A program made the position numbers and the translations under genes. Below the pieces are notes generated by a model. That model worked only from the letters and a program-made list of their open reading frames with translations. It was not told where the DNA came from and ran no database searches. A stretch of DNA of 64,000 bases from Brumimicrobium salinarum. Lineage in GTDB: Bacteria; Bacteroidota; Bacteroidia; Flavobacteriales_D; Crocinitomicaceae. Numbering within the stretch: the stretch's first letter is position 1; each line of letters starts with the position of its first letter. Where the stretch lies: assembly GCF_002844555.1 (NCBI RefSeq), contig NZ_PJNI01000014.1:1-64000 (forward strand), read 5' to 3'. Below, in pieces: positions 1 to 64,000 of the stretch.

Positions 1-33
1 ATGTTTAGGGTAGAACCTTCACGTGTAGTTTAG

Positions 34-174
34 CTATGCTGCTTCTTCGTGGTCAGAAATGGCCCGCAGCTTTTGTAAGGATATGGTTCTTCCGTAATGC
101 TTTGCGATCATGCGGAGGCAAGTTGGACCACAGTCCATTGCGTCGGGTTGTTTGTAGAACTTAAATCCTCCCAT
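34..174 (-). pseudogene. C39 peptidase-containing ABC exporter, N-terminal part, disrupted
   Basis: Read on the minus strand from ATG at 174, this gives 46 residues that match the start of the C39 (bacteriocin-processing) peptidase domain of peptidase-containing ABC transporters. The catalytic Cys lies in DCGPTCLRMIAKHYG, preceded by the usual YKQPDAMD. In this family the domain cleaves double-glycine leaders as the peptide is exported, which fits the GG-leader precursors upstream. The frame ends at TAG (34-36), just where the conserved TREG motif should follow. ACT-ACA-CGT-GAA-GGT is present further on but in another frame. The spacing suggests about 22 extra bases between 'ISE' and 'TTREG'. 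The rest of the gene would lie left of the window. It starts 71 bp after the esterase stop, so it is probably the last gene of the RiPP operon. Confidence 0.65.
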
Positions 175-245
175 TACCCATATAAATATAAATTCAACAC
201 AGTGTAACTTTTACTTTTAGTCATCAGTATGCTTAGCATTTTCTT

Positions 246-1388
246 TTACAGTTTCCCCTTCACACGAATAATATCCTCCTTGTAAGGACTAAAATCAAAA
301 ATAGCATCTTCATCTACCATTAGTTTATATCCTCTTTCATAATTAAGAAGAGCTTTTCGATAGTTTTTCTTTTCTTCATAATACAACCCTTTGTAAAAAT
401 ATAGTTGCCATATTTCCGAATCTATATTTAAGTGTTCATTACAATAGGGAATTATGTCTTCTAAATCTCCCCATCGCTCAATGAATATAGGAGCTCTTAT
501 AATATCGCTCCTGCGATAATTTAATTTAATACCATACACTTTTTCAATATTAGAATAATAGTTTTCAAGAAAACCTGATTCACCTTTTATACTTTTAAAC
601 AGTTTTTTAGCTTTTCGTATAGAATACCTATCTAGTTCCTGTAATTCATAAAAAACATGAATCAATCCGTTCTGAACGGATTGAGGAATGACAGTTGTAT
701 GTGTGGTATTCTTTATACGCTCAATTTTATATGAGATCTTAGAAAGTTTATCTCGTTTCGGAATAGACTTAAATGATTTCTCATGTCCACTCAAGTCATC
801 TTTTGCATACGAAAAGTATAACCTTAAATCCTTATTGATTTTTTTGTATGCACTATTAATATTAACCAAAGTACTATCTGTTGCCATAGGGCTAATAGAT
901 ACAAGCGCATCTACATATTCGGGATTCTTCGTTATTAAATTATTCCAAAACAGAGCTGTAAGTGAGTGACCGACTGCCACACGATAACTACTCTTAGGAT
1001 AAATTGAGTCAATCATCGGAAAAAACTCTTCAACAAGAAACCTCCTGGTTAAATCGCTATTCTTACCAAAACTTCCATTCGGATTAGTTGCAAAGTCTTT
1101 CCATCTATCATCACTTTCTATTTCTATAACAATTGCGTTTATACTTCTCCCAAATTTGGCATTCACCTGATTAATACCATACGTCATTGCCCCTAAACCA
1201 TCCAGAGTATAAATTATAGGTGAACTTTGATTTATTATTCCAGTTGGTTTATAAATCTTGTACCCTCGTGTTTGATTCAATATCTTTGAATCTATACTTA
1301 ATTCCTGAGAATTAGCATTTGCTTGTGACATCAATAGAATGAGACTTAATAACAACAACCTAGTTCCATACATTTTTGAAAGGATCAT
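246..1388 (-). CDS. Secreted alpha/beta-hydrolase esterase (IroE/Fes-like) with TPR-like tail
   Basis: A 380-residue protein with an N-terminal signal peptide (LLLLSLILLMSQANA), so probably periplasmic. Residues about 45-250 resemble the putative esterase family that includes enterochelin esterase IroE: a YTLDG strand, the nucleophile elbow GHSLTALF with the expected catalytic Ser, and a late TTHTT region that could supply the His. The C-terminal 100 residues include a TPR-like helix pair (YFYKGLYYEEKKNYRKALL). The start overlaps the end of the SPASM gene by 29 bp, or 14 bp if Met6 at 1373 is used, so the two are translationally linked. The substrate is unknown. Inference only: in a cluster that may make ester-linked peptides, it could cleave those esters for processing or self-protection. 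Confidence 0.7.
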   Translation of the reverse strand: MILSKMYGTRLLLLSLILLMSQANANSQELSIDSKILNQTRGYKIYKPTGIINQSSPIIYTLDGLGAMTYGINQVNAKFGRSINAIVIEIESDDRWKDFATNPNGSFGKNSDLTRRFLVEEFFPMIDSIYPKSSYRVAVGHSLTALFWNNLITKNPEYVDALVSISPMATDSTLVNINSAYKKINKDLRLYFSYAKDDLSGHEKSFKSIPKRDKLSKISYKIERIKNTTHTTVIPQSVQNGLIHVFYELQELDRYSIRKAKKLFKSIKGESGFLENYYSNIEKVYGIKLNYRRSDIIRAPIFIERWGDLEDIIPYCNEHLNIDSEIWQLYFYKGLYYEEKKNYRKALLNYERGYKLMVDEDAIFDFSPYKEDIIRVKGKL

Positions 1389-2394
1389 AATTACATTTTT
1401 CTGGTTTACCTAAACGTTCATTATCTGTTGTATAAGCTCTACAATCAGAGCAAATATCTCTAAATTCGCAGACTTTGCAAACTTTTATATTTGCTTTGCC
1501 AATTTCCCCCATTGATTTAAATTCTCTACTTGATACTATAGAGTCTAAATCTTTTATGTTGCTTATATTACCATAAACTTCTTTTGTAGATGGGCAATTC
1601 TTGATAGAACCATTTATATCTACTCCTATTTTTCGATTCAAACAAGAGTTGAAATCAACTGCTGAATTATGCTTTTCAAGACTCCTATTGAATGTTGCGT
1701 AGAATGGATTAATTACACCACAGTGAGAATCATCTTTGATGATGTCCGAAATCATACATATATTACCCATGTTTGATCTTTCTACCTCGCTAGTCCTTCT
1801 AATGACTTTATTATCAGGTGAACTATATACAACTAAATTCCTGATTTTGGGAAACATCAATGGTAACATCTCTAAATATTTAAACGACATATAAGAATCA
1901 TAATGAATAATATACTCAACTGTTTCTATATGGTCATTTTTCTCAGTTTTTAAAAGTATATCTGTAATGAATTCCTGTGAAAATCGTGAAAAAAAACGAA
2001 ATTGAAAATGTTTACAGTTTGTATAAGATATTAAATTTATTGCATTAAGAATACTATAATCTGAGGTTTCATTATAATCAATAATACAATTGTCTATACT
2101 ATAAGGTGAGTTAATTGATTTGTCAATTTTAGGGAATTTACTTGGGTTATTCGTAAAAAAAGCCAATTCATTATTTTTTAGAAAATTCATGTTCTCAGTT
2201 AATATCTCTTGACTCTCTTGATCATACTCGCTTAACACATCTTGAACCGGCCGATTTTCGCATGTCTCTAAAAAATCATATAGGTCATTGGAAATCGTGA
2301 ATATGTGATTTCTTTGAACATCCGTAATTAGACTTCTATTAACACCTTTTGTTTTCAGACTAGAAGAAAATAATATGAAATAATCCTGCATCAA
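1360..2394 (-). CDS. gwsS: Grasp-with-spasm system SPASM-domain peptide maturase (GwsS-like)
   Basis: This 344-residue protein has a C-terminal SPASM domain: CLNRKIGVDINGSIKNCP, then KVCKVCEFRDICSDC and a last Cys in KCNYDP. These cysteines would bind auxiliary Fe-S clusters. No CxxxCxxC radical-SAM motif is visible in the N-terminal part, which matches the SPASM partner of the Bacteroidota grasp-with-spasm peptide system rather than a true radical-SAM enzyme. The gene next door encodes the matching ATP-grasp, and the precursors have GG leaders, so the assignment rests on both domain and context. Its start overlaps the 78-residue gene by 4 bp (ATGA). The exact chemistry of this family is not settled; a role in binding or positioning the precursor is inference. 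Confidence 0.8.
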   Translation of the reverse strand: MMQDYFILFSSSLKTKGVNRSLITDVQRNHIFTISNDLYDFLETCENRPVQDVLSEYDQESQEILTENMNFLKNNELAFFTNNPSKFPKIDKSINSPYSIDNCIIDYNETSDYSILNAINLISYTNCKHFQFRFFSRFSQEFITDILLKTEKNDHIETVEYIIHYDSYMSFKYLEMLPLMFPKIRNLVVYSSPDNKVIRRTSEVERSNMGNICMISDIIKDDSHCGVINPFYATFNRSLEKHNSAVDFNSCLNRKIGVDINGSIKNCPSTKEVYGNISNIKDLDSIVSSREFKSMGEIGKANIKVCKVCEFRDICSDCRAYTTDNERLGKPEKCNYDPFKNVWN

Positions 2395-2627
2395 TCTTTT
2401 AGTTTATCAAGTGAATAAATCTTCGAAATCAATTGATTTGTTCCCGACAAGTAGTGTTTACAAGTCATATACATCTTGTTTTTCCTTGGAGAATAGAATT
2501 TATCTAAAGGATAATCTGTAGAAGTATTTTCTTCCCCTAAGTGAACATAATTTACCGTTTTAAAAAATAGAGGTAACTTTTCTCCCTCCTTTTTGGGTAT
2601 TCTTGTTTTTATATTAATTTTTTCCAT
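2391..2627 (-). CDS. Small unknown protein between gwsG and gwsS
   Basis: A 78-residue basic protein (starts MEKINIKTRIPKKEGEKLP) with no signal peptide, membrane segment or motif that I recognise. It overlaps the end of the ATP-grasp gene by 14 bp and the start of the SPASM gene by 4 bp, which is good evidence that it is a real, co-translated member of the operon. A role as adaptor or leader-recognition subunit is possible, but nothing in the sequence shows it. Confidence 0.6.
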   Translation of the reverse strand: MEKINIKTRIPKKEGEKLPLFFKTVNYVHLGEENTSTDYPLDKFYSPRKNKMYMTCKHYLSGTNQLISKIYSLDKLKD

Positions 2628-3623
2628 AAGCTAAGTACTCTGCGATTTTCTGTTCCAATTTATAATTACAAGGCACCGATGTCATACCAAATTGACCAAC
2701 TGGATTTGCCTCTAAAAAATAATAAACACCATCCTTACCTAGGATAATATCTATACTTGCTGTTTCTAGTGTAAGTTCATTCATAAGTTTTAAGAGTTTT
2801 TCCTCAACCTCATCAGGTAAAGTGTAAGGGATAGTTCTATTTGGCTTCTCATCATTATAAACTCTAAAATCAACCTCTGTTTGACTATCTAATTGAGAAA
2901 AAATAGCCATTGAATAAAATTTGTCAATTAAAAAAAGGTTCGAATCTCAATGTCTTTTACTATTTCTTCCTGTAACAGCGAAGGCATGAAGGTATCTGCC
3001 ATTCCGTTGATATCATTCAGTGATATTCGTTCTACGAAAGATGTAAATACTCTATTGGAATCATCATAAAAAAGTGGGTTTTCATGAATTGCCTTCCCTA
3101 TAACCTTTCCATCACAGGATTTATAAAAATCCAGAGCTTGTTTCCTATCTGTGCAAATTATATATCTGGGGATATTTACACCCAATTTGTAGGCAAGATC
3201 TAAAACATCTAATTTATTTAGCGTTCCTGTTTCCCTTCTACCCAAAATATTAACATTTTTCAACCTACCTAACTTTTTGTAAAAGGTATTCAACAAAGCT
3301 CTATTTTCAAGACGTAAAGAATCTTTCAATTGATCTGGAGCATCCCCCCCTAAACCTTCAAAAGATAGACCATTTACATCAATGGTTAGAGGAAAACCAC
3401 CTCTTCTATACCATACAGCTGTCAAGTCCGATAAATAAATCTTCGTTTTATCATGTTGAAAACTATACTGAGGTTCTTGAAAAACCTCTGAATAGTCAAT
3501 ACAAACCTTAAAACTCACATCATCATCCATGTTCACTCTGTAATAATCCACAGAATAATGGATTAACCAATCTATTACGTCATTAGTCGAGGGATCGAAA
3601 TTTTCACTTATTATTAGAACCAT
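2614..3623 (-). CDS. gwsG: Grasp-with-spasm ATP-grasp peptide ligase (GwsG-like), frameshifted as read
   Basis: Two reading frames together make one ATP-grasp ligase of about 336 residues, related to graspetide (microviridin-type) ligases, which use ATP to form ester or amide links between side chains of a precursor. The first frame (3623-2928) runs from MVLIISENFDPSTNDV to LLQEEIVKDIEIRTFF and then stops. The second begins at once with FYSMAIFSQLDSQTEVDFR and contains the metal/ATP-binding end of the fold (TASIDIILGKDGVYYFLEANPVGQ). The break is at a run of seven T (plus-strand A7, 2930-2936): an eighth T restores TFFLIDKFYSMA. Total length 1010 = 3n-1 fits one missing base. A -1 slip on this run, or transcriptional slippage, would also give the full protein. 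Confidence 0.8.
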
Positions 3624-3638
3624 AAAATACTTAACTCA

Positions 3639-3776
3639 TTAATACATTTTCAGACGAGATAAAATAGAATTCATAACATCTATTCTCTTTAGATCTTTAT
3701 ATTCGTACTTTTCAATAATTGTTACTTTAAAACTAACAACCTCTTTTAAAGCTTTTAGCAATACAGGTTGAGTCAA
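3639..3776 (-). other. Possible small ORF between precursor and ATP-grasp genes
   Basis: An open frame of about 45 codons using a TTG start at 3776, ending SILSRLKMY. It fills much of the 192-bp gap between the precursor and gwsG and has a protein-like mix of residues (KEVVSFKVTIIEKYEYKD). There is no ATG start and I recognise no family. It could be a remnant, a frameshifted gene of which only the end remains, or chance. Confidence 0.2.
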
Positions 3777-3815
3777 ACTGTCTAATAGAGTTCAACACAC
3801 TACTTTTTAAGTAGA

Positions 3816-4007
3816 CTATATTGTCTCATCATCGGGTAAGGCTGAATCTGATACAGAATCTTTATCATACCAGCAACTTTTCGTAACTGTCTTGTATGTA
3901 GCTGTTGGACGCGATATTGATGTATGACTTCCTCCAATTAATTGATTCATTTTATCAAATTGCTTATCATTGAATCTTTTAACTCCCATCTTTTTAACAC
4001 TTTTCAT
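3816..4007 (-). CDS. gwsP: Grasp-with-spasm RiPP precursor peptide 1
   Basis: A 63-residue peptide. The leader (MKSVKKMGVKRFNDKQFDKM) ends in MNQLIGG, a double-Gly export site of the kind cut by C39 peptidase exporters. The core after GG is rich in Ser/Thr/Lys in its first half (SHTSISRPTATYKTVTKS) and in Asp/Glu in its second half (WYDKDS, then DSALPDDETI). That is what is expected for a graspetide in which hydroxyl or amine side chains are joined to carboxylates. It shares its leader and TKxxW[YF]DKDS with the second precursor. It is 192 bp upstream of gwsG on the same strand. Confidence 0.8.
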   Translation of the reverse strand: MKSVKKMGVKRFNDKQFDKMNQLIGGSHTSISRPTATYKTVTKSCWYDKDSVSDSALPDDETI

Positions 4008-4043
4008 AATTTTTATATTTTATTATTAAAATTTTTAGTCTAG

Positions 4044-4085
4044 AAAAAAAGTAGAATTAAACTCCATATAGGAGTTCAATTCTAC
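4044..4085 (-). terminator. Strong hairpin terminator between the two precursor genes
   Basis: On the minus strand a 15-bp stem with one G-T pair (GTAGAATTGAACTCC ... GGAGTTTAATTCTAC) and a 5-base loop is followed by seven T. It lies 18 bp after the stop of precursor 2 and about 37 bp before the start of precursor 1. It should make transcripts of precursor 2 mostly end here, with read-through, or a promoter in the short gap, serving the rest. Confidence 0.8.
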
Positions 4086-4102
4086 ACACTTAACTAAATA
4101 GC

Positions 4103-4287
4103 TTAACGAACTTCTTCACAAAGACACTCGTTTTGCGAATCTTTATCAAACCATCCTTCTTTCGTCGAATATTTCGAGGTAGACGTTCTGAACAATCCTG
4201 GTCCAGCAGCTCCTCCAACTAATTCATTCATTTTGTCAAATTCTTTTTCGTTGAATCTTTCGATTCCTTCTTTTTAACACTTTTCAT
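4103..4287 (-). CDS. gwsP: Grasp-with-spasm RiPP precursor peptide 2, frameshifted as read
   Basis: As read, translation from ATG at 4287 stops after about 19 codons. Adding one A to the A5 run (plus-strand T5, 4271-4275) restores a 61-residue paralogue of precursor 1: leader MKSVKKEGIERFNEKEFDKM, then MNELVGG, then a core with TSTSKYSTKEGWFDKDS and a cysteine-containing acidic tail (NECLCEEVR). Length 185 = 3n-1 fits one missing base. The leader is closely similar to precursor 1, but the core differs except for TKxxW[YF]DKDS. It is either a functional second precursor hidden by a sequencing indel or a recent pseudogene. Confidence 0.7.
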
Positions 4288-4413
4288 AATAATAAATTTT
4301 AAACCTACATTAAAACTTAGTTATCTTTGTAACTGCATGTAGGTAACTACAATTACTTAGATTGCGTAAAATGTATCCCTTCTGACAAATTGATTATTTA
4401 CGTCTATATAAAG

Positions 4414-4436
4414 AGCGTGTGTCAGCACGCTTTTTT
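4414..4436 (+). terminator. Hairpin plus T-tract, orphan terminator
   Basis: AGCGTG-TGTCAG-CACGCT followed by TTTTTT forms a 6-bp GC-rich stem in the plus orientation. No plus-strand gene lies upstream in this gap. A TATCTTTG box at 4322-4329 on the same strand lies about 90 bp upstream, so the pair could bound a small RNA. No matching -33 TTG is seen. Confidence 0.45.
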
Positions 4437-4561
4437 ATATTTCACAATCCTCCTCAAAAAAAACACAACTCCACCTTATGCGCAGTCAGTTGATTTATAA
4501 ACTCCTTGATTTGTTTTGCTGAATCAAATTTGTGACATTTCAAAATATGCACCTAATAAAA

Positions 4562-4586
4562 ACGCCGTATTTTAGGCGTATTTTTC
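4562..4586. terminator. Short hairpin with T-rich flanks on both sides
   Basis: ACGCC-gtatttta-GGCGT has T-rich sequence after it on the plus strand and TTTTTATT after it on the minus strand. It could end transcripts from either side, but the stem is only 5 bp. Confidence 0.35.
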
Positions 4587-4595
4587 ATTTTTGCG

Positions 4596-4743
4596 TCTAC
4601 GTCTTTATCTACGTCCATCTACGTCTTTTTATGTAAATAGCCTATTTTACTGGTGTTTTAGACGTACGTCTTTTTTTTAGACTTTTGTTTGAGTAGTGTT
4701 GAAAAAAGTGTTTTTTTGCAATAAAAAAATGCTCATCTACGTC
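4596..4743. repeat. Repeated TCTACGTC motif in the gene-free gap
   Basis: TCTACGTC occurs at 4596, 4608, 4618 and 4736, with related ACGTACGTC at 4662-4670. The first three are spaced 12 and 10 bases apart. No gene overlaps them. They could be operator-like sites or simple-sequence decay; the rest of 4290-5030 holds only the hairpins and the C39 remnant listed. Confidence 0.4.
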
Positions 4744-4855
4744 TTTTTTGTCATAGAAAGACAAGTTTAAGGTGGAGATTTGGGTGAGTTTTTAGTTCTT
4801 TTTGGTGTTTTTTTGATGTTTTGAAGAAATGGGAGGTGGGTTTTTTAGGGGATAG

Positions 4856-4925
4856 TATTTTTTGTATGGATATTTTGCGTCCGTAATGCTTTGCACCGTC
4901 GAAGGCAGTAACGAAGTTACTTTTT
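4856..4925 (-). pseudogene. Decayed fragment of a C39 peptidase domain
   Basis: The minus strand encodes AKHYGRKISIQKI, nearly the same as AKHYGRTISLQKL in the C39 domain at the left edge (34-174). At DNA level the two share an exact 15-base block (GCAAAGCATTACGGA) and about 30 of 38 positions around it. Upstream, ACTGCCTTCGA lines up with ACTTGCCTCCGC of the other copy but with one base lost, so the Cys motif is out of frame. The 63-residue open frame over this stretch is therefore not a gene but the remains of an exporter. Confidence 0.6.
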
Positions 4926-5031
4926 AAACTTTCAAATGACACACTTTTCTGAACACACTCAACGGATAAATTAGAAAACTACTTTTTAGATATTGGCAGG
5001 ATAATTTTTTTCAATTTATTATTTAAGCCCA

Positions 5032-5068
5032 CAAAAAAAGGAACATCTCTCGACATTCCTTTTTTTAA
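5032..5068 (-). terminator. Terminator after odhB
   Basis: AAAAAAAGGAA ... TTCCTTTTTTT forms an inverted repeat around a 13-base loop, 20 bp after the odhB stop. It works in the minus orientation and could also act on the plus strand. Confidence 0.7.
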
Positions 5069-5087
5069 ATATGCTTATTCGTTCTAA

Positions 5088-6368
5088 TTATAGACCCAAC
5101 AAAACTTCGTAAGGATCCTTACCTCCAAAGATCATTCTCTCCGGATTCTCCAACATTTCCTTAACTTTCACTAAGAAACTTACAGATTCCTTTCCATCGA
5201 TAATACGGTGGTCATAAGAAAGTGCTAAATACATCATCGGACGAATTTCAACCTTTCCATCAATAGCTACAGGACGCTCAACGATATTGTGCATTCCAAG
5301 AATAGCAGATTGCGGTGGGTTAATAATTGGTGTTGACATCATCGAACCGAATACTCCTCCATTGGTAATCGTAAATGTTCCTCCAGTCATTTCATCTGGC
5401 GTAATTTTACCATCACGTGCTTTAATCGCTAATCGTTTAATTTCAGCTTCAATTTCAGCCAAAGTCATCTGCTCTGCGTTACGCACAACAGGAACCATTA
5501 ACCCTTTTGGAGAGGAAACTGCAATTCCGATATCTGCATAATCATGCATGATCATTTCTTTTCCTTCGATTTGCGCATTCACAGAAGGGAACAAGTTCAA
5601 GGCTTCAGTTACCGCTTTGGTGAAGAAAGACATAAATCCTAAATTCACATCGTGGTGTTCCTTGAACATTTTTTTGTATTTCGTTCTCAAGTCCATGATT
5701 GGCTTCATGTCTACCTCGTTGAACGTTGTTAACATCGCTGTTTCACTTTTTACAGCAACTAAACGTTCAGCAACCTTACGGCGTAACATTGACATTTTCT
5801 TAGGATTTTTGTCGCGTGTTCCACCCCAGCCTGAAGTAGATTCAGCATCAAATCCAGCAGCCATTGCATCAACAACATCTTGTTTTGTAATGCGGCCATC
5901 TTTTCCTGTTCCTGAAACCTGTTTAGCAGAAACATTGTTTTCCTTCATTATTTTTGAAGCTGCAGGAGAAGCAGTTCCAGTAGCATAAGTTTCTTTTGAT
6001 TGCCCTTTCGAACCTTCATCTTTTTGCTCTTTTTCCTCCTTTTTATCTTCCTTCTTGTCTTCTTTTACTTCCTTGGCATCGTCTTCTTTTTTATCCGCTT
6101 TTGGCTCCTCTTTTTTCTCAGGTGCTTCAGCCGATGTATCAATATGACAAACCACTTGTCCAACCTCAACAGTATCTCCCTCTTCAGCTTTTAAAGTAAT
6201 TGTTCCCGCCGCTTCGGCTGGTAACTCTAAAGTTGCTTTGTCAGAATCAACTTCTGCTATAGTTTGGTCTTTTTCTACGTAATCTCCATCAGCCACAAGC
6301 CATTCAGCGATCTCAACTTCTGAAATCGATTCTCCTGGACTTGGTACTTTCATTTCTACTACTGACAT
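5088..6368 (-). CDS. odhB: 2-oxoglutarate dehydrogenase E2, dihydrolipoyllysine succinyltransferase
   Basis: The 426-residue E2 subunit transfers succinyl groups from the lipoyl arm to CoA in the TCA cycle. The N-terminal lipoyl domain (residues 1-80) has the lipoylated Lys in [12 protein letters not shown] Lys/Glu-rich hinge follows (about 85-125), then the peripheral subunit-binding domain ([19 protein letters not shown], about 132-165). The catalytic domain ends with SYDHRIIDG, which carries the active-site His and Asp. The length is normal for the family. It starts 18 bp after the E1 gene, so both are one operon, and a terminator follows. The E3 subunit is not in the window. Confidence 0.96.
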
Positions 6369-6386
6369 CTGTTCTCTTTATTAATT

Positions 6387-9110
6387 TTATTTTGCAGGCA
6401 CTGCTGCGTATTGAAATAAGTTATCGTATAATTTTTTGAGTCTTCTTAAGTGAATCTCTTTAGCTCCAGCTGCTGGTGCCGCAGAAGCTCTACGCGCTAC
6501 ACATTTTAAATCAATGTGGCGCATATTCATCGCCATAAAAGTCCATGCTCCCATGTTTTCTGGTTCTTCTTGACCCCAAATAATATTTTCAGCATTTTCA
6601 TATTTTGCCAAGATAGCATCTATTTGCTTTTTCGGTAAAGGATAAAGTTGTTCTACACGAACAAAAGCCATGTCTTCAATTTCTCTTTTTTCTGCTTCTG
6701 CAATTGCGTCATAGTAAAATTTACCCGAACACAATACCACATTCTTTGCTGTTTTATGAATGTTTCTCGGGTCGTCAATTACCTCTTGGAAGCTTCCATT
6801 GGCAAGATCATCTAGTTTAGAAACGGCCTTTGGGTAGCGCAATAGCATTTTCGGTGAAAACACAATTAAAGGTTTTCTGAAATTTCGCTTTAATTGTCGT
6901 CTTAGCGCATGATAGTTATTTGCAGGTGTTGTAGGATTGATTACTTGCATATTCAAATCTCCACAACTTTGTAGGTAACGCTCTATACGACCAGATGAGT
7001 GTTCCGCTCCTTGTCCTTCATATCCATGCGGAAGTAGCATAACCAATCCAGACTGAACATTCCATTTATCCTCACCAGAAACAATAAATTGGTCAATCAT
7101 AATTTGTGCTCCATTCATGAAATCTCCAAATTGAGCTTCCCAAATCGTTAATCCATTCGGTTGAGCCAAAGAATACCCATATTCGTAACCTAAAACACCA
7201 TACTCAGAGAGTAATGAGTTATAGATTGTCATTTCTGCTTGGTCACTTTCTAATAAATTTAAAGTAATGATCTCCTCTTCATCATCTTCTGTTTTAACAA
7301 CAGCATGACGATGCGAGAATGTTCCTCTTTCCACATCTTGACCAGAAACACGTACTGGATGACCTTCAACTAATAAAGTAGCATAGGCAAGCATTTCTGC
7401 CATTCCCCAGTCTAATTTATCGTTTTCAATCATTTTTATTCGGTCTTTAAACAGCTTGAGTACCTTTCTGAAAATTTTCTTTCCTTCAGGTAATGTCGCT
7501 AGTTTTTTACCAAGTTCAATTAATTTGTCTTTCGGGAAAGTTGTATCAACAATTTTTTCAAAATCTTCTTCAGTAGCAAAGTCATATTCTTTCCAAATTT
7601 CATCTAGGAAGTTTGTAACAACAACTTTGTCTTCTTGCTTAGCTGCTTCGTATTTAGCGTCGAGCTTTTGGTTTAAAGTTTCCTTTATTTTTTTGTCATA
7701 TGCTTCATCAATAACATCTTCAGATAAAAGTTGATCCTTATAGATTTCTCTTGGATTCGGATGTTTCGCCAACTTTTTGTAAAGTTTAGGCTGAGTGAAT
7801 TTCGGTTCATCCCCTTCGTTATGTCCATATTTTCTATAAGATAATAAATCTATGAAAATATCTTTTTTGAATTCTTGACGGTATTCCAAGGCAATTATAA
7901 ATGCTTGAGCAACTGCTTCAACATCATCTCCATTTACATGAAAAACTGGACTTAATGTGGTCTTCGCAATATCAGTACAATATGTGCTCGAACGTCCATC
8001 TTTATAGTTGGTTGTAAATCCTACTTGGTTGTTAACAACGATATGAATTGTTCCGCCTGTTTTGTAGCCATCTAGTTCTGACATTTGTATCACTTCATAC
8101 ACAACTCCTTGTGCAGCAATAGCAGCGTCACCGTGAATAATAACAGGAACAACTTTTTCTTCAGACTTTAAATAGTCATCAATTTTTGCTCTGGTGATTC
8201 CTTGAACAACAGGTCCAACAGCTTCTAAATGTGAAGGGTTGGGTGCGAGTGTAAGTTGTAGGTTTTTATCTCCTACTTCCACATCATGCGTCAATCCTAG
8301 GTGATATTTTACATCTCCATCAAATGTGTCATCATCATCAAATTCTTTTCCTTCTACCTCTCCAAAAAGTTCAGTTAAGTCTTTGTCAAAGATATTAACT
8401 AATGTGTTTAAACGGCCACGATGTGCCATTCCAACTACAAATTCTTTCACATTCAAGTCAGCACCTCTACGAACCATTTGATCTAGTCCAGAGATTAATG
8501 ATTCACTTCCTTCAACAGAAAAACGTTTTTGGCCAACGTATTTTTTCTGTAAAAACTGTTCGAAAAGAGTTGCTTGACTAAGTTTGCTGAAAATATTTTT
8601 TTTGTCATCAGCAGAAAATTTAGGTCTGTTGTCTAATTCCAATTTATCCATAAACCATTGCTTACGCTTTGGATTTCTGATGTAATGGAATTCTAAACCT
8701 AAACTTTCACAGTATGCACTTTTTAGGTGAGCAATAATATCTTTCAATTTTGCCGGGCCAAGACCAATACTTGTACCCGATTGAAAGACAGTTTCTAAGT
8801 CACTTTCTTTTAAGTCGAAGTTTTCAATGGAAAGATCGGGAGCGTATTGTCTCCTTTCTCTCACAGGGTTGGTATGTGTAAAGAGATGTCCTCTTCTACG
8901 GTACCCTTCAATGAGGTTAATTACTTTAAATTCTTTTTGAAAATTCTCGGGAACTTCGCCGCCATCTTCATAGTTGGTTTGGGCAAATTCAAATCCTTCA
9001 AAAAACTTTCTCCACCCTTCATCTACGTTGTTCGGGTCTTTTTTGTACGAGTTGTACAGTTCGTCAATAGCGTTGACGTCAGCGTTACCTATGTATGTTA
9101 CTTTGTCCAT
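6387..9110 (-). CDS. odhA: 2-oxoglutarate dehydrogenase E1 component
   Basis: Thiamine-diphosphate-dependent E1 subunit, about 907 residues, which decarboxylates 2-oxoglutarate. The frame is open from 9140, but the start at 9110 (MDKVTYIGNADVNAIDELY) is chosen because a promoter-like TAAATTTG lies at 9138-9145, overlapping the upstream ATG. Family features: the N-terminal EGWRKFF segment, MAHRGRLNTL, the ThDP-binding region GDAAIAAQGVVYE ... GFTTN, FIDLLSYRKYGHNEGDEP, the pyrimidine-domain LPHGYEGQGAEHSSGR, and the C-terminal WGQEEPENMG. All are in their usual order. It is co-transcribed with odhB. Confidence 0.97.
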   Translation of the reverse strand: MDKVTYIGNADVNAIDELYNSYKKDPNNVDEGWRKFFEGFEFAQTNYEDGGEVPENFQKEFKVINLIEGYRRRGHLFTHTNPVRERRQYAPDLSIENFDLKESDLETVFQSGTSIGLGPAKLKDIIAHLKSAYCESLGLEFHYIRNPKRKQWFMDKLELDNRPKFSADDKKNIFSKLSQATLFEQFLQKKYVGQKRFSVEGSESLISGLDQMVRRGADLNVKEFVVGMAHRGRLNTLVNIFDKDLTELFGEVEGKEFDDDDTFDGDVKYHLGLTHDVEVGDKNLQLTLAPNPSHLEAVGPVVQGITRAKIDDYLKSEEKVVPVIIHGDAAIAAQGVVYEVIQMSELDGYKTGGTIHIVVNNQVGFTTNYKDGRSSTYCTDIAKTTLSPVFHVNGDDVEAVAQAFIIALEYRQEFKKDIFIDLLSYRKYGHNEGDEPKFTQPKLYKKLAKHPNPREIYKDQLLSEDVIDEAYDKKIKETLNQKLDAKYEAAKQEDKVVVTNFLDEIWKEYDFATEEDFEKIVDTTFPKDKLIELGKKLATLPEGKKIFRKVLKLFKDRIKMIENDKLDWGMAEMLAYATLLVEGHPVRVSGQDVERGTFSHRHAVVKTEDDEEEIITLNLLESDQAEMTIYNSLLSEYGVLGYEYGYSLAQPNGLTIWEAQFGDFMNGAQIMIDQFIVSGEDKWNVQSGLVMLLPHGYEGQGAEHSSGRIERYLQSCGDLNMQVINPTTPANNYHALRRQLKRNFRKPLIVFSPKMLLRYPKAVSKLDDLANGSFQEVIDDPRNIHKTAKNVVLCSGKFYYDAIAEAEKREIEDMAFVRVEQLYPLPKKQIDAILAKYENAENIIWGQEEPENMGAWTFMAMNMRHIDLKCVARRASAAPAAGAKEIHLRRLKKLYDNLFQYAAVPAK

Positions 9111-9137
9111 GTCATTTTTTAACATTATCTGGAATAA

Positions 9138-9145
9138 CAAATTTA
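9138..9145 (-). promoter_or_regulatory. Promoter -7 box for odhA-odhB
   Basis: TAAATTTG on the minus strand matches the Bacteroidota TAnnTTTG box, 27 bp before the chosen odhA start. No clear TTG sits at the -33 position. Confidence 0.5.
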
Positions 9146-9208
9146 CAATTATATTATGGTTATAACAGTAAATTTATCGAAATGTTTATTTCCTTTAAAT
9201 ATGTAAAA

Positions 9209-9571
9209 CTAGAGTAATCCCATTTTATATTGTCTTCTTATGTCAACTTTTTGCGCAATTCGAATAAGAAACATTTTAGCAAGTTCTTCTACAGGATTTT
9301 TATTTTCTTCAAAAACAATCTGCACTTGTCCTTCTGGTAGGTCGCTTAGGTATAAAAGCTGGTCTATTCTATGTGAAGATGATCGCATTATCAGTTCTAA
9401 TTCTTTAGCTAGTTTTGTTTGGAAAGATTCAAAAGTTGATAATTCTTCATCTGAAAATTCAATTAGGATTCCAATTTTAGAAAATTCTTTATTCAGTTGT
9501 AGAAATACCTCTCGTGCAAATTCATTCTCATGAAAAGCTGACTTAATTACTGAATTTTTTACCTTCTCCAT
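9209..9571 (-). CDS. Conserved-looking hypothetical protein
   Basis: A 120-residue soluble protein with no signal peptide or membrane segment. It is mostly helical by composition, with charged pairs (SDEELSTFESFQTKLAKELE) and an acidic middle section (LPEGQVQIVFEENKNP). I do not recognise a family. It is divergent from the aspartate kinase, with a gap of 103 bp, and lies upstream of odhA on the same strand. Codon use resembles its neighbours and the frame is clean, so it is probably real. Confidence 0.6.
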   Translation of the reverse strand: MEKVKNSVIKSAFHENEFAREVFLQLNKEFSKIGILIEFSDEELSTFESFQTKLAKELELIMRSSSHRIDQLLYLSDLPEGQVQIVFEENKNPVEELAKMFLIRIAQKVDIRRQYKMGLL

Positions 9572-9674
9572 ATATTTTATTTTACAAGCTAATTTTTTGA
9601 CTTCCTAAATTTCTTTTCAGAAGGTTTAAAACTCTAATATAATAAGATTATTTTCGCAATGTTAATTATTTGAT

Positions 9675-10949
9675 ATGAAAGTATTCAAATTTGGAGGAGC
9701 GTCTGTTAAAACGGCCAAAGCAGTGCGGAATGTTAAGTCTATTCTGGACGAATATTGTGATGAAGATTTATTTGTTGTTGTTTCGGCTATGGGGAAGACA
9801 ACCAATGCGATGGAGAACATTGTTAGTGCCCTTTATGATAGGGATTACAAGCAGTTTTGTCTACTAGTAGAAGATCGGAAAGCCTTTCATTTAGATATAA
9901 TGCATGAATTATTCGAAGACTTTTCACATCCAATTTTTGATGAAGTTGCTTCTATTTTTCAAACATTAATTGATCAAAAAGAAGAACGATTAGTAGAGAA
10001 TTATGATTTTCAATATGATCAAATCGTTTCTTTAGGAGAATTATTATCCACTAAAATAATTGCAGCCTACTTATCCTTGCATAGAAATGACATTTGTTGG
10101 AAAGATGCGCGTTCTTTTATTCGAACAGATAATCATTACCGAAATGCCGAAATTGATTGGGCTAAAACACATACCTTAATCGATTCCGAGTTAAATTCAA
10201 ACCGAAGTAAAGTTTTAATTACTCAAGGTTTTATTGGACATACCGAAGAAGGTTTTACTACAACTTTAGGACGTGAGGGATCTGATTTTACCGCTGGAAT
10301 TATAGCCTATTGTACCAATGCAGAAAGCGTAACGATTTGGAAAGATGTCCCTGGAATGTTAAACGCCGACCCTAAATGGTTTGAAAACACTGTAAAACTA
10401 GATAAGATTTCTTTTCGAGAAGCCATAGAATTGGCATATTACGGTGCTTCTGTTATTCATCCGAAAACAATTAAACCGCTTCAAAATAAAAATATTCCTT
10501 TATTTATTAAGTCCTTTTTGTCGCCTCAATCCGAAGGAACAATTATTCAACATTCTACAGAGAATGATGAATTAGTTCCATCATTTATTTTTAAAATAAA
10601 CCAAGTTTTACTTTCAATAACTCCTAAAGATTTTTCATTTGTTGTGGAAGAAAACTTAAGTCAAATTTTTAAAAAACTATCACTTGCTGGTGGTCATATA
10701 AACGTAATGCAAAATTCTGCGGTGAGCTTCTCTGTTTGTTTAGATATCGACAACTTTGGATTAAACAAATTAATAGACTTGCTGAGTGACGAATATGACG
10801 TGAAATATAATGACAATTTGGAATTGGTAACCATACGGCATTATGATCAAAAAACTATAGAAAGAGTAACCAGAAATAGAGAGATTTTAATGGAGCAGAA
10901 GACGCGTCAAACAGTAAGGATTGTGATGCGTAATTTGGAAAAAGACTAG
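9675..10949 (+). CDS. Aspartate kinase (monofunctional)
   Basis: A 424-residue aspartokinase, which phosphorylates aspartate at the first step of the Lys/Thr/Met pathway. The N-terminal MKVFKFGGASV is the ATP-binding signature. GFIGHTEEGFTTTLGREGSDFTA forms the substrate- and nucleotide-binding region, and WKDVPGMLNADP is characteristic. The C-terminal 130 residues hold two weak ACT-type regulatory domains (for example LSLAGGHINVMQNSAVSFSVCLD), so feedback control is likely, though the effector cannot be told. The length suits the kinase alone, without a homoserine dehydrogenase fusion. Confidence 0.92.
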   Translation: MKVFKFGGASVKTAKAVRNVKSILDEYCDEDLFVVVSAMGKTTNAMENIVSALYDRDYKQFCLLVEDRKAFHLDIMHELFEDFSHPIFDEVASIFQTLIDQKEERLVENYDFQYDQIVSLGELLSTKIIAAYLSLHRNDICWKDARSFIRTDNHYRNAEIDWAKTHTLIDSELNSNRSKVLITQGFIGHTEEGFTTTLGREGSDFTAGIIAYCTNAESVTIWKDVPGMLNADPKWFENTVKLDKISFREAIELAYYGASVIHPKTIKPLQNKNIPLFIKSFLSPQSEGTIIQHSTENDELVPSFIFKINQVLLSITPKDFSFVVEENLSQIFKKLSLAGGHINVMQNSAVSFSVCLDIDNFGLNKLIDLLSDEYDVKYNDNLELVTIRHYDQKTIERVTRNREILMEQKTRQTVRIVMRNLEKD

Positions 10950-11013
10950 TTTGTAAATGCTTTTAACAGGTTGTAATTTTTTGCTAGTTTAAGTCAATAT
11001 TTTCACTTGATCC

Positions 11014-11285
11014 TTTCACCTCTTCGAGGTTTTGCGCTTATTTTAAGACTAGCTATATTGTCGTATCAGCCTTTCAGGCTTAAGAGATGCGTAAATTCCG
11101 ATATGTTAATAATCTCGAAATGTTAAAAATATTGTAAACTACAAAACCACTTTGCTACACGAATCCCGAAGGGATGACAATATTTTAAAATATAAAAATA
11201 CACCCTTGACAGGAATCCCGAAGGGTTGAAATGATTTTAAAATAATATCACTCTGCACTTCAATCCCGAAGGGATGAAATGATTA
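11014..11285. repeat. REP-like palindromic repeats, left flank of the transposase
   Basis: Three short palindromic types recur: CACCTCTTCGAGGT, CAGCCTTTCAGGCTT, and AATCCCGAAGGGATGA (at 11162, 11214 with GGGTTGA, and 11262). The first 165 bases are repeated almost exactly at 12058-12232. This is the layout expected of REP/BIME sequences mobilised by a RAYT. It fills the 467-bp gap between the aspartate kinase and the transposase. Confidence 0.8.
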
Positions 11286-11416
11286 TTTATTTTTCTTGAG
11301 AACCAGTTTTAAAACTTCAATATTTTTCATACCTTAGATTAATCGATAAATGCTAACCAATGTTTTCTGACAGGAAAATATCATCCTGAAGAAACAACAT
11401 TAAAAACCTAAATGAT

Positions 11417-11878
11417 ATGGCAGGAACCTATTCACAAATATACATTCAATATGTAATCGTTGTTAAGAAAAGAGCCCATCTCTTACAAAAGGAGTGGCGT
11501 TCAGAAGTATTTAAATATATTTCCGGAATTATTAAATCAAAAGGACAAAAACCAATTATTGTTAATGGAGTGGGTAATCACGTTCATATATTTGTAGGAT
11601 TAAAACCATCTATGAGAATTTCAGATTTAGCCAGAGATATAAAAAACAATACCTCAAAATTTATTAATGAACAAGGATGGCTAAAAAGTAAGTTTTCTTG
11701 GCAAGAGGGGTATGGCTCATTTTCCTATGCACATTCACAAATTGATAATGTGTACCAGTATATTTTAAACCAAGAAGAACATCACCGTAAAAAAACTTTT
11801 AAAGAAGAGTATTTAGAGTTTCTAGAAAAATTTGAAATAGATTATGATGAAAGGTACTTGTTTGATTGGCTTGAATGA
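11417..11878 (+). CDS. REP-associated tyrosine transposase, IS200/IS605 TnpA-like
   Basis: A 153-residue Y1-type HUH transposase. The HUH motif is HVHIFVGLKP (about residues 55-64), and the candidate catalytic Tyr is in SQIDNVYQYILNQEEHH (near 115). The length and ends (MAGTYSQIYIQYVI, YDERYLFDWLE) match the compact IS200-like proteins common in Bacteroidota. No accessory TnpB is present. The gene is flanked on both sides by the same palindromic repeats, so it is better read as a RAYT acting on REP elements than as an active insertion sequence. It appears full length. Confidence 0.88.
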   Translation: MAGTYSQIYIQYVIVVKKRAHLLQKEWRSEVFKYISGIIKSKGQKPIIVNGVGNHVHIFVGLKPSMRISDLARDIKNNTSKFINEQGWLKSKFSWQEGYGSFSYAHSQIDNVYQYILNQEEHHRKKTFKEEYLEFLEKFEIDYDERYLFDWLE

Positions 11879-11879
11879 T

Positions 11880-12290
11880 CATTTCACCTCTTGGAGGTTT
11901 TGGTGTTGGTTGAGGAGCTGTCTATATACAATTATATCAGCCTTTCAGGCTTTGCAGAAATGTAAGTTCCGAGATTAATAATCCCGAAGAGATGTTATGA
12001 TTATATAATTAATGTAAAGCACATTAATCTTGAAGGGATGATATTTATCATTTGATTATTTCACCTCTTCGAGGTTTTGCGCTTACTTTAATACTAACTA
12101 TATAATCATTTCAGCTTTTCAGCCTTTCAGGCTTAAGAGATGCGTAAATTCCGATATATTAATAATCTCGAAATGTTAAAAACAATGTAAACTACAAAAC
12201 CACTTTGCTACACGAATCCCGAAGGGATGACATTATTATAATAAGTACAATATCACTCTACACCCCAATCCCGAAGGGATGAAATGATTG
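11880..12290. repeat. REP-like palindromic repeats, right flank of the transposase
   Basis: Contains CACCTCTTGGAGGT at 11882, CAGCCTTTCAGGCTTT near 11938, degenerate ATCCCGAAGAGATG at 11981 and CTTGAAGGGATGA near 12029. The near-copy of the left block follows at 12058-12232, then a last AATCCCGAAGGGATGAAATGATT at 12267-12289. The repeats are in the same orientation as on the left and run up to the stop of the dehydrogenase gene. Confidence 0.8.
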
Positions 12291-12296
12291 TTGTTT

Positions 12297-13244
12297 TCAT
12301 GAATCTCGCATCAGAAATTCCAGTACCTTGTCTGCCAAAACATCACTTAACTTAAAATAACTTTCAACAGTCCAACCGCCAACATGAGGTGAAAAAATAA
12401 CTTTTTCAGATTTTAAGAGGGCATTAAAATCAATATTTTCTTCACTAGATATTGTTTTTTCAAAAGAAGCGCTTTCAAATTCAAGCACATCAAGACATGC
12501 GCCAAGGATTCTACCTGATTTTAAACCGTTTAAAAGCGCTTGAGTGCGTATAATTTTTCCCCTGGCAAGATTGATGACATAAATTGATTTCTTAAAGGAA
12601 TCAAAAAAGCCTTGATCTGCCAAAAACATGGTTTTTTCATTTTGAGGAATGTGAAAAGAAATCACATCTGCTTTTTTAAAAATATCTTCCATCGAAGCTG
12701 CTTTCGCATATTGATTGCCGTAATCTTTTTTGTATTTATCGTAAGCCAAGACATCAACATCAAAGCCACTTAGTTTTTTAGCAAAAGCATTTCCATTGTT
12801 TCCATAGCCGATAATTCCAACAGTTTTTCCATCGAGTTCAACTCCACGATTTCCTTCTCTATCCCAAATCCCCTGACGAACTTCTAAGTCTCCTTTTTTG
12901 AGGTTGTTGAATAAGGCAAGCAACATTCCAAGCGCGTGTTCCCCAACAGCATTCCTGTTACCTTCCGGAGCGTTAAAACATTTAATGTTGTGTTTTTTAG
13001 TGTACTTTAAATCGATATTTTCCATACCAGCTCCACTACGCAAAATAAATCTTAGGTTTTTACCATGCTTCAAGAAATCTTCATCCATAGGGAACCTAGA
13101 ACGAATAACTAGTCCATCTATTTCGGGTAGCGCTTTTAAACATTCTTCCCTCGTCCATGAAGTTCCATCAATGCATTTCATTCCTTTTGCAGTTAAACGT
13201 TCTTGCAGAATTGGATGGACGGTGTCGATAAAAAGTATTTGCAT
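12297..13244 (-). CDS. D-2-hydroxyacid dehydrogenase, NAD-dependent
   Basis: A 315-residue member of the D-isomer-specific 2-hydroxyacid dehydrogenases (phosphoglycerate dehydrogenase/glyoxylate reductase type). The Rossmann signature is GIIGYGNNGNAFAKKL (about 143-158). The catalytic Arg is in INLARGKII, and the catalytic His is in SPHVGGW near the C-terminus. GAGMENID and GNRNAVGEHALGMLLAL are typical of the family. It has no ACT domain, so it is shorter than many SerA proteins, and its substrate cannot be fixed from the sequence. The 3' end abuts the REP repeats. Confidence 0.88.
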   Translation of the reverse strand: MQILFIDTVHPILQERLTAKGMKCIDGTSWTREECLKALPEIDGLVIRSRFPMDEDFLKHGKNLRFILRSGAGMENIDLKYTKKHNIKCFNAPEGNRNAVGEHALGMLLALFNNLKKGDLEVRQGIWDREGNRGVELDGKTVGIIGYGNNGNAFAKKLSGFDVDVLAYDKYKKDYGNQYAKAASMEDIFKKADVISFHIPQNEKTMFLADQGFFDSFKKSIYVINLARGKIIRTQALLNGLKSGRILGACLDVLEFESASFEKTISSEENIDFNALLKSEKVIFSPHVGGWTVESYFKLSDVLADKVLEFLMRDS

Positions 13245-13269
13245 TGTGAATGTTTGTTTTGAATAATGA

Positions 13270-13277
13270 CAAAATTA
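13270..13277 (-). promoter_or_regulatory. Promoter -7 box for the hydroxyacid dehydrogenase
   Basis: TAATTTTG on the minus strand fits TAnnTTTG, 25 bp before the start codon. No clear -33 TTG is visible. Confidence 0.4.
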
Positions 13278-13302
13278 GTAGAAAAATAAAACTTGAGTAT
13301 AT

Positions 13303-13331
13303 AAAAAAAGGATGGCTATGAAGAGCCACCC
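13303..13331 (-). terminator. Terminator of the surface-protein genes
   Basis: GGGTGGCT-CTTCAT-AGCCATCC followed by seven T on the minus strand gives an 8-bp stem with one wobble. It lies about 30 bp after the stop of the collagen-like protein and could also act on the opposite strand. Confidence 0.8.
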
Positions 13332-13360
13332 TTTTGTATAATTTGAAATAAGAATTACAA

Positions 13361-15664
13361 TTATTTATTTTTTAATGCTTCAATTTCTTGTTTTAGTATT
13401 TCAATTTCTGATTTGTTAGTATCTACTTCTTCTTTTAATTCTTTCATTGCTTCGATAAGAACAGGAATCAATTGAACGTAATTTACGCCTTTGTATAGCG
13501 TGTCATCTCCAGCTGCTTTAAAGAAAGCTTTTTCACTGATCATTCCTGGGAAAATTAATTCAAGCTCTTGAGCGATAACCCCATATTCCTGACGTTCCTT
13601 TATGACTACTTTGCCGTCTTTCAAATTAGGAACTGACTTTGTTTTAATCGTGTAATGTTTTGGTTTTAGCTCCATGATTTTATCCAACGCATTTTCGATC
13701 GGAATAATATTAGACTTTAAGCGTCTGTCAGAAGTATTTACAAAAGCATCTGCTGTTATATCGCCATCTACAGAAACGTTACCACTAAAATATCCTGCAT
13801 ATCCAGTTGCTAAATCATTCGTTTCACCATAGACTCCTATAAACCCAAGTCCAACAGTACCAATTCCTAAGCCTGTAGTTCCTGAATTAGAGCCAAACAC
13901 CCCATATCCTTCTCCAATTACAGTCTCACCATACACACCTGTAACTCCATTCCCGTATGTACCAACAGCATCTCCTGTTGTCGCAGTATTAATACCGTAA
14001 ACACCAAAACCAAGAGGATAATTACTTGTTCCAACCACACCGTTAAAACCTATTCCTTCGACACCGTATCCACCAGTTGTTCTTAGGTTGTTTCCGTAAA
14101 CAGCTGCTGTTCCAGTTGCTGAAGCTAGAATCTGACCTGTTATTCCATAACCAGCTCCTGAGTTTTGGCCAATTAATGCAGAATTCTGAGGGTCAGAACT
14201 GTTTGACTCAACTTGTAAAGCTGGAAAAGTATTCCCTACATTTGTGCTAATTGCTCTAATTGCTACACCAGTTCCACTATTGGTAGCGTCAATACCAAAA
14301 GAACCTGTTTGAGTGGTATTAACAATCATAGCTTTATTCCCATTTGTCGTTGAAGTATGATTAATTTCCACAGCTCCGTTATTCGCAGTAATTGTACGTC
14401 CTGCACCTGCGCCGCCTTCGTTGTAGGCTTCATCTAAAGTATTATGAGGTCCTGTACTTCCTCCTGTTCCATCTCTGGCAACGGTTTGCCATGCTGCTCC
14501 ATCCCAAATGTAAGACTCACCATCAGTTGTATTGTAGTATGCTTGATTTAAAGTTGGTGAACCTGGAGCGGAAGAAAAGTCACCTAACCATTCCATATTG
14601 ATACCATCAGCTCCGTTAGTTCCTGCTGGCCCTTGTGGTCCTGGATTTCCTTGTGGTCCTTGAGGTCCTGTCGCACTTACTGGTCCTGTTGCTCCATCAT
14701 TTCCGTCGCGTGCAATAATTTCCCAGCTGGAACCATTCCAATCGTAAGAAATACCGTCTGTTGAGTTGTAAGATCCGTCATTGTTGTTTGGCGAAGTGGG
14801 AGCTGTTGTAACATCACCTAACCAGTTGATACTCACTCCTGGGGTTCCTTGTGGTCCTTGTGGTCCTTGCGGTCCAGTTGCACCCGCTGGTCCAGTCGCT
14901 CCTGTTGCTCCATCGTTTCCGTCTTGCGCAACGATTTCCCAGCTGGAACCATTCCATACGTAAGAAATACCGTCTGTTGAGTGGTAATATCCGTCATTGT
15001 TGTGTGGTGCAGTGGGGGCGGTCGTAAAATCACCTAACCAGTTGATACGCACTCCTGGAGTTCCTTGTGGACCTTGCGGTCCTTGTGGACCAGTTGCACC
15101 ATCGTTTCCTGCAGGTCCTTGCGGTCCCTGTGGTCCTTGGGCTCCGCTTAAAGGAACGGTATATGTGTCACCGTTTTCTAATGTAATTGAGAGATCTCCA
15201 CCTGCGTTTACAATTTGTTCCACTCCATTACCAGATTTTTCCGAGTATAAAGCGTATGGCACACTCCATATTTGTTGCGTACCCATTGTGTTGTAACTTC
15301 CACTAACATCCAAATCTACTTTTAAGAAATGTAAACCGGTTCCCCAGTCTATAGATGGGAAATCGTCATTACTCAATTGGAAACCCTTTCCAATAATAAG
15401 GTCAAATAAGCCGTTTTCGTCTGTTTCAGTTGTGTGTTCCTCACTGTATATTTCTGTTCCGTTTGCTTGATCTTTAATAATCGTAAATCGCACTTTTATA
15501 GTTTGATTTGCAATAGGAAGCGAAGAAACGTCAGTGCCAGGTATTTCTGAACTTTTCGTATCGTATGCAACAGCTTGATAGTTTACTCCCTGAGGTGGTG
15601 CCTGAGCTAATGTCATTGTGGCAAAACAAAGTGCTGCTATTCCTGTTAAAATTATCTTTTTCAT
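13361..15664 (-). CDS. Secreted collagen-like repeat protein with C-terminal S74 chaperone domain
   Basis: A 767-residue protein with a signal peptide (ILTGIAALCFATMTLAQA). Residues about 20-165 form a beta domain. Next come three copies of a module made of Gly-X-Y collagen-like stretches (GPQGPQGPAGNDGATGPQG and similar) alternating with a 40-residue unit containing WLGD ... YNSTDGISY.WNGSSWE. A Gly/Thr-rich beta region with VYGxN-type repeats follows (about 400-640). The end carries TSDRRLKSNIIPIENALDKI ... EYGVIAQELE, the intramolecular chaperone (peptidase S74) domain of tail-fibre-like proteins, then a coiled coil. In that family the S74 domain trims itself after trimerisation, so the protein is probably a trimeric surface fibre. 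The start codon touches the stop of the next gene upstream. Confidence 0.88.
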   Translation of the reverse strand: MKKIILTGIAALCFATMTLAQAPPQGVNYQAVAYDTKSSEIPGTDVSSLPIANQTIKVRFTIIKDQANGTEIYSEEHTTETDENGLFDLIIGKGFQLSNDDFPSIDWGTGLHFLKVDLDVSGSYNTMGTQQIWSVPYALYSEKSGNGVEQIVNAGGDLSITLENGDTYTVPLSGAQGPQGPQGPAGNDGATGPQGPQGPQGTPGVRINWLGDFTTAPTAPHNNDGYYHSTDGISYVWNGSSWEIVAQDGNDGATGATGPAGATGPQGPQGPQGTPGVSINWLGDVTTAPTSPNNNDGSYNSTDGISYDWNGSSWEIIARDGNDGATGPVSATGPQGPQGNPGPQGPAGTNGADGINMEWLGDFSSAPGSPTLNQAYYNTTDGESYIWDGAAWQTVARDGTGGSTGPHNTLDEAYNEGGAGAGRTITANNGAVEINHTSTTNGNKAMIVNTTQTGSFGIDATNSGTGVAIRAISTNVGNTFPALQVESNSSDPQNSALIGQNSGAGYGITGQILASATGTAAVYGNNLRTTGGYGVEGIGFNGVVGTSNYPLGFGVYGINTATTGDAVGTYGNGVTGVYGETVIGEGYGVFGSNSGTTGLGIGTVGLGFIGVYGETNDLATGYAGYFSGNVSVDGDITADAFVNTSDRRLKSNIIPIENALDKIMELKPKHYTIKTKSVPNLKDGKVVIKERQEYGVIAQELELIFPGMISEKAFFKAAGDDTLYKGVNYVQLIPVLIEAMKELKEEVDTNKSEIEILKQEIEALKNK

Positions 15665-16311
15665 TATATACGTGCTTTATTTAATGTTTGTAATGAGAAA
15701 CCAAGATTTAACATGGCTCCATGGTATAAATTTCTCGTTATTTGGTCATTAATGTCGTTTTCGATATGGTTAAGTCCAATGCCAAAGCGATATTCAAGTC
15801 CAATTGAAAAAGTGGGTGTGATTTGGGCTGATGCGTTAACCATTCCAATAGCACCAACTTCAAATCGTGTCATTGATTCTTCTTCTACTATGTCTAAACG
15901 TGTTTGTCCAATTTCTTGTTCACCGTTTAACATGTAGCCTGCGCTAATTGCTACTCCTGGTTGAATTGAAAATACTCTTCCATCTAAAATGGAATATAAG
16001 TACCCCACATTCAAATTTAAATAATTCATTTTCCAGTTGATTTGAACTTCGTTGAAGGTCGTCCTCGCTCCTGCTTGTCTAAACATTAATTCAGGTCGAA
16101 TCATGTGACGTTCATTCTTAAAAACTGCATTAGCTCCGAAAGCATTATACATTTGGTATTTTAAGGTTTTGTCTTTTTCATCATTTGAGTTTTTAAAAGC
16201 AAATGTTGAAAACTGTTTTCCGCCTACCAAGTTGATTGTTTTTAAACCAAAACTTTGGGCCATAGTCATGCTGCTAAAAGCAAGCGCGACAATTACAAAT
16301 AATTTTTTCAT
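15664..16311 (-). CDS. Outer-membrane beta-barrel protein
   Basis: A 215-residue protein with a signal peptide (LFVIVALAFSSMTMAQ), followed by alternating amphipathic strands with aromatic ends (NWKMNYLNLNVGYLYS, FSIGLEYRFGIGLNHIE, YHGAMLNLGFSLQ). This fits the small OmpX/PorT-like barrels of Bacteroidota. Its stop overlaps the start of the collagen-like gene by one base and it starts 5 bp after the T9SS protein, so the three form an operon. It may anchor or accompany the surface fibre; that is inference. Confidence 0.75.
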   Translation of the reverse strand: MKKLFVIVALAFSSMTMAQSFGLKTINLVGGKQFSTFAFKNSNDEKDKTLKYQMYNAFGANAVFKNERHMIRPELMFRQAGARTTFNEVQINWKMNYLNLNVGYLYSILDGRVFSIQPGVAISAGYMLNGEQEIGQTRLDIVEEESMTRFEVGAIGMVNASAQITPTFSIGLEYRFGIGLNHIENDINDQITRNLYHGAMLNLGFSLQTLNKARI

Positions 16312-16315
16312 AATT

Positions 16316-16804
16316 TTAAGGTAGAATTATAATTTTAGATATCCCTGATTCTCCTTCAGGATTATTTATTTTGAGCATGTAGCTTCCTGATGGAAGATTA
16401 AGATTGAATTTTTTACTTCCGTTAATTGTAGTTTGCGCTTTTGTGTATAAACGGCCTTGACTATCTATGATCGAATAGTTATAAACTGATTCTTTGCGTG
16501 TCTCAAAGTCTACCGTGAAACTTCCTTTGTTTGGATTTGGATAGATGTTAAAGTATAATTTACTGTTACTTTTGCGTTTCACCGATGAGTTTGGTTGTTG
16601 AAAACCTTGATGTAGAATAATTGTTGCATCGTCTGAATTAACTGTTGCATGCTGACTTCCTTGTCCAACAGTTTGAGAAAGTTTAATTCCATTTTGTGCA
16701 GTAACACTACCAAGAGAATTTATACTGCTTCTAATTATTTTTTGTGCCTGACTTGAGGTCGCAACAAAAAATAGAACAAGAAATAAAAGTATCTTATGTT
16801 TCAT
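16316..16804 (-). CDS. Secreted protein with T9SS type A sorting domain
   Basis: The start at 16804 (MKHKILLFLVLFFVATSSQA) gives a normal signal peptide; the frame also opens at 16837, but that adds an uncharged-to-polar lead (MIYCELKKQTI) without benefit. The mature part is short. The C-terminal 80 residues (YPNPNKGSFTVDF ... LNLPSGSYMLKI ... KIIILP) are the type IX secretion C-terminal sorting domain. The first part (GSVTAQNGIKLSQTVGQGS) is typical of small T9SS proteins in which little but the sorting domain remains. It is the first gene of the operon with the barrel and the collagen-like protein. Confidence 0.85.
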   Translation of the reverse strand: MKHKILLFLVLFFVATSSQAQKIIRSSINSLGSVTAQNGIKLSQTVGQGSQHATVNSDDATIILHQGFQQPNSSVKRKSNSKLYFNIYPNPNKGSFTVDFETRKESVYNYSIIDSQGRLYTKAQTTINGSKKFNLNLPSGSYMLKINNPEGESGISKIIILP

Positions 16805-16925
16805 TATAGTTTGTTTTTTGAGTTCGCAATATATCAATAAAATTAAGGTATCTGTGTAATATTTAATACAATTGTTAATTTTTATTTACAAGAAAAATCT
16901 ACTGGATTGATATTGAGTATATTTG

Positions 16926-19900
16926 TTATTTTAAAACGCTTACATGACCCGTAATTACTCTTTCGTCACCATTAACATCCATTGCTTTTACTTGCCAAAC
17001 GTAAACACCATCTCGAACTCTTTTATTGTTATATGATCCATCCCAATTGCCATTCGGGTCATTTGAAACAAAAATTAATTCACCCCATCTATTAAATACA
17101 CGCATTTCAAAGGTTTCATTGCCCATAATTTCCCAAGTAAAGTAATCGTTTCGGTTATTTCCATCATCTGGTGTAAAAGCATTAGGAACAAAAAGTAGAA
17201 AATCATCCTTAATTTCAATAGCACGAATAGTTGAGTCAGAACAACCAAATTCATTTTGGACATACTGTGTAATGTAATAGGGTTGAGCATTATTAAAAGT
17301 ATGACTAAATGTAGGTGAATTATTATAATTTCCGTCACCTAAATCGTATTCCCATAATTGTGCGCCTTGAGATTCATCTGTGATTTTTATTAAAGCTTCA
17401 CTCAAAATTGCTGTGGGTGGATTGACATCAAATGCAGCTACTGGAGAAGGAAAGACTGTTATTTCAAGTCCATCTGTTAAAGTAATGTTACAATCAGTAG
17501 CTGTAAACACGGTAAGGCTTACTGGATATTCTCCTGGTTCGAGAAACGTATGTGTTGGTGATTGTTGAAAGGATGTGTTTCCATCGCCAAAACTCCATGA
17601 GTAGTTTAAAATACTAGTTCCAAGGCCTTCGCTTTGGTTGTCGAAGTTAACAGTTATGGGCGCACATCCAAATTGGTCTTCCAGATTTACATTAAATTCA
17701 ACTATGGGTCTTAAAGAGACTGATTTGGTAATTGAGTCAATACAACCATGATTAGATGTTGCAATTAAAACTACATCATGATTTTGAGCATAATTTATAA
17801 ATTCATGTTGTGGGTTTTCTAGGTCTGATGTACCTTCATTTACTCCAAATGTCCATTGGTAACTTGTTATGTTTCCAGATGTAATTGTAGAAGTATTCGT
17901 GAAAGGAGTAAAGCTACCGTAGCAAACTTCATTATAGTTGAAATCCGCATTGGGAGATGGATATATCAAAACATCTTGAACGATTGTATCAGCACATCCT
18001 GCTAGATTTTGTACAATTAACATAACTTCATAGCTTCCTTCATTGGCAAATTCATGGATTGGGAATTGTGTTTGGTTGGTTGTTCCGTCACCAAAATCCC
18101 AATACCAATTTGTTGTTCCACCGGTAGAAGTGTTTGTAAACTGTATAGCGGTATTCGAACACATGCCTTCCCATTCAAAATTCGCTGTTGTAGCTGGAAG
18201 TACATCAATACTTTCTGTATGAGTAGCTATGCAACCATCTGAAGTGGTAATGTTCACGGTAATTTCATGAACTCCAGGTGTGTTAAAAGCATGGGTTCCA
18301 TTCCTTGAATTGTAAATTGTACCATCACTCATTATCCATTCATAATTTGTAATTGAACCGATAACAGTAGAGCTATTATCATAAAAATTGAAGATGTCAT
18401 TTACACAAACTTGAGTTGGTATTAAGAAATCAGCTTGAGCACCATCGGCAACATTAACTATTTTTGTAATTGCATCACTACAAATGCTATCACTACCTAA
18501 AACTTGAAGTTCTACCAGATAGATTCCGGGAGACGAATAGGTGTGTTGTTCATTTGGAGTTCCATTGATAGAATTCCCATCACCAAAATCCCATAAGTAG
18601 ATCCCTGGATTATTTGTTGATTGATCACTAAAAGTCGTAGGTGCACCAAAACAGTCTGAAGTAAAATCAAAATCAGCTTCTGGAACAAGCGAAACTAGCA
18701 CTTGGTCTGTAAAAGTAGAGTCACATCCATTAATATTAGTAACAGTTAAATTTACGTCATAGGTTCCGCTACTTTGATAAATATAAGTTGGGTTTTGATC
18801 AGGAGAGGTATTTCCGTCTCCGAAATCCCAATCCCAAGTGTTAATCGGTGTAGCATCAGTTGATAAATCATTAAATTGTGTGATATCAAAAAGACAAACA
18901 GTGTCTGCGGTAAACGATACGTTTGGAACTGTATAAACTGTAATAGGATCTATAATTGTGTCAGAACACCCTGCTGCATTTTCTACAATTAAAGTGACGT
19001 CATATAGTCCACCGTTTGAAAAAACATGAGTTATGTCTTCATTCGTAAATGTACCTGTATTATCATCAAAGTTCCATTCAAAAAGAATAGGGGACCCTGA
19101 TGAGGTATTATTAAAGTTAACAACCTCTCTTGCGCAAACTGTATTGTTTGTAAAGCTTGCCACAGGTTGTGGAAGCACAATGACTTCTTTGGTTAGTGTA
19201 TCGGTACAACCGAATGAGTTTTCAACTACTAGTTGAGGTTCGAAGCTTCCATAGGTTGAGTAGGTGAAATCTGGACTATAGATATTGTTTGAGGCACCTA
19301 AATCATCAAAAACCCAAGTCGAAACAATAGCATCAATAGAATTGTTAGTGAATTGCGAAGGGTAAGTAAAGCATGCGGTATCTACTTCAAAGTCAGCAAC
19401 AGGATTTGGACGCACTATTATAGTTTCTGTAATGGTATCCGTACAACCTAAACTGTTTGTTACAACTTGTTGTACTGAGAAATTTCCGTCACTCGGGAAT
19501 ATGTAGCTAGCATCACTTGTATTTGCAAAGTCGCTATTGCTAAATTGGTATTCCCATGCTGTAGCGTTTAAGGAGGTGTCTATGAAGTGAGTTGGAGCAT
19601 TTAAACAGACTGTATCAAAATTAAAACCAGGTATAGGTAACGGGTGAACAGTAACTGATTGAAGTAGAGTGTCTGAACAACCGAAAATATTTTCAGTTAC
19701 AAGTTCAACTTCATAATCTCCTGGATTTGCATAAATATGAGTTGGGTTTTGTAGGGTGCTGATTGGAGTTCCATCATTAAAATCCCACTCCCATAAGACT
19801 GGAGTTTGTGTTGTTTCGTCGGTAAAGGATGTTGAAGTTTCTAAACATGCTGTATTTGCAGAAAACTGTGGATTTGTTCTTGGGTGCGCATCTACTGAAT

Positions 19901-22900
19901 AGGTGATGGTGTTACTACACCCTGTTGCGTTGTAATCTACCGTTAAACTTACATTATACGTACCGTCATTTGCATAAACAACTGATGGAAATAGATTATT
20001 GCTGTTGTCTGTTATTCCGTTGCCAAAGTCCCAATTATAGTTGTCAGGACTTCCAATTGAGAGATCGGTAAAGAAAGTGGTGTCATTTGCGCATGCAGTC
20101 ATGAATGAAAAGTCTGCTGTTGGTACAGGGTTAATTGTTATGGTCTGAACGGTTGTGTCAGAACAACCGCTACCTCCGAAAGCAACGAGCTGAACATCAA
20201 AATCTCCAATTGTTGCAAATGTATGGTTTGGATTTACATCTGTGTTTAAAGTTGAGCCATCGCCAAAATTCCATTCCATGCCAACAGTGCTTCCAGTAGT
20301 TAAATTTGTAAACGCAGTGCCGTCACCTAAACAAAAGTTAGCACTGGAAAAATCTGCCATTGGGATATCATTCACATTTACATTTATTGTCGTGTCGGTG
20401 ATACACCCAAAGTCGTTTTCTATTGTTAATTCAGCATTGAAAACTCCCGGATTTGGATAAATATGAACTGGATTTTGGGTGCTGGATGTATTTCCGTCTC
20501 CGAAACTCCATGTGTAGGAAACAATATTTCCTGATGATAAATCGGCAAACTCTGTTTCGTATCCAAAACATGCAGTAGTTGCGCTAAATGAAGGAGTCGC
20601 TGTGGGATGCACAAGTATGTCTTTTGTTATGGTATCGTTACAGTTAAAAGGAGAACTAACTACAAGTGTTACGCTATAATTGCCATCATTTGCGTACTGA
20701 TGTGAGGGATTGCTACTATTTGAAGAATTTCCATCACCAAAATCCCATTCATAGTTCATTCCGGGGGTAGAATTGTTTATGAAATTTACATTTTCATTTA
20801 AACAAATAGGATTGTTCACGAAATCAAAATCAGCAACTGGAACGGGGTGGACTGTAACTTGATGCGTAAGAGAATCAGCACAACCTTCTCCACTAGTTAC
20901 GTTGAGTTGAATATCATAAATGGAGTCATTGGTTAAAGCGGTATATATTTGGTCAGTCGGATTGTATCCCGTAAAGCTCGTTCCGTTACCTAAATCCCAA
21001 GTAAATGTTTCTACACCATTATCAACTGAATTGTTATTGATTTCTACAGCTAAGTCAGCACATCCTTCGATTGGTGTAAGACTGAAGTCGACAACAGGTA
21101 ATGGGAAAATTTCTATGGTGTTGGTGTCGCTACTTACGCATCCATTTTCTTCTACAATTAGAATGATTTCTTCTACACCAGCAGTTGGAAAATTTATTTG
21201 TCCAGGATTGAAATTTGAACTTGAACTAGGTGATGCATTAGGACCAAAATTCCAACTTTGGTTTGCTGAAGGAGTTGAATTATTTGTAAATGTCATTTCT
21301 AGTACTTCACAGCCATTAGGAAGATCTGGTGAAAAGTCTGCGATAGGATAAGGGTGTACTGTTACGGGAGTTGTTATAGTGTCATTCCCGCAATACCCTA
21401 AGGCGATAAATTGTACATCATAAGTTCCAGGCGCAGTATAATCTATTGTATGTGGGCCCGATGCCGTACTTGTGCTTCCATTCCCAAAATCCCATTCATA
21501 AGAGAGGTTTTCACCGAGTGAATTTTGAGATGCTGTAAAGCTTTCACCCAAACATACTTCCGAGGGAGTAATGTTCATGTTAGCTTGCGTTGGCGGATGA
21601 ACAGTGATTATTGTTTCTGTTGTTTCTACACCACAAGCACTATTGACACGCAACTGAACCGTGTGCGTAACAGGGGTGTTTCCAGGAGGTTCTGTGAAGT
21701 TGATTGGACCAAGATCTGTGGTGTTTCCTTGATATACCCCGTCTATCCTCCATTGATAACTAAGATTTGCACCAGAGGAATTGTTCTCAAAAGAAACTTC
21801 CATCGGTGAGCATCCTTCTATTGGGTCAAGCGGCGTAACATCAGCAATAGTTGTCGGATGAACGACTACAGTGCGTGTAATTGTATCGTTTCCACAATAT
21901 CCTTTTGCAATTAATTGAACATCATAACTTCCTGGATTTGTGTAGTTATGTGTATGTGGACCTGCTGATGTGCTTGTTGAGCCATCGCCAAAACTCCATT
22001 CATAAGTTAAATTTTCTCCTAGACTATTGTTGGTAAAAGTAAAATCGCTCCCTATACAAACAGCATTGGAAGAGGTAGTGAATTGGGCACGTGTAGGTCG
22101 ATGAATAATTATGGATTCTGAGTGATTTGTACTTCCGCACGAATTAAGCGCTCGGAGAGAGATGTTTCGTGTTACTGGTGTGTTACCTGGTCCGTAAGTG
22201 TAGGTAAAAGGTCCATAATTAGGTCCGTATGAATAACCATATCCTGATCTTGTCCAACGATACTGTGTTACATTTCCTATTGAGGTGTTGTTTACATTTA
22301 CCGTAAGTGGAGAACAACCCTCGTCGGGGAGAAGGTCAAAATCAGCAATAGGAATCGTATCTAAATTGATTGTTCTTGTTAGTGTTGAATCTCCACATGC
22401 ATTTCCAGCAGTAAGAGAAATTGTGTAAGTCCCAGCATTGTTATAAACTTGGCCTGGAGGTGTGATTGTGGTGGTGTAGGTATTCCCATTGTCCATATCC
22501 CAATCAAAATCATTAGCAGGAGACGCGTTTGTGCTGTTATTGGTGAAGGTTAGATTGGCAGGTGCGCAGCCTGTGTTTCCTGATATTGAGAAATCAACTT
22601 CTGGTTTATCAATAATAATTATTGGACTAATAGTGGCATTGGCGGTATTACAAGAGTTTGAAGCAGAAAGACTAATTGTATAGGTTCCTGCGGCAGTGTA
22701 TTCATGGTTTGGTGGAGTGGTACTTGTTGTGTTATAAACAGGTGATCCGTCTCCAAAATCCCAAACAAAGTTATTTGCATTGACTGAGTTATTGGTTAGG
22801 GTGGTTAAATTAAACGGAGCACAACCACTATACTCAGTGACATCTAAAACTAAAGAAGAAGAAACGAATTTTTCAAAAACAACATCTATAGTTTCAGTGA

Positions 22901-23729
22901 TAGAACAACCATTTGCGCTTGTGGCAGTCATTGTTACGGGGAAAGTGCCATAGGAATTGTAGGTATGAGATGGGTCTGGGTCTGTTGATGTATTTCCATC
23001 ACCAAAGTCCCAGGAATAACTTATTGCCCCTGTCGTATTATTGAAAAAGCTGACTGTTTGTGTTGTTGTGGGATCACCAGGAACTAAACAATTGATTGTG
23101 TTTCCATCTCCATCGTCCCCAATAATTCCAGATGAAATAGGAATATCAAGACTGTTTACGGTTGCTGAATATATGTCGCTACACCCCGTGAAGTTTTCCA
23201 CGGTTAAAGTTACTGTGTAATTTCCACCTGCTGAATAGTTATGCGTTGGGTTTTCTTGATTTGATGTATTTCCATCTCCAAAGTCCCAATTGTAAGTGCT
23301 ACCCAAAATTGTATTTCCAGAGGTATTGTTGAATGAAATGGTTGTACCTGCACATTCTCCATCAGGCTCGAAGGTGAAGCTGGCGTTTGGTGGTGAAATA
23401 ACTTCGATATTTATAAGCGTTGAATCTTTACATGCTGCGGTGTCTGTTGCGACTAGTTTTACTGTATAAGTTCCTAAATTGGTTAAGGTGATGTTGCCCG
23501 GACTTCCTAATCCTGTTGTAGTTGAGGTGAGCACATCGTCCAAATACCACTCATAAGTTGCTGTGGTATTATTAATGCCTGTAGAATTGTTAGCTAATGT
23601 TAAAGTGTGCGGACCTGAATTACAAAAGAAAGATTGATTCGGTGTAAATTGAGGAGTTAAATCTGTACATTGACCATTAACAAATGGTATATAAATAATT
23701 AAAAAAAGTAGTATTGCAAGTCTAATCAT
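16926..23729 (-). CDS. Giant PKD-repeat protein with T9SS type B sorting domain
   Basis: A 2267-residue secreted protein. After a signal peptide (LAILLFLIIYIPFVNGQ) come about 26 tandem PKD-like domains of 80-90 residues. Each is marked by a W-[DSN]-F-G-[DN]-G core, an H-x-[YF] strand and a Cys pair (C.D.......V). Several are degenerate (for example WTRSGYGYSYGPN). The last 90 residues (FVPNAFTPDDGNNRNDYF ... FNRWGELIF ... DGVYVWQVKA) are the gliding-motility-associated C-terminal domain (CHU_C, T9SS type B). It is probably exported through T9SS and surface-bound as an adhesin-like molecule. The repeats have diverged in sequence, so the array is old rather than recently expanded. Confidence 0.93.
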   Translation of the reverse strand: MIRLAILLFLIIYIPFVNGQCTDLTPQFTPNQSFFCNSGPHTLTLANNSTGINNTTATYEWYLDDVLTSTTTGLGSPGNITLTNLGTYTVKLVATDTAACKDSTLINIEVISPPNASFTFEPDGECAGTTISFNNTSGNTILGSTYNWDFGDGNTSNQENPTHNYSAGGNYTVTLTVENFTGCSDIYSATVNSLDIPISSGIIGDDGDGNTINCLVPGDPTTTQTVSFFNNTTGAISYSWDFGDGNTSTDPDPSHTYNSYGTFPVTMTATSANGCSITETIDVVFEKFVSSSLVLDVTEYSGCAPFNLTTLTNNSVNANNFVWDFGDGSPVYNTTSTTPPNHEYTAAGTYTISLSASNSCNTANATISPIIIIDKPEVDFSISGNTGCAPANLTFTNNSTNASPANDFDWDMDNGNTYTTTITPPGQVYNNAGTYTISLTAGNACGDSTLTRTINLDTIPIADFDLLPDEGCSPLTVNVNNTSIGNVTQYRWTRSGYGYSYGPNYGPFTYTYGPGNTPVTRNISLRALNSCGSTNHSESIIIHRPTRAQFTTSSNAVCIGSDFTFTNNSLGENLTYEWSFGDGSTSTSAGPHTHNYTNPGSYDVQLIAKGYCGNDTITRTVVVHPTTIADVTPLDPIEGCSPMEVSFENNSSGANLSYQWRIDGVYQGNTTDLGPINFTEPPGNTPVTHTVQLRVNSACGVETTETIITVHPPTQANMNITPSEVCLGESFTASQNSLGENLSYEWDFGNGSTSTASGPHTIDYTAPGTYDVQFIALGYCGNDTITTPVTVHPYPIADFSPDLPNGCEVLEMTFTNNSTPSANQSWNFGPNASPSSSSNFNPGQINFPTAGVEEIILIVEENGCVSSDTNTIEIFPLPVVDFSLTPIEGCADLAVEINNNSVDNGVETFTWDLGNGTSFTGYNPTDQIYTALTNDSIYDIQLNVTSGEGCADSLTHQVTVHPVPVADFDFVNNPICLNENVNFINNSTPGMNYEWDFGDGNSSNSSNPSHQYANDGNYSVTLVVSSPFNCNDTITKDILVHPTATPSFSATTACFGYETEFADLSSGNIVSYTWSFGDGNTSSTQNPVHIYPNPGVFNAELTIENDFGCITDTTINVNVNDIPMADFSSANFCLGDGTAFTNLTTGSTVGMEWNFGDGSTLNTDVNPNHTFATIGDFDVQLVAFGGSGCSDTTVQTITINPVPTADFSFMTACANDTTFFTDLSIGSPDNYNWDFGNGITDNSNNLFPSVVYANDGTYNVSLTVDYNATGCSNTITYSVDAHPRTNPQFSANTACLETSTSFTDETTQTPVLWEWDFNDGTPISTLQNPTHIYANPGDYEVELVTENIFGCSDTLLQSVTVHPLPIPGFNFDTVCLNAPTHFIDTSLNATAWEYQFSNSDFANTSDASYIFPSDGNFSVQQVVTNSLGCTDTITETIIVRPNPVADFEVDTACFTYPSQFTNNSIDAIVSTWVFDDLGASNNIYSPDFTYSTYGSFEPQLVVENSFGCTDTLTKEVIVLPQPVASFTNNTVCAREVVNFNNTSSGSPILFEWNFDDNTGTFTNEDITHVFSNGGLYDVTLIVENAAGCSDTIIDPITVYTVPNVSFTADTVCLFDITQFNDLSTDATPINTWDWDFGDGNTSPDQNPTYIYQSSGTYDVNLTVTNINGCDSTFTDQVLVSLVPEADFDFTSDCFGAPTTFSDQSTNNPGIYLWDFGDGNSINGTPNEQHTYSSPGIYLVELQVLGSDSICSDAITKIVNVADGAQADFLIPTQVCVNDIFNFYDNSSTVIGSITNYEWIMSDGTIYNSRNGTHAFNTPGVHEITVNITTSDGCIATHTESIDVLPATTANFEWEGMCSNTAIQFTNTSTGGTTNWYWDFGDGTTNQTQFPIHEFANEGSYEVMLIVQNLAGCADTIVQDVLIYPSPNADFNYNEVCYGSFTPFTNTSTITSGNITSYQWTFGVNEGTSDLENPQHEFINYAQNHDVVLIATSNHGCIDSITKSVSLRPIVEFNVNLEDQFGCAPITVNFDNQSEGLGTSILNYSWSFGDGNTSFQQSPTHTFLEPGEYPVSLTVFTATDCNITLTDGLEITVFPSPVAAFDVNPPTAILSEALIKITDESQGAQLWEYDLGDGNYNNSPTFSHTFNNAQPYYITQYVQNEFGCSDSTIRAIEIKDDFLLFVPNAFTPDDGNNRNDYFTWEIMGNETFEMRVFNRWGELIFVSNDPNGNWDGSYNNKRVRDGVYVWQVKAMDVNGDERVITGHVSVLK

Positions 23730-23935
23730 TTCTAAGATGATTTTTATAATTTATGTTTACTTACATAATAACTTGACAAGTTTGAAACCGCATTAATTGT
23801 ATATCTAACTTGTAATTGTATTAATCAAATCTATAACGTTTTTTAACATCATAAAGTTGCCTTATAAATTGATGTAATACCTAGAAAAAACAGATTTTTA
23901 ATATATCAAACTGACTATCAGTTGGCTGAAAATGT

Positions 23936-25735
23936 TTATTTTGTCAATTGTTTTTTTAACAACTTCGCCTTCGCCAATCCAACAACCTCAACCAATTCTT
24001 TCTCACTGGCTGTTTTTATTTTAGAAAGTGTTTTGAAGTGTTTCATTAAATCTTCTTGAGTTTTTTCTCCAATTCCCTTGATTTCCGTTAGCTCAGAAAC
24101 CAGCGCAGATTTACTTCGTCGGTTTCTATGATGTGTAATTCCAAAACGGTGGGCTTCGTTTCGCATGTATTGAATGACTTTTAAGCTTTCGCTTTTTTTG
24201 TCGATATACAACGGTAGACTATCTCCTGGAAAGAAAATTTCTTCTAGTCTTTTAGCGATACCTACAATGGGAACTTTATCTTTTAATCCAAGTTTTTCTA
24301 GCGCGTCTAGTCCTGCACTTAACTGACCTTTTCCACCATCGACAATTACAAGTTGTGGTAGGTCTTGATTTTCCTCAAGCATTCTTTTGTATCGACGGTA
24401 TAGTGCTTCACGCATGGATTCGAAATCATCTGGGCCTTCCACTGTTTTAATGATGAAATGTCGGTAATCTTTCTTGCTTGGTTTTGCATTTTTAAAAACA
24501 ACACAAGCCGAAACAGGATTCGTTCCATGAATGTTAGAGTTATCAAAACACTCCATGTGAACAGGCAATTCCTTTAACCTGAAATCTTTTTGAATGGTTT
24601 TTAAAATACGTTCAACCTTAACTTCTGGATTTTTAAGTGACTCTTGTTTTTTCTGTTGCAGCTTGAAGTATTTCGCATTTCGCTGAGATAAATCCAATAA
24701 GTGCTTTTTATCGCCGCGTTGTGGAGTGAAAAAGTTTAGTCCTTCTACTTTAAAATCTGCTGCGTTTTCAATCAAGATTTCTTTGGACTGACTATTAAAT
24801 TTTTCTCGCATATTCAATAAAGCAAAAGTCAAAATCTCCTGGTCAGATTCATCCAATTTGTTTTTAACTTCTACTGTTAATCCGTGAATTATCGTTCCGT
24901 TATTAATGACCAAATAATTAACGTATGCTTTATTCTCACTTCTTTCCAAGGTAATGACATCCACCTGGTGAATGGTAGGAGAAACCACTGTAGACTTTGC
25001 CTGATATTTTTCTAATGCTTTGATTTTTTGTTTGAAATCTTCTGCTTCTTCAAAAGCAAAGGTTTCTGCAGCCGATTTCATTTTTTCTTTCAGCATGCGA
25101 ATCACAGAAGCAATATTTCCTTTTACAATGTGCTCAATTTGATCGATGTATTCGTTATAAGTTTCCTCTTTCTCCTTGCCAACACAAGGCGCTTTACAAT
25201 TTCCGATATGATATTCTAAACAAACTTTATATTTTCCTGCATCAATTTTCTCTTGACTCAAATCATAATTGCAGGTACGCAAAGGAAAAAGTTCACGCAT
25301 CAATTCAAGTAAGGTGTTTACCACATAAACGGAAGGATAGGGCCCGAAATATTTCGATCCATCTTTAATTACCCTTCGGGTTGTGAAAACTCTGGGGAAA
25401 CGTTCATTTTTAATGCAAATCCAGGGATAGGTTTTATCATCTTTTAGCGCAATATTGTACTTTGGTAAATACTTTTTGATGAGGTTGTTTTCCAATAAAA
25501 GTGCATCCGTTTCATTATCTACAATGATGTATTGTAAATCGTGAATTTTACGAACCAATATCCTGGTTTTTGCTGTGTCATGATTTTTAGTAAAATACGA
25601 ATTCACCCTTTTTTTCAGGTTTTTCGCTTTTCCCACATAAATAATAGTTCCTTCAGCATTGAAATACTGATAAATACCTGGTTTTTCAGGTAAGGACCGA
25701 ATCTTTTCTTTGAGTTTGTTTAACCTTTCTGACAC
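23936..25735 (-). CDS. uvrC: Excinuclease ABC subunit C
   Basis: The 599-residue nuclease of nucleotide excision repair, which makes both cuts around a lesion with UvrB. The N-terminal GIY-YIG domain has PGIYQYF ... IIYVGKAKNLKKRVNSYF, a UVR motif for UvrB binding lies near 200-235 (FAFEEAEDFKQKIKALE), the RNase H-like endonuclease domain shows HMECFDNSNIHG and IVDGGKGQLS, and the tail holds two helix-hairpin-helix motifs (EIKGIGEKTQEDLMKHF). The start is GTG. A TATCTTTG promoter box ends only 5 bp upstream of it, so the mRNA may be leaderless. Confidence 0.95.
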   Translation of the reverse strand: MSERLNKLKEKIRSLPEKPGIYQYFNAEGTIIYVGKAKNLKKRVNSYFTKNHDTAKTRILVRKIHDLQYIIVDNETDALLLENNLIKKYLPKYNIALKDDKTYPWICIKNERFPRVFTTRRVIKDGSKYFGPYPSVYVVNTLLELMRELFPLRTCNYDLSQEKIDAGKYKVCLEYHIGNCKAPCVGKEKEETYNEYIDQIEHIVKGNIASVIRMLKEKMKSAAETFAFEEAEDFKQKIKALEKYQAKSTVVSPTIHQVDVITLERSENKAYVNYLVINNGTIIHGLTVEVKNKLDESDQEILTFALLNMREKFNSQSKEILIENAADFKVEGLNFFTPQRGDKKHLLDLSQRNAKYFKLQQKKQESLKNPEVKVERILKTIQKDFRLKELPVHMECFDNSNIHGTNPVSACVVFKNAKPSKKDYRHFIIKTVEGPDDFESMREALYRRYKRMLEENQDLPQLVIVDGGKGQLSAGLDALEKLGLKDKVPIVGIAKRLEEIFFPGDSLPLYIDKKSESLKVIQYMRNEAHRFGITHHRNRRSKSALVSELTEIKGIGEKTQEDLMKHFKTLSKIKTASEKELVEVVGLAKAKLLKKQLTK

Positions 25736-25739
25736 ATTG

Positions 25740-25747
25740 CAAAGATA
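25740..25747 (-). promoter_or_regulatory. Promoter -7 box for uvrC
   Basis: TATCTTTG on the minus strand is a perfect TAnnTTTG box. It sits 5 bp before the uvrC GTG, which implies transcription starting at or next to the start codon. Confidence 0.55.
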
Positions 25748-25786
25748 TGGATTTTATTACTAATCAATTTCGGAAAAACAATAAGT

Positions 25787-26157
25787 TCAATCTTCGAATA
25801 ATATCAATTTTAATTCGGTTAATTTCCTAAAGTCGTTATCAAAGGTAACCATAGGAATATCTGTGTATATAGATGAAGCTGCTATGATTGCGTCGGGAAG
25901 TTTAATAGAGTGTTTTTGATTTAATTTTTTTACAATTTCTTTAATTGGTTCAATCAAATCGATAACAATGCATTGGTTTATTAATTCATCTAAAATTGCA
26001 ATTTCCTTATCAGATAAATTTCTTTTACCATATAGCTCTAATTCAGTTATAGAAGAAATATAGATTTTTGAATCAGTTAAAGTTTGACAACACCAGGATG
26101 GTTGTTTAGCAAATGAATTAGAATATATGTATCACAAAAAAGATTATTTCCATTCAT
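25787..26157 (-). CDS. PIN-domain ribonuclease toxin (VapC-like), frameshifted as read
   Basis: Translation from ATG at 26157 gives MNGNNLFCDTYILIHLLNN, the first PIN strand with its metal-binding Asp, then stops after GVVKL. Adding one T to a short run (plus-strand A3, 26079-26081) continues as LLTDSKIYISSITELELYGK with the second acidic residue (TELE). It goes on to SIKLPDAIIAASSIYTDIP with the third acid, and VTFDNDFRKL with the fourth, ending LFED. Length 371 = 3n-1 fits one missing base. The intact product would be 123 residues, normal for a VapC-type RNase. It overlaps the antitoxin by 14 bp. It probably cleaves RNA when freed from its partner. Confidence 0.75.
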
Positions 26158-26308
26158 TTCTCAATCTTTTTTGGAAAACCAAGGCGTCTTCTCCCCAGTT
26201 TATTTTTCCTGCAAATTTCTTTGCATCAAAGACCTTTGTAGATTTCAGTTTTTTCAACTTCTCCTTAATTTCTTCGCTGGAAGTATTTTTATTGATGACA
26301 ATTACCAT
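26144..26308 (-). CDS. Small antitoxin paired with the PIN toxin
   Basis: A 54-residue protein (MVIVINKNTSSEEIKEKLKK ...) with an N-terminal VINKNTSSEEI segment like short Bacteroidota antitoxins and a C-terminal KFAGKINWGEDALVFQKRLR, the usual toxin-binding tail of antitoxins paired with PIN toxins. It is directly upstream of, and overlaps, the toxin gene, the normal order for vapBC-like pairs. It would neutralise the toxin and probably repress the operon. Confidence 0.7.
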   Translation of the reverse strand: MVIVINKNTSSEEIKEKLKKLKSTKVFDAKKFAGKINWGEDALVFQKRLRNEWK

Positions 26309-26366
26309 ATTAAAAAAACATTTACTAAAGAAATATAGTTCAGATTTTTAGATCTTGTGTTAATAA

Positions 26367-26873
26367 TTATTTCTTGCGTTTATAAACCGGCACCGTAGAA
26401 CAAGGCTCCCCATACATTATACTTTTTGCTACAGGTTGCAAATGTTTCACCAATTCTGTCATAGCAAAAGCTGGATGAGCAACATCAGAACAACCTTTAA
26501 TAATTATTCTACCGTCCTTGTATTCCTCTAAATCTAAAGCTTGAATATTGGCTAGAATCATTTGTTTTTCAGCTTCCATTTTATCTCCTACAAAACCTTT
26601 TGCTCCGTGTTCTTGCAGTTTTGAAATGACCAGCATAAAAGCCCAAGTTGGAATAATTGCATCAGCTGAACAATAAACCCCAACAATTTTTCCTTCGTAT
26701 TTTGACCAATCGTTTTCTTTCACAAATTCACGAAAATCTTTCTCTTTTAAAGCTAATTCTTGCCATAAATTCTCTTTTAAATCAATTACTTCAATCGTTT
26801 CTTTAGGTTTGAAACTTGCCAAATCCAATTGAATTAAACCACTTTTCTGAATTTTATTTACAATCTCTGCCAT
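26367..26873 (-). CDS. DUF2480 family protein
   Basis: A 168-residue soluble protein of a conserved Bacteroidota family of unknown function (DUF2480). Recognisable parts are LIQLDLASF, VGVYCSADAIIPTWAFMLV, IIIKGCSDVAHPAFAMTELV, and the end YGEPCSTVPVYKRKK. Conserved Cys, Asp and His residues in the middle and C-terminal blocks suggest a metal or cofactor site, but no function is established. It stands alone between the toxin-antitoxin pair and a repeat region. A TAATTTTG box (26902-26909) may be its promoter. Confidence 0.85.
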   Translation of the reverse strand: MAEIVNKIQKSGLIQLDLASFKPKETIEVIDLKENLWQELALKEKDFREFVKENDWSKYEGKIVGVYCSADAIIPTWAFMLVISKLQEHGAKGFVGDKMEAEKQMILANIQALDLEEYKDGRIIIKGCSDVAHPAFAMTELVKHLQPVAKSIMYGEPCSTVPVYKRKK

Positions 26874-26947
26874 TTTTCTGATGTTTTGCTTTGAATAAAG
26901 ACAAAATTAGGAGAAGTTTGTTTAAAAGTGAATGAATCGGATGATAA

Positions 26948-27136
26948 GTTTTTTGAATGGGTGTGTTTTTTAAGAATTCCAACTTCGTTGTAATTGGGGT
27001 TCATTTTACACGGAGGTTTGTTGGAGAATTCACAGAGGTACATAGAGTTGTCAGGGGAGATGTTTTTTGAATGGATGTGTTTTTTAAGAATTCCAACTTC
27101 GTTGTAATTGGGGTTCATTTTACACACGGAGGTTTT
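26948..27136. repeat. Direct repeat of about 72 bp, two copies
   Basis: Copies at 26948-27019 and 27062-27136 share GAATTCCAACTTCGTTGTAA and flanks, with only a G/A change and a 2-base insertion. They are separated by about 42 bp. An 89-codon minus-strand frame over them encodes the same 20-odd residues twice but is not credible as a gene. Function unknown. Confidence 0.75.
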
Positions 27137-27138
27137 TC

Positions 27139-27510
27139 CTAAAACACAAATCTTTTAATTCCATTTTTTAATAGTTTTTCGTGAAAATTGATCAATAATC
27201 CTAAATCATATTTGCCTAATTTCATATATGTTAAGATTTGAGCAGTATGTACATCCGTAAATCTTTCAACGGCTTTTAATTCGACAACAATCCTGTTCTC
27301 AACTAACAAATCCATTCTATATCCGTGATCGATTATAACTTCTTTGTAGATTATAGGCAAAGCAATTTCACGTTGGATATTTAAACCTCTTAATTCCAGT
27401 TCGTAAGCTAAACACTCATTATAAGCGGATTCAAGAAGTCCTGGGCCAAGCGTTTTATGGACCTCTATTGCACCTCCAATTATCTCCGCTGTTATATTTT
27501 TATCTATCAT
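27139..27510 (-). CDS. GxxExxY family protein
   Basis: Taken from Met18 of a longer frame (27561), giving 123 residues. It has the family motif GPGLLESAYNECLAYEL near the N-terminus, then HGYRMDLLVENRIVVELKAVE. The latter resembles the D...E-x-K core of PD-(D/E)XK nucleases, to which this family is related. The function is unknown; members are scattered, often as single genes, in Bacteroidota. The gene is intact and stands alone. The upstream gap to menA (27511-27856) shows no gene, tRNA or clear hairpin. Confidence 0.85.
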   Translation of the reverse strand: MIDKNITAEIIGGAIEVHKTLGPGLLESAYNECLAYELELRGLNIQREIALPIIYKEVIIDHGYRMDLLVENRIVVELKAVERFTDVHTAQILTYMKLGKYDLGLLINFHEKLLKNGIKRFVF

Positions 27511-27856
27511 CTTTTTAGTTTTTAATATAAACATTATTTTGTCAATAGTTTTGAGATTCATTTAAATACATTTTGTTTCCGTAGTGCCTTCTGTAAAAAA
27601 TACAAGTGTCGTAATTCCTTATTCCTAAACTTTTCGTCACTTTTCTCTTCTTTTTCTCTGTGTATTTCCGTGAAACATCTCCTTTTCCCTCTGTGTAAAA
27701 ATCAGGCACCGCAGGTGATACTCATGAAACTTTGCTGTGAAGTTTTCAATTCCGTAGGCTTCCTCCTTCTTAAATACCCAATTCAGAATCTATCCTTACT
27801 TAAACTTTTAAACCCTTTATTTGTGTTTATATTCTAGAAAATGTGATTTTTGCACC

Positions 27857-28753
27857 ATGGAAATAAAAAGTTGGATTCATGCAGCGCGCTTACGGACTTT
27901 GCCGTTGTCAATTTCTGGGATTATTGTAGGTAGTTTTGTGGCCTATAAACAAGGTTTTTGGGATACTACGATATTTTCTTTGTCGATGTTAACTACATTA
28001 TTCCTCCAGATTTTATCCAATTTCGCCAATGATTTAGGAGATAGTTTTAAAGGCGCAGATAATGAAAGTCGGGTAGGACCAATACGTGCTGTTCAGTCAG
28101 GGAAAATCACACAAAAACAAATGATTGTGGGTACAGTAATTATGTCCTTGCTTTCCTTGGCTACAGCAATCCCACTGATTATTTTAGGAACGGATGGAAT
28201 GCCAACTTCTGTGCTTTGGGTTTATGTAATTCTTGCGTTACTCAGTGTTTTAGCGGCCATAACTTATACCGTTGGTAAGAAAGCTTATGGTTACAATGGA
28301 ATGGGCGATGTCATGGTGTTTATTTTCTTCGGATTGGTTAGTGTTCTTGGTGTTTACAGTTTATATGCCAAGCAATTCGACTGGAGTTTACTGGGAATGG
28401 CTTTTGGAATTGGATTATTGAGTATCGCGGTGTTAAACTTGAACAACATGCGTGATCATGAGAATGATAAATTGGTGAACAAAAGAACAATTGTTGTTTC
28501 CATGGGTTTTGAAAAATCCAAGATTTACCACACGGTTATCATCATCACCTCTTTCATAGGAATTCTATCTTTTATCATTTATAATAAATGGTGGTGGAGT
28601 CTAATTGCCTTGACTCCCTACCTGATTCTAATTAAACACCTTAGTAAAGTTTGGCAAACTACAATTCCTAAAACATTAGATCCAGAATTAAAGAAAGTAG
28701 CATTGTCTACTTTTGCTATCTCCATCTTATTTTTAATTTCAACCCTATTATGA
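27857..28753 (+). CDS. menA: 1,4-dihydroxy-2-naphthoate polyprenyltransferase
   Basis: A 298-residue UbiA-family membrane enzyme that attaches the polyprenyl tail to 1,4-dihydroxy-2-naphthoate in menaquinone synthesis. The start at 27857 (MEIKSWIHAARLRTLPLS) is the usual one; an upstream frame from 27821 adds 12 unlikely residues. The two prenyl-diphosphate/Mg-binding motifs are visible: NFANDLGDSFKGADNESRVG (about 68-87) and NNMRDHENDKLVNKRT (about 196-211). About eight or nine hydrophobic helices follow the family plan. Its stop overlaps the menC start by 4 bp. Confidence 0.93.
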   Translation: MEIKSWIHAARLRTLPLSISGIIVGSFVAYKQGFWDTTIFSLSMLTTLFLQILSNFANDLGDSFKGADNESRVGPIRAVQSGKITQKQMIVGTVIMSLLSLATAIPLIILGTDGMPTSVLWVYVILALLSVLAAITYTVGKKAYGYNGMGDVMVFIFFGLVSVLGVYSLYAKQFDWSLLGMAFGIGLLSIAVLNLNNMRDHENDKLVNKRTIVVSMGFEKSKIYHTVIIITSFIGILSFIIYNKWWWSLIALTPYLILIKHLSKVWQTTIPKTLDPELKKVALSTFAISILFLISTLL

Positions 28754-29781
28754 GTTTAAAAGCGAGTTTTGAAAAAAGAATCTTTGAGTTTAAACGTCCA
28801 AGTGGGACGAGCAGAGGAGTGTTAACCGAAAAAAAAGCGTGGTTTATTACGGTTTGGGATGAAGGAAATCCAAAAATAAAAGGAGTAGGAGAGTGCAGCG
28901 TTATTCCAAATTTATCTCCAGATTATCCTAATGATGAAAGCTATGAAGCAAAAGTGAAATCAGTTGTTGAAGATATTAATTTCTATGCTGATAATATAGA
29001 AGAGCTGCAATCTTTTCCTTCTATTTACTTTGGGGTAGAAATGGCACTTTTAGATTTGAAAAATGGCGGTATGGGCATCTTCTATGATACTGATTTTACA
29101 AAAGGAAAACAAGCTATTCCCATCAATGGATTAATTTGGATGGGAGATGAAGAATTCATGCAATCTCAAATCACGCAAAAACTCGAGGAAGGATTTTCGT
29201 GTATTAAAATGAAGATTGGTGCTATAGATTTTGAAAAGGAATTAGAAATTCTAGCTGGAATTCGTAAACAAGTTTCTGCCAAAGAAATTACCCTAAGAGT
29301 TGATGCCAACGGCGCTTTTTCACCAGAAGAAGCACCTGAAAAACTAAAACGATTAAGCGAATTCGAACTACATTCTATAGAGCAACCTATAAAACAAGGT
29401 CAGATTACAGCAATGCAACAACTTTGTGCTCAAAACATTCTCCCAATTGCTTTGGATGAGGAGTTGATTGGCGTTTATGATTATGCGGATAAAGCTAAAT
29501 TATTGGATGATATCCAGCCGCAATACATCATTCTAAAACCCAGTCTAATTGGTGGCTTCAAAGGAACAAAAGAATGGATTGAATTAGCAGAAGAAAGAGA
29601 AATTCCTTGGTGGATAACGAGTGCTTTAGAGTCGAATGTAGGATTAGATGCTATTGCACAATTCACCAGCACTTATGATGTTACTTTGCCGCAAGGTTTA
29701 GGTACAGGAGCGTTGTACACGAATAATGTGGCGAATAACTTAGTAGTTTCCAATGGTGAATTATTTAAGCAAAATAGATAA
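28750..29781 (+). CDS. menC: o-Succinylbenzoate synthase
   Basis: A 343-residue enolase-superfamily enzyme that dehydrates SHCHC to o-succinylbenzoate in menaquinone synthesis. The catalytic Lys pair is in CIKMKIG, metal ligands are in LRVDANGAF, SIEQPI and ALDEEL, and the second-side Lys is in ILKPSLIGGF. The N-terminal capping domain is present. It is translationally coupled to menA, which supports menC over other enolase-superfamily roles such as dipeptide epimerase. Confidence 0.9.
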   Translation: MSLKASFEKRIFEFKRPSGTSRGVLTEKKAWFITVWDEGNPKIKGVGECSVIPNLSPDYPNDESYEAKVKSVVEDINFYADNIEELQSFPSIYFGVEMALLDLKNGGMGIFYDTDFTKGKQAIPINGLIWMGDEEFMQSQITQKLEEGFSCIKMKIGAIDFEKELEILAGIRKQVSAKEITLRVDANGAFSPEEAPEKLKRLSEFELHSIEQPIKQGQITAMQQLCAQNILPIALDEELIGVYDYADKAKLLDDIQPQYIILKPSLIGGFKGTKEWIELAEEREIPWWITSALESNVGLDAIAQFTSTYDVTLPQGLGTGALYTNNVANNLVVSNGELFKQNR

Positions 29782-29807
29782 AGGTGATACCATTAAAGGT
29801 TTGTGTC

Positions 29808-31961
29808 TTAAACTTCTACGCCCATTATAAGCACGTCATCGGCACTTTCTTTTTTATTCTTCCATCGATCATGCTCTAATTTTATAGCCTCTTTTTGTCT
29901 TTCTATAGATAGGTTTTGAACATTTAAGATTAATGTTATTAGTTCGTTTTTACTTATCTCGTTCTTGTCGTCTGTTTTATATGAAAACATACCTTCAGTA
30001 AAAGCGTAAATTCTGTCGTTTTGAAATAGTGGATATTCAAATGTATCATACTTTATGTTATTGTATTCAATGTTATGATCTATAGATTCAGTATTTCCCT
30101 TTACCTCAATTAGAATATGTTTATTGGAAGAAGGACGTGTATACACATTTATATTATCTTCAAATTCCATCCAACTTTTTAAATTCGACTTGTAGGTTAC
30201 TATAAAAATAGAGCTGCCAGCTGCTGAGAAAAATAACTTGTTTTTCTGTTCGTTAATCCAACACAAGGAAAGATTAACTTTGCTATCTACAGAGCTATTT
30301 ATACCTTCATCACGTCTATTGTTTAGGGAGATAGAAATAGCTTTATATAGCTGGTCAATAACCTCACCTGTTGAACGAATTTTATCATCCTCAATGATCT
30401 TTTTTAAGTGGTTATTGGTTAGGAAACTCATGAAAGCACCTGGGACGCCAGTTCTTGTACAATTTACAATCGCAAAAACGTTTAGAAGTCCGTTGATTTC
30501 GCATGACTTAGTGCTTGTGAAGTAAAAATCTCCGCTTACAATTTCTTTAGGTATAAATAATAGAAATGATTTGGGCAGAATTTCCAAAATGTAATCGTTC
30601 GCTGGTAGCATCGCTTTTTGAATACGATGGGCGTATTTTATGCTGTCAAGCATATTATTATTCTTACTTCCTAATAATTCTCCCTTTTTTCTTATGGCCC
30701 GAGTTCTTTCTTCTACTTTGGATTCTAGTTTTTCACGCATAGTATTTTGTGTCTCTATCTTTTCCAGTTGCACTTCTCTATATCTTTGAGCCATGGAAAT
30801 ACTTAGCGCTAAAACCTCTAGCGCAGAACTAACTTTTAAAGCCAATTCAGATACGCGTGCATCTTCAATTATACCTAAATTACCTAAAATAAATATTGCG
30901 GCACCAATTACAAGAATTACGAACCCAGTAAAAAATGCAGTGTTTACTTTATAACCATGCTTTTTGAGGTAAATAATTAAAATGATGATAGTAATTGAGG
31001 CAGTTAAACTTGCTAAATTAACTAACGGATAACATATAGCATGCATAATTCCTGGAAAGAAATTCATGATTACTATTGAGATCAGAACCAAAAAAATTGT
31101 TGATAAATAAATAGTCCAAGCGAGATTTAACTTCCTGATTTTTAAAAAGTAAAACCCGTATAATAATGCAAATCCCACAGTAAAAGAAGCGGAAAATATG
31201 ACAGCAAGTCCAGATATATACAGTTGATTCGGTGCTAAAAATTGATGAAAGAATCCTTCCAAACTAAATTGTAACATTGATTGAAAGAACACATAGAAAA
31301 TATAAAACAGATATGTTTTGTCTCTGAGTAGAATATAAAAGTAAAGAAAAAGCACAATGACAAAAGCCATTAATCCGAAATAAAACCCGTGAAAAATATT
31401 ATTTCTTACGTCTATTTGATAAAAAGAAGTTTCTCTCCAAAAGATGAATGGAAAATTAATGAGTTCACCGTCACTTTCCATCACTAAATAAAAAGACTTG
31501 CTTTCTCCAGATTCGAAGTTGATAGGGAAAATATTTTTTCTATGCGGAAAAGCTTTTTCATCAAAATTTATATGATCTCCATTTTTCCATTCTTTTACGA
31601 TTCTATTGTTTTTGACTTCGTATAAATCTACTCGATCCGTTATTGGACGAGCAGTTTCTAACATTACCTTGATGGCATCATCTGGATTATTTACAGTGAA
31701 CTTTACAAACCAACGGGAAGACGTAAAATCGATAACTTCAAGAAAACGATTTATTTTTTTATAGGTGAGGGTGTCATTTTTTACAAGTTCAGATATATTT
31801 ATTGAATTATCTGGATTTTCGTAAATATAAGCTTGATCTGCTACAGAATGATTGAGAACATTATCGTTTAAGATTATTTGAGAAAAGGAATTATTGATAA
31901 AAGAAAACATCCAACAAACATTCAAAACAATTAAGATGTTATGTAGTTTGTGTTTTTTCAT
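29808..31961 (-). CDS. 7TMR-DISM / SpoIIE-like membrane protein with degraded phosphatase site
   Basis: A 717-residue protein with a signal peptide, an extracytoplasmic 7TMR-DISMED2-type domain (about 30-180), seven hydrophobic helices (about 190-390), a coiled coil (about 395-440) and a SpoIIE/PP2C-like domain (about 460-717). Compared with its neighbour (31995-34139), key catalytic residues have changed: IDCTGHGVPGAF has become VNCTRTGVPGAF, losing the metal-binding Asp and the Gly-His, and YSDGYPDQ has become FTEGMFSY. The late DDV is kept. The fold appears whole, so it is probably a pseudo-phosphatase that binds rather than dephosphorylates its partner. It lies 33 bp downstream of the canonical paralogue. 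Confidence 0.85.
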   Translation of the reverse strand: MKKHKLHNILIVLNVCWMFSFINNSFSQIILNDNVLNHSVADQAYIYENPDNSINISELVKNDTLTYKKINRFLEVIDFTSSRWFVKFTVNNPDDAIKVMLETARPITDRVDLYEVKNNRIVKEWKNGDHINFDEKAFPHRKNIFPINFESGESKSFYLVMESDGELINFPFIFWRETSFYQIDVRNNIFHGFYFGLMAFVIVLFLYFYILLRDKTYLFYIFYVFFQSMLQFSLEGFFHQFLAPNQLYISGLAVIFSASFTVGFALLYGFYFLKIRKLNLAWTIYLSTIFLVLISIVIMNFFPGIMHAICYPLVNLASLTASITIIILIIYLKKHGYKVNTAFFTGFVILVIGAAIFILGNLGIIEDARVSELALKVSSALEVLALSISMAQRYREVQLEKIETQNTMREKLESKVEERTRAIRKKGELLGSKNNNMLDSIKYAHRIQKAMLPANDYILEILPKSFLLFIPKEIVSGDFYFTSTKSCEINGLLNVFAIVNCTRTGVPGAFMSFLTNNHLKKIIEDDKIRSTGEVIDQLYKAISISLNNRRDEGINSSVDSKVNLSLCWINEQKNKLFFSAAGSSIFIVTYKSNLKSWMEFEDNINVYTRPSSNKHILIEVKGNTESIDHNIEYNNIKYDTFEYPLFQNDRIYAFTEGMFSYKTDDKNEISKNELITLILNVQNLSIERQKEAIKLEHDRWKNKKESADDVLIMGVEV

Positions 31962-31994
31962 TAGTTAGTTTCTTTGTTGATATTCTGTTAAATG

Positions 31995-34139
31995 CTATAC
32001 CCTAACGCCCATAACAAGAACATCATCAAGCTTTTCTAAATCACCTTTCCATTTGCGGAACTCATGTCGTAATATTTTTCTTTGTTCAGCCATCGGTTTT
32101 TCACAAATGCTTAGTAAAAGTTTCTTGAATCGCTTTGAACCGAACTTTTTGTTCTTCGGCCCACCAAATTGATCAGGATATCCGTCGGAATATTGATAAA
32201 TAACATCTCCTGTAAAAATCGGTAGTTCTATGGTTTTAAAATTGAAATTGTTTAAGCTGTCACCGTAACCTATAGCTTCTCTGTTGCCTTTGATTTCTAT
32301 TAAGACAAAGTCATTATCAGGAGAGGTCTCAAGAACTTTTATATTTTTTTCTAAAGAAGACCAGTGTTTTAGATTTTCTTTTTTGGTGGCAATCTGTATG
32401 GCATTTTTCGCTCCTGAAAAATATAGTTTGTTCTTAGAGCGGTTCAATCCGCAGAGTGTTAAGTCCATTCCATCTCTGATTGTTACACCTGCCTCTTCGT
32501 ATTCCTTTATTTTTAACGATTTGAAAATACCTTGATTTAAAAAGTCAAGAGCTTGACCTGTAGTATTTATTTCATCAATTTTAATACTCTGACTTAAAAA
32601 GTTATTTCCTAAAAAGCTCATAAAAGCACCAGGTACTCCATGCCCCGTACAATCAATAGCGCCGAATAATGAAAATTTTTCTCCGGATTTTGAAGTTACG
32701 TTTTCAACAAAATAAAAATCACCACTTACAATATCCCGAGGTTTGTAAAGAATAAATGAGTCTGGAATAACTGATTTTATATGTTTTTCCGTTGGTAGGA
32801 TAGCATTTTGAATTCGCTCGGCATATTTAATACTGTCTAGCATATTTTTATTCTGTATTTCAAGCTCCTCACGTTTTTGTCGTAATTCTTTAGTTCTATC
32901 TTCTACTTGAATTTCAAGCGTTTCTAATGCTTCCTGTTGAATGTTTTCTTTTTCTTCTTGAAGTTCTTTGTAACGTTGTGCCATTGAGAGGCTTAGCGCT
33001 AAAATCTCTAGGCCTGAGCTTATTTTTAATGAAAGTTCAGAGATCATAGCGTCTCCAAAAATTCCTAGGTTACCTAAAATAAATATTGTAGAACCTACGA
33101 TTAAAATAATAAAACCGAGTGAAAAAGCTTTGTTGACTTTGTAACCTTTTCGGTTTAGTGAAATAATTGCGATAATAATGGACACAGTTCCTACTAAACT
33201 TAAAAGATTAACTAAAGGATAAGCAAAAGCATGCGTTGGTCCTGGAATTAAACTCATGATAACAATCAGCAATAAGGCAAGTAAAATTCCATTAAAATAT
33301 TTATTCCATTTCTTACTGCGTTGCTTAATTTTTAAAAAATTAGCAGCGTATAGAATGACGAAAATAACTGCACCAGCTGCTGAAAGTAGAACACTTATGC
33401 TTGAAAGGTAGACTGAATTCGGGAAAAAGAACTGATGGGTAAAGCCTTCTAAACTAAACTGAAGCATAAATTGAAATGCAACGTATAAAATATAATAGAG
33501 GAATGAGATTTCCTTTAAAATTATATAGAAAAAGAAAAATATAATAACAACAACGGCTAATACTCCAAAATAAAAACCGTGAAATAAATTATTGCTGTAA
33601 TCATCAATATAAAAACTTCTTTGTTCCCAAAAAGTAAGTGGAAGGTTAATCATTTCTCCATCACTTTCCAATACTAAGTAGAAATGTTTGGTTTCATTTT
33701 TTTCAAAGTCAATCGGAAAAATATTCTTCCTGTGTTTAACTGTTTTGTCAGCAAAAGGCATGAAGTCTCCGCTTTTCCATGTATTTACAATTTCTTTATT
33801 CTTTACCTCATAGAGATTTACTTTATCCGTGATTGGACGACCAGTTTCTAAAGCTAATTTTTTTGCACTAAATGGATTACGGGCATTGAATTTGACAATC
33901 CATCGGGAAGAGGTGAAATCTATGGTTTCAATTGGCTTGTGTATGGAATCATATTTCAGCGTGTCATTTATTATCAGTTGCTCAATATTAATGACATAAT
34001 CTTTGTCTTCGTATTTTAGAGCCTTGTTAGCAATACTCTTGTTCAAGAATGATTCATCAAGAATAATTTGTGTGTATGCACAATTGAAAAATACAATTGA
34101 GAATAAACCAAAAAGCAGTATGTGATTAATTAACTTCAC
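31995..34139 (-). CDS. 7TMR-DISM sensor with SpoIIE-type PP2C phosphatase domain
   Basis: A 714-residue protein with the same domain order as the next gene: signal peptide, DISMED2-like sensor domain, seven membrane helices, coiled coil with LDSIKYAERIQNAILP, then SpoIIE phosphatase. The phosphatase motifs are complete: GDFYF, AIDCTGHGVPGAFMSF (metal-binding Asp near residue 496), YSDGYPDQFGG, and LDDVLVMGV. In this family such phosphatases often act on anti-sigma-factor antagonists, but no such partner gene is in the window. Its start overlaps the end of the M28 peptidase gene by 14 bp. Confidence 0.9.
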   Translation of the reverse strand: MKLINHILLFGLFSIVFFNCAYTQIILDESFLNKSIANKALKYEDKDYVINIEQLIINDTLKYDSIHKPIETIDFTSSRWIVKFNARNPFSAKKLALETGRPITDKVNLYEVKNKEIVNTWKSGDFMPFADKTVKHRKNIFPIDFEKNETKHFYLVLESDGEMINLPLTFWEQRSFYIDDYSNNLFHGFYFGVLAVVVIIFFFFYIILKEISFLYYILYVAFQFMLQFSLEGFTHQFFFPNSVYLSSISVLLSAAGAVIFVILYAANFLKIKQRSKKWNKYFNGILLALLLIVIMSLIPGPTHAFAYPLVNLLSLVGTVSIIIAIISLNRKGYKVNKAFSLGFIILIVGSTIFILGNLGIFGDAMISELSLKISSGLEILALSLSMAQRYKELQEEKENIQQEALETLEIQVEDRTKELRQKREELEIQNKNMLDSIKYAERIQNAILPTEKHIKSVIPDSFILYKPRDIVSGDFYFVENVTSKSGEKFSLFGAIDCTGHGVPGAFMSFLGNNFLSQSIKIDEINTTGQALDFLNQGIFKSLKIKEYEEAGVTIRDGMDLTLCGLNRSKNKLYFSGAKNAIQIATKKENLKHWSSLEKNIKVLETSPDNDFVLIEIKGNREAIGYGDSLNNFNFKTIELPIFTGDVIYQYSDGYPDQFGGPKNKKFGSKRFKKLLLSICEKPMAEQRKILRHEFRKWKGDLEKLDDVLVMGVRV

Positions 34140-35528
34140 TATAATATTTGTCTAATAAGTAAACCAAACTTGAGATTGCTGCTGCTCCTAGATGTAACTC
34201 TCTTTTGTTCACATTTTCAAAAACATCGTTGGCATTATGATGAAAATCGAAATATCGTTGGCTATCAGGAACGAATCCTATTAACCCAATATCTTTATAT
34301 TCTTTTTTCAGTGGACCTATATCAACCCCACCATAGCCTTCTTCAAAATAGTGAACGAAATAGGGAGCGAATATTTTTTCAAAAGATTGGATTAACGCTA
34401 AATGTTTTGCTTTCCCATCCACAGAAAACCCACGTGGGGAAAACCCACCTCGATCACTCTCGATCGCTAAAATATGTTCTTCATTTTCTTTTTTAACTTT
34501 TTTGGCGTATGTTTTTCCTCCCATATTTCCATTTTCTTCATTCATGAAAAACACCACACGCAAGGTATGCTTTGGTTTATAATTTAATTCTTTAAGGATT
34601 CGCAGTGCTTCCATGGTATGAACAATTCCTGCACCATCATCATGTGCACCTTCACCAACATCCCATGAATCTAAATGCGCACCAATGGTAATAATTCTAT
34701 TTGGATAGATATTTCCTGTTAACTCTGCAATAACATTATGAGATTTTTTTTCTGGAAGCACTTTGCAATCCATTTCAAAATGAAAGTTAACGTTTCCATT
34801 GTCTTTTTCCATTACCTCTTCTAATGCTGTAGCATCTTTTGTAGAAATTGCAGCTGCTGGAATTGCTTTGAGTCCTTCCTGATAATTCATTGTTCCGGTA
34901 TGCGGATGTTCATGTTCGCTCAAACTTAATGAGCGTATAATAACAGCTTTAGCTCCTTTTTAGCAGCGTCAATTGCACCAAATCCTCTAATTGGATAGCA
35001 GGCTCCATAAGCTTTAAAGGTTGTAATCATCTTTTGATCCATAGGTTGTGAAATGAAAACAATCTTATCTTTAATTTCAGATGTTTCTGCTTGCAATAGT
35101 TCTTCTCTGTTTTTGAACATGACCAATTCGCCTTGCATAATTCCTTTTGTGGATACAGAACCTCCTAGCGCTAATAAATTTACTTTGTAAATAGATCCGT
35201 CTTCTCTTACGAAATAGCCGTTTTCCTTTGTACCTCTTTCCCAATGAGGAACCATTACTTCTTGTAAATAGACTTTGTCAAAACCATAAGCAGATAATTT
35301 TTGATATCCCCACTTTACCGCAAGTTCTGCACTCACTGATCCCGATAGTCTAGCGCCAATATCTTTACATAAACTTTTTAAATCTGTATAAGCTAATCCA
35401 TTTTCTAAAGCTTCATTGTAAATGGTTTTTACCATCACACTGTCAGCATCAGAGTAGCGTGTTTGAGCTTGAAGGTTAAGTCCTAAAACTGTAAGAAGCG
35501 TTATAAAGAAATAAATTCTTTGTTTCAT
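34126..35528 (-). CDS. M28 family zinc aminopeptidase, frameshifted as read
   Basis: Two frames make one secreted M28 peptidase of about 467 residues. The first (35528-34926) has a signal peptide (FFITLLTVLGLNLQAQ), a SGSVSAELAVKWG segment and the protease-associated region, and ends after AIDAAKK. The second carries the zinc site: GAHLDSWDVGEGAHDDGAG, then MNEENGNMGG with the general base and ligand, ESDRGG, and a last ligand near FDFHHNANDV. One more A in the A5 run (plus-strand T5, 34957-34961) joins them as AAKKGAKAVIIRSLSLSEHEH. Length 1403 = 3n-1. It probably trims peptides in the periplasm or outside. Confidence 0.88.
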
Positions 35529-35669
35529 AAGAATGATTCAGTTTGAATCTTGAAAATTAATAAAAAAAACGAGTAACTGCGAAAATAATTTAGGCATCAT
35601 CTATTATTTAGTCCATTTTTACAAGTAAGTTTATTAAATTTACACTTAAATTTTACAGCTTTGATTAAA

Positions 35670-36017
35670 ATGAATCGATTTTTTACCTATGTGTTGTTAA
35701 TTGTTTTAATACTAACTTCTGCTTATGTTTTTATCTATTATTTAATGGCAGATAGCATTGGAGAGTTAAGAACTTTGCCTACCTCGTTTCTTATTGCTAT
35801 TGTCTTTTATATACTCGCGCAATTAATTAAACGTTTTCTTCAAAAGAAAATGCCGTGGTATAATTGGTTGTATTACCTTGGGTTATTAGCGGTTATTATC
35901 CCTTTGCCCTTGTTCTCTGTTCAAGGAAACTGGGTGTTTAGTCTTACACGTTACGGTTCTTTGTTTTTAATGTTGCCACCTGTAATAGAACTCGTTCTAT
36001 TGATCAGGAAAAAATAA
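35670..36017 (+). CDS. Small integral membrane protein, unknown
   Basis: A 115-residue protein (the frame is open from a TTG at 35661; ATG at 35670 is preferred) with four hydrophobic segments: FTYVLLIVLILTSAYVF, FLIAIVFYILAQLI, WLYYLGLLAVIIPLPLF and FLMLPPVIELVLLI. No signature residues are seen and I do not recognise a family. It is divergent from the M28 peptidase and precedes a T9SS cargo gene. Confidence 0.6.
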   Translation: MNRFFTYVLLIVLILTSAYVFIYYLMADSIGELRTLPTSFLIAIVFYILAQLIKRFLQKKMPWYNWLYYLGLLAVIIPLPLFSVQGNWVFSLTRYGSLFLMLPPVIELVLLIRKK

Positions 36018-36201
36018 GCAATTTTTTATAGTCTTACTTTTTGCAATGTAATTATTGATTCTTAGATGGTCAGTATCTTTTTTAAACCCCGTTTTTCAAG
36101 CTTTTACATAATATCTTCATTTTTTAATTAGAATTCTCTTCGTTGTTTTATAATTATCTCTTACTTTAGGGCTTAAATTATATTATAAAACTACTATTCT
36201 T

Positions 36202-38393
36202 ATGAAAAGTAATTTAAAGAAAGAATGCATTTTGTTTTTTTGATGTTGATTACTTTCACAACACATGCTCAAATATTTTGGTCAGAAACCTTTGGTAGTG
36301 GATGTAACTCCGGTACAATTGCTAATGGTTACACAACCTCAAATGGCGAATGGCAGGTAGATGCGTTGCCGATGAATAATGGTGCAAACGCAAATATTTG
36401 GTATATAAGTGCAGAAGAGAATGGTGAAGGAATTGGTAATTGTGGAGCAGGATGTGGGAATAAACCTACACTCCATATTGGTAATAATTCAATTGATGAT
36501 GGAGCGAAATATTCAACTGCATCAACAGCGAATACTGAAGCAAGAGCTATATCACCAATTATTAACGCATCAAATTATTGTTCCATTTCTCTAACCTTTG
36601 AATATTTAGAATTTGGAGACGGTACGAATGATAACTTAACAGTTTGGTATTTTGACGGTTCCACATGGAGCCTTTTAGAAGATCCTCCAAAAACAACAAT
36701 TGGGAGTTGTAGTCCAAACGGGCTCTGGGAGTCCCGCACGGTTAATCTACCTGCTTCGGCAGACAACAATCCAAATGTACAAATCGGGTTTCAATGGGAA
36801 AATAACGGAGATGGAGTAGGGACAAATCCGTCATCAGCGATTTATAATATTCAGTTATCTTCAGGAGACGTTACAGCCCCAATCATAGCATGTCCCAGCG
36901 ATCAAACAGTAAATAACGGAACGGACTGTGCCTATCAGATCACGGACTTTAGTTCTTTAATTACCTATTCTGACGATTGCGGAACTGCCACTTTAACACA
37001 AACACCTGCAATAAATACAGAAATCGGTGTGGGAACGCATGTTGTAGAATACACAGCAGAAGATGCATCAGGAAACACTTCAACTTGTTCTTTTAATCTT
37101 GAAGTAATTGAAACCTTACCACCTACGATCACATGTCCATCCAATATTAGCTCATGTGATTCAATCGTAAATTACGACGACCCAATAGTTGTGGAGAATT
37201 GTACTGATTATACAATTACACAAATTGATGGTACAGGATACTCCTCTGGTATTGCTTTCCCGGTAGGAACAACCATACAGCAATATCAGGTTACTGATGG
37301 ATCTGGAAACGTTGCATCATGTACTTTTGAAGTTGAAGTTTTAGTTAGTCCCGATAGTGCAATAATTATAAGTAATGACGAGGAGTTTTGTGAGACTTCT
37401 AGTGCAACAATTGAAGCCCAGCCAATTTCTAGTGGAACGGGTGAATGGAATGTAATATCAGGAAACGGAGTGTTAGATAATGCCTTATCACCATTAACAG
37501 ATGTTAATAATCTATCGTATGGAGTAAATACTTTTGTTTGGACCGTTTCTACGCCTTCGTGCGGTTTAACTTCTGATACAGTTAATATATTTGTTTATGA
37601 AACACCTTCTCAAGCCAATACACAATCTAAGCTTACCTTGTGTAATGATACTTTGATAAATATTGTTGCAACAAATCCTATTGTTGGATCAGGATCTTGG
37701 TCTGACATAGATAGTTCGGCTCTTTTTACAAATTCGACGTCTCCTAATACGGTACTTTACAATCTTCAAGAAGGGATAAATGAAATTGTTTGGACGGTAA
37801 GTAATGGTGTTTGTGAAAGCAACTCAGATACAGTTCTTGTATTTAATAAAACCATTGCAAGAATTTACACGCCCGATACATCAGTTTGTATTTTGTCTGA
37901 TGATTTTGAGATTCAAGGAAGTCCTGTTGTTGATGATGTTTCAGCAATATGGTATGTAATTTCTGGAACTGTTGATTTCGAAAATATCGGAAGTAGTTCA
38001 CCAACAATTACCTATATCGATGCAGGAGAAAATCAGATTGTTTATGGACAAAACCATCCTGTTTGTGGAACAACTACCGATACGATAACGATAACTGGAG
38101 AGCAGTGTGAGACATACAACCCAATTATTCCCACAGTTATGACGCCAAATAATGATGGGAAAAATGATTTGTTTATTATTCAAAATTTAAATGCTGTTTT
38201 TCCTAATTCAGAGGTCGTGATTGTAAACCGATGGGGAAATGTAGTGTATGAGTCAACCGGATATGAAAGTCCATGGAATGGTACTTATATGAATGAAGGA
38301 AAAGAACTTGACGCAGGTACTTATTTTTATCGTATCGTTCTAAACGATGCTGAAAGAAATGAACTGTCAGGGTCAATAAGCATTATTAGATAA
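36202..38393 (+). CDS. Secreted HYR-domain protein with T9SS type B sorting domain
   Basis: About 730 residues. Residues 25-215 are a jelly-roll-like domain (QIFWSETFGSG ... YLEFGDGTNDNLTVWYFDG). Two HYR domains follow (TAPIIACPSDQTVNNG; PTITCPSNISSCDS), then three Ig-like repeats (GTGEWNVISGNG, GSGSWSDIDSS), then the CHU_C sorting domain (PTVMTPNNDGKNDLF ... VIVNRWGNVVYES). The ATG at 36202 gives the better signal peptide (MKSNLKKECILFFLMLITFT) if one T is added to the T7 run at 36235-36241. The uncorrected frame starts at 36225 (MHFVFLMLITFTTHA) and lacks a charged n-region. It is followed 6 bp later by its PorP/SprF-like partner. Confidence 0.85.
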
Positions 38394-38399
38394 ACGACT

Positions 38400-39419
38400 A
38401 TGAAAATGAAACTTATAACGATTATTGGATTTTTGTTTTTTGCCTGGACAATCTTCGGCCAGCAAGAAGCTCAATTTACACAGTATTATTCAAATCCATA
38501 TCTTTTTAATCCTGCATCGGGTGGTTTGAAAAAAATTATTGACATTGATTTAGGATATAGAAGACAATGGATTGGATTATCGGGAGCTCCACAAAGCTTC
38601 TATGCAACTGCACACACTGAAATAAGTTTTGACAAACGAAATACGGTGCTTAACGAACATAATTCGGAAGACGAGTCTATTTATGCAACGCCTACAAACA
38701 GTGTGGGAAAGAATAAACATGTTGTAGGGGGGAAGGTTTTTGCAGATCAGATTGGGCCTTTTCAAAAAATAAATGTAATGGCAAGTTACGCTTATCATTT
38801 ACGTTTTACTCAAAAAACGATGCTTAGTTTTGGTGTGAATGCTGGTTATTCTAATTTTGGTATTAATCCCAATAAAGTTATTCTATTGGATAATGATGAT
38901 TATAAATATGAAAACTTTTTATCGAGAAATTCCAATCAATCCATCTTTGATTTAGGCGCGGGCATGACTTTTTATGGAAAAGAATTCCAATTTGGCATTT
39001 CTAGTTCACAGTTACTCAATAATAATTTAAAACTTGGAGAGGTTGAGACATCTGCTCATTTTAGCTCTCATTTCTTTTTATATGGAATGTATAACTTTAA
39101 TTTGGAAGATACAAAACTTAGTGTAGAACCTCATTTTATGACTCAGTTTGCAAGTGGTGCTCCAGCTTCTGTAAATATTGGTGCTCGACTCCATTATGAT
39201 AAAAGATATTGGGTAAATGTTTCATACAGGTTGCAAGATGCAATAGCATTTGGTGTTGGGCTTAATTTTGCGAAAAATTTGCATTTAGGATATAGTTATG
39301 ACGTAGCTATAGGTAAAGTTCAACGCCCAAATAATTATGTTCATGAGATTTCGTTAGGATTGATGTTTGGAAGTAAGAGTAGCAAAGAAAAAGACTTACA
39401 GGACGATGAAATGATGTGA
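38400..39419 (+). CDS. PorP/SprF family T9SS outer-membrane protein
   Basis: A 339-residue protein with a signal peptide and the family's start of the mature chain, QQEAQFTQYYSNPYLFNPA. It continues with many beta-strand repeats (GLSGAPQSFYATAH, HVVGGKVFADQIGPF, ASYAYHLRF, YWVNVSYRLQDAIAFGVGLNF). In Bacteroidota these barrels are encoded beside, and needed for, secretion or attachment of one CHU_C-bearing protein. The 6-bp spacing from the upstream cargo gene supports that pairing. Confidence 0.9.
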   Translation: MKMKLITIIGFLFFAWTIFGQQEAQFTQYYSNPYLFNPASGGLKKIIDIDLGYRRQWIGLSGAPQSFYATAHTEISFDKRNTVLNEHNSEDESIYATPTNSVGKNKHVVGGKVFADQIGPFQKINVMASYAYHLRFTQKTMLSFGVNAGYSNFGINPNKVILLDNDDYKYENFLSRNSNQSIFDLGAGMTFYGKEFQFGISSSQLLNNNLKLGEVETSAHFSSHFFLYGMYNFNLEDTKLSVEPHFMTQFASGAPASVNIGARLHYDKRYWVNVSYRLQDAIAFGVGLNFAKNLHLGYSYDVAIGKVQRPNNYVHEISLGLMFGSKSSKEKDLQDDEMM

Positions 39420-39504
39420 TTGGTCGAATAGTTATTAGATTTTTCACTTTATAGTGTGTATAGAATCAGTGTTTTAATTAATTTCATTGTCGTTCTACAT
39501 GCTT

Positions 39505-40773
39505 ATGAGTAAAAAAGAGATTCAAAATATCGACCTGAAGAACTTCAATGAAGGAGATGCCCAATCTTTTTTAATTGACGTCATTCATAAATTTAGTCAA
39601 GATATTATTGCTGCAGAAACTACTTCCGATATTTTTCATGTTCTTGTTAATGATGTTGCTAAACAAATGGCTCTGAAGGATTGTGTTTTATATAAAGTGA
39701 ATCGCGAAATCAAACAAATTGAGCAAATTGCAACATATAGAGAAAATAAGTTCGAAGATGGTCAGATAAAAAATGCACTTACGCTTAATTTTGGAGAAGG
39801 ACACGCTGGATTAGTTGCAGAAACAGGAAGCTCTTTGTTAATTAAAGATGTTTCAAAAAGTAAAAACTACAAGTTTGATGTTTCAATGGCTGGCTCAGAG
39901 CTGGTTATTCCTGTGAAGATTAATGATGAGGTTTATGCTGTTATTTCAAGTGAACACCCAGAACCGTATTTTTATACAGAGTATCATTTAAAATTATGGG
40001 ATGTAATTGCTTCTATTGCTACAGGAGCGCTTGTGAAAATTCACAAAAAGGAGGAGCTCGTTAAAATCCAACACCGTTTAGAAGATCTATTAGACAAACA
40101 AAGTGAAGATTTAGACAAAGCAATTGAGATGCTTTCAGATCAATTTGCAAAGCTTAAGCAATACCGAGAAAAGCAAGAAACCTTGATGCAAGAAATACAT
40201 CACCGGGTAACTAATAACTTACAAATTATCTCAAGTATTCTTAGGTTATACATGAGTAAAGATACTGTAGAAAGCGTAAATACACTCAACGCAATCCACA
40301 ATAGAGTTCAAGTTATGGCACTCATACATCAGAATATATACAAAACGATGGAATCAGGAATGGTTGGTTTGAATTCTTATATGTCTGATCTCTTGAATTA
40401 TTTAAAAAGTACCACTTCTCGGTTTGTAATCGGTACAGGATATGAAGTGGAAATTAATTTTTTAAGTATTGATGTTTTGGTCTCTTTTGGTCTTTATATC
40501 ACAGAGGTTTTTTATATGTGGGTCGATTTGGCTGATCAGCATGGTTTAGAAGCTATTGAATTAAGGTTTGAAGTGCTTAAAACTAAAGATGAAAGATCCT
40601 TTGAGATTAATATTTATGATCAATCCAAAATTGCTTTGTTTGAGAATGTCGATTTTCATTCCACAGATGAAATGGGATGCATTCTCATATCTGCATTAAC
40701 CGATCAATTAGAAGGTGAACTTAGTTATACTTACGAGAACCAAAATCGAATTCGATTGACAATTATGTCTTAG
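39505..40773 (+). CDS. GAF-HisKA_2 sensor protein with degenerate ATPase domain
   Basis: 422 residues from Met at 39505 (MSKKEIQN). The N-terminal GAF domain (about 20-190) is followed by a coiled coil and a HisKA_2 phosphoacceptor segment (MQEIHHRVTNNLQIISSIL, His intact). The final HATPase-like region keeps its length and last strands, but the Asn of the N-box is gone (TEVFYMWVDLADQ where NELVTNALKYAF is expected), as is the DNG of the G1 box (IYDQSKIALF). It probably cannot bind ATP normally and may be a phosphotransfer or binding protein, perhaps acting in trans with another kinase. It follows the PorP gene but is separated from it by 85 bp. Confidence 0.8.
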   Translation: MSKKEIQNIDLKNFNEGDAQSFLIDVIHKFSQDIIAAETTSDIFHVLVNDVAKQMALKDCVLYKVNREIKQIEQIATYRENKFEDGQIKNALTLNFGEGHAGLVAETGSSLLIKDVSKSKNYKFDVSMAGSELVIPVKINDEVYAVISSEHPEPYFYTEYHLKLWDVIASIATGALVKIHKKEELVKIQHRLEDLLDKQSEDLDKAIEMLSDQFAKLKQYREKQETLMQEIHHRVTNNLQIISSILRLYMSKDTVESVNTLNAIHNRVQVMALIHQNIYKTMESGMVGLNSYMSDLLNYLKSTTSRFVIGTGYEVEINFLSIDVLVSFGLYITEVFYMWVDLADQHGLEAIELRFEVLKTKDERSFEINIYDQSKIALFENVDFHSTDEMGCILISALTDQLEGELSYTYENQNRIRLTIMS

Positions 40774-40899
40774 TTTGTATTTGGTTTAAAAGCAATAAAC
40801 AGCGCAACCAATTCCTTTTTATCTTAATTTGACATGATGAATAATTATACAAAGATTAAATTTGTATTTTTGCCTTTTTAAATAATTATCACATCGGTT

Positions 40900-42222
40900 A
40901 TGAGGCCATTATATTTTCTTTTAAAATTTACATTGAAAATTACGCTTTGGGTTTATTATCCACGATTTAAAAATATAAACCCTCCCAAGAAAAGGTTTTC
41001 ACGTACTATTTTTATGTGTAACCACGCATCGTCATTTATGGACCCTCTAGTAATCGCGAGTTCACAGAAGCCAATTGTGTTTTTTATGACGCGATCTGAT
41101 GTGTTTACTCCACTTTTAAAACCAATTCTTTGGGCTGCCCACATGCTGCCAATATATCGTAAACATGATGGAGAGGATACTAAAAAAAAGAATGAAGAAG
41201 TTTTTGAAAAATGTGCTAGCATCTTAAAATTCGGAAGAGGGTTAATTGTCTTTTCTGAAGGATTTACGGATGATGTTTTTGTGCGGCGACTAAAACCGGT
41301 TAAGAAGGGAGCGGTAAGAATTGGATTTTTAGCTTTAGAGCGCATTAATTGGAAAAAGAAAATTTACGTACAAGGCGTTGGTGTTAATTATTCCGATCCC
41401 AAAGTGCTGGGCAGTGATTGTTTAATTTCTAATGCAGAACCTGTATGTTTAAATGATTTTAAGGAAGCGTTTGAAGAAGATCCTAATAAAACCATTCATG
41501 AATTAACCATGCGACTTGAGGAGGATATGAGAAATCAAATAACTGATGTTAGAGACCTCGATTTTACTGATTTCCATGAGCATGTGATGCGTTTAACACG
41601 AAAGGGAATGCACAATAAAGATGCTGATAAATCTAAAACATTAATAGCCAGGTGGAAGTACTCTAAACGACTTGCGGACTGGATGAATGAAAGGGATTTA
41701 AAGGAAAACACTCAGATTTTAAAGTTAAAGAATCGATTGTCACAATATTTTGATCGGCTTAATGAAGTACAAATTGAAGAACATATTTTATACAAAACGA
41801 TTAGAAACAAAAGAAATAGAAGTCAAGAATTATTCTTTTTAATAACGCTTTCACCAATTGTAGTTGTTGGTTTGTTGCTTAACTACCTTCCTTATAAACT
41901 AATCAAAAATTTTGTTGAAAAATCCTTTAAAAGACCTGTGTTTTGGAGTAGCGTGAAGATGCTTTTAGGCGCCGTTGCAGTTTTTGTTTACAATTTAATT
42001 CTTGCGGTTTTAGTTGCCTTTATCTTCGATACTTCTTTGTTTCCTATCTTGTTAATAGGATTGTTTATAATCCCTCTTTCTGGTGTAATTACGAGAAATT
42101 GGTTTGATACATTAAGTGAGTTTAAGAAGTTGAAAAGGGCACAAAACTTGAATCACTCAGCCTTGGCTATGGAGAGGGATGAGTTGTTATCAACAATCTA
42201 TAAATTAATACCCGTAGCTTAA
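40900..42222 (+). CDS. PlsC-type acyltransferase with C-terminal membrane segments
   Basis: A 440-residue protein. The N-terminal half is a glycerolipid acyltransferase domain with the catalytic H-x4-D in NHASSFMDP (about residues 43-51) and the FSEG substrate motif (IVFSEGFTD). Charged helices follow, then three or four hydrophobic helices near the C-terminus (LFFLITLSPIVVVGLLL, AVAVFVYNLILAVLVAF, LLIGLFIIPLSGVI). This layout matches the Bacteroidota 1-acyl-glycerol-3-phosphate acyltransferase-like proteins of uncertain acceptor. It converges on the PAP2 gene, the two overlapping by 4 bp. Confidence 0.85.
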   Translation: MRPLYFLLKFTLKITLWVYYPRFKNINPPKKRFSRTIFMCNHASSFMDPLVIASSQKPIVFFMTRSDVFTPLLKPILWAAHMLPIYRKHDGEDTKKKNEEVFEKCASILKFGRGLIVFSEGFTDDVFVRRLKPVKKGAVRIGFLALERINWKKKIYVQGVGVNYSDPKVLGSDCLISNAEPVCLNDFKEAFEEDPNKTIHELTMRLEEDMRNQITDVRDLDFTDFHEHVMRLTRKGMHNKDADKSKTLIARWKYSKRLADWMNERDLKENTQILKLKNRLSQYFDRLNEVQIEEHILYKTIRNKRNRSQELFFLITLSPIVVVGLLLNYLPYKLIKNFVEKSFKRPVFWSSVKMLLGAVAVFVYNLILAVLVAFIFDTSLFPILLIGLFIIPLSGVITRNWFDTLSEFKKLKRAQNLNHSALAMERDELLSTIYKLIPVA

Positions 42223-42803
42223 TTGTTATTGCGTATTTTCTTTTTGTAAAACCAATGAAACAACAATGCAATAGAACTTCCCCATATTGCACCTCCAATG
42301 ATGTCTGAAGGATAATGAACACCTAAATACATCCTGCTGTATGAAACTAAAATAGCCCAAAATATAAGTACAACTGAAATGTATTTGTATTTACTTTTTA
42401 GCTGTTGTATAAACATTACAGCAATCGCGAAAGAATTGGTTGCATGACCAGAGATAAAACCATATTGACCTCCTTTGTAAAATTCATTGGGTTTCATTTC
42501 ATAAAATCGAAGTTGTTCTCCAAGCGTGAGGTGATGTGAAGGCCGATAACGCATAATAGTGTGTTTAAATCCAAAGTTAGCAGTGAAGTCAGCAATACCA
42601 ACCGCTGCTAATCCAAAAACAGTAAACCATATTGCGTGTTTTAAGGAATATTTTCTGTACACTAAAACAAAAAGAAGAAGATAGAATGGAAACCAAATAA
42701 ACTTTCCGCTCACTAACCACATAAATTCATCCAAAAATGGAGTGTGTGCACCGTTAATAGCAAGTAAAACTACTTGTTCTATTTCTTTAAGCCATTCAAT
42801 CAT
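42219..42803 (-). CDS. PAP2 family membrane phosphatase
   Basis: A 194-residue membrane protein with the three phosphatase motifs: [12 protein letters not shown] (KxxxxxxRP), SGHATNSFA (PSGH-like) and [16 protein letters not shown] (SRxxxxxHxxxD). Five or six hydrophobic helices are visible. Likely substrates are undecaprenyl diphosphate or phosphatidyl phosphates; the sequence does not decide. It is the last gene of the hpt-adk-obgE operon, overlapping obgE by 8 bp. Confidence 0.88.
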
Positions 42804-43797
42804 TTTGTCGTTTGTTCAATGTCTCCCAAATTAAATCTTTAAGCGCTGAGAGGTTCTTTTGTGTTACTGCCGAGATAAAAAGTGTTTTAATTTTTGGAAG
42901 ATCTTTTGCTATTTCTTGTTCAAGCTCATCATCAAGCATATCTGATTTCGTAATTACTAAAATCCTTTCCTTGTCAAGCAATTCAGGATTGTAGAGATTA
43001 AGTTCGTTAATAAGAACTTCATATTCTTTTTTAATATCATCACTGTCAGCAGGAATCATGAATAAAAGCGTAGCATTTCTTTCGATATGTCTTAAAAACC
43101 TAAGACCTAATCCTTTTCCTTCATGTGCTCCCTCTATTATCCCTGGGATATCTGCCATGATAAATGAACGATTATCTCTGTAGTTGACAATTCCTAAATT
43201 AGGTCTTAACGTTGTAAAGGCATAATTTGCAATTTCTGGTTTTGCAGCAGTTAAAACGGAAAGCAAAGTACTTTTTCCAGCGTTTGGAAAACCAACTAGT
43301 CCAATATCTGCCAAAACTTTTAATTCAAGAATGGACCAACCTTCTGTAAAGTCTTCACCCGGTTGAGCATAATCGGGTGATTGATTGGTAGAACTCTTAA
43401 AATGAGTGTTTCCTCTTCCTCCTTTACCACCTTTTCGCAATATTTTTTCTTCTCCATCTTTACTGATTTCGAATAAAATCTCATTGGTTTCTCCATCTCT
43501 TACGATGGTTCCGATTGGAACGTCAATATAAGCATCCTTACCTTCACCACCTGTTTTTTGCTGTCCTGATCCGGCTTTACCATGTTCTGCTTTGATATGT
43601 TTATGAAACTTTAAGTGAAGCAGTGTCCACATTTGGCTGTTTCCTCTAACAATTACATGACCTCCACGTCCGCCATCACCTCCATCAGGTCCACCTTTTG
43701 GAATGTGTCTTTCTCTTCGCATGTGGCGAGAACCTTGCCCACCTTTGCCAGAGCGTGTATGGATTTTAACGTAGTCAACAAAATTGTCTGAGGCCAT
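42796..43797 (-). CDS. obgE: GTPase Obg
   Basis: A 333-residue ribosome-associated GTPase. The Gly-rich Obg fold occupies residues 1-158 ([35 protein letters not shown]). The G domain shows [11 protein letters not shown] (G1), FTTLRPN (G2), [16 protein letters not shown] (G3) and ITKSD (G4). There is no C-terminal OCT extension. It lies in the middle of the operon, 10 bp after adk. Confidence 0.96.
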
Positions 43798-43807
43798 AAA
43801 TATATTT

Positions 43808-44386
43808 TTACGCAGTAAATTCTTGAATCGTTTTGATTATTTCGTTTGAAATATCTTCAATACTTCCCTTACCATTAATCAAATGCAGTTTGTTTTGCTG
43901 TTTGTAGAATGCTTTTACTGGTGCAGTTTCATTGTTGTAAACAGCAATTCGTTGCGCAATAATAGTTGGGTCTGCATCGTCTGTTCTTCCTGAATTAATA
44001 GCTCTTTTGCGTAAACGTTCTTTGAGCTCTTCTTCTGGAACTTCAAGTGCAATCATTCCTGCAACTTTTGTTTCTTTTTCTGCAAGATAGTTGTTTAAAG
44101 CTTCTGCTTGTACTTTTGTTCGTGGAAATCCATCAAATATAAATCCCTTAGGATCTTTGTAACCGTCAACTTCAGATTTGAGCATGTCGATAGTAACTTC
44201 ATCTGGAACTAGCTGACCTTTATCAATGTAAGATTTAGCTAGTTGTCCTAACTCAGTTTCATTTTTTATATTTGCGCGGAATATATCTCCAGTCGATAAA
44301 TGGATGAGTCCAAATTCTTTTATGATATTTGAGGATTGTGTACCTTTTCCTGCCCCTGGAGGGCCAAATAATACTAGATTTAACAT
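43808..44386 (-). CDS. adk: Adenylate kinase
   Basis: A 192-residue nucleoside monophosphate kinase (ATP + AMP to 2 ADP). The P-loop is [11 protein letters not shown], the AMP-binding region is HLSTGDIFR ... [10 protein letters not shown], and the lid Arg/Asp set is in [17 protein letters not shown]. The lid is short, without a zinc insertion, which is normal for Bacteroidota. It follows hpt by 9 bp and precedes obgE by 10 bp. Confidence 0.96.
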
Positions 44387-44395
44387 ATTGTATTT

Positions 44396-44923
44396 TTATT
44401 CTATAATTTGATATATATCACGTGTATTTCTGCCTTCCTCAAGATAATCCAATCCATACCCAACAATAAATTTGTTCGGAATTTCTAAACCAAAATATTT
44501 AGGAGGAATCTTTCCTTTAAAGGCAGTCGGTTTGTAGAGTAATGTGGCAACCTGCACTGATTTTGGCGCATGGTGATCAATCATTGAATATATTTTACTC
44601 AACGTTAATCCAGAATCAACAATGTCCTCTACAATAACAACGTGTTTATCTTTAATATCTGTGGTTAATCCAATTAATTCATGGACTTTCCCTGTACTTG
44701 AAACACCTTTGTAAGATTGTACTTTTACGAAAGATATTTCGCAAGGAAGATCTACTTCCTTCATTAAGTCGCTGGCAAACATAAAGGAACCGTTAAGCAC
44801 ACCAACAAAAACAACCTCTTCATTTTTATAATCTGAATTGATTTTTCCTGCAACTTCTTTTATTGCGTCTTGTATTTCTTTTTCTGAAATGTAGAGTTCA
44901 AACGATTTGTCTTTAATTTGCAC
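44396..44923 (-). CDS. hpt: Hypoxanthine phosphoribosyltransferase
   Basis: A 175-residue purine salvage enzyme that joins hypoxanthine or guanine to PRPP. The PRPP-binding motif is VVIVEDIVDSGLTLS. The pyrophosphate loop lies around GVLNGSFMFASDL, and the purine-binding end is FIVGYGLDYLEEGRN. It is the first gene of the operon, with a promoter box 24 bp upstream. Confidence 0.95.
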   Translation of the reverse strand: MQIKDKSFELYISEKEIQDAIKEVAGKINSDYKNEEVVFVGVLNGSFMFASDLMKEVDLPCEISFVKVQSYKGVSSTGKVHELIGLTTDIKDKHVVIVEDIVDSGLTLSKIYSMIDHHAPKSVQVATLLYKPTAFKGKIPPKYFGLEIPNKFIVGYGLDYLEEGRNTRDIYQIIE

Positions 44924-44946
44924 TGTAATATGAATTTAATTCGTTG

Positions 44947-44954
44947 CAAAGATA
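44947..44954 (-). promoter_or_regulatory. Promoter -7 box for the hpt-adk-obgE operon
   Basis: TATCTTTG on the minus strand is a perfect TAnnTTTG box, 24 bp before the hpt start. Confidence 0.6.
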
Positions 44955-45001
44955 ATATTTTAAATGCATTTTTTTGTATGTAAACTTTTTTATGAATGTT
45001 A

Positions 45002-45032
45002 TTGTTTCCTGTTTAATGCTTCTTTATCTTCG
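45002..45032 (+). promoter_or_regulatory. Promoter for purK
   Basis: TTG (45002-45004), a 20-base spacer and TATCTTCG (45025-45032) give a good Bacteroidota promoter, 25 bp before the purK ATG and divergent from the hpt promoter. Confidence 0.6.
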
Positions 45033-45057
45033 CAATGATTTTCAATAAATAGAAAAC

Positions 45058-46212
45058 ATGAGAAATAAATGGTATGGTGAAGGTTTTAAATTAGGTGTTT
45101 TGGGCGGAGGTCAGCTCGGAAGAATGCTTATTCAATCAGCAATAAATTATGATGTTCATGTATATGTAATGGACGGAAACGAATCTGCGCCATGTTCTCG
45201 CTTTGCTTATGAATTCACAAAAGGTGATATACAATCTTATGATGATGTTCTTCAGTTTGGTGCCGATAAAGATGTACTCACTGTTGAAATTGAACATATT
45301 AACGTTGATGCTTTGGAAGCGTTAGAAAAACAAGGCGTTAAGGTTTATCCTCAACCTCATGTATTGCGAATAATACAAGATAAAGGAAAACAAAAAATGT
45401 TTTATAAGAAACATAATATTCCAACAGCTTCGTTTGAATTAATTAATAATGCAAATGAATTATCTAATTACGCAAATCAACTCCCACTGATTCAAAAAAT
45501 GAGAACGGGTGGCTATGATGGAAAAGGTGTTCAAGTCCTTAATAGTTCAGATGATTTGGCTAAGTCCTTTGATGCCCCCTCATTATTAGAAACAAAAATT
45601 GATTTCAAAAAGGAGCTCTCTGTAATTGTGGCAAGAAATGAAAAGGGTGAAATTAAATCTTTCCCTGTTGTCGAATGTGAGTTTAATGAAAAGTTGAATT
45701 TAGTGGAGTTTTTATTTAGTCCTGCAAACATATCTATGGAGCTGGAGAATAAAGCGAAATTAATAGCAGAAGACGTTATTCAAAAACTTGAAATGACTGG
45801 CTTGTTGGCTGTGGAGTTGTTTTTGACTCAAGACAATCAACTTTTGGTTAATGAAGTCGCACCACGTACTCACAATAGTGGACATCACACCATTGAATGT
45901 AATAAAACCTCTCAATTTGAACAGCACCTTAGAGCTATCATTGGATTGCCATTAGGAAGCACGGCTTTTGAGATCCCTGGAGTTATGGTAAATTTATTAG
46001 GAGAGCAAGGCTTTAATGGGTCAGCCTACTATCAAGGACTCGAACAAGTAATTGAGGAAGAAGGTGTGTATGTTCACCTGTATGGGAAAGAGCAAACCAA
46101 ACCATATCGTAAAATGGGACACGTAACAGTTACCAATCAAGAGCTAGAGGCAGCTAAAGCAAAAGCTAGGAGATTGCAGGATGTTATAAAAGTAATTTCT
46201 AGTCAAGAATAG
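45058..46212 (+). CDS. purK: 5-(Carboxyamino)imidazole ribonucleotide synthase
   Basis: A 384-residue ATP-grasp enzyme of purine synthesis that carboxylates AIR with bicarbonate. GVLGGGQLGRML opens the N-terminal domain, RTGGYDGKG and SVIVARNEKGE belong to the ATP-grasp core, and VNEVAPRTHNSGHHTIE carries metal and substrate ligands. PYRKMGHVTV closes the family pattern. It is divergent from hpt, so purine synthesis and salvage genes share an intergenic region of 134 bp. Confidence 0.95.
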   Translation: MRNKWYGEGFKLGVLGGGQLGRMLIQSAINYDVHVYVMDGNESAPCSRFAYEFTKGDIQSYDDVLQFGADKDVLTVEIEHINVDALEALEKQGVKVYPQPHVLRIIQDKGKQKMFYKKHNIPTASFELINNANELSNYANQLPLIQKMRTGGYDGKGVQVLNSSDDLAKSFDAPSLLETKIDFKKELSVIVARNEKGEIKSFPVVECEFNEKLNLVEFLFSPANISMELENKAKLIAEDVIQKLEMTGLLAVELFLTQDNQLLVNEVAPRTHNSGHHTIECNKTSQFEQHLRAIIGLPLGSTAFEIPGVMVNLLGEQGFNGSAYYQGLEQVIEEEGVYVHLYGKEQTKPYRKMGHVTVTNQELEAAKAKARRLQDVIKVISSQE

Positions 46213-46271
46213 TGATAACTTCCATTAAAAATTCATATTTTTTTGTAGATTTATAATCTGTCTGTACTAAT

Positions 46272-49200
46272 ATGAAGCGATACAAGGTTATTTCTCTATT
46301 TGTTTTTTTTCTAATTTCAGTTTACTCTGTTGTTGGACAGATGTATACGTTCAGACATTATGGGCACAAAGATGGTCTAATTCTTTCGTCATTGTTAACA
46401 GCAGTCGAGGCTCCAAATGGGTTTATCTGGTTAGGAACCGATGGAGGTGGGATTGTAAAATTTGATGGTAAGAATTTTAAATACTTAAATCAACAACAGG
46501 GGCGAACTAATCGGCATGTTAGTAACATTTGCGTTGATAATAAACAACTATACTTCTCAACTATGTATAGGGGAGTATTTAAGTATCAGAATGATTCCAT
46601 CTCAAAGGTAGATTATGTTCAACAATTTGGCAGGAATTTATTTTTCTCCAAAAAAAACAACACTTCTTTAGTTCTTCAGGATAGTGGTCTTAAGATATAC
46701 AAGGACAGTTTACTCGTTGAAGAAAAGCTCTCCTACCCTTACAATAAAAAAACAAACTTTTATGGGAAATTCAGCTTCTTGGATAACTTCTTTGTTTTTA
46801 GTTCTAAAGGGAATTACATTGTTCAAGATCAAAAAATTACTAATATCTATGAATGGATTTTAACAGATGAGACGGTAACTTCAGATTTAGTAGCCGCATT
46901 TAAAAAAGGAGATAGCCTCGTTTTTATTGATAAATACTTAAGAAATGAAATTACTGTTTTATTAGAAGGTAGTAATCCACAGTTCTTCATTAAAAATAAA
47001 ATCCAAGATTCTATTCTTAACTCCAATGAACATGTTGTAAGATGGGATAAGCGCGGTGATATGATGGTTTTTATAACCAGCCAAGGTAGAATAGTGAAAA
47101 GAGATCTTAAAAATCATGAATATACGCATATTCAACATAATTCTGATGAAGAGATAAGAAAGCCAACAGATATTTTAATTGATAAGAATCATGATATTTG
47201 GATAACGACTTTAATGAATGGTTTGTTCAGGATATCTTTAGAGCCCTTTACCATAATAAGAAATAATCCTGTCTTTCAAAATCCACTCATAATTTTTATA
47301 GGAGGAGTGGAGAACCGATTTGCCGCCATTTCAATATCAGGAGAAGGAACATACGTTACTGATGAAAGCCAAAAGGTTGATTTTAATTTAAATCCAGATA
47401 TATATTGTGATTCTTACACATTTCATAATGATGAAACTTTGTTTGGTACAAACAAAGGGATTTATAAGTTGGAAAATAAAAAATTAAAACTTCATGGTGC
47501 TTTTCAGCATTTAGAAAATGAAAGAGTTACTTTGATTCATTCTATGCACGGTGAATTGTGGTATGCTATCGCGAGTAAAGGATTGTTTAAGAAAAATGAT
47601 AAGACTGGAGAAGTTGAACATTTTAACAAGGCACCAGCTTATTTTTATAATATTCTAGTAAGTCCTGATTCGACTGCCTTGTTTTTTGGGACAAATAACG
47701 GTGTTTATAAATATAGTTACTCGGACGGTAGTATAAAAAGACTTAAAAGCAGCGTTAATGGGTTTGATTTAGGCTCTTATGTTGGTAACTCGACAATTGA
47801 TGCCTATGGAACGATGTGGTTTAGTTTTGATAATGGGTTGTTTGGATTGACTAAAGCTGGAGATAAAGTTGCAATAACAGAGGAGATTTATTTGCCTTCT
47901 TTGTTAATCTACACCCTTAACTCAGACGCTTTTGGGAATTTGTTGGTTGGAACAAATAAAGGAGTGACTAACATTGAAGTAGATGAGAATGGAAGAGCTA
48001 TTTCAAGTAATACTTACGACAAAAACAATGGTTTTTATGGTTATGAAACACACATGAGATCCGCTCATAAAACAGAAGATGGAACCATTTATTTGGGAAC
48101 ATTGGAAGGGTTAATAATGGTTAAACCTAAGTTTTTAAAAAAGAAAAATACGCCCAACAAGCCAGTAATCAACTCTTTTAAAAATAAAAACGTAGATAAT
48201 TTGTTAAACACTGGAAAGCCAATAGTGCTTGACTCTGAAGATAATCTTTTATTGTTAGAGTTTTCGAGTGTTAATAGTAAGTCAAGTTTTGTTTCTTATA
48301 GTTATAGGCTAAAAGGCTTTCAAGAGAACTGGTCAAAGTGGTCTAAAGAAACAACGGCTTATTATAATGATTTACCCAGTGGAAAATACGAGTTTTTAGT
48401 TAGAGCATCTATAGATGGAGAAGGAGTTAGTGATACAACTGTTTTGCCATTTAAAATAGTAATTCCGTTTTATAAAAATAAATGGTTTATAATCAGTGTG
48501 ATAGTCTTGCTCATCATCATAGGTATTGTTATTCTAGAACTAACAAGTAGCTTTAATAAAAACAATATTATTTTATCTCGAGATGTTGGTGCCGATAAGA
48601 AGACATCTTTAAATATGTTACTTGTAGGAGGATTGGTTAATCCAGCGGTACATTTATTTGCTCCAAGAATCGATGAGAGTATTGCATTCCATGATATTGG
48701 AGCTTTGATTTCAGGGGCTCTTTTATTGATTTTGTTTTGGATGGTGCTCACAACTGAGTTTGCCAAAAAACGAGCGAGTAACTTCTTGGTTACAGGATTT
48801 TTAATTTTACTTGCATATAATTTACTGTACATCTATCTTTCAGGAATTCATCCATTTTATATTATTGTTCTTTTACTGGTGTTCTTTGTCACACCTTTTG
48901 TTTTTAAAAGATTGCGCTCTGTTGTCGTATTGAGCCTATTATTAGGTGCGTTAAGTGTACTCATTATCTTCTTTGTTAAAGAACCTGTTTTTAATCAATA
49001 TTTATTTGTTATGGCTATTGGTGTGATTGGTTTTCTAGCCATTTTTATGAGTTACATAAGAAATAATTCTTTTGAACATTTAATATTTACATCCGGCGTT
49101 GTCAATAATGGTAACGCTCTAGTAGTTGCTTTTAACACAAAGGGTAAAATTTCTTTTGCTAGTGAAAACATTGAACGTATTCTTGGATTATCTAAAGAAT

Positions 49201-50591
49201 TGAAAGGTAAAGACATTTCTTACTTAAATCAGTTTTTACCGCATGATAATAAAGACAGGAGGTTTAGTAATATCGATCTAATTTCCCAATTTCAAGAAGG
49301 AGCTATATTCGTTACTCCTTTAATGACCTTTAATAATGAAGTAGTCTATTATCAATGGTCATGTAAAGAATTTTCGAAAGAAGTAAGGGTGATTCTTGGT
49401 CAGGATGTTACAGAAAAGATAAATCTTGAAAATTATTACGAACTTATTGTAAGAAATGCAGATGACTTAATCTTTCAAACTGATACGAATGGAAACTTTA
49501 CTTTTGTGAACGATAAATGTGAATTCATTTTTGGGTTTAGCAAAGAAGAGTTGTTGCAAACATCTATTTATAGTTTTATAGATATTAATTATCAAGAAAA
49601 AGTACGTAAGTTTTTCTCAAATTGCCTAATTGATAGAAATAAAGGTGTTTATATTGAATTCCCCATTAAATCTGCTGATAATTCAGAGCGTTGGCTTGGT
49701 CTAAACTTGACAGCGATGGAAAAACCAGCAGCGGAGAATCTAATTATAGGGTTTCTTGGTTTAGCAAGAGATGTTACTGAAACACTTCGATCAAATAGGA
49801 TTATAAAAGAACAAAATAAAGATATTACAGCGTCAATCAACTATGCGAGAAGAATTCAGTTCAATATGTTGCCACGTTCAACAGAATTCGATGATATTTT
49901 CGAAGAGAACTTTATCTTATATAAACCAAAAGATATCGTTTCAGGTGATTTTTACTGGTTAAACAATGTGAAAGATAAAACGATCCTTATTGTATCAGAC
50001 TCAACAGGCCACGGAGTACCAGGTTCATTTATGACTTTACTCGGAATAAATATTTTAAATCAAATAATTCTTGAAGAAGAAATTACAGATCCTGGTGAAA
50101 TTTTAAATCGTTTGGATAAATACCTGATGTATGTATTGCCTCGCGATGGACAAAATAAGATACAAGACGGTATGGAAACTGTTGTTTGTGTTTTTGATAA
50201 TAATTCTGACCAGATGGAATATGCTTTTGCTGGCGGACGATTCGTGATAACTGATGAACAAAACGATAAACTGAAAGTAGTTAAGGGCCAAATGAAACAT
50301 ATAGGCGACGAGGCTGTGGAGGATAAGTTTACATATACCACCCATAATATGACCCTAACAAAAATGCAAACGCTTTATATTTTTACGGATGGGTATCCAG
50401 ATCAGTTTGGTGGTGAAAAGAATAAAAAATTAACTATTAAGAAATTCCTAGCCCTGATTGATGCTATATCACCACAGTATTTAGCAGAGCAAAATAAAAT
50501 TCTTCAAGAACACCTTGGTGAGTGGATGGGTGATATTCCTCAAACAGACGACATCACTGTGGTGGCTGTTCGAGGATTAATTGACAAATAA
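46272..50591 (+). CDS. Propeller / Y_Y_Y / PAS membrane regulator with SpoIIE phosphatase
   Basis: A 1439-residue protein: signal peptide, two-component-regulator-type beta-propeller repeats (about 25-620, for example GFIWLGTDGGGIVKFDG and TMWFSFDNGLFGLT), a Y_Y_Y domain (about 650-740), then a membrane helix (KWFIISVIVLLIIIGIVIL) and about six more helices. Two PAS-like domains (about 950-1175) and a short coiled coil follow. The SpoIIE phosphatase keeps all motifs: GDFYW, VSDSTGHGVPGSF, FTDGYPDQFGG, TDDITVVAV. It thus senses outside and acts inside. It is the third SpoIIE protein in the window. No partner switch proteins are nearby. Confidence 0.9.
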   Translation: MKRYKVISLFVFFLISVYSVVGQMYTFRHYGHKDGLILSSLLTAVEAPNGFIWLGTDGGGIVKFDGKNFKYLNQQQGRTNRHVSNICVDNKQLYFSTMYRGVFKYQNDSISKVDYVQQFGRNLFFSKKNNTSLVLQDSGLKIYKDSLLVEEKLSYPYNKKTNFYGKFSFLDNFFVFSSKGNYIVQDQKITNIYEWILTDETVTSDLVAAFKKGDSLVFIDKYLRNEITVLLEGSNPQFFIKNKIQDSILNSNEHVVRWDKRGDMMVFITSQGRIVKRDLKNHEYTHIQHNSDEEIRKPTDILIDKNHDIWITTLMNGLFRISLEPFTIIRNNPVFQNPLIIFIGGVENRFAAISISGEGTYVTDESQKVDFNLNPDIYCDSYTFHNDETLFGTNKGIYKLENKKLKLHGAFQHLENERVTLIHSMHGELWYAIASKGLFKKNDKTGEVEHFNKAPAYFYNILVSPDSTALFFGTNNGVYKYSYSDGSIKRLKSSVNGFDLGSYVGNSTIDAYGTMWFSFDNGLFGLTKAGDKVAITEEIYLPSLLIYTLNSDAFGNLLVGTNKGVTNIEVDENGRAISSNTYDKNNGFYGYETHMRSAHKTEDGTIYLGTLEGLIMVKPKFLKKKNTPNKPVINSFKNKNVDNLLNTGKPIVLDSEDNLLLLEFSSVNSKSSFVSYSYRLKGFQENWSKWSKETTAYYNDLPSGKYEFLVRASIDGEGVSDTTVLPFKIVIPFYKNKWFIISVIVLLIIIGIVILELTSSFNKNNIILSRDVGADKKTSLNMLLVGGLVNPAVHLFAPRIDESIAFHDIGALISGALLLILFWMVLTTEFAKKRASNFLVTGFLILLAYNLLYIYLSGIHPFYIIVLLLVFFVTPFVFKRLRSVVVLSLLLGALSVLIIFFVKEPVFNQYLFVMAIGVIGFLAIFMSYIRNNSFEHLIFTSGVVNNGNALVVAFNTKGKISFASENIERILGLSKELKGKDISYLNQFLPHDNKDRRFSNIDLISQFQEGAIFVTPLMTFNNEVVYYQWSCKEFSKEVRVILGQDVTEKINLENYYELIVRNADDLIFQTDTNGNFTFVNDKCEFIFGFSKEELLQTSIYSFIDINYQEKVRKFFSNCLIDRNKGVYIEFPIKSADNSERWLGLNLTAMEKPAAENLIIGFLGLARDVTETLRSNRIIKEQNKDITASINYARRIQFNMLPRSTEFDDIFEENFILYKPKDIVSGDFYWLNNVKDKTILIVSDSTGHGVPGSFMTLLGINILNQIILEEEITDPGEILNRLDKYLMYVLPRDGQNKIQDGMETVVCVFDNNSDQMEYAFAGGRFVITDEQNDKLKVVKGQMKHIGDEAVEDKFTYTTHNMTLTKMQTLYIFTDGYPDQFGGEKNKKLTIKKFLALIDAISPQYLAEQNKILQEHLGEWMGDIPQTDDITVVAVRGLIDK

Positions 50592-50626
50592 AAGAGCTCA
50601 TAAACATCATTTTTTTAGATCGAAAT

Positions 50627-50658
50627 TTGTAAATAATTGAATATTTTTCTTATCTTTA
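50627..50658 (+). promoter_or_regulatory. Promoter for the DUF2851 gene
   Basis: TTG (50627-50629), a 21-base spacer and TATCTTTA (50651-50658), one base from the TAnnTTTG consensus, 23 bp before the ATG. Confidence 0.4.
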
Positions 50659-50681
50659 ATTGTAAATTAACCATCTAAATC

Positions 50682-51962
50682 ATGCAAGAAGAGTATTTAC
50701 ATTACGTATGGCGTATGAAACGTCTTGACTTTAATAAACTTTATTTATCCAATTCTTCTCATTCCAAAGTTCATGTAAAAGAAATAGGTTGGTATAATCT
50801 AGATGCAGGTCCAGATTTTTTTAATGGAACGGTGGATATTGATGGGATTTTGTGGTCAGGAAATATTGAAATGCATATTAACTCATCAGATTGGTATGCG
50901 CATAAACATCACCTAGATCCAGCTTATGATAACGTAGTTTTGCATGTTGTGTATAACCATGATCAGGAAGTTTATGTAGATGATAGAGCTTTGCCCACCA
51001 TAGAGTTAAAACATTTAATTGATGAGCAACACCTTTCACTTTATGAATCTATAGCTAAGGCTGACTTTCGTGTTCCTTGTTATGCGCATGTTCCAAAGTT
51101 AAAGTTTTCTTTACTTCAGCAAATTAATGTTTCTTTTGTTCATCGTATTGAGCGTAAGGGTTTAGCATTACTTCAAGATGTTAGTGAAGTAAGTAAAAAT
51201 AAAGGGGGTTTGTTTATGGCTGCATTATTTAAGGCTGTGGGAGGAAGAACGAACAAGCTTCCAATGTTGGAACTCGCTCAACTGATTCCGTTGAATGTCT
51301 TCTACAAAGAAAAATGGGACCTCACACGGTTAGAAGCACTTTTGTATGGTTGTGCCGGAATGTTAAATGATGATATTAAAGATCCTTATTATTTAGAGCT
51401 TGTTCAGCAGTGGAATTTAATCAAAAACAAACATCAACTACAAGAAATGAGAAAGACAGCTTGGAAATATAGTGGAATGCGGCCACCAAGTTTCCCGACT
51501 TTTTTAATTGCTCAACTTGCAGCAATATTTTACCAACTTGATTATTCAGATTTAAACCTATCAAGTTCAGAACAAATAATTAGCAAGATATCGAATATGG
51601 ATTCGGGATGTATTAATAGTTATTGGAAGAACCATTATGTTTTTGGTAAAATTTCTAGGTCTATTAGGGCATTAAAGTTTTCGCCTATTTTAAAAAACAA
51701 TCTTATAATCAATGGAATTGTTCCGTATTTGCTTGCACTTAAACATCATGAAAGTGTTTTTTCGTATTCAGATACTGCAATAGCTTTATTAGAATCTTAC
51801 CCTGCAGAGCAAAATAAAGTTACTAAATATTGGGGGAAGTTAGGTTTTTTGGCTCAAAATGCCTTAGAAAGTCAAGGATTATTGGAATTAAATAATGAAT
51901 TTTGTAAATTTAACAAATGTCTCTCATGTAAGGTTGGTTGTGAAATTTTAGAAGGTAAATAA
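50682..51962 (+). CDS. DUF2851 family protein
   Basis: A 426-residue soluble protein of a conserved Bacteroidota family of unknown function. Recognisable parts are the N-terminal EEYLHYVWRMKRLD, NLDAGPDFFNGTVDIDG, WSGNIEMHINSSDWY, HVVYNHDQEV and PCYAH. A Cys cluster ends the protein (CKFNKCLSCKVGCEIL), spaced as if to hold a metal. The pattern of acidic residues in the first 110 residues could suggest a nuclease-like fold, but that is a guess. Its stop overlaps the next start (TAATG). Confidence 0.85.
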   Translation: MQEEYLHYVWRMKRLDFNKLYLSNSSHSKVHVKEIGWYNLDAGPDFFNGTVDIDGILWSGNIEMHINSSDWYAHKHHLDPAYDNVVLHVVYNHDQEVYVDDRALPTIELKHLIDEQHLSLYESIAKADFRVPCYAHVPKLKFSLLQQINVSFVHRIERKGLALLQDVSEVSKNKGGLFMAALFKAVGGRTNKLPMLELAQLIPLNVFYKEKWDLTRLEALLYGCAGMLNDDIKDPYYLELVQQWNLIKNKHQLQEMRKTAWKYSGMRPPSFPTFLIAQLAAIFYQLDYSDLNLSSSEQIISKISNMDSGCINSYWKNHYVFGKISRSIRALKFSPILKNNLIINGIVPYLLALKHHESVFSYSDTAIALLESYPAEQNKVTKYWGKLGFLAQNALESQGLLELNNEFCKFNKCLSCKVGCEILEGK

Positions 51963-52198
51963 TGAAAAAACTCATACAAAAAATTGTGTTCTTCTTCGAG
52001 ATGCGTTCCTTTGGAGTAAGTGAATGGTGGGCAAAGAAGTTAGGTGTAAGGACTGCACGAGTAAGGTTGTTTTTTATTTACAGTTCATTCATAGCCTTGG
52101 GTTCACCATTGATTTTATATATTTTAATGGGTTTAACACTTGAATATAAGCACGTGTTTAAATTAAAGAAAAGACGAAAATCAATTTGGGAGCTTTAG
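51962..52198 (+). CDS. PspC domain protein
   Basis: A 78-residue membrane protein. GVSEWWAKKLGVRTARVRLFFIY, then a hydrophobic segment (SFIALGSPLILYILMGL), is the PspC pattern; PspC proteins act in envelope stress in better-known bacteria. It is translationally coupled to the DUF2851 gene through TAATG. Confidence 0.75.
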   Translation: MKKLIQKIVFFFEMRSFGVSEWWAKKLGVRTARVRLFFIYSSFIALGSPLILYILMGLTLEYKHVFKLKKRRKSIWEL

Positions 52199-52502
52199 TT
52201 TTTATAAAGAAACTTTGTTAAACTTGATTTGATTACAATTCACGCTACTCAAAATGCATGAATTTAATAAAAATATACTTTAAATATTGTATGTGATTTT
52301 TCTTTATGTTTAAGTGGTTTCTTTTATCTCGCACCAAACTGTTTTATTTTATATACCCTTTGGTTATGAGTTGTTTTGCATTACTAGACATAAAACTTTT
52401 AGTACATTCACAACAAGAATCACATAAAATTTATATTTTAGCAAAACTAGAAAACTAGAATTAACGCAAAAACGTTAATGTTTAAGCACCAAACAAATAT
52501 TT
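52199..52502. other. Gap with a small inverted repeat upstream of the symporter
   Basis: This 304-bp gap holds no credible gene or tRNA. The only clear structure is ATTAACG-caaaaa-CGTTAAT at 52460-52479, 23 bp before the symporter ATG. It could be an operator or a hairpin in the mRNA leader. Confidence 0.4.
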
Positions 52503-54599
52503 ATGAAATTAGCTAAGGTTGTATTTATCTTCTTTATGTTGTCAAATTTTCTTTATGGACAAGATGAAACAATAACAAATGATAATAGCTTATTTACAGC
52601 AGATATTGAGTTAGAAGACGTCTCACAAGCTATAGATGATATTTCAGTTAAAGTCACGCCTAAAGGTGGTAGGAAACCCTATAAGTACATTTGGAATAAC
52701 GAAAATATCTCCATTTATAACAGCTCTTACACAGGTTGGTCTGAAGGAGATTCTGTTAAAGTTATTGTGATAGATGCAAATGACGATTCTGTTGAGGTTA
52801 AAGGTTATATCAAGCCAAATAGCTTTTCTGAGTATGTTAATAATGCCATGAAACCAGCTGTTGAGCACCTACAAAACATCTTGTTTGCTAGTGTTTGGTC
52901 TGATACCGTTTCAGTTGATGAATATGTGTTAAAAGCCCCTTTCGCATTAGATGCAGAAAAGAAAGATTATCGACTCAAAAAATGGGTGAAAAAGAACGGT
53001 GAAAAGGTTAAGCATTTGGAGGTAATCGCCATTTTAAAGGATGGTGATAGAGAGTTTCCGTTTTATGCGATAGGTGACGGTACCTTACAATATGGTAAAC
53101 ATGATGGAGAGATAATATCCAGCAATGATTTAGTGTATTTTACCAATAAACGAGGAAATAGATCAGAGAAGAAACTTGGAGTTATTAACTATGATTCACC
53201 TCAACCTTTTTATTTTAAAAATTTAACCAATAAGTCGCAAGGGATTCCCTTAATTGTTGTTTGGTTAGTATGTGGAGCTTTATTTTTTACTTTTAGAATG
53301 AAGTTTGTTCAATTCTGGGGGGTGCGTCATGCCATTGAGCTTGTTCAAGGAAAGTTTGATGATCCTACAAAAGAAGCTGGGGAAGTGACTCATTTTCAAG
53401 CGTTGGTTACTGCCTTGTCTGCAACTGTTGGGTTGGGTAATATCGCAGGAGTAGCTATCGCTATTAGTATGGGAGGACCTGGCGCAACGTTCTGGATGAT
53501 TTTAGCAGGGTTGATAGGAATGGCTTCTAAGTTTGTTGAATGTACCCTAGGCGTAAAATATCGCCACATAAAAGAAGATGGAGAAGTTTTTGGAGGACCC
53601 ATGTATTATTTGAGCCGTGGACTAAGTAGACGAGGTGGAGGGTTTAAGCAATTAGGTAAAATCTTAGCCATTTTATTCGCAATCTTATGTGTTGGTGGTT
53701 CTTTAGGCGGTGGCAATATGTTTCAAGCCAACCAAGCGTTTAATCAATTAGCCGAAATCCCAGGATGGGAAGGCTTTGCTGCTTATGGGTTGTATTTTGG
53801 AATAGCAATGGCTATTCTTGTTGGAGTGGTAATTATAGGAGGAATTAAAAGTATTGCTAAAGTTACCGATAAAATTGTTCCAGCAATGGTGGCTATTTAT
53901 GTTATTTCTGCACTAACTATAATTGGATTTAACTACGATAATTTAGGACATGGATTCAATACTATTTTCACTGGAGCCTTTAGTCCCGATGCTATTTATG
54001 GTGGATTTATAGGGGTTTTGATATTAGGTTTCCAAAGAGCTGCCTTTTCGAATGAAGCAGGAGTTGGGTCAGCTCCAATCGCGCACTCAGCAGCGAAAAC
54101 AGAAGAGCCGGTAAGTGAGGGGATTGTTGCTGTTTTAGAACCGTTTATCGATACGGTTGTGGTGTGTACAATGACTGCGCTTGTTATTATTTTCACAGGT
54201 TATGCTCAAGATCCTGAAGGATTGGAAGGCGCTGCTCTAACCTCTGCTGCTTTCTCTTCCTCTTTAGGAGATTGGTCTCTTTATGTATTGTCTTTTGCTG
54301 TTGTACTATTCGCATTTTCTACGATGATCTCTTGGTCTTATTATGGGTTAAAGGCATGGACTTACGTTTTTGGAGAAACAAAAACTGCAGGGTTGGTATA
54401 TAAATCGATATTCTTGATATTTGTTGTCATAGGTTCTTCAGTTGGTTTAGGCGCTGTTATAGACTTTTCAGATTTAATGATTTTAGGAATGGCATTTCCA
54501 AATATACTTGGTTTACTGATAATGTCTGGAGAGGTGAAAAATGATATGATTGATTACTTTTCTCGAATAAAATCAGGTGCGATTAAGAAATTTAAATAA
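52503..54599 (+). CDS. AGCS family sodium:alanine symporter with extra N-terminal domains
   Basis: A 698-residue protein. A signal peptide ([15 protein letters not shown]) precedes a SprB-repeat-like beta domain (about 35-100, [18 protein letters not shown]). Next comes the amphipathic AGCS entry segment ([18 protein letters not shown]), interrupted by another beta domain (about 135-240). From about 245 the carrier proper begins: [13 protein letters not shown], then [19 protein letters not shown], the AGCS signature, and [23 protein letters not shown]. Roughly ten helices follow. It would import alanine or a similar amino acid with Na+. Confidence 0.88.
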
Positions 54600-54604
54600 A
54601 TATT

Positions 54605-55540
54605 TTGGCAAAAAATCAATGGGATAAAGAAAAAGTTCATTTTACAAAAAGAGCTAGGAGAGGACTTTTTGTTTTATTAATCCTTTTTATTCTTGTTGCT
54701 GTTTTTCCTCGTTTGTATTACAATTATATCTATACGCCTAAAGATTACAATGTTTCTTATATGGAATCTTTAAGGCCTAAAAACGAACAACAAGATACTA
54801 CTGAAAAATACAATAGATATCAGCAGCCTTCAACAGCTTTTGACCCGAATACATACCTCTTGGAAGATTGGATGGAGATCGGTTTATCTGAGAAGCAGGC
54901 CAATTCAATTTTAAATTATTTGAAAAGTGGCGCAGTCCTAAAAGTGAAATCTGACGTTAAGAAACTATATGTTGTTGATGAAGAATTGTATGAAATTTTA
55001 GAGCCTAAAATTGACTTACCAGAAGCATTACCTTCAAATACAAATTATAAAGAAAAAGCGTTGAAAGCCAAAAAAGATAATCCATTGAATTTAGATTCTC
55101 TGAATTCATATGGTGAAGGAAATGACCCTGCTAAAGAAATGAAGCCGATATCTATAAATCTTGCATCAAAACAGGAGCTCATGGCTATATCAGGTATTGG
55201 TAAGTATACCGCAGATGAGATTATTAAAATGAGAGAAAATTATGGAGGTATAATCTCTCCCAATCAATTACTCGATATCTATAGGGTCGATCAAGAAAGA
55301 TTGGATAAGATAACCCCGTATTTAATCTTTGATAAGTCCGAAGTTAATAAGTTAAATATCAATACCGCCTCGGAAGCACAATTGCGTAGACATCCACTAA
55401 TAACAAGAGATATGGCCAAATCAATTGTTTTTTTTAGAGAAAATCACAGAAAGTATGAAGAGTTAAGTGGATTGTTGCTATCGCCATATATCGATAGGGA
55501 AAAGCTGAACGCCTTAACACCATATTTAAAAACTGAATAA
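54605..55540 (+). CDS. Membrane-anchored helix-hairpin-helix protein (ComEA-like)
   Basis: A 311-residue protein with a TTG start 5 bp after the symporter stop. It has an N-terminal membrane anchor (GLFVLLILFILVAVFPRLYY), a low-complexity linker and helix-hairpin-helix motifs: SINLASKQELMAISGIGKYTADEI and LNINTASEAQLRRHPLITRDMA are ComEA-type, and an earlier copy (NTYLLEDWMEIGLSEKQA) is weaker. Such proteins can bind DNA non-specifically. A role in DNA uptake is possible but not shown. Confidence 0.82.
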   Translation: MAKNQWDKEKVHFTKRARRGLFVLLILFILVAVFPRLYYNYIYTPKDYNVSYMESLRPKNEQQDTTEKYNRYQQPSTAFDPNTYLLEDWMEIGLSEKQANSILNYLKSGAVLKVKSDVKKLYVVDEELYEILEPKIDLPEALPSNTNYKEKALKAKKDNPLNLDSLNSYGEGNDPAKEMKPISINLASKQELMAISGIGKYTADEIIKMRENYGGIISPNQLLDIYRVDQERLDKITPYLIFDKSEVNKLNINTASEAQLRRHPLITRDMAKSIVFFRENHRKYEELSGLLLSPYIDREKLNALTPYLKTE

Positions 55541-55623
55541 ATTTATATATCCTAAGGATTAAGATATAAAATGTATTATATTCGCTTGTTTAATATTATT
55601 TTTATTTAAAACTATACATTAGA

Positions 55624-56763
55624 ATGAATTTTGACCTTAATGAAAATCAATTAATGATTCAGCAAATGGTGAGAGATTTCGCTGAAAAAAATATAAAGCC
55701 TCATTTATTAGAATGGGACGAGAAAGAACACTTTCCAGTTGATGTAATGAAAAAACTTGGTGACTTAGGTCTGCTTGGAATCTATATACCCGAAGAATAT
55801 GGCGGTAGTGGGTTTTCCTATGACGAATATGTTACAGCTTTAATTGAATTAGGGAAGGTTTGTGGTGGTCTTGGTTTATCTGTAGCGGCTCATAATTCAT
55901 TATGTACTGGTCACATTTATTATCACGGATCTGAAGCACAGAAAAAGAAATTTCTCCCAAAGTTAGCATCTGGTGAATTTATTGGTGCATGGGGGCTTAC
56001 CGAACCAAATACGGGATCTGATGCGATGCGAATGAAAACTACTGCAGTAAAAGAAGGAAATGAATGGGTAATAAATGGAGCTAAGAATTGGATCACACAT
56101 GGTTTGTCTGGTGATATTGCAGTTGTGCTTGTAAGAACTGGAGAATTGTTGGATAGTAAAGGTATTACTGCATTTATCATTGAAAAAGATATGCCTGGAT
56201 TTTCTGCTGTGAAAATTGGGGATAAATTAGGAGTAAGAGCTAGTGAAACTGCGGAGCTTATTTTTGATAATGTTCGTGTTCCTGAAGAAAATGTTATAGG
56301 TGAAGTAGGAATGGGATTCGTACAAGCTATGCAAATATTAGATGGAGGTAGAATCTCTATTGCTGCTTTAAGTTGTGGAATTGCTCGTGGTGCTTATGAA
56401 GCATCTGTTAAGTACGCTAAAGAACGTGAGCAGTTTGGAAAACCAATAGCCTCATTTCAAGGAATTAGTTTTAAATTGGCAGACATGGCTACAAATGTAA
56501 AAGCTGCAGAGTTGCTAACATTTAATGCTGCTGCTCTGAAAAATAAAGGGGCAAAAATGACAGAAGAAGGAGCTTATGCAAAGTATTTCGCAAGTGAAAC
56601 TTCTGTTATGTGTGGAAACGAGGCCGTACAAATTATGGGAGGGTATGGGTATACAAAAGAATATCCTGCAGAGAAATTTTTACGTGACGCAAAGCTTATG
56701 ACTATAGGAGAAGGAACTTCAGAAATACAAAAAGTTGTAATTTCTAGAGAAATTTTGAAATAA
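55624..56763 (+). CDS. Acyl-CoA dehydrogenase
   Basis: A 379-residue FAD enzyme that oxidises acyl-CoA to 2-enoyl-CoA. LTEPNTGSDAMRMKT is the first signature, KNWITHG and RASETAELIFDNVRVP lie in the beta domain, and YAKEREQFGKPIASFQ and QIMGGYGYTKEYPAEKFLRDAK form the second signature. The catalytic Glu is in GEGTSEIQ, which places it among the short-chain/butyryl-type enzymes. A TATATTCG box at 55577-55584 may be its promoter. Confidence 0.94.
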   Translation: MNFDLNENQLMIQQMVRDFAEKNIKPHLLEWDEKEHFPVDVMKKLGDLGLLGIYIPEEYGGSGFSYDEYVTALIELGKVCGGLGLSVAAHNSLCTGHIYYHGSEAQKKKFLPKLASGEFIGAWGLTEPNTGSDAMRMKTTAVKEGNEWVINGAKNWITHGLSGDIAVVLVRTGELLDSKGITAFIIEKDMPGFSAVKIGDKLGVRASETAELIFDNVRVPEENVIGEVGMGFVQAMQILDGGRISIAALSCGIARGAYEASVKYAKEREQFGKPIASFQGISFKLADMATNVKAAELLTFNAAALKNKGAKMTEEGAYAKYFASETSVMCGNEAVQIMGGYGYTKEYPAEKFLRDAKLMTIGEGTSEIQKVVISREILK

Positions 56764-56766
56764 ATA

Positions 56767-56796
56767 TTGTTCATAACATTTATCTTACTATCTTTG
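56767..56796 (+). promoter_or_regulatory. Promoter for rpsU
   Basis: TTG (56767-56769), a 19-base spacer and TATCTTTG (56789-56796) form a near-ideal Bacteroidota promoter, 45 bp before the rpsU ATG. Confidence 0.75.
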
Positions 56797-56841
56797 CCGA
56801 CCTATTTAGAATTGAATTTATAAACGAATTAATTATAGAAT

Positions 56842-57032
56842 ATGTTAACAGTTCCTGTAAAAGAAGGAGAGAATATTGAAAGAGCTCTCAAAAAATACAA
56901 AAAAAGTTTGAAAAAACGGGTAGAATGCGCGAAATTCGAAGAAGAAAAGAGTTTATTAAGCCGTCTGTTCAAATGCGTCAACAACGTATTAAAGCTGGAT
57001 ACAAACAACGTATGATTTCGAAAGAAATATAA
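56842..57032 (+). CDS. rpsU: 30S ribosomal protein S21, frameshifted as read
   Basis: As read, the frame starts correctly (MLTVPVKEGENIERALKKYK) but then turns into SLKKRVECAKF, unlike any S21. Adding one A to the A7 run at 56899-56905 restores a 63-residue S21: KKKFEKTGRMREIRRRKEF, then IKPSVQMRQQRIKAGYKQR. Length 191 = 3n-1. The gene has its own promoter and terminator and sits in its usual place before xerC. S21 is expected to be functional, so this is the best evidence that homopolymer frameshifts in the window are read errors, or are rescued by slippage. Confidence 0.85.
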
Positions 57033-57053
57033 CAAGCAACAAAAATATTTTTT

Positions 57054-57085
57054 GAAAAGGAGTTCTTTATGGACTCCTTTTTTTA
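57054..57085 (+). terminator. Terminator of rpsU
   Basis: AAGGAGTTC-tttat-GGACTCCTT followed by a T-run gives a 9-bp stem, 20-odd bp after the rpsU stop. It covers the region upstream of xerC, so the xerC frame's earliest ATG (57069) lies inside the hairpin. Confidence 0.8.
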
Positions 57086-57095
57086 TTTTTATAAT

Positions 57096-57971
57096 ATGTT
57101 GAATTTATTTATCACATATTTAAGTACAGAGAAACGTCTTTCTTTACATTCAATTGTTGCCTATGAAAATGATGTAAGTTCTTTCCTCAGTTTTGTCGGT
57201 GTTGATAGCATAGATGATGTAGGCGAAATATCTTATCAAAACATAAGAGCTTGGATAGTCGAGTTAATAAATGAAGGATGTTCCAATAAAACAGTTAATC
57301 GAAAGCTCTCTTCTTTGAGGGGGTTTTTTAAATGGTTAATGAAAGGCAGTTTTATTGCTGTGGATCCTATGCAGAAGATAAAGGGGCCTAAGCAACATAA
57401 GAGAATACCAGAGTTTGTTAAAGAAGAGGAGATAGACATAGAAAGAATTAATGAGGTTTTCCCTGACTCAATATCAGGTTTGCGAGATAGATTGATTCTA
57501 GAGGTTTTTTATCAAACAGGCATCCGTTTATCTGAATTGATCAATCTTCGTGTGAACGATGTCAATTCTACTTCAATTAAGGTGTTGGGAAAGCGCAACA
57601 AGGAACGATTAGTTCCCTTGTCAGGTCAATTGTATGAAGATTTATTACGTTACATAAGATCTCCGAAAGTCGACCGGAGCCAATCTGATCATGTTTTTCT
57701 TACTGATAAAGGAGACAAGATGTATCCCAATTTTGTATATAGAAAAATGAAATTTTACCTTTCTTTATTAACTAACTTGTCTAAAAGAAGTCCACACATT
57801 CTAAGACATACTTTTGCTACTCACATGTTGAATAATGGAGCGGGATTAGAAACATTGAAAGAGATATTGGGGCACGCTGATTTAAGTGCAACACAGATTT
57901 ACACACACAATTCATTTGATGAAATATCAAAAATATACGATCAGGCTCATCCAAGGGGAGGTAACGAATGA
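57096..57971 (+). CDS. xerC: Tyrosine recombinase XerC
   Basis: A 291-residue recombinase that resolves chromosome dimers. Start taken at 57096 (MLNLFITYLSTEKRLSLHSI), since the ATG at 57069 falls in the rpsU terminator. The SAM-like N-terminal domain is followed by the catalytic domain with Arg in YQTGIRLSELI, Lys in LGKRNKERLV, His-x-x-Arg in HILRHTFATHML, a second His in LGHADLSATQIYTHN, and Tyr in that same block. In many related genomes a hibernation factor gene (hpf) follows; here the next 230 bp hold only the tRNA promoter. Confidence 0.93.
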   Translation: MLNLFITYLSTEKRLSLHSIVAYENDVSSFLSFVGVDSIDDVGEISYQNIRAWIVELINEGCSNKTVNRKLSSLRGFFKWLMKGSFIAVDPMQKIKGPKQHKRIPEFVKEEEIDIERINEVFPDSISGLRDRLILEVFYQTGIRLSELINLRVNDVNSTSIKVLGKRNKERLVPLSGQLYEDLLRYIRSPKVDRSQSDHVFLTDKGDKMYPNFVYRKMKFYLSLLTNLSKRSPHILRHTFATHMLNNGAGLETLKEILGHADLSATQIYTHNSFDEISKIYDQAHPRGGNE

Positions 57972-58102
57972 GGTTGTTAGCGAATGAGGTCATTGTAGAA
58001 GATATTGGTTTACTAATATGAATTTTAATAGATGATTTAAAAGTGATTGAAGTGAGGTGTGTTTTTAAATTATTTTTTTTTATTTTTTTTTTAAAAAAGT
58101 GC

Positions 58103-58132
58103 TTGTTGTAAATTAATTATTTCATACATTTG
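58103..58132 (+). promoter_or_regulatory. Promoter of the tRNA-tuf cluster
   Basis: TTG (58103-58105), a 19-base spacer and TACATTTG (58125-58132) fit the Bacteroidota consensus, about 70 bp before the first tRNA. Confidence 0.75.
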
Positions 58133-58201
58133 CAAACCCGAACGCGTTAACAGAAACAAGTACGGGAGTTCTTTAAAAGATTATTGTACCAAATATTAAT
58201 T

Positions 58202-58275
58202 GCCGATGTAGCTCAGCTGGCTAGAGCAGCTGATTTGTAATCAGCAGGTCGGGGGTTCGAGTCCCTCCATCGGCT
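58202..58275 (+). tRNA. tRNA-Thr (TGT)
   Basis: A full cloverleaf of 74 nt: acceptor GCCGATG/CATCGGC, anticodon stem GCTGA/TCAGC with loop TTTGTAA, and TTCGAGT in the T arm. CCA is not encoded. Confidence 0.96.
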
Positions 58276-58286
58276 CTAAAATTTTT

Positions 58287-58369
58287 GGGGGGATACTCAA
58301 GCGGCCAACGAGGACAGACTGTAAATCTGTTGGTTTTTACCTTCGAAGGTTCGAATCCTTCTCCCCCCA
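58287..58369 (+). tRNA. tRNA-Tyr (GTA)
   Basis: An 83-nt class II tRNA: acceptor GGGGGGA/TCCCCCC, anticodon stem ACAGA/TCTGT with loop CTGTAAA, and a long variable arm (TGGTTTTTACCTTC). Confidence 0.96.
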
Positions 58370-58400
58370 CAAGATTTTAGCAATTAATAAAAATAAATAA

Positions 58401-58473
58401 GCGGGAGTAGCTCAGTTGGTAGAGCGTCAGCCTTCCAAGCTGAGGGTCGCGAGTTCGAGTCTCGTCTCCCGCT
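58401..58473 (+). tRNA. tRNA-Gly (TCC)
   Basis: A 73-nt cloverleaf: acceptor GCGGGAG/CTCCCGC, anticodon stem TCAGC/GCTGA with loop CTTCCAA. Confidence 0.96.
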
Positions 58474-58501
58474 CTTTTTATAGTCTTTTAAATAACTCGC
58501 T

Positions 58502-58573
58502 GCCGATGTAGCTCAGGGGTAGAGTGCTTCCTTGGTAAGGAAGAGGTCACGAGTTCAATTCTCGTCATTGGCT
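58502..58573 (+). tRNA. tRNA-Thr (GGT)
   Basis: A 72-nt cloverleaf: acceptor GCCGATG/CATTGGC with one G-T pair, anticodon stem CTTCC/GGAAG with loop TTGGTAA. Its acceptor is close to that of the first tRNA-Thr. Confidence 0.95.
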
Positions 58574-58595
58574 CGAAATAAGTTAGTGTATTGGG

Positions 58596-58618
58596 AATCA
58601 CTCATTTTTTGGGTGATT
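58596..58618 (+). promoter_or_regulatory. Hairpin between tRNA-Thr and tuf
   Basis: AATCACTC/GGGTGATT (8 bp, one G-T pair) around a T-rich loop. No T-tract follows, so it may be a processing or leader structure rather than a terminator. Confidence 0.35.
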
Positions 58619-58697
58619 ATTTGTGCATGTACAAAGAGATGTTTATTCATCTTGAATGATTATTAATTAAGTATATTAACTAAGTAACAAATAAAAA

Positions 58698-59885
58698 ATG
58701 GCTAAGGAAACATTTAATCGTTCCAAACCACACTTGAACATTGGAACACTCGGTCACGTCGATCATGGTAAGACAACTTTAACTGCTGCTATCGCTGCGG
58801 TTTTATCAGCAAAAGGTTTTGCTGAAGCTCGTGATTTTGACACAATCGACAACGCTCCTGAAGAAAAGGAACGTGGTATTACAATTAACACGTCTCACAT
58901 TGAGTACGAAACAGAGAACAGACACTACGCACACGTAGATTGTCCAGGTCACGCCGATTATGTTAAGAACATGGTTACGGGAGCTGCGCAAATGGATGGA
59001 GCAATATTAGTTGTTGCTGCAACTGATGGGCCAATGCCACAAACACGTGAGCACATTCTTTTAGGACGTCAGGTTGGGGTTCCAAGAGTTGTTGTTTTCA
59101 TGAACAAAGTTGATTTAGTGGATGATGAGGAGCTACTTGAATTAGTTGAGTTAGAGATCAGAGAATTGCTTTCTTTCTATGACTACGATGGTGACAATTC
59201 TCCAGTAATTCAAGGTTCTGCTTTAGGAGCACTTAACGGTGATGAGAAGTGGAGTGAGAAAGTTATGGAATTGATGGACGCTGTTGACTCTTGGATTGAG
59301 TTGCCAGAGCGTGAGGTTGATAAGCCTTTCTTAATGCCTGTTGAGGATGTATTCTCTATTACAGGTCGTGGTACTGTTGCTACAGGTCGTATCGAAACTG
59401 GTGTTATAAACTCTGGTGAAGAAGTTGACCTTCTAGGTATGGGGGACGAAAAGTTAAAATCTGTTGTTACAGGTGTTGAAATGTTCCGTAAAATCTTAGA
59501 TAGAGGTGAAGCAGGAGATAACGTTGGTCTTTTATTAAGAGGTATTGACAAGGCAGATATCCGTCGTGGTATGGTGGTTTGTAAGCCTGGATCTACAACT
59601 CCTCACGCTAAGTTTAAAGCTGAGATTTATGTATTGAAAAAAGAAGAAGGTGGACGTCATACTCCATTCCATAATCGTTACCGTCCACAGTTTTACTTCC
59701 GTACAACTGATGTAACAGGTGAAATTCACTTAAGTGAAGATCGTGATATGGTTATGCCTGGTGATAACGTAACAATTACTGTTGATTTAATTGTTCCTAT
59801 CGCAATGAACAAAGGACTTCGTTTTGCTATCCGTGAAGGTGGAAGAACAGTAGGTGCTGGTCAGGTAACTGAGATCTTAGATTAA
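58698..59885 (+). CDS. tuf: Elongation factor Tu
   Basis: The 395-residue GTPase that delivers aminoacyl-tRNA to the ribosome. GTP motifs: [10 protein letters not shown], the effector segment [24 protein letters not shown] and GSALGAL. Domains 2 and 3 are complete, ending [10 protein letters not shown]. It lies in the conserved Bacteroidota order after four tRNAs, with its own terminator. Confidence 0.98.
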
Positions 59886-59904
59886 GATTTAATAAATTAT
59901 AAAG

Positions 59905-59933
59905 ACGGGGAGTTGATAAAGCTCCCCGTTTTT
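59905..59933 (+). terminator. Terminator of tuf
   Basis: ACGGGGAG-ttgataaag-CTCCCCGT followed by five T, a perfect 8-bp GC-rich stem. It ends 5 bp before tRNA-Trp, so tRNA-Trp and secE depend on read-through or on a promoter overlapping the hairpin. Confidence 0.85.
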
Positions 59934-59937
59934 AACT

Positions 59938-60010
59938 ACGGGTGTAGCTCAGTTGGTAGAGTACTGGTCTCCAAAACCATTGGTCGTGGGTTCGAATCCT
60001 ACCGCCCGTG
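59938..60010 (+). tRNA. tRNA-Trp (CCA)
   Basis: A 73-nt cloverleaf: acceptor ACGGGTG/CGCCCGT with one G-T pair, anticodon loop CTCCAAA, T arm GTGGGTTCGAATCCTAC. The outer pair of the anticodon stem is a C-T mismatch. Its place between tuf and secE is usual for the phylum. Confidence 0.94.
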
Positions 60011-60025
60011 CTAATAATATAGAAA

Positions 60026-60238
60026 GTGGCAAATATTGTAAATTATATTCAAGACACATACCATGAACTAGCTCACAAAGTGAGTTGGCCAACATGGACA
60101 GAGTTACAGAATAATACTATAATTGTAGTTATTGGTTCTGTAATATTTTCCTTACTTATATTTGTAATGGATTTTATATTTGGAATAAATCCATCCACAT
60201 ACTTTTGGAAAGGTGTGCTTGGACTGATTTATCCATAA
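60026..60238 (+). CDS. secE: Preprotein translocase subunit SecE
   Basis: A 70-residue protein with a GTG start. It has the short form with one membrane helix: an amphipathic YHELAHKVSWPTWTELQNNT segment, the SecE signature, then IIVVIGSVIFSLLIFVMDFIF. It lies between tRNA-Trp and nusG as usual and clamps SecY in the membrane channel. Confidence 0.95.
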   Translation: MANIVNYIQDTYHELAHKVSWPTWTELQNNTIIVVIGSVIFSLLIFVMDFIFGINPSTYFWKGVLGLIYP

Positions 60239-60268
60239 TTGTTTTACTGAGGTATTAAGAGGTTAGCA

Positions 60269-60820
60269 GTGGAAGAAGTAAAGAAAAGATGGTACGTTGT
60301 TCGCGCAATAAGCGGGAAAGAAAACATGGTTAAGGAATATCTTGAGATGGAAATTAATAGACAAAAACTGTCTGACTATTTCGGTCAAATTTTGATTCCA
60401 ACTGAAAAGGTTTTTCAAATACGTAACGGTAAAAAAATATCCAAAGAGAAAACTTTTTTGCCAGGTTATGTTCTCGTCGAAACTGCACTTGTTGGTGAGG
60501 TGCCACATGTTATAAAAGGTGTACCGAACGTTATTGGTTTCTTAGGAGCCGAAAAACATGGTGATCCTCTTCCTATGCGTAAATCTGAAGTAAACAGAAT
60601 TCTTGGTAAAGTTGATGAACTGACGGAAAACGAAGAGGAGATGAAAATACCTTTCGTAGTTGGTGAGTCAGTCAAGGTAGTAGATGGACCTTTCAATAAT
60701 TTTAACGGTACTATCGAAGAAATTAATGAAGAGAAAAAGAAGCTTAAAGTTATGGTGAAAATTTTTGGGCGTAAAAACCTTGTTGAATTGAGCTATATGC
60801 AAGTTGATAAAGAAAGTTAA
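60269..60820 (+). CDS. nusG: Transcription termination/antitermination protein NusG
   Basis: A 183-residue protein with a GTG start. The NGN domain opens with RWYVVRAISGKENMVKEYLE, and the KOW domain is VVGESVKVVDGPFNNFNGTI. It binds RNA polymerase to raise processivity and links it to Rho or the ribosome. It sits 30 bp after secE. Confidence 0.96.
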   Translation: MEEVKKRWYVVRAISGKENMVKEYLEMEINRQKLSDYFGQILIPTEKVFQIRNGKKISKEKTFLPGYVLVETALVGEVPHVIKGVPNVIGFLGAEKHGDPLPMRKSEVNRILGKVDELTENEEEMKIPFVVGESVKVVDGPFNNFNGTIEEINEEKKKLKVMVKIFGRKNLVELSYMQVDKES

Positions 60821-60834
60821 TAAGTATTTTAACC

Positions 60835-60880
60835 AGTAGGAGTGACGGTGATGATTAAAGCTTCCCATCGATACGGTCAT
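60835..60880 (+). promoter_or_regulatory. Candidate L1-binding leader of rplK-rplA
   Basis: The 86-bp gap before rplK can fold as two short stacked helices, TGAC/GTCA outside and GATG/CATC inside, separated by an asymmetric internal loop (GGT ... GATACG). This is the general shape of L1 autoregulatory sites. The match is by eye only. Confidence 0.4.
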
Positions 60881-60906
60881 GTTAGTACTACACAAATTAT
60901 ATATAA

Positions 60907-61347
60907 ATGGCTAAAGAAGTAGCAGGTTTGATCAAATTACAGATCAAAGGTGGTGCAGCAAATCCTTCTCCGCCCGTTGGTCCCGCACTTGGTGCAAAAG
61001 GGGTTAACATCATGGAGTTCTGTAAGCAGTTTAACTCAAGAACTCAAGATAGGGCAGGAAAAGTATTACCCGTTGTAATCACAGTTTATAGTGACAAGTC
61101 GTTCGACTTTATCATTAAAACACCCCCAGCAGCAGTTCAAATTTTAGAAGCAGCTAAAACTAAGAAAGGTTCAGCTGAACCAAACCGTGTTAAGGTGGCA
61201 AGCCTTTCATGGGATCAAGTAAAAGCAATAGCTGAAGATAAAATGACTGATTTAAATTGTTTTACAGTTGAGTCAGGTATGAAAATGGTTGCTGGTACAG
61301 CAAGAAGTATGGGAGTAACTGTAAAAGGAGAATTTCCAAAAAACTAA
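60907..61347 (+). CDS. rplK: 50S ribosomal protein L11
   Basis: A 146-residue protein. The N-terminal domain has [15 protein letters not shown], and the C-terminal rRNA-binding domain ends with [13 protein letters not shown]. It forms the GTPase-associated centre with L10 and L7/L12. First gene of the rplKAJL group. Confidence 0.97.
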
Positions 61348-61359
61348 AAAACATTAATC

Positions 61360-62055
61360 ATGGGACGTATTTCTAAAAAAAGAAAAGAAGCGCTTTCTAA
61401 AATTGATTTTGGAAAGACGTATTCGTTGACTGAAGCATGTGATTTAGTGAAGGAAATCACTAATGCAAAATTCGATGCTTCTGTTGATCTTAGTATTCGT
61501 TTGGGTGTGGACCCTAGAAAAGCGAATCAAATGGTAAGAGGAACCGTTGCTTTACCTCACGGAACTGGTAAGGATATCAAAGTTTTAGTGCTTTGTACTC
61601 CTGATAAAGAAGAGGAGGCTAAAGCAGCAGGTGCTGATTACGTTGGTTTAGACGAATATATTGAAAAGATAAAAGGTGGATGGACTGATGTCGATGTTAT
61701 TATCACTATGCCATCTGTAATGGGTAAAGTTGGTGCTCTAGGTCGTGTATTAGGACCAAGAGGACTTATGCCAAACCCAAAAACTGGTACTGTTACAATG
61801 GATGTAGCAAAAGCTGTTCAAGAAGTTAAAGCTGGTAAAATTGATTTCCGTGTTGATAAATACGGTATTGTTCATACAAATATTGCGAAAGTTTCTTTTG
61901 ATGGAAATAAAATATTGGACAATGCTAATGAGTTATTAACGACGTTAGTTAAAATGAAACCATCTGCAGCTAAAGGAACATATATCAGAAGTATATACAT
62001 GAGTTCTACTATGAGCCCAAGTATTCAAATTGATGCGAAATCTATTGTCGCTTAA
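61360..62055 (+). CDS. rplA: 50S ribosomal protein L1
   Basis: A 231-residue protein of the L1 stalk. [26 protein letters not shown] and [18 protein letters not shown] are its signatures. It starts 12 bp after rplK. In many bacteria it represses its own operon by binding the rplK leader. Confidence 0.97.
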
Positions 62056-62066
62056 AATTTTTAATT

Positions 62067-62588
62067 ATGAATAGAGAAGAAAAAGCGCAGTACATTGACG
62101 ATTTAACAGCAGATTTAAGTGAAGCAGGTGTGTTCTATTTAGCGGATACATCTGAACTTACAGTTGAGAAAATCAACGAACTTCGAGGAAGATGCTTCAA
62201 AAATGGTGTTAGTTTAAGAGTAATTAAAAATACTTTACTCGAAAAAGCTATCGACCGTGTTGAAGGTAAAGAACTTGGAGAATTGGTTGGGGTTCTTTCT
62301 GGACCAACTTCTATTATGTTTGCTGAAGTAGGTAATGCGCCTGCTAAAGTTATCAAAGAATTCCGTAAAAAGAACGATAAGCCTATTCTTAAAGCAGCTT
62401 ATGTAGAAGAAACGATTTACCTAGGTGATGAAAATCTGAATACATTAACTGAAATTAAGAGTAAGGATGAGCTTATTGGAGATATTATTACCTTACTTCA
62501 AAGCCCAGCTAAAAACGTTGTTAGCGGACTTAAAGGACAGGGTGGTAAAATTGCTGGAATCCTTAAAACGCTCTCGGAAAGAGCTTAA
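62067..62588 (+). CDS. rplJ: 50S ribosomal protein L10
   Basis: A 173-residue protein that carries the L7/L12 dimers. Family features are FYLADTSELTVEKINELRG, LRVIKNTLLEKAI and GPTSIMFA. Only 11 bp separate it from rplA, so there is no room for the long L10-binding leader seen in gammaproteobacteria. Confidence 0.97.
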   Translation: MNREEKAQYIDDLTADLSEAGVFYLADTSELTVEKINELRGRCFKNGVSLRVIKNTLLEKAIDRVEGKELGELVGVLSGPTSIMFAEVGNAPAKVIKEFRKKNDKPILKAAYVEETIYLGDENLNTLTEIKSKDELIGDIITLLQSPAKNVVSGLKGQGGKIAGILKTLSERA

Positions 62589-62629
62589 GTATTATTAATT
62601 ATTATAGAACCTTTTTAAAATAAAATAAA

Positions 62630-63004
62630 ATGGCTGAATTGAAAGAAATCGCTGAAACATTAGTTAACCTTACAGTAAAAGACGTTAACGAATTAGCAAA
62701 CATCTTAAAAGATGAGTATGGTATCGAACCTGCAGCTGCTGCTGTAGCTGTTGCTGGCGGTGGTGCTGGTGGTGGTGATGCCGCTGAAGAAAAAACTGAG
62801 TTTGACGTAATCCTTAAAGCTGCCGGAGGTAGTAAATTGGCTGTCGTTAAATTAGTGAAAGAATTAACTGGTCTTGGCTTGAAAGAAGCTAAAGAATTAG
62901 TTGACAGTGCTCCATCTCCATTGAAAGAAGGAGTAGCGAAAGACGAAGCAGAAAGCCTTAAATCTTCATTAGAAGAAGCAGGAGCTGAAGTTGAAGTTAA
63001 GTAG
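62630..63004 (+). CDS. rplL: 50S ribosomal protein L7/L12
   Basis: A 124-residue protein. N-terminal dimerisation domain, Ala/Gly-rich hinge ([20 protein letters not shown]), and C-terminal factor-binding domain ([33 protein letters not shown]). It recruits translation GTPases. Confidence 0.98.
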
Positions 63005-63020
63005 TAACAACACTTATTTT

Positions 63021-63066
63021 ACAGTACAGGCATCCTCGATTTTCGGGATGCCTTGTGCTGTTTTAA
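63021..63066 (+). terminator. Hairpin between rplL and rpoB, partial terminator or attenuator
   Basis: ACAGTACAGGCATCC and GGATGCCTTGTGCTGT pair around a 11-base loop, followed by TTT. The 48-bp distance to rpoB and the conserved gene order suggest an attenuator that lowers polymerase synthesis relative to ribosomal proteins. Confidence 0.75.
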
Positions 63067-63113
63067 TGCATTTATACGCATACGGTACTTTTTTCTAACA
63101 AAAATACGTAGTC

Positions 63114-64000
63114 TTGGCAACATCAAATAATATCGCTACAAGAATTAATTTCGCTTCTAGCAAAAGTGTTTTTGAATATCCTGACTTTTTGGATGTTCAA
63201 TTAAAATCATTTCGTGAGTTTTTTCAACTTGAAACAACTCCAGATAATAGAGAAAAAGAGGGACTCTTTAAAGTTTTTTCTGAAAACTTCCCCATTACTG
63301 ATACAAGAAATCAGTTTGTCCTTGAGTTCTTGGACTATTTTATAGATCCGCCTCGCTACTCTATCGAAGAGTGTATTGAACGTGGATTAACTTACAGTGT
63401 GCCATTAAAGGCCAAATTAAAACTGTATTGTACTGATCCAGAACATGAGGATTTCGAAACTATTGTTCAAGATGTATATCTTGGAACAATTCCATATATG
63501 ACCCCAAAAGGTTCATTTGTTGTTAACGGTGCTGAACGTGTTATCGTTTCTCAATTACACCGTTCTCCTGGTGTTTTCTTTGGTCAATCCAGACATGCTA
63601 ACGGAACAAAATTGTATTCCGCTAGAATTATACCTTTTAAAGGTTCGTGGATTGAATTTGCTACTGACATTAATAATGTCATGTATGCTTACATTGATCG
63701 TAAAAAGAAATTACCTGTAACCACTTTGTTTAGAGCAATTGGTTACGAAAGTGATAAAGACATTTTAGAGATTTTTGACCTTGCTGATGAAGTTAAGGCA
63801 ACTAAAACTAATCTTAAAAAAGTTCTAGGTAGAAAACTTGCTGCAAGGGTTCTTAAATCATGGATCGAAGATTTCGTTGATGAGGATACTGGAGAAGTTG
63901 TTTCCATAGAACGTAATGAAGTTATACTTGATCGAGATACTGTACTCGATAAAGACAATATTGAAGAAATAATTGAGGCCGGAACAAAAACTATAATCCT
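63114..64000 (+). CDS. rpoB: RNA polymerase beta subunit, 5' part
   Basis: The frame stays open from a TTG at 63114 to the window edge (295 codons), so the gene is cut by the window. The N-terminus reads [20 protein letters not shown], followed by typical beta-subunit blocks: [75 protein letters not shown], and [24 protein letters not shown] start is chosen because no ATG lies near and the first residues match the family. Confidence 0.96.

Follow-up and report, generated by a model that had tools for sequence, protein, structure and literature searches.

A frameshifted grasp-with-spasm cassette in a Crocinitomicaceae-related bacterium and a proposed tethering role for its LPL-family protein

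Clusters for graspetides of group 14 always include a SPASM protein, according to the accessible part of one study (PMC13097080). The gene set concerned, grasp-with-spasm, which presumably makes cross-linked peptides, comprises a ligase of ATP-grasp branch 5 (GwsG; TIGR04192) and the SPASM protein (GwsS; TIGR04193). In the accessible text of Makarova et al. (2022), 116 'LPL' proteins were collected by PSI-BLAST, always encoded directly upstream of the branch 5 SPASM gene and with no conserved GG motif within the family, and the authors suggested that they either act like PqqD or interact with the ligase (PMC8939145). Both the grasp-with-spasm system and the LPL family are already known; no paper was found in the open-access literature under the name grasp-with-spasm, and the TIGR accessions and gene names of the system retrieved irrelevant papers alone.

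Here we describe a member of this system at the start of the window, by which we mean the whole 64,000-nucleotide stretch analysed, beginning at the first base of contig C6 of its genome (86 contigs). By homology, the locus is one grasp-with-spasm graspetide cassette of a Crocinitomicaceae-related bacterium, a kind of cluster already known, with family E-values (2e-72, 2e-36 and 3e-44) that go beyond chance. Its genes are neighbours on one strand with an intact GG precursor upstream and, from high to low coordinates on the minus strand, they run precursor 2, precursor 1, gwsG in two frames, a 78-residue open reading frame (ORF), gwsS, an esterase-like gene and a C39 transporter stub (Table 1). 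The initial annotation had named this cluster type and placed its genes on one strand, and both statements hold: gwsS exceeds the TIGR04193 cut-off, gwsG matches TIGR04192 and every cluster gene lies on the minus strand. The interval given there, 2391..4287, takes in the precursors, the ligase and the 78-residue ORF but omits gwsS, the esterase-like gene and the C39-peptidase fragment, downstream on the same strand; the frameshifts in the ligase and in one precursor, and an array of cassettes ending at the contig edge, had been overlooked. An Rfam scan of positions 1–5100 gave two sub-threshold chance matches and nothing else.

Table 1. Features of the cassette and its flanks, in window coordinates.
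Feature	Position	Strand	Evidence
C39-peptidase transporter stub, 46 aa, at contig edge	34..174	-	PF03412 positions 2-40 of 133, 8.9e-10
Esterase-like protein, overlaps gwsS end	246..1388	-	PF00756, 1.7e-9; no relative in other fetched loci searched
gwsS: predicted RRE (about 4-82), radical-SAM-like barrel, SPASM	1360..2394	-	TIGR04193, 244.4 bits (cut-off 175), E 2.1e-72
LPL-family small protein, 78 aa	2391..2627	-	Position; LPL at 18-20, ISK at 67-69
gwsG C-terminal fragment, 98 aa	2614..2910	-	TIGR04192 positions 226-318, 151.6 bits, different frame
gwsG N-terminal fragment, 231 aa	2928..3623	-	TIGR04192 positions 1-218, 125.8 bits
45-aa ORF, TTG start, possibly not a gene	3639..3776	-	No NCBIfam or Pfam match; no relative among loci searched
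Precursor 1, 63 aa, GG leader (...LIGG), Thr/Ser- and Asp/Glu-rich core, intact	3816..4007	-	TIGR04149 weakly, 12.7 bits (cut-off 25)
Precursor 2, frameshifted between leader and GG-core	4103..4287	-	GG-core ORF 4231-4103
Conserved inter-cassette region between precursors and sucB	4290..4860		571-bp query
Relic resembling C39-transporter 5' end, upstream cassette edge	4754..4942	-	phmmer, 2.6e-15 to 3.3e-5

The gwsG of the window is, by homology, a broken grasp-with-spasm member and no intact system, because its matches of 125.8 and 151.6 bits fall in two frames and both lie below the 230 bits that TIGR04192 requires in one open frame (the DFR motif is residue 14 of the C-terminal ORF, 2910-2614). 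The ATP-grasp ligase first annotated here thus stands as to homology but not as a single open frame, positions 1–218 and 226–318 of the family being read in different frames. Of the two GG-leader peptides reported with it, both are recognisable, precursor 2 resembling precursor 1 in leader and core alike (E 6.8e-12), but the leader of precursor 2 is out of frame with its GG-core, the frame opened by the ATG at 4287 ending after 19 codons. With gwsG split and this leader out of frame, the copy as read is probably non-functional and probably makes no active ligase.

The gwsG break sits at a run of T, and runs of seven or eight T lie within an open frame in 10 of the 69 relatives in which the site was located; gwsG is also split in two other genomes (G057 and G082), and stop and new ATG in the window are 18 bp apart, which makes a split enzyme conceivable. 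Such features would fit a fully active cluster whose breaks arose in sequencing or assembly or are bypassed by slippage. We consider this rather unlikely, given two breaks inside ~1.4 kb, other long ORFs in the window (up to 2267 codons) that show no obvious split when judged by eye and not by homology, and transporter relics on the cassette flanks that fit decay. As the long ORFs elsewhere look whole, we lean towards decay over sequencing error. Programmed frameshifting as a family trait was rejected, relatives with the same T-run staying open.

As first reported, the 78-residue ORF shares 14 bp with the 3′ part of gwsG and 4 bp with gwsS; the latter figure holds for the TTG start, and with the next ATG, at 2391, the overlap is 1 nt (TGATG). 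The initial annotation had called the protein unlike any family and a possible extra component; neither description survives. By position and motif it fits the LPL family as presented in the accessible text of Makarova et al. (PMC8939145): it lies directly upstream of the SPASM gene, carries the LPL motif and has no GG. The comparison across gwsG–gwsS loci proposed in that annotation could be made, and it shows a regular, described component: an ORF of 49–85 residues sits between gwsG and gwsS in every one of the 84 named pairs (83 by script, L087 by reading), so that the absence from all related loci, named there as a refutation, did not occur. These pairs come from the best 80 of 484 GwsS relatives, in which 87 gwsS rows yield 84 unique pairs (L069 taken once; outside the 84 are L072, where the small ORF is present and the gwsG end was not found, and a second copy in L105 with a gwsS fragment). 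With start codons chosen by rule, the small ORF overlaps gwsG in 60 and gwsS in 54 of 83 named pairs. In a further set, from the family to which the window belongs, TIGR04193 matched 30 of 240 genomes searched, and 52 gwsS rows lay in the loci taken; gwsG lies beside gwsS in 43 of these, the window included, and the other nine lack a gwsG end, being at a contig edge, fragmentary or lone. All 43 pairs have the small ORF (40 by script, three by reading), and three of the 43 lie on contigs that also count among the named loci (L057, L083 and L106).

Counting against a constant presence of LPL is a divergent pair on contig C19 of the same genome, with a gwsG-like gene at 106.8 bits, below the cut-off, and a gwsS-like gene that matches the GwsS profile in its SPASM part only (probability 83%); the 55-residue ORF between them did not match the LPL profile. 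The small ORFs adjoining five gwsS-like genes without gwsG (L025, L027, L030, L047 and L048) were read as not LPL. At three of those five loci, the neighbouring small ORFs have in common a conserved stretch containing PLEF. The 78-residue protein itself matched nothing in NCBIfam, Pfam, PADLOC or PHROGs, and among the matches listed the 84 LPL members hit NCBIfam and Pfam in scattered single-member cases only.

The small protein is under purifying selection in relatives, pN being lower than pS in 39 of 39 close-relative pairs (from 83 LPL proteins; the pairs stem from few clades and are not independent), and this, together with the motifs, led us to reject a chance ORF. Two columns are 90% conserved over 84 aligned members, P19 and S68 (window numbering). 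An LP followed by a hydrophobic residue occurs in the N-terminal half of 69 of 85 proteins (200 shuffles: mean 16.8, maximum 26) and a KPISK-like pattern in the C-terminal half of 80 (200 shuffles: mean 23.1, maximum 33), with a strict form of the latter in 54 (shuffle mean 0.1); as the patterns were composed after viewing the sequences, these counts describe rather than test. Because several Flavobacterium members (for example L055, L059 and L066) keep KPISKII and lack LPL, the C-terminal motif seems to mark the family more widely, and the sequences suggest that some small proteins called 'unrelated' in this position belong to it.

What might such a protein do? Being small, fast-evolving (median identity 0.21) and encoded within a peptide-modifying operon, it could be the modified product or a second precursor. 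We hold this to be highly improbable: two GG precursors are located elsewhere, the family has no conserved GG motif in the accessible account of Makarova et al. (PMC8939145), and the conserved residues are P, S and the basic C-terminal motif, not Thr/Asp cores. The second suggestion in that account is a ligase activator that binds GwsG alone, its LP motif mimicking a leader motif of the microviridin type, the likeness being noted there together with the lack of a leader motif in branch 5 precursors (PMC8939145). A few members do closely resemble that motif (for example L091, PFIARFW), and in distance-matrix correlations over 74 triples LPL–GwsG reaches 0.52, beside 0.65 for LPL–GwsS and 0.47 for GwsG–GwsS. 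The partial correlation of LPL distances, however, is greater with GwsS (0.54) than with GwsG (0.32), an activator of this kind leaves the C-terminal motif unexplained, and the pattern Phhx(1,2)h is found in the N-terminal half of 15 of 85 proteins, inside the shuffle range (mean 8.5, maximum 16). The N-terminal motif was accordingly rejected as a statistically supported copy of the leader motif, and we judge the activator role unlikely.

The predicted architecture of GwsS bears on the remaining role. In the model (pLDDT 89.8), GwsS consists of a predicted RRE, a radical-SAM-like barrel and a SPASM region, with Foldseek and VIA-align matches for the protein and a fold match of its N-terminus to solved RREs; a PDB sequence search with the GwsS profile returned nothing below E 0.06. 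The barrel lacks CX3CX2C, the motif of radical SAM enzymes, which was found in none of 71 aligned GwsS (70 of the 84 named proteins and that of the window), so that the original description of a SPASM protein without this motif, backed by the TIGR04193 match, proves apt. The first suggestion of Makarova et al., as far as their text was accessible, makes LPL a peptide chaperone of the PqqD type, which would hand the precursor over to the SPASM protein (PMC8939145). In its favour are the strict association of LPL with the SPASM gene and its position directly upstream of it. Such a role is less needed because GwsS carries its own predicted PqqD-fold RRE; in addition, the LPL model, though of poor quality, shows no compact winged-helix fold, and no Pfam family was matched by more than one of the 84 members at E<=1 among the matches listed. 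We regard the chaperone as decidedly unlikely.

Instead, we prefer to read LPL as a tether, because its model is not compact, a motif lies near each end and the gene sits between gwsG and gwsS. The model is poor (pLDDT 72, pTM 0.31) and mostly extended, and the distance-matrix correlations agree with a tether and are no proof of it. In our best explanation, to which we assign a probability of about 0.4, the window holds a frameshifted cassette whose intact kin use GwsS as leader scaffold, GwsG as ligase and LPL as tether. For the binding, tethering and chemistry throughout, we infer the following course. The GG-leader of the precursor would bind the N-terminal RRE of GwsS, which would have ceased to be a radical-SAM enzyme and would hold the leader as a scaffold bearing auxiliary Fe-S clusters; LPL would tether GwsG to GwsS; GwsG would phosphorylate Asp/Glu side chains of the core and join them to Ser/Thr/Lys; and the C39 transporter would cleave after GG and then export the product.

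The window cassette is apparently one of several near sucAB with one complete transporter in common. The C39 stub ends 34 bp short of the contig end, and the first 63 bp of the window are identical to the end of contig C28 of the same genome. At the opposite cassette edge, the relic resembles, by phmmer, relics in the same-genus genome G010 (L033) and the C28 stub, with C39 not detected in it by Pfam, and a 35-nt repeat is present at both edges (4860-4894 against 71-105, 86%). Searched against ten genomes of the genus, the inter-cassette region occurs at three places in its own genome and four in G010 (85–94%), gives one marginal 48-bp match in G008 and is found in none of the other seven; the own-genome copies include those on C28 (91% over 195 bp) and C19 (94% over 144 bp). 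Adjoining the array in both species, sucAB is 81% identical between them, with inter-cassette DNA 93–94% alike and GwsS about 28% identical. In G010, direct repeats of 185–300 nt are spaced 4.3–4.4 kb apart, a C39 stub closes both a gwsS fragment and the first cassette, and the whole transporter stands in the last cassette only. Because the window contig shares its terminal 63 bp with C28 and the full transporter of the genome is on C19, we infer as the likely order, across contigs that are not joined, sucAB, window cassette, C28 cassette and C19 cassette with the transporter. Similar stubs lie between cassettes in Flavobacterium macrobrachii (L084) and G023 (L039); of six named loci with two gwsS rows, besides the split L069, three (L089, L093 and L095) are without such repeats, so cassette arrays are not general. 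Within the genus, cassettes may be exchanged by recombination in their conserved flanks, older ones decaying as in the window.

Taken together, we tentatively put forward as possible that group 14 combines a GwsS leader receptor, GwsG and a two-motif LPL tether, the family being marked by KPISK and not by LPL, and that its cassettes beside sucAB are exchangeable. As far as one open-access literature library shows, three points are new: the wider C-terminal motif of the LPL proteins (which supplementary figures of the 2022 paper may show), a predicted RRE in a GwsS that has lost the radical-SAM motif, and an array of cassettes flanked by conserved DNA. Should GwsS serve as a scaffold that binds the leader, and LPL as a tether, GwsG and precursor alone would fail in reconstitution, and with both partners added the many and diverse graspetides of Bacteroidota would become accessible. 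The array would offer a mechanism for the unexplained precursor diversity beside similar ligases reported in 2022.

Among known proteins, the radical SAM-SPASM RiPP maturases CteB and TigE match the predicted fold of nearly all of GwsS, and SuiB and PqqE its barrel–SPASM part, but identity is 10–12% and CX3CX2C is missing throughout the aligned GwsS. The intact same-genus GwsG is homologous to the microviridin ligases MdnB/MdnC and to CdnC (PDB 7m4s, 5ig8, 5ig9 and 7mgv; E 8e-26 to 3e-19), which recognise their precursors by a leader motif in the precursor itself and, to our knowledge, have neither an LPL nor a SPASM partner. Dependence on a co-encoded partner is described for the graspetide synthetases of rosaritide (MirB/MirC, MirC having a weakly RRE-like N-domain) and corallotide (CorB/CorC); in the accessible part of that study, the partners are SurA-like or 2OG-Fe(II) proteins of groups 21 and 15, and dependence is known there and not from group 14 (PMC13097080). 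Closest of all is grasp-with-spasm itself, with which the locus has in common the order gwsG, small protein, gwsS, the GG precursors upstream and the C39 transporter downstream, whereas here gwsG and one precursor are frameshifted, the transporter is a stub at the contig edge and an esterase-like gene lies between it and gwsS. With the LPL family, as far as its description was accessible (PMC8939145), the locus shares a small protein encoded immediately before the SPASM gene, the LPL motif and the lack of GG, to which the present analysis adds the counts of the C-terminal KPISK-like motif.

Graspetide cassettes are arrayed next to sucAB in the window, on contigs C28 (locus L032) and C19 (L136) of the same genome and in the same-genus genome G010 (L033/L149), and the array comprises C39 stubs (truncated C39-peptidase transporter genes) plus a single complete transporter. 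The inter-cassette DNA is conserved, at 93–94% between species. The divergent third cassette on C19 includes a 61-aa GG precursor, a gwsG-like gene, a gwsS-like protein whose match is confined to its SPASM part and a 55-aa ORF without an LPL match; a 648-aa protein is also encoded there.

Features within or near the cassettes
Feature	Locus	Positions	Remark
Cassette array	Window	1–5087	Next to sucAB
45-aa ORF	Window	3639–3776	Between precursors and gwsG
189-aa lipoprotein-like protein	L032 (C28 cassette)	2466–3035	Overlaps gwsG start
Protein of similar look	L150 (G003)	1519–2040	Close to sucB
Divergent third cassette	L136 (C19)	11797–14055	

Two further family genomes carry a two-frame split gwsG (L017 in G057; L020 in G082), broken at other positions in the gene than in the window. 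The 45-aa ORF has no relatives in the loci searched; other cassettes hold a larger gene at its position.

Many GwsS proteins (L022, L031, L034, L041, L049 and L032) end in an almost invariant tail, ...ECGVISNE..F.IDH.KI..IN.ELW, which is far more alike than the remainder of the protein and is absent from window GwsS. In L034 and L084, direct repeats span the 3′ end of gwsS. Immediately 5′ of lone gwsS-like SPASM genes without gwsG (L025, L027 and L048) lies a conserved stretch of about 120 bp, which may be coding or may act as RNA. At L063, titled Beijerinckiaceae, LPL shares 63% identity with its counterpart in a Sphingobacteriaceae MAG, and the contig is perhaps mis-binned.

The lipoprotein-like protein of the C28 cassette, similar in look to the one in G003, may be a counterpart of cluster 23 of Makarova et al. 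(PMC8939145).
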